A DNA stretch of 24,015 nt from Cochliopodium minus. Lineage: Eukaryota > Discosea > Himatismenida > Cochliopodiidae. Position 1 is the stretch's first letter; the number at the start of each line of letters is the position of its first letter. Shown here piece by piece: positions 1 to 24,015 of the stretch. The stretch is from assembly GCA_024220525.1 (NCBI GenBank), contig JAMYWO010000071.1:145515-169529 (forward strand). The letters are read 5' to 3'. Made by a program: the position numbers and the translations under genes. The notes below the pieces were generated by a model. The model searched no databases, was not told where the DNA came from, and was given only the letters and a program-made list of their open reading frames with translations.

Positions 1-66
1 ATTTTTTATTTTTTATTTTTTATTTTTTATTTTTTATTTTTTATTTTTTATTTTTTATTTTTTATT
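1..66. repeat. (ATTTTTT)n simple repeat inside an intron
   Basis: The first 66 bases are about nine tandem copies of a 7-bp unit, ATTTTTT. The tract continues into generally T-rich sequence up to the acceptor at 235-236, so it lies in the last visible intron of the ADP-glucokinase gene. Confidence 0.85.
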
Positions 67-236
67 TTTAAAATTATATTTTATTTTTTAATTTCATTTT
101 TTATTATTTGTTTTTATTTTTTTATTTTATTTTTTTCTCATTTATTATCATTATTTTTATTATTTAAATAAATTTTTATTTTTATTTTTTAAATATTAAA
201 CAATTTTTATTGAATATTTTTATTTTTTCTTTCTAG

Positions 237-382
237 ATGTTGATAATGCTAATGTACATTACTATTTCACTCCTGTCCTTGTTTGCAAGTTCCCTCGTAA
301 GACTGTTGGTTGTGGTGATGCTGTCAGCTCCACTGGTTTAGTTTATTCTGTTGGAGGGCAAGCTCCAAGAGATGAGCTTTAA
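237..382 (+). CDS. ADPGK: ADP-dependent glucokinase, C-terminal exon (5' partial), ending in RDEL
   Basis: This is the terminal exon of an ADP-specific glucokinase, which phosphorylates glucose using ADP. The intron acceptor is TTTCTAG at 235-236 and the exon is entered in phase 1; the stop is TAA at 380-382. The 47 visible residues contain FTPVLVCKFPRKTVGCGDAV, matching the conserved end of the ADPGK family, including the GxGD motif whose Asp is the catalytic base. The reading ends in APRDEL. RDEL is a variant of the KDEL signal, so the protein is predicted to sit in the ER lumen; animal ADPGK is also reported in the ER but is not known to me to use this tail. Upstream exons are outside the window. 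Family assignment rests on one exon, but the motif is distinctive. Confidence 0.8.
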
Positions 383-554
383 GAAAAAGAAAAAGTAGTT
401 TTCATTTCAAAACAAAAAAGTTTTATTAAATTATTTAAGTATTAAACTTATTTTTTTTATGTTAATTATTTTTTTATTTTTTTTTTATGTTAATTATTTT
501 TGAAATAAATAAAAGTTTTTTTTAAATAAACAATTTTTTTTTTAATTTTTTTTT

Positions 555-1923
555 TTAAAACAAAAAGCATTTTTTCTTTTTTATTTTTTCTTTTTGTTTC
601 CTCATTAAATCTCTAAAAATTTGTTTCGTCAGGTCAGCAAAGACCTCAGAAATATTGATATTGTTTTTGGCAGAAGTTTCAAAGAAAGAGCAATTCCACC
701 GTTTAGAAAGTTCCTCACCTTCTTTCGTAGTTATTTCGACTTGATCCTTTAAATCAGATTTATTTCCTTTAAAAAAAAAAAAAATTAATTAAAAAAAATT
801 AATTAAAAATGAATGAAAAAATGAATGAAAATAATTTTAAAATTTTAAAATTTTAAAATTTTTTTTACCTACAAGCACGCAAGGAAAGGAAGGAGTTTCC
901 CTTACTCTCACAGCTTGTTCTCTTATGTCTTCAAGTTCTATGATAGTAGATTTGGCGGTCATGGAATACATAAAAATGAATCCATTTCCATTATTCATAT
1001 ACAATTCTCTCATTGCAGTAAACTTTTTAAAATTTAATTTAAATATTTAAAGAATAAATAAAAAATAATAAAAAATAATCAATTTAAAAATAAATGAAAA
1101 TAATTAAAATAAATAATTAAAATAAAATAATAAAATAAAATTTAATAAAAATAAAAAATAAAACGATTAAAAATAAAAATGTTTTACTTTTTCTGTTCCT
1201 GCAGTATCCAAAATTTCGAGGTGAGTAAGATACCCATTTATGATTTCGTCTTTACGAAAAGAATCTTCAATGGTTGGATCGTATCCAGGCACGAAAATTC
1301 CCTGCACATATCTTAAAAAAAAAAGAAATTAAAAAAATAAAATAATAAAAATAACATTAAAATAAAAATAAAAAATTTAATTTTATTGATAAATATTAAA
1401 ATAAAATATTAAAATAAAATAAATAATGAAATAATAAAATAATAAAATAAAAAAATAAAAAATTTTATTGATAAATAAATTAAAAAAAATAAAAAAAAAT
1501 ATTAAAATAAAAACAATAAAATTAAAAAAATTAAAAAATTAAAATAATTAAATAAAAAAATTAAATTTAAATTTAAATAAAAAAATTAATAATAAAATAT
1601 TAAAATAAAAAAATTTAATTTATTGATAAATAATGAAATAATAAAATATTAAAATAAAAAAAATGAACAATAATTTTTAGGAGAGAAAATTTCTTACTGT
1701 ATCGTTGTGGCGGATTTCCCCACTCCTCCCACTCCCAAAACTACGATTTTGATTCTATCATCATTCACTAAAAAATTTTTTTAATTTTTTTTTAATTTTT
1801 TATTTAATTTATTTCTTATTTTTTTTTGTTTTTTAAAATTTTTTTTTTACTAGAATATGATTTCCTTAGTAAATGATAGTGTATGAATTGTTCTTTGTAG
1901 TTTATTTCTTTGTTTTCTTCCAT
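555..1923 (-). CDS. Rap1-like small GTPase of the Ras family, five exons
   Basis: Exons: 1923-1851, 1767-1698, 1311-1188, 1022-869, 766-555; every junction is GT..AG and the phases close to 210 residues. It is a membrane-bound molecular switch that cycles between GTP and GDP. Visible motifs: P-loop GVGGVGKSA, effector loop [27 protein letters not shown] (G3), GNKSDL (G4) and ETSAK (G5). Thr instead of Gln after DTAG, and the [11 protein letters not shown] run, are Rap-type rather than Ras-type. The tail is lysine-rich and ends CFLF, a CaaX box; Phe as X favours geranylgeranylation. Unusual: an N-terminal extension of about 25 residues encoded by exon 1, and an ATG that is created across the first splice (TCT-A|TG) just before the G domain, so the true start could be either. 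It converges on the ADP-glucokinase gene, 172 bp apart. Confidence 0.92.
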
Positions 1924-3751
1924 TTTTTCTTTTGTAAAAATTTGTGTGAATTTGTGTTTCCATATTCCTTTTTCTATTTAAAAAATAAAAAGAAAAAAGA
2001 AATGAAATCAAAAGGTAAAAATTAAAAGTTCATTTTTTTTTTTGTTTATAAATTTATAAATTTTTTAAATTCGAGATAATTCGATCTATATTGGATCATT
2101 CAAATCTATATTATTACATAAATTTAATTTTCCTGATATTTTTGTGGTGAAAATAAGGAAAATCTTGATTTTTTTGAATTCTTCATTCATATTAATTAAT
2201 TTGACAGATATTCGAATTTATACAGGAATGATAGGTTTATAAACCTTTTTAATTCAATTTATATTAACAATATTTTTATTTAGGCAATATATGATTGGTG
2301 CATTTTAACATCTGTAATGATATAAGAGTTATTTTAATGATATATGTATTTCAGATTTAAAGATACAGTATAAAAAAAATTAATTTTTGAATAATTTCCC
2401 TAATAAAGATATACAGGTTTATATATTGGTATATTTACCCTTTATCAGATTAGATAATGTTTTGGAAGTGAATTCCATCATCACAATCTCTTTGTAATTC
2501 AAAATGGAGAAGATTAACTCCAATATTACTTTGGGAAGATGCTGGAATGATGTTTGAAATGATTGGGTGTTCATAACCCTTTATTTATCTTTTTATTTTG
2601 GTGTAATATTGTTGTAAGAAACAATTTTTTTTTTTTTTTTATCAATCTTTTAAGTTAAAGCTATTTATGGAAACAAGTATAATAGACATTACATAATGGA
2701 TGTATAATTAGACATGTCCAAATATTACAACTTTGTTGGCGGATATAAAACTTCTATATAAAAAATTTGAACTGTTGTAATATTTTTGGGACATCCCTAA
2801 TGTATAATGAACCCTTTTTTTTTTAGATCTTGTATTTAATTGGGAAATTATTCAAAATTGATATTTATTTATTCTTTTGGTTGGAGTGATTAATTGACTT
2901 CAAATGAATCCCATATCAATATTTTGTTTCTGCTTTTTATCCAAATTATTATAGATTCTGCGAAAAGAAAGATGAAGAAGATTGTGTTTGTAAGAATCTT
3001 TATTTTTGTGAATCTTATTGAAGAAGAGACTTCCAATAAAGCTTTATGAATAAAAAAATCAAAATAGAATTTCAATTTATATCAAATTGGGGTGTTAAAT
3101 TAAATTAAATTACAATTAATTTTGTTATATATCTATCCCATATCCATATTTTGGCTAGCTTTTATTGAACTAAATTTTTTTTTTTTAATTTATCATCAAT
3201 ACCTTGCTTAAATAAGGTTGATTAAATGAAATATTTTTTGAACTATTTCCAATCTTTACTTTTTTTTTAAAAAATCTTTGAGGAGTTTTCTTTTTCAGTA
3301 AATTTAGACATATTCAAATTGAATTCATTTTTTTCTTAATTTGGGGGTAATTAAATAAATGAAATTACGATTTTTTAATTCTAAAATCAATCCCCCTAAC
3401 ATTTTTTTTTTTAGCTAGCTTTTTTATATTTGAATTATTTAATGCACCGCAGAAGTTTAAAAGAATTTAAAATGATTTTCTTTCAGAAGGATCATTTGAT
3501 TTTGAGAATACTTACATTTTGGCTTGCATTTATTGAAAGTTTCTTTAATTTTTTTTTTAAATCTCCTATAATTTTTGAAGATCCTTGTTTCTCTATATTT
3601 TAAAAATAAGATGTGGTATAAAAAAATTTTTAATAGATATTCATCAGTTGGGGTACTTTCGAGAAAATAACTGGTTAATATCCATAATGTAAAGTGGAGT
3701 GAACATTAATTTGAAAAAAAAATAATAAATAAATAAAATTTAATAAAAAAA
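1924..3751. other. 1.8-kb AT-rich stretch without a supported gene
   Basis: No exon-like segment with recognisable protein similarity was found on either strand. The one longer frame (2890-3075, minus) is a low-complexity hydrophobic reading without context. The stretch holds a MITE-like hairpin element (2709-2799), a 16-bp inverted repeat (2385-2400 and 2842-2857), and three loosely similar GGCTAGCTTTTATTGAA-type segments near 3150, 3415 and 3520 that may be decayed repeats. It also serves as the 5' region of both the Rap-like gene and the downstream LRR gene. Confidence 0.5.
2709..2799. mobile_element. MITE-like element, 91 bp, with terminal inverted repeats and 9-bp flanking direct repeat
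   Basis: The left end (2709-2731) reads TAGACATGTCCAAATATTAC and on; the reverse complement of the right end (2774-2799) reads TAGGGATGTCCCAAAAATAT and on. The arms agree at most positions and finish in the same ATATTACAAC. The element is flanked by a perfect direct repeat ATGTATAAT at 2700-2708 and 2800-2808. It is too short to code. A 9-bp target duplication would suggest a Mutator-type element; the GGGATGTCCCAAAA-like end and the terminal TA would equally suit Tc1/mariner with TA as the duplicated site. The few mismatches between the arms suggest it is not very recent. Confidence 0.6.
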
Positions 3752-4756
3752 ATGAATCAAAAAGATTATATATCTATATTGATAGAAAACAAAGTAACAT
3801 TCATGAATTAATAAGATTACCCAGATTTTTTTTGAAAAAGATATTAAAGTAAGGAAAAAAAAAAAACATTAAATCTCAATCAATCAAAAAAAAAAAAAAA
3901 GCATTTTTAAAAAAAAAAGTTAAAGAAGAGAAAAGCAAATCTATCAGATTATCAACTTTCTAATGATCATATAAAATATTTATGCGAGTTACTAGATAAT
4001 AATCAAACTACCGAAATTTTAAATCTGAGTGGATGCAAAATCAACGCAAGCAAATTGATGGAAATCTGCGAGATATTGAAGACTAATACAAAATTGAAAA
4101 CCTTGATAGTTTACCGTAACAAAATAAATTCAATAGGTGCTATTTATCTTTCTGATATGCTCAAAATAAATAATACCATAACAAAGATAGATCTAGGTTG
4201 GAACAAGATCTGTGTGGAGGGAGTTTCTTATCTCTGTCAGATTTTATCCTCACAAAATAAATCCATCTCTTCGCTGAATTTAACAAGCAATAAAATCGAT
4301 TCATTGGGATATAAGTATTTTTATAAATGCTTAAAAGTGAATATCACCCTCATAGATATTAACTTGGAGAATAATGAGAACGATTTGGAGAAAGATTGCA
4401 AAATTTTGGATAAATACGATTTTTTCTTGAAAGCAAATCAAGGATGGAGCCCTTCTATCCATTATTCATATCATTCTATAATCAAAGATGCCATCTTTTC
4501 CTTTCTACTATCTCTCAAATTTTATCACAAGAAAAATAATTATCTTAAAATCCCCAAATTCGTCTTATTTGAAATCATGTATCGCCTTGATTTGAAATCT
4601 TTCTATCAATTGATCTACAAGAATAAATCAGAACAGTCCATCAATAATATTATCAAAAGGAAATCTGATAATTTTTTTGGCTCCTTAGAAAATGATAATG
4701 AAGAGAAAGATGAACTTTTTGAGTATTTCCTTGTTCCAAAAAGAATCAAAATATAA
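3752..4756 (+). CDS. LRR protein (ribonuclease-inhibitor type) with shared C-terminal IPK module
   Basis: Proposed exons 3752-3793 and 3920-4756, giving about 292 residues. The large exon has no usable ATG near its start; a phase-0 intron (GTAACA at 3794, AG at 3918-3919, or nearby alternatives ending at 3925 or 3928) links it to an upstream exon starting MNQKDYISILIENK, which resembles the same junction in the LRR gene at 14491-16627 (GYVNLMI|ENK). The body has about five 28-residue leucine-rich repeats of the form LxxLxLxxNxIxxxGxxxLxxxLxxN, a protein-binding scaffold. The C-terminal part (4445-4591) carries the module W...SFLLSLKF...IPKFVLFEIMYRLD seen in three other proteins of this window, followed by a charged tail ending VPKRIKI. 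Probably cytosolic; no signal peptide. The function of the module is unknown. The F-box/LRR gene begins 56 bp downstream on the same strand. Confidence 0.72.
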
Positions 4757-4812
4757 GAGAGTGATGTTTAATTAAATTTTTTATTTTTTTATCAGAGAAA
4801 TATATAAAAAGA

Positions 4813-7800
4813 ATGGAAACAAATATTCCTTCTCTTCCTTTGATTAAAATCTTTTCTTTCCTTGATATCAAAACTCTAAGTAAACTATTCCCATATCATT
4901 TACCGAAATAATATTAAATTATAAATTATTTGATGGTTAAAAAACAAACAATCGAATCAAAATTAAAACCAAAAAATAAAAAATTATACTTTCAACAAGG
5001 ATATGTTATTCTGGGGATCAATGAGCATCCCTAAAAATTTTTTTTTCAGAAAATCATTCAAATGTATTATAAAGAAATGGAGACTATAATAATCTGCAAT
5101 ACCATTAAATCCTTATTCTTTGGAATAATCTGATATAAAAAACATATCTCCAAAAATTTGATGAATCTTATATTCAATATTTTTTCAAAGAAATATAAAA
5201 ATATCATTTGAAAAAATAAAGAATATCCACTATTAATCCTTTCATTTTGTTTTTGCTTTAAAATAATTTGAAGGTAATTGCTCATTGATGTGCAAAAAAT
5301 GGAGTAGATTGGTAAATATGATGGACTCGGTCTGGTTTCCACACATAATATCGATATTGAAAGAGGGAATGAGCTTTGGGAGAATCAAAAAGCTTGTTTC
5401 AATATGTGATCTTAACAAACTCAAAAATTCAAGATTTTCTTGCTTAGTTTCTTTGTACAAAGAAGTAAATAATTAAAATAAAAAAAAATTAATAAAATTT
5501 ATTGATAAATTATTTAAAATAAATAAATAAGAACATATTTCAAAGAAATAATTAAAAATTAAAAAAATATTTGGTAGATTAAGAAATATTTAATTAAAAA
5601 AAATAAAAATGAACAAACTATAGACACTTTTAAGTTTAAAGGAAATGTTGAATTAAAAAAAGTTTAATAAATGAATTAAATAAATAAAAAATGAAATAAT
5701 TTTTTGATCAAGAAAAAGAAAAAGGAAATGTTGAATGTTTCCAATAAATCTGGAAAATTGAGACAAGTTTCAAAAATGGAAGAATTCATCCTCAAAATGA
5801 TAGACGGGAACAAAGTAGAGAAATTAAGTGTAGATTTGTTTCTACACACCATCAGTTTTCCAGAGTTGATCTCGAAATGCAAAAAAATCAAAAAACTGGA
5901 TCTTTCCCACCCCAATGATTACACAGAACTGGAAATCGAAAATATTTGTGTTCATTGTCCCGATTTAGAAAAAGTATCGATCAATTCAGCTTTGTCTTCT
6001 TTTTCCATCAATCTTTTGTTGAACAAATTGAAATTTTTGAAAGAAATAAAGTTTTCGGCGATGAATTGCGAGACGGTGGAATGTTTGGCGAACCACGAAA
6101 ACTTGAAGCAACTCAAAAAGATTACGTATTTCGAAAAAGAAAGGGTTTATTCGAGGGAAATCGAAGAGAGGAAAAAGAAAATATTTTTGGGGTTGATCGG
6201 GAGAAGTGGGGAAAGTTTGAAATCGTTGGGATTTTTCGATTGTTTTTTTATTTGTGATGAAATTTTTGAAAAGATGAGCAAACATTGTCCTAATCTCCAT
6301 TCTATCGTCATCAATGAAAATGAGAAAAAGCTCACGTTGGTGGAACCTCTCAACATTTTTCATTGGAAGAAAATCGCGGAGAATAGTGCGAAATTTCCGA
6401 AAAAGTTGGTTCTTTATTATCTTGAGAATAAGGTGGTTGGAAGTGAGGAAGACAAAGAAGAATTTTTTGAGAAATATTATTCTAGATTAAAAAATATTGT
6501 TTTGGTCGATTTCTATGACAAAAATAATTTTTTGGCCAGGTTGGATTGTTTGAACGTCCAAAGAGTACAAAAAGTGTGTTTCAAATTAAAAGGAAATTAT
6601 AGCGAAGCTAGATTTTCAAAACAGATTGAAATGATGGAGAATTTGAAATCGTTGGGGATTTCATCGAAATTCTTTGGAGGAGAAATTGACAATTTGGTTC
6701 TCAAATCAAAAACTCTTGAACATTTCGATTATTCCATGCACAGAACCCATTTGATTGAAATTGAATGTCCTAATCTGAAATTAAACTTTCTCAGTGATGT
6801 GATCAAGCTTTTGTGTCAACCCAAGTCATTGAAATACAGAATATATATCGAACAGTTAGATTTAAAAGAATTTTTGGAAAAAGTTCAAAAATATCCTCCG
6901 AAAAAAATCAAATGTGAGTTCTCTCCCCTTACACTTTCTTTTGTGGATCTTTTTCCTCACTTTTATGAGTTGGCCAAACACATTGTTTTAAAAAAAATTA
7001 ATGTGGATGTCGCTTTGATCCACGAATCTTTGGAACAATGCCCTTCTTTGGCTTCCATTTTGAAATCCATCTTAGTCACTTTCAAAGACGATAAAACTTT
7101 TCATCTTGTCAACGAAATACCCAACATCTTCAAAAACTTAAAGAAGATTGCAATAAGAAAAAGAACGATAGATGCAAGTATCGAATCTGAATTCAAATTA
7201 ATCAATGACTTTTTCTCTCTTCCCCTTTCCTCAATCGTTTTTAGCTTCAACTCTTTCCGAGACCTTCATAATCTCGAAATCCACAACGATTACGTCAAAA
7301 AACTCAAAATTGACAATAACAAAAACATCGAATCCATTTCTTTGAATTGCAAAAACCTCAGAACATTGTACATCATCAATAATAATTTTCAACACTTTGA
7401 AACTCAAAATCCTCGACTCTCCCTCGAAAATCTCATGGAAAACGTTTCAGATCCTTTTAAATTTCCCTTTCTTACTTCTCTTGAATTGGTGTGTCATGAC
7501 GAAGATCTTGATAACCTGGTTGATACAATATCTCCTTTATCCATTTCTTTTCCACTTTCTTCTTTTCCTTCGTTAAGTTTTCTTTCAATCACTTGTTTTA
7601 TGAATCTGTTTTCTTTTAAAATCGAAAATAATTCCCTTCTTAAAATTGAAATATATCAAATTCATTTTTTAGAAGAATGTGAAATTATTTCTAATTCACT
7701 CAAGGAAGTGAGAATGTAAGGAGCAGTTTTTTTCAAAATTTTATTTTTGCTTTATTTATTTTTTATTTCAAATAGATCCAGTGATAGATTGAAGATTCTC

Positions 7801-8364
7801 AAAATGAAGAAAGCAAAGCAGTTGAGATTTCTAGAAATTGACACATATCATCTAAATGAATTTGAATTAGAAGCACCTATTTTGAAACATTTTTGTTTAG
7901 AATTTATTTGTGATGAAAATCAACTTTTGAATTCTCTCAGAAATTGTCTTTCTTTGATTTCATTGGAGTTTAAGTTGCAAACATCTCTTCCAATTGATAC
8001 AACTTTCATTCTTTCTCAACTTCCGAATTATTGTCCAAATCTAAAGATATTGCAAGTTTGTAAATCGAATGTTGAGTTTAGAAAGTATGATTTGAGAAAT
8101 TTGAAGACATGTTTCAACAAATTGGGAAAAGAACTCACTATAGTCTCGAATTATGAAGAAATTAAACCTTTTTTGAATGATGAAGAAAAAGAAAAAGAAA
8201 GGAAAGAGGATATGAGGAGAAATTCACTTCACAAAATTATCAATTTCAAGAAATGGAAGTTTTTAAATACATTAAGAAGATTCAAAAACTTGTCTATGAG
8301 AAAAGGAATCGAAATGAATTTGTATGATTGTGAAGGGAGAAAAAATGATCTTGAAAATCTTTAA
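4813..8364 (+). CDS. F-box / leucine-rich-repeat protein (FBXL type), four exons
   Basis: Exons: 4813-4879, 5274-5464, 5713-7715, 7776-8364, about 949 residues. Exon 1 gives METNIPSLPLIKIFSFLDIK; joined in phase 1 to exon 2 it continues TLSNCSLMCKKWSRL..DSVW, a complete F-box (residues about 5-45), the segment that binds Skp1 in SCF ubiquitin ligases. The intron 5465-5712 (GTAAAT..CAAG, phase 0) leads into a long exon of irregular leucine-rich repeats (KKIKKLDL, PDLEKVSI, LKEIKF, LRTLYI) of the AMN1/FBXL kind, expected to recognise substrate. The last intron (7716-7775, GTAAGG..ATAG) is certain from phase and continuity (KEVR|ISSDRLKILKMK). The F-box part and the LRR part could be two genes, because exon 2 can also be read to a stop at 5474-5476 and an ATG exists at 5728; the fit of phases and the classic F-box+LRR order favour one gene. 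It converges on the cyclin F-like gene. Confidence 0.75.
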
Positions 8365-8479
8365 AGAAAAACAAAATAGTTTTTACAAATAAATTAAATT
8401 TTAATTATTCAAAAATGTTTTCGAGAAGCAAAAGATATTAATCTGTTGCTTTGGTTATTAGAGGTTTGAGTTTTTGGAG

Positions 8480-9755
8480 TTAAAATAAGTTCAAAGTTAA
8501 AAGAGAAAAGTCATAAAGAGAAACGAGAGAGTATTTTGTGTGAGAAAACTTTGTGAAAATGGAAGAGTCTCTTTGTTTCTCACGACAAGAAATAGCCCGC
8601 GAAACGAAAACTTTGTAAAGAAACAAAACTTTTTCGATACAATCAAAAAACTTTTGTTTCTCAAAAGAAAGTTGAAGAAAAGACAAAAAAGAAGAAGAGG
8701 AAGAGCTCCTCTTGATCAAACCAAACATGTACAAAGATAAATAAACGATGGAAGAGGAAATGTACTTGGAAGAATAAAGAGGGAAAATTTCGCGGGAATA
8801 AAAGAAACAAATTGAACAAAGATAGTTTATCATGTGAGGAACTTTCGAAAGAAAAACATTCTCCCAGCTTTTGATTTGTTGTTGATCGTTGTTCAAGCTT
8901 TCAATGCATTCCTTCTTCCATTCATCAAGTGATTCGAGATATTCACAACATAATATGAAGATGTTTGGGCTGTAGATTTCCCAGTTCAACACATTCAGGA
9001 ATGTTTTTTCAGCCTTTATTATTTCTTCCTCGGAGTAAGTATTGTCGCAGATCTCTTTTATCTCTCCAATTCCTTTGTGGTGGGTATCTTCAAATTTGCT
9101 TGAGATCCATACACTGCAGATTCCAAATAATTGAAGACAATCTTTTGATATTCCTCTTGATAAACTTAAAAATCTATTATTATTTTCAAAAAAGTAAAGT
9201 AAATAAAAAATTAATAAAAAGTTAAAAAATTTTGTGAAAGCAAAATATAAAGTATAAGAAAGTTTAAAGAATAATATTTTTGTTATTTGAATAATGTTGT
9301 GAAATTAATTTTATTTTTTGAAGGATAATTAAAAAGCAAAATTTTATATAAAAAGAGGAATTGTGAAAAGCAAAAAAAAATTTTAAATTAAAAAAAGAAA
9401 TTTTACCTATCAAAACAATCCCAAGAGATGAAAAGTGCTCTTTCGCTCATTTGAAATTCATTTTGAACTTCAACGAACCATTCGAAAGTTATACGTCTCA
9501 TCTTGTCTTTCAATTGAGGATGATTTTTTTCCAATTCAAAATTCTTCAAGTCATTTTTTGAATCTATCATTCTTTCCAAGATTCCTCTTTCAAATTCTCC
9601 GAGAAAAGTTTTTACAGAAGTTATTTCTGAGAGATATCTTTTCCAGCTTCTGCATACTAATTTGCAGCTTTTTCTTGTTTTTGAGTCTGCATATCTCAGT
9701 ATCTTTTTTATTATTCTCTTTGGGAGAAATTCGAACGAATCATTTTTTATTTGCG
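8480..9755 (-). CDS. F-box plus cyclin-box protein, cyclin F-like (first exon unresolved)
   Basis: Exons 9755-9407 and 9173-8480, joined by GTAAAA..ATAG inside an Arg codon, give about 347 residues without the N-terminus. The first part reads FEFLPKRIIKKILRY then CKLVCRSWKRYL, an F-box. About 50 residues later comes a cyclin N-box: MRRITFEWFVEVQNEF, then RALFISWDCFDRFLSL, SSKFED, NTYSEEEIIKAEKTFLNVLNW. The conserved cyclin Lys (SSKFED) and Glu (KAEKTF) are present. A weaker C-terminal cyclin fold follows (MINYLCSICFFYSREI, SSIVYLSLYMFG), then a serine-rich linker and a basic tail. F-box plus cyclin is the architecture of animal cyclin F (FBXO1), an SCF substrate receptor. The exon enters in phase 1 after TATAG, so a start exon lies above 9755; a candidate ATG at 9981-9983 ends in the wrong phase and is not accepted. 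Shorter than human cyclin F (786 residues). Confidence 0.8.
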
Positions 9756-10798
9756 CTATAATTTAAATTTAAAAAAAAATTAATATAAAGGAGAAAATGA
9801 ATTGAATGAATAATACTATTATGGATCTAATATTACTTTGATCATTTAATTTTTAATATAAATTTTAAGAGAAATTTAAAAATAAAGAAATAATAAAATT
9901 TTTTTTTGTTGTTTGATAAATTTAGGAAATAAAGAAGAGGTAAGATGTGAATTACCCTCAAATGATTTTCTCTTTCTCTATTCATTTGATTTTCGAAAAA
10001 ATATATGAGAAAAAAGAAGAAAAGATTAATAAAAGGAATTGTTTAATTTTTATTTTACAATCTCTATTTGATTGTATTGATTCTTTCTTTTATTATTAGA
10101 TGGTTTATCCTTTTTATTTTCTTCGATCGGTATCTCTTTTATATTTATTTTCATTTCTTTGATATTATTTTTTTTTGCTTTTTTTTTATTTATTATTATT
10201 TTTCATTATTGAGATGCTCATCGAGCAATTTTTAGTAGGACTTTATAAAAACATTAAAGATTTCTCCTCTTTTAAATGATTCGAAAATGAAGACATATAA
10301 TCAAAGCTCTATTCAAATGAAATTTTTAAGATTCAAATGCTTTGCTAATTAGATTTTTTGCTTTTTCAGTTTTTTACTTTTTGCTTTTGAAAAAGGGATT
10401 TAAGAAAAATAAAAAAGAAATTTAAAATACTAAAAGCATAAAAAAAAATAAAGCTTTTTTTAATTTTACTGTTTTTTCTGATTTTGGAGAATCTTTTTTC
10501 AAATCAGTTTCAACCATTTCTTGATAATTTTGAATCTTCCTTTTAAAACAATTATTAATTCACAGACAAAATTTACAGAAACTATAATTTGAAAACGAAC
10601 AATAAACAATTTTTAAACTGTTTTAAGTATTATTTAATCTTAAAATGTTTTTGAGAAAGGAAAAGTAAACTGACTCAAAAAAATTAAAACAATTTAAGCA
10701 GAATATGTTAACAATTTTCTTTCAAAATATAATAAAATTTGGTGAACCAAATTAATATAATCAAAATTTAATTATTATAATAAAAAAAAGATTTTTTT
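9756..10798. other. About 1 kb AT-rich intergenic region
   Basis: No open exon with recognisable similarity on either strand. It must contain the start exon and promoter of the F-box/cyclin gene (minus strand). The short reading MNRERENHLR at 9981-9952 followed by GTAATT looks like a start exon but does not fit the phase of the next exon. The rest is homopolymer-rich sequence up to the stop codon of the ankyrin gene at 10799. Confidence 0.4.
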
Positions 10799-12530
10799 TT
10801 AAAAATAAAACTGTTTAAAATGGTAGATTGAGAGAATAGTGATTATTTCAAGGATGATGGGTTTGGGAATTCTAAATGAAGAACGATTTTTATTGAAAAG
10901 AAGAATGATTAACAAAAGATGCTCCACCTGTTTCTTGAAGGAATTAGGAAAATAAATGTGAGTAGTTTTGTCCCATAAAGTGAGTTTTTGCTGCAATTTA
11001 TTAGTTAATTTAGTTACTAGAACACCATCTATAAAAGGTAAAGAACAGTTAATACAACAATGAGTTTCTTTATCAATGATGTGCAAGCAGAAATTTTCTA
11101 GTTGAATGTCCTTTTTTTTGAAAAATTTAATGAAAAAAAAAATTGAAAAATAAAAAAAAATTATTTACTTCGTTGTTTCTATACCACCCATAATTATAAC
11201 ATTGGCATTTTCCTGATAATGATAAGTAGTTATCATCACATTCATCACATTTCACATTTTTTACAAAGTTATCGGAAACATTGTATTCCACGAAACCATA
11301 AGCAAACAAACTCATAAGAATTTCTTTATTTCCAAATAAAGAAGGATGAACTCTTAAAATATCGATTGTAAATCGAGAGTTGTCATAATAAAAAAACTTT
11401 TTAGTTTTTTCGAGAAAAAGAACAAATTCTTTTTTGTATTTATCAATCATCCCTATCCTTTTTAAGTAGATATGGATTGGATATTGACAAATAGCATTGT
11501 CTATGTTCATTTTCGCTCCTTTTTCAAGAAGGTATGAAATATCCTCATAGTTAATGGCTCCTCTTTGTAAATATAAATGGAAAAAAGTGTTTCCCAATAC
11601 ATCAATGGCATTAATGTCCACTTTGTTTTCAATTAAATAATACATGGAGTCTCGGAGCTTATTTTGGTTATAAAATAAAAGATGTAAAGGGGTTTTGTTT
11701 GAATCATCCCTGATCTTCAAATCTGCTTTTTTTTCAATCAAATATTTCACTGATTCTTTTCCGAGTGTGTATTTAGCTTTATAAAAAAGTAAGATGAAGG
11801 GAGTATTTTTATATTTGTCTTTTAGGTTCATATCAGCTTTGTTTGAAACAAAAATTTCCAAAACTTTTTCATTTATTATTTTATTTTGATAAAGGAAAAG
11901 GTAGTGGAAAGGTGTTCTATTTTCATAATCATTTTTGTTCAGATCACTTTTCATTTCTACCAAAAATCTTAATATATCTTCAAAATCTTTTCTTTCATTT
12001 TTGTTCTCCAAAAAATAATGAAGAGGAGTTTTTTTGTAAATATCCTCTTCGTTTATATTTGCTTTATTTTCAATCAATAATTTCAGAATATCAACATTTA
12101 CATTATCATTCCAACAAAAATAATGAAATGGAGTTCTTTTGTGTATATCTTTTATATTCACAGATATCCCGTTGTGAATAGATTCCAATAACATTTCTTT
12201 CAATCTATTGCTTTCAAGGTTGTAGAGCCAACTCATATGAATTATCTCAAATTCTTCATTTCTTTCTATTTGTGGGATTATTTCTTCACTTAAAAAGGAT
12301 TTGAAATTTTTATATTCTTTTGAGTTTGGGCTATCGCATTCAGGGCATTCATATCTATATTCTGTGAAAGTATTGCAGATCTTACAGACATACACCAATT
12401 TATCTATCTCTTCCAAATCCAAATCCAGATATTCTGATATCAATTCGAATATTGCATTACATTTCCTGCAATTTTTCTTTGCATAATGATTTTCTTGACC
12501 ACAAATCTCACAAATAATATATTTTTCCAT
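10799..12530 (-). CDS. Zinc-ribbon / ankyrin-repeat protein with shared C-terminal IPK module, two exons
   Basis: Exons 12530-11169 and 11110-10799, joined in phase 0 (GTAAAT..AAAG), 557 residues. The N-terminus has two zinc-ribbon-like CxxC pairs: Cys7/10 with 21/24, and Cys49/52 with 62/65. From about residue 105 there are seven or so ankyrin repeats with the usual signatures (RTPFHYF, KTPLHYF, NKTPLHLLF, GNTFFHLYL, KADINxxD-like turns), a protein-binding scaffold. After the repeats comes another Cys-rich patch (KCDECDDNYLSLSGKCQCYN, later HCCINC) that spans the intron. The protein ends with the module found in the two LRR proteins: WDKTTH...VEHLLLIILLF...RIPKPIILEIITIL (10829-10975). No signal peptide or membrane segment. 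It is divergent from the next gene with only 54 bp between start codons. A role as a ubiquitin-ligase substrate adaptor is inferred from the architecture only. Confidence 0.82.
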
Positions 12531-12584
12531 TTAGATTTTTTTATCTTTAAAAATAAAAAAATCAGAATATTGAAGAATATTGGA

Positions 12585-13282
12585 ATGCACAAAGAATTTG
12601 TAATTGCAAATGAGAAAATAGATAGATATTTGTCAAATTTATTTAATAAAACAAATAAACCGATTGAAATGTTAGATTTATATACACATACCTTCAACAT
12701 TATGGGAACATCAGATCTTCAAAATGTACATGTAGAGTATTACATGCTTATTTTATCAAAAATTAGAGGGATGTGCATAAATTATTTCAAAATGAATAAA
12801 AAAAAAGATTATAAAAAAGATGCAAATACCTTTATAAAAACTTTTAATTACATGCAAAGATTTTTCATACCAAAGAATAATTGTAAGAATAACTTAATCT
12901 TTTTAAAACCATTTAATTAATTCATTGAAATTTCAAATCAAAATATTAATAAAAAAATAAAAAATCAGATATAAAATTGGAGCAAGTAAAAATCTAACAA
13001 ATTTGAATTAGTAAAACCAAAATGATGTTTATTGTTACCAATTAGTATTCGAATAAATGCTTTGACAAATTGGATAATCATGTTATCTTATGGACCAAAG
13101 ATAATCACATGGTGAGTTCAAATAAATTCAAAGACTCTGTCTTCTCATTTGTGATTTGCATGAAAATTTTAAAACATAGAAACTTAATTCTTCCTCGAGT
13201 TTTGATCATACATATCATCAAACAAATGCCTCAAGAATCTAATTTGGAGACATTTTTGCAAGATATAGATTTAAAAAATTAA
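12585..13282 (+). CDS. Small helical protein, possibly cullin N-terminus-like, with shared C-terminal IPK module
   Basis: Proposed exons 12585-12882, 12969-12985 and 13046-13282, 183 residues. Donors GTAAGA and GTAAAA and acceptors TCAG and TTAG close the phases (1 then 0), including a 17-nt exon encoding part of NYIKLEQ. The first 100 residues are helical; IDRYLSNLFNKTNKPIEMLD followed by LYTHTFNIM, and later TFIKTFNYMQRFF, recall the first cullin repeat (compare YMELYTHVYN and the W..Y...L..I..YL region of CUL1), but the match is short and I hold it loosely. The last exon carries the shared module: WTKDNHM...SVFSFVICMKIL...LILPRVLIIHIIKQM (13091-13234). Alternatively the first and last parts are two genes, the last a degraded fragment. 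It shares a 54-bp promoter gap with the ankyrin gene. Confidence 0.5.
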
Positions 13283-13460
13283 AACAGATTTTTCGTTCAA
13301 TTTTTTTATTGTAATTCAAAAAGAAGTCCTTTTTCAAAAATGATGATTTATATTCATGAATTTACTGTTAATTAATCTTCTTTGGCTTTAATTTTTTTCA
13401 TTTTGAGAAAATAAAGTAAGAAGATTAAGGGACAATTAAATTTTAAAAAAAAAAAAAAAA

Positions 13461-14240
13461 ATGAAGAGCATAACTCTGATCTCATTTTTCATAGTTTTAT
13501 TTACATTTATTTTGAAATGCCAAAAAATTCAAAGAACCACCTACGCTTCCAAAAATTGTAAATATTCTTTTTGAATGAAACCTAAAAAGTAAAAAGAAAT
13601 TGAAAGGTACAGGAATAGTTAAACAAAATGATATAATGGTAATAGGAGGTAAAGAACAAACTTTTTTTTTTTTATAAAATGATTATTTGTTTATCAGAAT
13701 GTGTCACACCAACTGAAAGTTTAAAAAACATTTTATCAGCTTTTGTTGTTCAGAGAACACCATTGTTATTTGTTGTTTTTTCATGCACTGACGATAGGTG
13801 TAGTGATTGCCATGATGCAGGGATTAATGTGGGTATTTGCAATGATTTATCAGATGGCAGTGTAACTCTAAACATTTCCAGCAGTTTTCATATGTAAAAA
13901 ATATTTTATTCACAAATTATTTTTTAAAAAAAATTGATTTCATTAAAGTGATCCACTTCCTTATGAATTTATTAAATTCACCACATTTTCTAATAATGAC
14001 TGCACTGGAAATATTTTTGAGGTCACTTATGGAAATGTAAAATGCTTTCGTGATTCCACTGTAACATTATTTTCTTAAATCAATTTTATTTTTCATTTTT
14101 TTTTTTTGGGAAAGTGGAGTCGTAATTCAACTGGAATTTACCAAACTGGTAAATGTTCATTAAATTGTGAATGTAACAAAATAGAACCTGTTTTAAAATA
14201 TAAATTGGGATGTAGTAATGGAGTATCAGTTTCATTTTAA
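13461..14240 (+). CDS. Secreted cysteine-rich protein, five exons
   Basis: Exons 13461-13557, 13607-13648, 13698-13893, 13949-14060, 14115-14240; all GT..AG, phases 1, 1, 2, 0, total 190 residues. The start MKSITLISFFIVLFTFILKC is a clear signal peptide. The mature chain has about a dozen cysteines, e.g. NCTG, GECV, SCTDDRCSDCHD, GICN, NDCTG, VKCF, GKCSLNCECN, LGCSNG, and possible N-glycosylation sites NIS and NST, so a disulphide-bonded extracellular protein is expected. Two segments look like copies of each other: NCTGIVKQNDIMVIGECV and NDCTGNIFEVTYGNVKCF, with the same Cys-Thr-Gly start and Gly-x(1-2)-Cys end. If the fourth intron is not removed the chain would stop soon after FRDSTVTLFS. 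I recognise no named family; small secreted Cys-rich families of this style are common in amoebae. Confidence 0.72.
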
Positions 14241-14389
14241 AAAATTTATAATTTTATGTAATAAAGATTGATAAATTAACTCTTTTTTTATGAGACTATT
14301 TCACTTTTCAAATTTTTAAAAAAATTTATAATTTTATGTAATAAAGATTGATACAATAACTCTTTTATGAGACTATTTCACTTTTCAAC
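14241..14389. repeat. Tandem direct duplication, period about 80 bp, in a 3' flank
   Basis: Copy 1 (14241-14312) and copy 2 (14321-14389) both run AAAATTTATAATTTTATGTA, then AATAAAGATTGATA, a variable A/T stretch, then ACTC...TTTTATGAGACTATTTCACTTTTCAA. They differ by a few substitutions and a 3-4-base T-run difference. Each copy contains an AATAAA-type polyadenylation hexamer, so the duplication follows the secreted-protein gene and may give it two 3' ends. Confidence 0.85.
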
Positions 14390-14490
14390 TTTCATAACCA
14401 ATGATACCATGCTGTATGGATTTTGGATTGGTGATCAGCAAAAGACAATCTCCTCTAGAAATATTTTTTAATTTTTTTTTTTAAATTATC

Positions 14491-16627
14491 TCAAAGTAAA
14501 TCAAAATTTATTTTTTCAAAATAAGATTTTCTATCTACAAGTTTTATAATTTCTAAAACTACGTATTTGGGTATCTTGATGTTAATTTTGGATTGCAAAA
14601 ACTTGAGGGAAAGAAGAAAAGATGTCACTGAAGAGTAAAAAGAAAGAGAAAAGGAAAAATAGAAATCAGTATTCCACTCTAAATTAGTGGAAAGAAGAAA
14701 AGTGATTTTAGATTGGACCGTTTCATGAAAATAATTGTTTTGTAAAGACAAATTGGTGAGGGAATAGTTTGATAGAAGAGAATTAACAATGTGGACATTG
14801 TATTTGTCTATATTTATATTGTTATGAGAGAGATTGAGAGTTTTGAGAGTATTATTGTGGGACAAAAAATTAGAAATGGTATTGAAACCTTTTGTTCTGA
14901 TAAAGGTATAACTTAAATTTAATTCTGTAAGTGTGTGATTGTTAATTAAGATTTCCAATACTATTTTGGAACAGTCTTCACCAATGTTGTTGAAAGATAA
15001 ATCCAAAAAAGTCAAGCTTTTGTTGGACAATAAATAATCAGAGAGGAGAATCATACAATCTTTTTTTACCAAATTATTGTTGAGATTCAATTCTCTCAAG
15101 AAAGAATTTCTCTTCAAGTTTAAAAATAATATTTCCAAATGAGATTTCTTCAAATTATTTTGACTAAGATGAAGGGAAGTCAAAGTACTGTTATTGATCA
15201 AAGATTCACTAAAAGTAGAAATGCTTTTCTCACTAAGATAATTTCCTGATAAATACAAAGAGGAGAGAGTAGTATTGAGTTTAAGAGAAGAAGACAAATT
15301 TTCAATAGCTCTTTCTTGTAATCTATTCTCGCTAAGATTTAAAGAAGTTATGTATGAATTTTTGAGAAGAGAACTTAAAATTGATTCCAAGTCATCATTT
15401 TCTGTGATTCTAGACAAATTTAAAGAAGTGATGCCTCTATTCACCTCTAACATTTCATTCATAAATTTCAAACCTACAAATTAAAATATAAATAATTTAA
15501 TTTATTTTTTTTTAATAATAATTACCTTGTTTGGAAATCTCAACATTATTTAATTTCAATATTTGGATGGTGTGATTAACTTTGAGAGAATTACACAGAA
15601 ATTTAAATGAGTTGTCATCCAATTTATTATAAGACAAATCTAAAAAAGTTAAAGATTCATTCACTTTTATGAACTCTGAAAGAAATTTAGTGTGTTCAAA
15701 CTTTAAATTATTTTCGGAGAGAAAAAGCTTTTTGATAATTTTGTTAGTAGATAATGAATCGAAAATATATTCCATCCCCTTCTCATTAATTCCGTTGTCA
15801 TTCAAATTTATCTCCGTCAATGTTGTGTTTTTTTTCAGGCATTCGCTCAAATACAAAAATCCCTCATTATTTATCTTTGTGAACATCAAATTCAAAGTTG
15901 TTATGAGTTTGTTTGACTTTAGACTTTCCGAGATCACTTTCATTCCATTCGAATTTATTTTGTTATAACTCAAATCAATGTATGTCAATGTTTTGTTTAC
16001 TTTTATCATTTCTGCTATCATTTTGAACCCTTCAAAGTTTAGTTTGTTTGATTTCATTGTGAGTTTTTTTATTCTGTTTTTCTTTTTCAAGTGTTCCATC
16101 ATCATTTTTGTTCCTTTCGCCTTCATGTTTGTGTTGTTCAATATCAGCTCTTTGATCTTCTTGCTTTCTTTCTCCATGTATTTTATTACTAGTGCCACTT
16201 TTTCATCTTTCAAAAGTAAATCAGATAAATTCAATGTTTTGTTTTCCTTTTGTTTGATTTTAATTTTGAATTTTTGAGAAAATTAATGGAAAAAATATCT
16301 TTGGAGTAATATTGATTTTACAATCATTAAATTCACATATCCTTTTTCTACACCGAAATTCCCTTTCAAATCATCTTCTTCGATTCCATCTTCCTCATCA
16401 TCGCTTATATATGAGTATCTTTCAATTATAGAACTGTTTATTTCTTCATCTGTTAACATCTCAGTTATTTTTTGATAGTGCAATGGGTCTTTCTTTTCTA
16501 ATTTTAAAATTATTTTTTTTTTTTCAGACTTTTTTTTATTTATTTTAAATATTCCTTTGCTCCTAAAAGATTGTTTAAAATTATTTGAAATAAAGAGAAA
16601 CAAATGCAAAAAGTTTCACCTTCTCAT
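14491..16627 (-). CDS. Large LRR protein (about 17 repeats) with shared C-terminal IPK module, four exons
   Basis: Exons 16627-16620, 16562-16322, 16246-15526, 15473-14491; introns GTGAAA..TTAG, GTAAAA..AAAG, GTAATT..GTAG; phases 2, 0, 1; 650 residues. The start exon is only 8 nt (ATGAGAAG); it is the least certain part. The N-terminal 80 residues are basic (NKKKSEKKK) then acidic (ISDDEEDGIEEDDL). Next come about 17 near-regular 28-residue repeats of the type TLTxLxLSxNxIxxxGxxxIxxxLxxN (ribonuclease-inhibitor type), continuous across the third intron, which splits ISKQG|LKF inside repeat 8; this proves that the two long reading frames are one gene. The end carries WNTDFYF...VTSFLLSLKF...IKIPKYVVLEIIKLVD (14533-14676), the module shared with three other genes. 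Such a long curved scaffold should bind another protein. Probably cytosolic. Divergent from the GPCR gene with 171 bp between starts. Confidence 0.85.
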
Positions 16628-16798
16628 AGAATTTGGATCATTTTAATATTTTCAGTGCAAAGTTAAAAAATAAAAAAAAAAATTTGAAATAGGCTTGATA
16701 GTATTTTATTCAATATTTGATCAAATCAAGTTCAAATATCAAACCAAAAAAAAATACAAAAAGTCAACTATTGATTTATAATACAAATATTTAACAAA

Positions 16799-18877
16799 AT
16801 GTTCGCAAGTGGAGATATAATGTTATTGATAATCAATCCTCTATCAATATTATTTTGTCTTGTGGTGATAATATCTGTAAGATCTTTAAAGACAGCATAT
16901 ATAAATATAATATTAAAATATAACCAACCAAAATTAATTTTTTGAACAAAAAAAAAAATCTAGTACTTGATGTTCAAACAATTAAGAAAATATCCTTCAT
17001 TTTTGTTCTTCAACATCTTCATAGTGGATTTTTTCGCCTCCTTTCTTAAATTTCTTCGTCCTGTATTTGGAGGACAAACGTAAAAAAAAAAAAAATTAAT
17101 AATTTCTTTCCTTTCTCTAATTTCAATAGTTTAAAAAAAAATCAATCAAAATTTCGACATTTATCTTTTTTTTTTAGATTGTTCCAAGAACAAAATAGAA
17201 AATCATGTTTAGCATCAGGGTTTTTTCTTGAAGTGTTTACAATAGTATACATTTTTTTTGGAGTTTTTATCTTACAATTTTTATTTTTTTATTTTTTTAT
17301 TTTTATTTTTTTTATTTTTTTTTTATTTTATATATATTTTTTTTTTCTTATATTTTTTTTTATTTTTGTTATTTTTAACAATAAAAAGGTAGAATGTTTT
17401 ATGGATTTGGCTATTTCTATAAATTTGTTTATCACAATTTATTGGTATGCTCACAGAAAAACATCATCATTACCGTAACAAAAAATAATAATTTTTATCA
17501 ATAAGAATAATTCAATATAAAATAATGCTGTGCATTAAAATTTTTTAAACAGAAAAAGAATCAAAAAATATATGTATTTATCACATACCTCATGGGGATT
17601 AGGAATTCTTTTTGGAATTATAGCGCTGGCAAACAACAAAATAGGAAGTAAAATAAAATAAAAAATAAATTATTTATTGAAAAATAATAAAAAATAAAAT
17701 CATTTTAAACATAAAAAATAAAAATAAAAACATTACACTATTTTATTGTTAAAAATAACAATAAATTTAAAAAAATATAATAAGAAAAAATAATTAAATT
17801 ATATTTTTACAAAATAATAAAATCAATAAAAATTTTTTTCTATTTTGAATAGATGCTACTTTGTGGTGTTGGGTGATTACAGAGGATTATCAACTTTTCT
17901 TGCTTTATTTTGAAGTTTGGCTCATTTTGTTGTAAATTAGAAAAAAAAAATTCTGTAAAAAAAAAACTAAAAAAATTTAATTTAATAAATTAGGATAAAC
18001 TTTGCCATTATCGTAAATAAAATTTAATTTTTATTTTGAAAATTTTTTTTTTATTTTAATTTTTTTTTTAAAAAAAAGTTGATTTGCTCAAGGACCATTT
18101 TTAATTACATAAAATTCAACCCTCAGAAGAAATGGAAAATATTCAAACTGTTACTTTTTCTTTTGGTGTTTGCAATTACTTGGTTACCTACTAGTATTTT
18201 TCGTGCTTATACATGGAAGCATCCTTTTCCTGTCAACCAAAAATTTGCTGTAAAAAAAAAAAATTTTCTTTTTTATTTTTATATTTTTTCAATTATTTAT
18301 AATTTGTTATTTTTTTCAAAATATTAAAAGGATTTTGCAGCATTTATGGTAAATTTTTTTTCATTTTTTACATTTTATTTTTATTAATTTTTTTATAAAT
18401 TTAGTTCAGTTGTAAAGGAATATTTCATGCTTTAATTTATGGTAAAGAAAGAAATTTTAAATAAAATAATAAAAATGATAAAAATTTCTTTTCAAAAAAA
18501 AAAAAGGAATGAGCAAAGAGTTTTTTAATTGTTGGAAAATTTTTTTTAAGAATAATTTTCCCAAAATATGTGGATGTATTAGTGTTTTTAATTCAAACAA
18601 TACAACTGCACCTATGTTGAATAAAAACAACTTGTAAAAAAAACATTGAAACCATTTTTCAACTTATTAGTTTTACTAATTAAATTTCATTTTAAAAAAC
18701 AGTGAAATAAAGGAACCAACAATTAAATACAAGAAGAGTTTGGATATTACTTCAATACCCAAAAAATTTGAGGATATCAACAATGAATTTGAGAAAACAA
18801 GAATAGATTTAGATATCTTGATGGAAGAAGAAGAAGAAAATGATGGAGAAGTGATTTTAGATATGGATAAGAAATGA
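16799..18877 (+). CDS. Seven-transmembrane G-protein-coupled receptor, cAMP-receptor (Dicty_CAR) like, twelve exons
   Basis: Exons 16799-16876, 16964-17079, 17178-17244, 17389-17474, 17553-17647, 17853-17931, 17994-18012, 18079-18249, 18331-18348, 18405-18441, 18507-18633, 18703-18877. All junctions are GT..AG, the phases close, and the chain is 355 residues with TGA stop. Seven hydrophobic segments are visible: INPLSILFCLVVIIS; PSFLFFNIFIVDFFASFLKF; FTIVECFMDLAISINLFIT; TSWGLGILFGIIALA; LFLLYFEVWLILLINFAII; KLLLFLLVFAITWLP; DFAAFMFSCKGIFHALIYG. Cys75 before helix 3 and Cys153 in the ECL2 motif LWCWV are the usual disulphide pair; LWCWV and the helix-7 end GIFHALIYG are typical of the CAR/class E and secretin-like receptors. 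No large extracellular domain. The cytosolic tail is acidic (MEEEEEND). Ligand unknown. Two exons are only 19 and 18 nt. Confidence 0.85.
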
Positions 18878-19008
18878 ATGGAATCAAAAAATATGTAGCA
18901 ATAAAAAAGAGTGATAAAGAAAATAAAAAATCTTGAAAAGAAATTAAATAAAAGAAATTAAATAAAAAAAAAAATAATTAAATAAAAAAAAAATATTTAT
19001 TTTCTCCA

Positions 19009-21934
19009 TTAAAGTTTGGAATCAAATTTTTTATGAACAGTTTCAAGACTGCTTGTTTTGTTGGTTGTAACAGCAATATCCTTCTTTTGTTTTTGAAGAC
19101 TAGGTTCAAGAGGATTGATTTCGATGGCGGGGTTTCTTTTGTTTTTAGGAAACTCTCTCCACTTCTCAGGAAAAGCCAACTTGTAGACAGTGACCACTGC
19201 TGCACCGCCAAGACCTATGTTGTGTTGAAGAGCGTATTTGACATTTGGTACTTGGCGTTTTCCTGTCATTCTTCTTAATTGCCAACACAATTCTGCACAT
19301 TGTGCCAATCCTCTAATAAAAATTTTAAAAAAAAATATTTTTTTTTAATTTTTTTAATTCAATTTTTAATTTTTATTTACGAATTTAAAAAATAAATTTT
19401 TTATTTTTATTTTTATTTTTTTGTTTATTTTTTTAATGAAATCTTTATTAATTCAATTTTAATTTATGAAATTTTTTTTTTAATTTATGAATTTAGCATT
19501 TTAATTATTTTGATTATTATTTATTTTAATTGATTATTTATTTTTAATGAAATCTTCACTTTATTTTTATTTTATTATTTATTTTTCCAATTTATATTTT
19601 TTATTTTTATTTTTTGATTATTTATTTAATTTTGCAGTATTATTTTTATAGATTTTTATTTTTTATTTTTCACTTACGTAGCACCAAGAGGATGACCCTT
19701 AGAAATGAGGCCACCAGAAGGGTTGACAACCCATTTACCACCATAAGTGACTTGGCCATCCTCAACCAACTGAGGAGCCTTCCCCTCAGGAGCAAGACCC
19801 AACGCCTCATACGTCACCAACTCATTGCAAGAGAAGCAATCGTGCAACTCTATCACTTGAACGTCGTTTGGTGTGATTCCTGCTTGTTCGTATGCTTCGT
19901 TTGCTGCCTTTTTATTTTTTAAAAAAAATTTAAAAATTTTTTCTAATACAAAATAAAATAATCACAAAAAAATTTTTAAAAAGAAAAAAAATTATCACAA
20001 ACAAAAATGAAACAAAAAAATACTTAAAAAAAGAAAAAAATATTCAAAAAAAAAATAAATTCAAATTATTATAAAAATTCAAAATAATCACAAAAAAAAT
20101 ATGAAGATGGAAAAAAATAAAATTAAACATAAATCAAAATTATTTTTCGATTTTTTAAAAAACAATGAAAAATTGAGTTTTTAAAAAATTTTCGGTTTAC
20201 TTTTTTACTCATGTCAAATCCGACCATTTGAATCATGGATTTACTTTCAATGCAAGAAGGGAGATCAGTAGCAAGTGACATTCCTGCATTTATTTTTTAA
20301 AAGAAAAAAAAATGAAAAAAAAAAAATAAAAAATAAAAAATAAAAATGAAAAAAAATAAAATAAAAAAAATAAAATAAAAAAAATAAAAAAAAGAAAAAA
20401 TAAAAATGAAAATTTTGAATACCAACTATTTCTACAGCTAGATGTTCCAAACCATGTTTTCTAACAAATTCTTCGTCACACAAAATTGCTGCTGCAGCTC
20501 CATCTAAAAATAAAAAGTAAAAATATAAAAAATAAAAATCTTGAAATAAATAATGAATAAAAATAAAAATCTTAAAAAAATAATAAATACTATCTTAAAA
20601 AAAGAAAAAGGATTAGAAAATGAAAATAAATAATGAATAAGAAAATAATAAATGTAAAATGCAAAAATGAATAATATTAATAAATAAAATATAAAATAAA
20701 AATAAATATAAAAAAAAATAAAATTAAATATAAAATTAAAAATAAAATTAAAAATAATCTTTAATAAAAAAAAAATGAAAAAAAATAAAATAAGAAAAAA
20801 TGACCAGAAGTAGGACAACATTGAAGTTTGGTCAAAGGATCGAAGACCTTGGGACTCTGCTTGATCTGGTCCAAAGAATAAACGGTCTGAAACTGAGAAT
20901 AAGGGTTGTTGGCACTGTGTTTGTGGTTCTTGTAGGCGATCTTGGCGAAGGTTTCGGAGGAGGTGTTGTAGAGCTTCATGTGCTCTCTTCCTGCGTTTCC
21001 GAACATTTGTGGCGCGAAGGGCGCTTGTTCGAGCCCCACTTCGTTGATCATCACTTTCATGTGTTGGTCTAGTGGGTTTGTTCTGTCAGTGTACTTGTTT
21101 TGGAGTGATCCTATATTGTGATAAAAAATTTTCAATATTAAAATAATTTTTAAAAAAATAATTGATAAAAAAAAAAATAATTGTAAAAATTTTAAAAATA
21201 ATTTAAAACAAAAAATAATTGTAAATAAAAATTTTGTCAATTAAAAAATAAATTTTGAAAAATAAAAAAACTTTTAAAAAATTTAAATTAACATATTCAA
21301 AAATAAAAAATTAACATTTTTAAATTAATAAAAATAATTTAAAAATTATGAAAAATAATTTATGAAGATACCTCTTTCCATTTTTTCGAAGCCGAGGGCC
21401 AAAACGCAACCAGCGAGACCTCCTTGGATGAATTGACGAGCCATGTAGAGCGCTGTGCTTCCTGTGCTACAGTTGTTGTTGACGTTGTAGATTGGAACTC
21501 CCGTCATTCCGATTTCGTACACTGCTCTTTGTCCACATGTTGAATCACCTATAAAAAAATATATAATAATAATTATTTACGATGATTTGATGTTAATAGG
21601 GCATTATCTTTTGAATATATGGATTCATACATTCAGGAAATTTGAATTATAAAATTCTTCAATAAAAAATTTTTTTTACCATAAACATATCCTACACATA
21701 CTTGTTCAATTTGTTTATAATTTACCCCTGAATCTTGCAAAGCGTCTTCTATTGCCACTTTGGCCATTTGTGGGTAATCTATCGAAGTGTATCAAGTTTT
21801 ATTGAGAAGATATTCTGTTAGATATTTTTTTAATTTTTTAAATATTTAAATTTACCCCAGTCTCTTGATCCTGGTTTTTCAAATTTGGTCATTCCAACAC
21901 CAATAACGAATACTCTCTTCATTTCTTTCTTCAT
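19009..21934 (-). CDS. SCPx-type 3-ketoacyl-CoA thiolase, peroxisomal, eight exons
   Basis: Exons 21934-21856, 21778-21680, 21548-21372, 21110-20805, 20503-20423, 20283-20201, 19907-19678, 19312-19009; phases consistent; 452 residues. It cleaves 3-ketoacyl-CoA with CoA in peroxisomal beta-oxidation, typically of branched or sterol side chains. Evidence: [16 protein letters not shown], nucleophilic Cys86 in [77 protein letters not shown], and [15 protein letters not shown]. These are specific for the thiolase domain of sterol carrier protein x. The SCP2 lipid-transfer domain that follows in animals is absent; instead a short basic tail ends in SKL, a classic PTS1 peroxisome signal. Intron 4 has an unusual donor, GTCATT. 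Exons 3 and 4 are much richer in G/C at third positions than the rest of the gene. Converges on the GPCR gene. Confidence 0.95.
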
Positions 21935-22262
21935 TTCAAAATATACTTTGAGTGGGCAATGCTATTTCTTTCCTTTTTTTTTATTTTTTTATTTATGGTT
22001 TGGGATTTGATATGATTTGGCTGTTTTTGAATTGATCTCATCTTTATTTAAGAGAGAATTATTTCATTTGATGTATTTGAGAGAACAAATTTTTTTTGAA
22101 GAGAATATCTCAATAATCTCATTTTAATGATTGAATATTTGATTGATTATCGAATGGATAGATTCATTAGAATACCAAAGATGGGAATATAAGAATGGGA
22201 GTTATAAATAAAGTTTTATGATTTAAATTTTGAACATAAAATTAAAAAAAAGTGGATATTTT
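21935..22262. other. Short intergenic region, upstream of the thiolase and downstream of ATP23
   Basis: About 330 bp of AT-rich sequence between the thiolase start codon (21932-21934, minus) and the ATP23 stop codon (22263-22265, minus). It must contain the thiolase promoter and the ATP23 3' end. I see no exon, RNA gene or repeat in it. Confidence 0.5.
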
Positions 22263-23066
22263 TTAGTATGGACAGTGATCGAAGGGAGCATAATCATCCC
22301 TACAAAAATCCCATACTTTATTGATGTAATAAGGAGCCTTATCCTTGCATTGCTCGTTGTTGTTCATAGATAATTCGATACGTCTCTTTATACATCTTGA
22401 TTTATGATTAAGGAAATTGTAACTGACTTCACCTCGAAGGAATTCCATCTTATAATCACATTCACCACTCATATTTACAGCCCTTATCTAAATTTATAAT
22501 TTTAAAATTAAATTATAAGAAAAGGATATTCATTATATACCTCTGAGCATGCTATCTGTTCACAATTTAATTGATCCAATTGTGCTGTGCAAAAATCATG
22601 TGCATGCACCAATTCATGTAACAATGTTTGGGTCAATAATCTTTTATCTAATACAGGTACATCTTCACAAACAACTATCTAGTTATGAAATATAATATAT
22701 ATTGATCTTTTGAATTTTACTTGTTTATATTCTATTCAAACCCCTTGATCAGAATCCCAAAATCCACCTTTTTTATTTTGAATATAAGGTTCAATGATTT
22801 TAGTTTTTAAAATGGATATTTTGGTGTTATTTGGAGGAATACCGATATTTGGATTCACATTTATACATGATTTGCATTTGAAAAAGTTTTTGGATACTTC
22901 GCATCCTGATTTGTTGAGTGTATTGATCATATATTTGATATATTGATCTATAAATCGTTTGAATTGAGGGTAATTATTGATAAAAAAGAAAAAAATTGGG
23001 TATAGATGGTTTACTTTCATCCAATATCTCTTGTAACAGATTTTGGCATTTTGTATTCTTGTTCAT
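22263..23066 (-). CDS. ATP23: Mitochondrial inner membrane protease ATP23 (peptidase M76), four exons
   Basis: Exons 23066-23015, 22947-22742, 22678-22541, 22487-22263; phases 1, 0, 0; 206 residues. ATP23 is a zinc metalloprotease of the mitochondrial intermembrane space that processes Atp6 in yeast and assists ATP synthase assembly; it also degrades lipid-transfer proteins. Visible family features: NQYIKYMINTLNKSGCEV, FKCKSC (Cys42/45), GGFWDSDQG|IVVCED, the active-site HELVHAHDFC (HExxH at 107-111), QIACSEIRAVNMSGEC, CIKRR, and the final VWDFCRDDYAPFDHCPY. About 25-30 extra residues sit between the CxxC and the GGF. The second intron uses a rare donor, GTTTGA, but the phase and the family match support it. 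The many cysteines suit an oxidising intermembrane space. Start codons of ATP23 and the glycosyltransferase gene are only 56 bp apart, back to back. Confidence 0.95.
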
Positions 23067-23122
23067 TTTTTATTTTATTTTGATGCAAAAAAAATAAAAA
23101 AAATTTGAAAAAAGGGATTTGA

Positions 23123-24015
23123 ATGAGAGTAAGGATCATCCACATCTTGATATTATTCACCATCATATTCATATATTGCCTTTTCAAATTATCTCAATCT
23201 TACAATGTCTTAGAGGAGGAAAATTCAAAGAAAAATATAATCAAAGTGAAAAAGAAGGAAGAAAGAATTGATGAAGATATCATCATTGAAAAGAAAGATG
23301 ATGATAACAGAGAGGAAGATACTAATAGAAAAGATATGAAAGAATCAAAGAGAGATATTGAAGAATCTGCAAAGAACGGAAAAGAAAAGCAGTCAATAAA
23401 TGAAAAGAAAGAATCAATTAAAAAAGAAAAGATATTGAATGAAACAATGAAGAGCAATGGAGGAATTAAATGGTGGAGATCTGATGATCCAAAAGAAATA
23501 AATTTCTCTGAATTGAAAATCTACGATAAAAACGAAATCAAAGGATGCATCGTCTACCTCTACCATTACGAAATCCTTCTAAAACATAGTATAGATGGAT
23601 TGATCTCCAATTTCAATTATGAATATCCAGTGATGATGATGATCCCCGAGGATGAAAAACTCAATTTCACAGAAATGATAGAAATCAACGATCTATTCTC
23701 CGAGAAAAAAAAAGGAAAAAAATCTCCGCTAGATATATATTGGATCAGAATAAAAATAGGATCATTCGAAAACATTAAAGATAAAAAATCTCAATGCTTC
23801 ATTGAAGGAAAAGCAAAATTTTACAACAGAATGTGCAGATTTTATTCTTTAGAAATTTTTGAAATGGATTGGCTGAATAAATTCGATTATTTCATGAGAT
23901 TGGACACGGATTCATACATCATGTCTCCTTTGTTTGTCGACCCCTTTTTGTTGATGAAGAATAACTCTGCGGTTTATGGTTACAACTCTTTTTGTATGGA
24001 GAGGAGGTATTATGT
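23123..24015 (+). CDS. GT15-like (Kre2/Mnt1-type) glycosyltransferase, type II membrane protein, 3' partial
   Basis: An open frame from ATG at 23123 to the window end, 297 codons without an intron. Residues 5-22 (IIHILILFTIIFIYCLF) form a single membrane anchor after a short basic start, as in Golgi type II transferases. Residues about 30-110 are a charged, Lys/Glu-rich stem. The lumenal part has KGCIVYLYHYE, EYPVMMMIPEDEKLNF, then FYNRMCRFYSLEIF (MCRF at 237-240), FDYFMRLDTDS (260-264) and VDPFLLMKNNSAVYGYNSF. MCRF..., the DYxxRxxxxS segment and xDPFxxMxxxxxxYGY match the alpha-1,2-mannosyltransferase family GT15, which extends mannose chains on glycoproteins with GDP-mannose. In fungal members the LDTDS position reads VEP-like; here an Asp-x-Asp is present, so donor or metal use may differ. 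The C-terminal third is outside the window. Confidence 0.82.
   Translation, partial: MRVRIIHILILFTIIFIYCLFKLSQSYNVLEEENSKKNIIKVKKKEERIDEDIIIEKKDDDNREEDTNRKDMKESKRDIEESAKNGKEKQSINEKKESIKKEKILNETMKSNGGIKWWRSDDPKEINFSELKIYDKNEIKGCIVYLYHYEILLKHSIDGLISNFNYEYPVMMMIPEDEKLNFTEMIEINDLFSEKKKGKKSPLDIYWIRIKIGSFENIKDKKSQCFIEGKAKFYNRMCRFYSLEIFEMDWLNKFDYFMRLDTDSYIMSPLFVDPFLLMKNNSAVYGYNSFCMERRYY

What the first reader, a model, noticed from the sequence alone, without database searches (positions are those of the whole stretch)
10829..14676. A shared ~50-residue C-terminal module fused to LRR, ankyrin and helical scaffolds
Four gene products end, or nearly end, with the same segment: 4445-4591 (+), 10829-10975 (-), 13091-13234 (+), 14533-14676 (-); the third and the 3752-4756 gene lie on the plus strand. 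From the Trp the first 25 positions align without a gap: W, an aromatic or His at +5 in most, a hydrophobic at +16, then [FL]-hh-x-[LIM]-[KL]-h at +19 to +25. After 8-11 variable residues comes [IL]P[KR]xhhxxI. The N-terminal scaffolds are unrelated (LRR, LRR, zinc ribbon/ankyrin, short helical). A tail constant while the recognition part varies is what one expects of an adaptor, as in F-box, PRANC or SOCS-box proteins, whose LPxE/LPLP helices this resembles. I do not recognise it as a named domain.
Basis: partly seen in the sequence, partly recalled or inferred. Interest (0 to 1): 0.78.

Follow-up and report, generated by a model that had tools for sequence, protein, structure and literature searches.

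The report
C-terminal F-box-like tail on repeat proteins
Four neighbouring genes of an unidentified single-celled eukaryote end in the same short helical tail, attached to different protein scaffolds, and the tail's last part looks like a shortened F-box, the plug that connects target-binding proteins to the cell's protein-disposal machinery.

Summary
Confirmed: four segments at the stated coordinates share a roughly 50-residue module; each is recovered by a profile of the other three (E 6.5e-7, 1.3e-4, 1.2e-6, 2.2e-9). It sits on LRR, LRR, ankyrin and a short ORF, so it is not an LRR cap.

From [IL]P on, the tails match F-boxes in register. On 23 residues 2, 1, 2, 1 of 615 control sites reach A-D (on 12 residues 39, 0, 2, 2), and B, C, D score like the window's own F-boxes. 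CUL2-box similarity is near chance and the BC box is absent.

No Pfam F-box, PRANC or SOCS model reports the natural modules, so this is F-box-like, not a proven member. Best reading: SCF substrate receptors with a C-terminal two-helix F-box, as in poxvirus and chlorovirus ankyrin proteins, here in an intron-bearing eukaryote and also on LRRs. Skp1 binding is inferred.

A possible fifth copy ends an ankyrin protein on an unrelated contig, supported mainly by its position.

The parts
4445..4591 (+). module A, C-terminal to an LRR domain
   Evidence: translation; LRR_6 E 1.3e-9; leave-one-out E 6.5e-7
4550..4618 (+). F-box-like part of A (IPKFVLFEIMYRLDLKSFYQLIY)
3938..4444 (+). LRR scaffold of gene A (gene start uncertain)
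   Evidence: Pfam LRR_6; first intron only predicted, 4 combinations
10829..10975 (-). module B, on a second exon (about 10802-11110) of the ankyrin gene
   Evidence: leave-one-out E 1.3e-4
10802..10870 (-). F-box-like part of B (IPKPIILEIITILSIYHFKQFYF), ends the protein
11169..12530 (-). CxxC/ankyrin exon of gene B
   Evidence: Ank_2 E 1.8e-28; donor at 11168 predicted
13091..13234 (+). module C
   Evidence: leave-one-out E 1.2e-6
13190..13258 (+). F-box-like part of C (LPRVLIIHIIKQMPQESNLETFL)
12486..12920 (+). short ORF possibly holding the upstream exon of gene C
   Evidence: link through an intron only predicted; no Pfam match above cut-off
14533..14676 (-). module D, C-terminal to an LRR domain
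   Evidence: leave-one-out E 2.2e-9; modelled helices 276-295, 302-309, 314-325 of the 326-aa piece
14506..14574 (-). F-box-like part of D (IPKYVVLEIIKLVDRKSYFEKIN)
14677..16234 (-). LRR scaffold of gene D in two exons (intron about 15474-15525, one of 5 combinations)
   Evidence: LRR_6 E 1.2e-8 and 3.5e-17; intron predicted

Best explanation
The module is a C-terminal, shortened (about two-helix) F-box preceded by one extra conserved helix (W, then H/Y at +5, F at +12, V/I at +16, hydrophobic from +19). The LRR or ankyrin part binds a target; the C-terminal F-box-like part would dock on Skp1 and so bring the target to a Skp1-Cul1-Rbx1 (SCF) ubiquitin ligase. Shown: the shared module, its variable scaffolds, its position, and the in-register F-box similarity of its second half. 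Inferred: the fold (modelled at low confidence), Skp1 binding, ubiquitination, and the role of the first helix (packing, or extending the Skp1 contact).
For: Tail anchored at [IL]P, 12 aa, against two F-boxes taken from PDB (FBXW7, SKP2): B, C, D score 39, 34, 33 and are reached by 0, 2, 2 of 615 control phi-P sites; A scores 16 (39 of 615) and E 24 (9 of 615). The window's own F-box segments score 34 (partial F-box at 4813) and 33 (F-box/cyclin gene) on the same test. Over 23 aa A, B, C, D are reached by 2, 1, 2, 1 of 615, E by 51. Against four F-boxes (two PDB, two window): 0, 0, 1, 0 of 595 controls for A-D, 29 for E. Against residue shuffles with the first two residues fixed, pooled over the four F-boxes: p 0.00065, 0.00125, 0.0039, 0.00125 for A-D and 0.00115 for E. 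Profile-profile comparison aligns the tail with F-box helix 1 at P 0.01 (4 rows) and 0.0032 (5 rows); with SOCS boxes P 0.43 and 0.68. phi-P-x2-phi-x3-phi, the F-box consensus in PMC6232478 (passages), at the [IL]P site in 4 of 4 window modules. [IL]P[KR]xhhxxI, a motif read off the modules, occurs in 5 of 77 stop-to-stop pieces of 60 aa or more: the four modules, as they must, and the F-box of the F-box/cyclin gene. The protein ends 21-28 residues after the Pro position in 4 of 5 copies. Precedent: truncated two-helix C-terminal F-boxes of poxviral ankyrin proteins bind Skp1 (PMC4353913, passages); chlorovirus ankyrin proteins have a C-terminal Skp1-binding motif (PMC7019647, passages).
Against: Pfam reports no F-box, F-box-like, PRANC or SOCS match for the four modules (E up to 10), for the separate tails of A, B, D and E (E up to 10; C's tail was sent only within its module), or for the longer pieces (E up to 1). 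A 33-aa partial F-box of the same window is reported at E 0.032. hhalign probability is low (4 and 10 percent). Single F-box comparisons are weaker than pooled ones (p up to 0.088, C against SKP2), and the last ten tail residues alone give p 0.0016, 0.041, 0.20, 0.047, 0.72 for A-E, so the second-helix likeness is not shown for C and E. Among 47 controls that share the phi-P-x2-phi-x3-phi spacing, none reaches A-D against four F-boxes, but 1 reaches A and 1 reaches C against the two PDB F-boxes, and E is reached by 11 and 15. The same regular expression also fits at another place in B and E, so the string is not specific. Foldseek finds nothing at E<=0.001 in PDB or the viral library, from a weak model (pLDDT 68, pTM 0.42); in the model of D the module has pLDDT 37-64. 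The reference set has two PDB F-boxes plus two of the window. Controls come from six-frame pieces of 150 aa or more of phage and bacterial contigs, not all real genes and of other composition. Copy E lacks the Pro. The first half of the module has no F-box counterpart.
Confidence: 0.58

Rival explanations
1. The module is a SOCS/VHL-type box: the first helix is a BC box for Elongin C and the [IL]P helix a CUL2 or CUL5 box. Ankyrin receptors ending in such a box are known (FEM1B); LRR ones too, by recall.
For: Layout: from F/I at +12 of the first helix to the Pro is 22-24 residues, and phi-P-x2-phi-x3-phi is also the published CUL2-box consensus (PMC13061254, PMC13342108, passages). FEM1B chains in PDB end SLKCLAARAV...QIPRTLEEFVGFH. 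A loose BC-box pattern fits A, B and D.
Against: Strict BC box [TSP]Lxxx[CSA]xxxphi in 0 of 5 copies. The best BC-box-like window is reached by 414, 134, 2417, 781, 2814 of 3000 shuffles for A-E, and B's lies at another offset. Tails against FEM1B/FEM1C are reached by 132, 253, 100, 327, 504 of 615 controls for A-E, and against SOCS2/SOCS4 by 379, 35, 320, 271, 579. hhalign aligns nothing of note. Only two CUL2-boxes and two SOCS boxes were used.
Confidence: 0.14
2. The module is a protein-interaction or oligomerisation domain unrelated to ubiquitin ligases; the F-box likeness is convergence of an amphipathic helix that begins with phi-P.
For: No Pfam or PHROGs family matches above cut-off. 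The first, well-conserved half (W, H/Y, F, V) has no counterpart in any tested box. Foldseek finds nothing. Some amphipathic control sites reach the modules' score against the two PDB F-boxes.
Against: Of 47 control sites with the same hydrophobic spacing none reaches A-D against four F-boxes; the similarity over 23 residues is reached by only 1-2 of 615 controls for A-D and equals that of F-boxes of the same window on 12 residues for B, C, D.
Confidence: 0.22
3. The module is only the C-terminal cap of the repeat domains.
For: It follows directly after the LRRs in A and D.
Against: The same module follows ankyrin repeats plus a CxxC segment in B (if the predicted splice is right) and a non-repeat ORF in C; the model of D has a stretch of pLDDT under 50 at 261-274 between LRR and module helices.
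Confidence: 0.03

Closest known systems
Poxviral ANK/F-box (PRANC, PF09372) proteins
   Same: C-terminal truncated two-helix F-box after ankyrin repeats; Skp1 binding shown for several (PMC4353913, PMC9414399, passages)
   Different: Pfam PRANC does not report these modules; here also on LRRs, in an intron-bearing eukaryotic genome; the W-H-F helix was not compared with PRANC sequences
Chlorovirus Skp1-binding ankyrin proteins (PBCV-1 A682L, A607R)
   Same: C-terminal Skp1-interaction motif behind ankyrin repeats (PMC7019647, passages)
   Different: their sequences were not compared here; the primary paper is not held
Cellular F-box/LRR proteins (FBXL, SKP2)
   Same: LRR receptor plus F-box; in-register similarity to the SKP2 F-box
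   Different: cellular F-boxes are typically N-terminal (PMC4148323, passages) and three-helix (PMC9414399, passages); here C-terminal and short
Nasonia and other insect CLANK / Wolbachia ANK-PRANC proteins
   Same: ankyrin repeats with a C-terminal PRANC or diverged PRANC (PMC6161386, passages)
   Different: attributed there to transfer from Wolbachia; no LRR version in the passages seen
FEM1B/FEM1C (BC-box plus CUL2-box)
   Same: ankyrin receptor with an adaptor box at the very C-terminus
   Different: strict BC box absent here and CUL2-box similarity near chance

Membership tests
F-box (PF00646/PF12937) | reaches the curated Pfam score | tested here: not met
   not reported for the four modules or the tails of A, B, D, E at E up to 10
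F-box | helix 1 with phi-P-x2-phi-x3-phi and residue similarity to known F-boxes | tested here: met
   spacing in 4 of 4 window modules; controls reaching A-D: 39, 0, 2, 2 of 615 on 12 aa, 2, 1, 2, 1 of 615 on 23 aa; A is weak on 12 aa
F-box | third helix with the VC..W region (consensus recalled; compare FBXW7 and SKP2) | tested here: not met
   protein ends 21-28 residues after the Pro position in B, C, D, E; by eye no such motif in A
F-box | binds Skp1 | not testable with these tools
   no complex prediction or experiment available
PRANC (PF09372) | reaches the Pfam model | tested here: not met
   not reported by Pfam scans (at E up to 10; at E up to 1)
PRANC | truncated F-box at the C-terminus of ankyrin proteins | tested here: inconclusive
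   position and length fit in B (through a predicted splice) and E; A and D carry it on LRRs; that it is an F-box is itself only likely
SOCS/VHL box | BC box [TSP]Lxxx[CSA]xxxphi | tested here: not met
   0 of 5; consensus from PMC6232478, passages
SOCS/VHL box | CUL2-box phi-P-x2-phi-x3-phi | tested here: inconclusive
   spacing in 4 of 4 window modules, but the same string describes F-box helix 1, and residue similarity to FEM1B/C is near chance
SOCS/VHL box | Elongin C and Cul2/Cul5 binding | not testable with these tools
   no complex prediction or experiment available

The most novel reading that the evidence does not exclude
A named domain is missing: a eukaryotic 'W-H-F helix plus truncated F-box' module, spread over LRR, ankyrin and other scaffolds in protists (and on a contig that is a protist or a large DNA virus), and the cellular counterpart from which poxviral PRANC and chlorovirus ankyrin adaptors were drawn. 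[quoted passage not shown]
Probability: 0.22. Interest if true: 0.72.

Novelty: new variant of a known kind. Interest (0 to 1): 0.47.

Why it matters
In the passages seen, C-terminal ankyrin/F-box receptors are described from poxviruses, chloroviruses, Rickettsiales and, by transfer, some insects, and one review calls them extremely rare in eukaryotes (PMC9414399; PMC6161386). Intron-bearing protist genes with that plan, on LRR as well as ankyrin scaffolds, would offer a cellular source for the viral design and would show an SCF receptor class that current domain models miss. If the module is general, a single profile would annotate many repeat proteins of unknown function.

Tried and rejected
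Viral contigs: eight scans. Two used peptide patterns: protein D, 12 stretches; module D, 122 stretches; none was confirmed as a relative. Six used DNA patterns and gave 0, 5, 0, 0, 9 and 4 stretches. Of those 18 loci, 12 showed the amino-acid pattern when translated (3 of 5, 6 of 9, 3 of 4), in short pieces or in one kind of 887-aa protein (two loci). By eye none is a module at the end of a repeat protein; no Pfam scan was run on them. L001-L017 were also scanned with the five-copy profile (best viral hit E 0.028); L018-L021 were not. Viral collections therefore give no support.

Genome contigs: one scan, one stretch, L006. By my own arithmetic (equal base frequencies, no tool) about two chance matches were expected, so the hit matters only for where it lies: in frame, 56 residues from the stop of a 355-aa ankyrin ORF. 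Given the nine patterned residues, the rest does not resemble the window modules beyond chance as a whole (z 0.93; 527 of 3000 shuffles; single copies A-D 1005, 1451, 38, 1855 of 3000). Its tail does not score against a profile of the four tails (768 of 5000 shuffles reach it). Anchored at the Pro position it gives p 0.019, and 0.054 on 13 residues. A profile of A-D did not recover it, and that of A-C only partly at E 0.48. Its raw F-box score is reached by 29 of 595 controls.

The genome of that contig gave itself and one partial hit at E 0.185 (with another profile 0.0017; not followed). Of 387 genomes of its phylum 3 matched at E 0.01: that contig, which is a row of the model, and two near E 0.009.

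Rejected: SOCS/VHL box, LRR cap, Pfam-known domain. APAF1_C, THAP9_C, NCH4, DUF2931 and DUF4462 are below their cut-offs (the first three only for typed consensus peptides). PHROGs gave nothing. PDB sequence searches with the profile, a typed consensus and copy E gave only E 0.2 or worse. Foldseek gave nothing. The organism stayed unidentified.


Full report
Observation. The window is AT-rich (GC 15-32 percent per kb) and carries genes that appear interrupted by short AT-rich introns, so I take it as eukaryotic. No genome is held for it. The four segments translate as described. Aligned from the Trp they share W, H/Y at +5, F or I at +12, V/I at +16, a hydrophobic stretch from +19 and, 34-36 residues after the Trp, the Pro of [IL]P[KR]xhhxxI. 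For all six pairs 0 of 2000 shuffles reach the observed score. Leave-one-out profiles recover each left-out copy at E 6.5e-7, 1.3e-4, 1.2e-6 and 2.2e-9 among 923 six-frame peptides of the window and L006; the best other hit in those runs was 2.9e-3. No further copy was found in the window.

Scaffolds. A and D follow LRRs (LRR_6 E 1.3e-9 and 1.2e-8; D's upstream exon 3.5e-17). B follows ankyrin repeats (Ank_2 E 1.8e-28). C follows an ORF without a Pfam match above cut-off. B's module is in another frame, reached by a predicted 58-nt phase-0 intron, the shortest of 20 GT-AG combinations that keep frame. C's link is less certain (3 combinations, 314-446 nt).

Structure. The model of D (326 aa, 4-row alignment, mean pLDDT 75) shows an LRR coil to about residue 263, a segment of pLDDT under 50 at 261-274, then helices 276-295, 302-309 and 314-325 at pLDDT 37-64 per block. 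The module of D with a 5-row alignment (window copies plus L006) models as three helices (17-37, 43-53, 55-66) at pLDDT 68, pTM 0.42. Foldseek finds no match at E<=0.001 in PDB or the viral library. The helices are plausible; the packing is not established.

Which adaptor box? Published strings: F-box phi-P-x2-phi-x3-phi and BC box [TSP]-L-x3-[CSA]-x3-phi (PMC6232478, passages); CUL2-box phi-P-x2-phi-x3-phi and CUL5-box (PMC13342108, PMC13061254, passages). The F-box and CUL2-box strings are identical, and the string also fits elsewhere in B and E, so it cannot decide. Residue similarity can. Anchored at the Pro and scored on 12 aa with BLOSUM62 against FBXW7 and SKP2, tails A-E score 16, 39, 34, 33, 24 and are reached by 39, 0, 2, 2, 9 of 615 control phi-P sites. 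The window's two F-box segments score 34 and 33 (2 of 615 each). On 23 aa the controls reaching are 2, 1, 2, 1, 51. Against FEM1B/FEM1C CUL2-boxes the controls reaching are 132, 253, 100, 327, 504; against SOCS2/SOCS4 379, 35, 320, 271, 579. The controls are phi-P sites in six-frame pieces of 150 aa or more of the fetched phage and bacterial loci (595, 615 after two more loci came in; L006, L007 and L024 left out). In one search, against four F-boxes, A-D are reached by 0, 0, 1, 0 and E by 29 of 595; among 47 controls with the same hydrophobic spacing by 0, 0, 0, 0 and 11; against the two PDB F-boxes 1, 0, 1, 0 and 15 of 47. Shuffle tests pooled over four F-boxes give p 0.00065, 0.00125, 0.0039, 0.00125, 0.00115; single F-boxes give p up to 0.088, and the last ten residues alone 0.0016, 0.041, 0.20, 0.047, 0.72. 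So helix 1 carries the likeness in C and E, and the second helix is supported mainly in A, B and D. A strict BC box is in 0 of 5. The best BC-like window is reached by 414, 134, 2417, 781, 2814 of 3000 shuffles. hhalign agrees in direction: F-box P 0.01 and 0.0032 but probability 4 and 10 percent; SOCS P 0.43 and 0.68.

Against. Pfam F-box, F-box-like, PRANC and SOCS models are not reported for the modules or for the tails of A, B, D and E at E up to 10, although a partial F-box from the same window is reported at E 0.032. The reference sets are small. The third F-box helix is absent: B, C, D and E end 21-28 residues after the Pro position.

A possible relative outside the window. A pattern W.P..H..FP..F[KR]..V..L, resting on recall together with the window copies, matched one stretch in the genome contigs (257 billion bases by the tool's description): the last 56 residues of a 355-aa ankyrin ORF (Ank_2 E 2e-25) on PCBO01000065.1, labelled an Opitutia MAG. 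The contig also encodes a Ras/Rab-type GTPase (Ras E 4.8e-38), and none of seven further pieces sent, of 14 listed, has a Pfam match at 0.01. I take it for a mis-binned protist or large DNA virus contig; this is not proven. The match has the same position and a W-to-P-position distance of 34, but Asn in place of Pro. Outside the patterned residues its similarity to the window copies is not significant by two tests and weak by a third (p 0.019). Its F-box likeness is p 0.00115 by shuffles but only 29 of 595 by raw score. I call it possible to probable.

Mechanism. The most likely working is that of an SCF substrate receptor: repeats bind a target, and the C-terminal short F-box docks on Skp1. 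Shortening to two helices is compatible with Skp1 binding, and one cowpox protein binds with an F-box effectively reduced to helix 1 (PMC4353913, passages). Chlorovirus ankyrin proteins use a C-terminal Skp1-binding motif (PMC7019647, passages). Seven Orientia ankyrin proteins with a C-terminal F-box-like domain associate with Skp1 and/or Cul1 (PMC4148323, passages). For the window proteins Skp1 binding is inference. The conserved first helix has no counterpart in the boxes compared; it may extend or buttress the Skp1 contact.

Novelty. Ankyrin or LRR receptors with an F-box are a known kind. A C-terminal truncated F-box in intron-bearing genes of a protist, on both LRR and ankyrin scaffolds and with a conserved extra helix, is a variant that I did not find described. 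The searches were (open-licence PMC only, seen as listings). [quoted passage not shown] My recollection that W[ST]P..H..FP..F[KR] tails are common in protist proteins is a lead only and comes from no call.

Noticed in passing
window 8483-9762 (-): Gene with an F-box followed by a cyclin domain (cyclin F-like architecture) in two open pieces; Pfam F-box E 4.3e-5, Cyclin_N 1.2e-7 and 4e-14.
   Followed up: partly
window 4813-8361 (+): Possible F-box/LRR-like gene: partial F-box halves (E 0.032 and 0.046, below cut-off) precede long ORFs that look LRR-like by eye but have no Pfam match above cut-off.
   Followed up: partly
window 19012-21961 (-): Thiolase-like gene in several pieces (Thiolase_N E 0.0098, below cut-off) ending in SKL, a peroxisomal targeting signal by recall; suggests the organism has peroxisomes.
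   Followed up: no
window 22266-22678 (-): Sequence resembling the mitochondrial protease ATP23 (HELVHAHDFC) by recall; no family search ran on it (the item failed).
   Followed up: no
window 558-1781 (-): Ras-family GTPase-like gene with introns, by eye from the translation; no family search ran on it.
   Followed up: no
window 13461-14240 (+): Short multi-piece ORF set with a signal-peptide-like start and several Cys, between modules C and D; possible small secreted protein, by eye.
   Followed up: no
window 1-70: Short tandem ATTTTTT repeats at the very start of the window.
   Followed up: no
L024 1-18172 (contig of L006): MAG contig labelled Opitutia with a Ras/Rab-like GTPase, an ankyrin protein ending in a module-like tail, and large ORFs of which seven sent had no Pfam match at 0.01; may be a mis-binned protist or large DNA virus contig.
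   Followed up: partly
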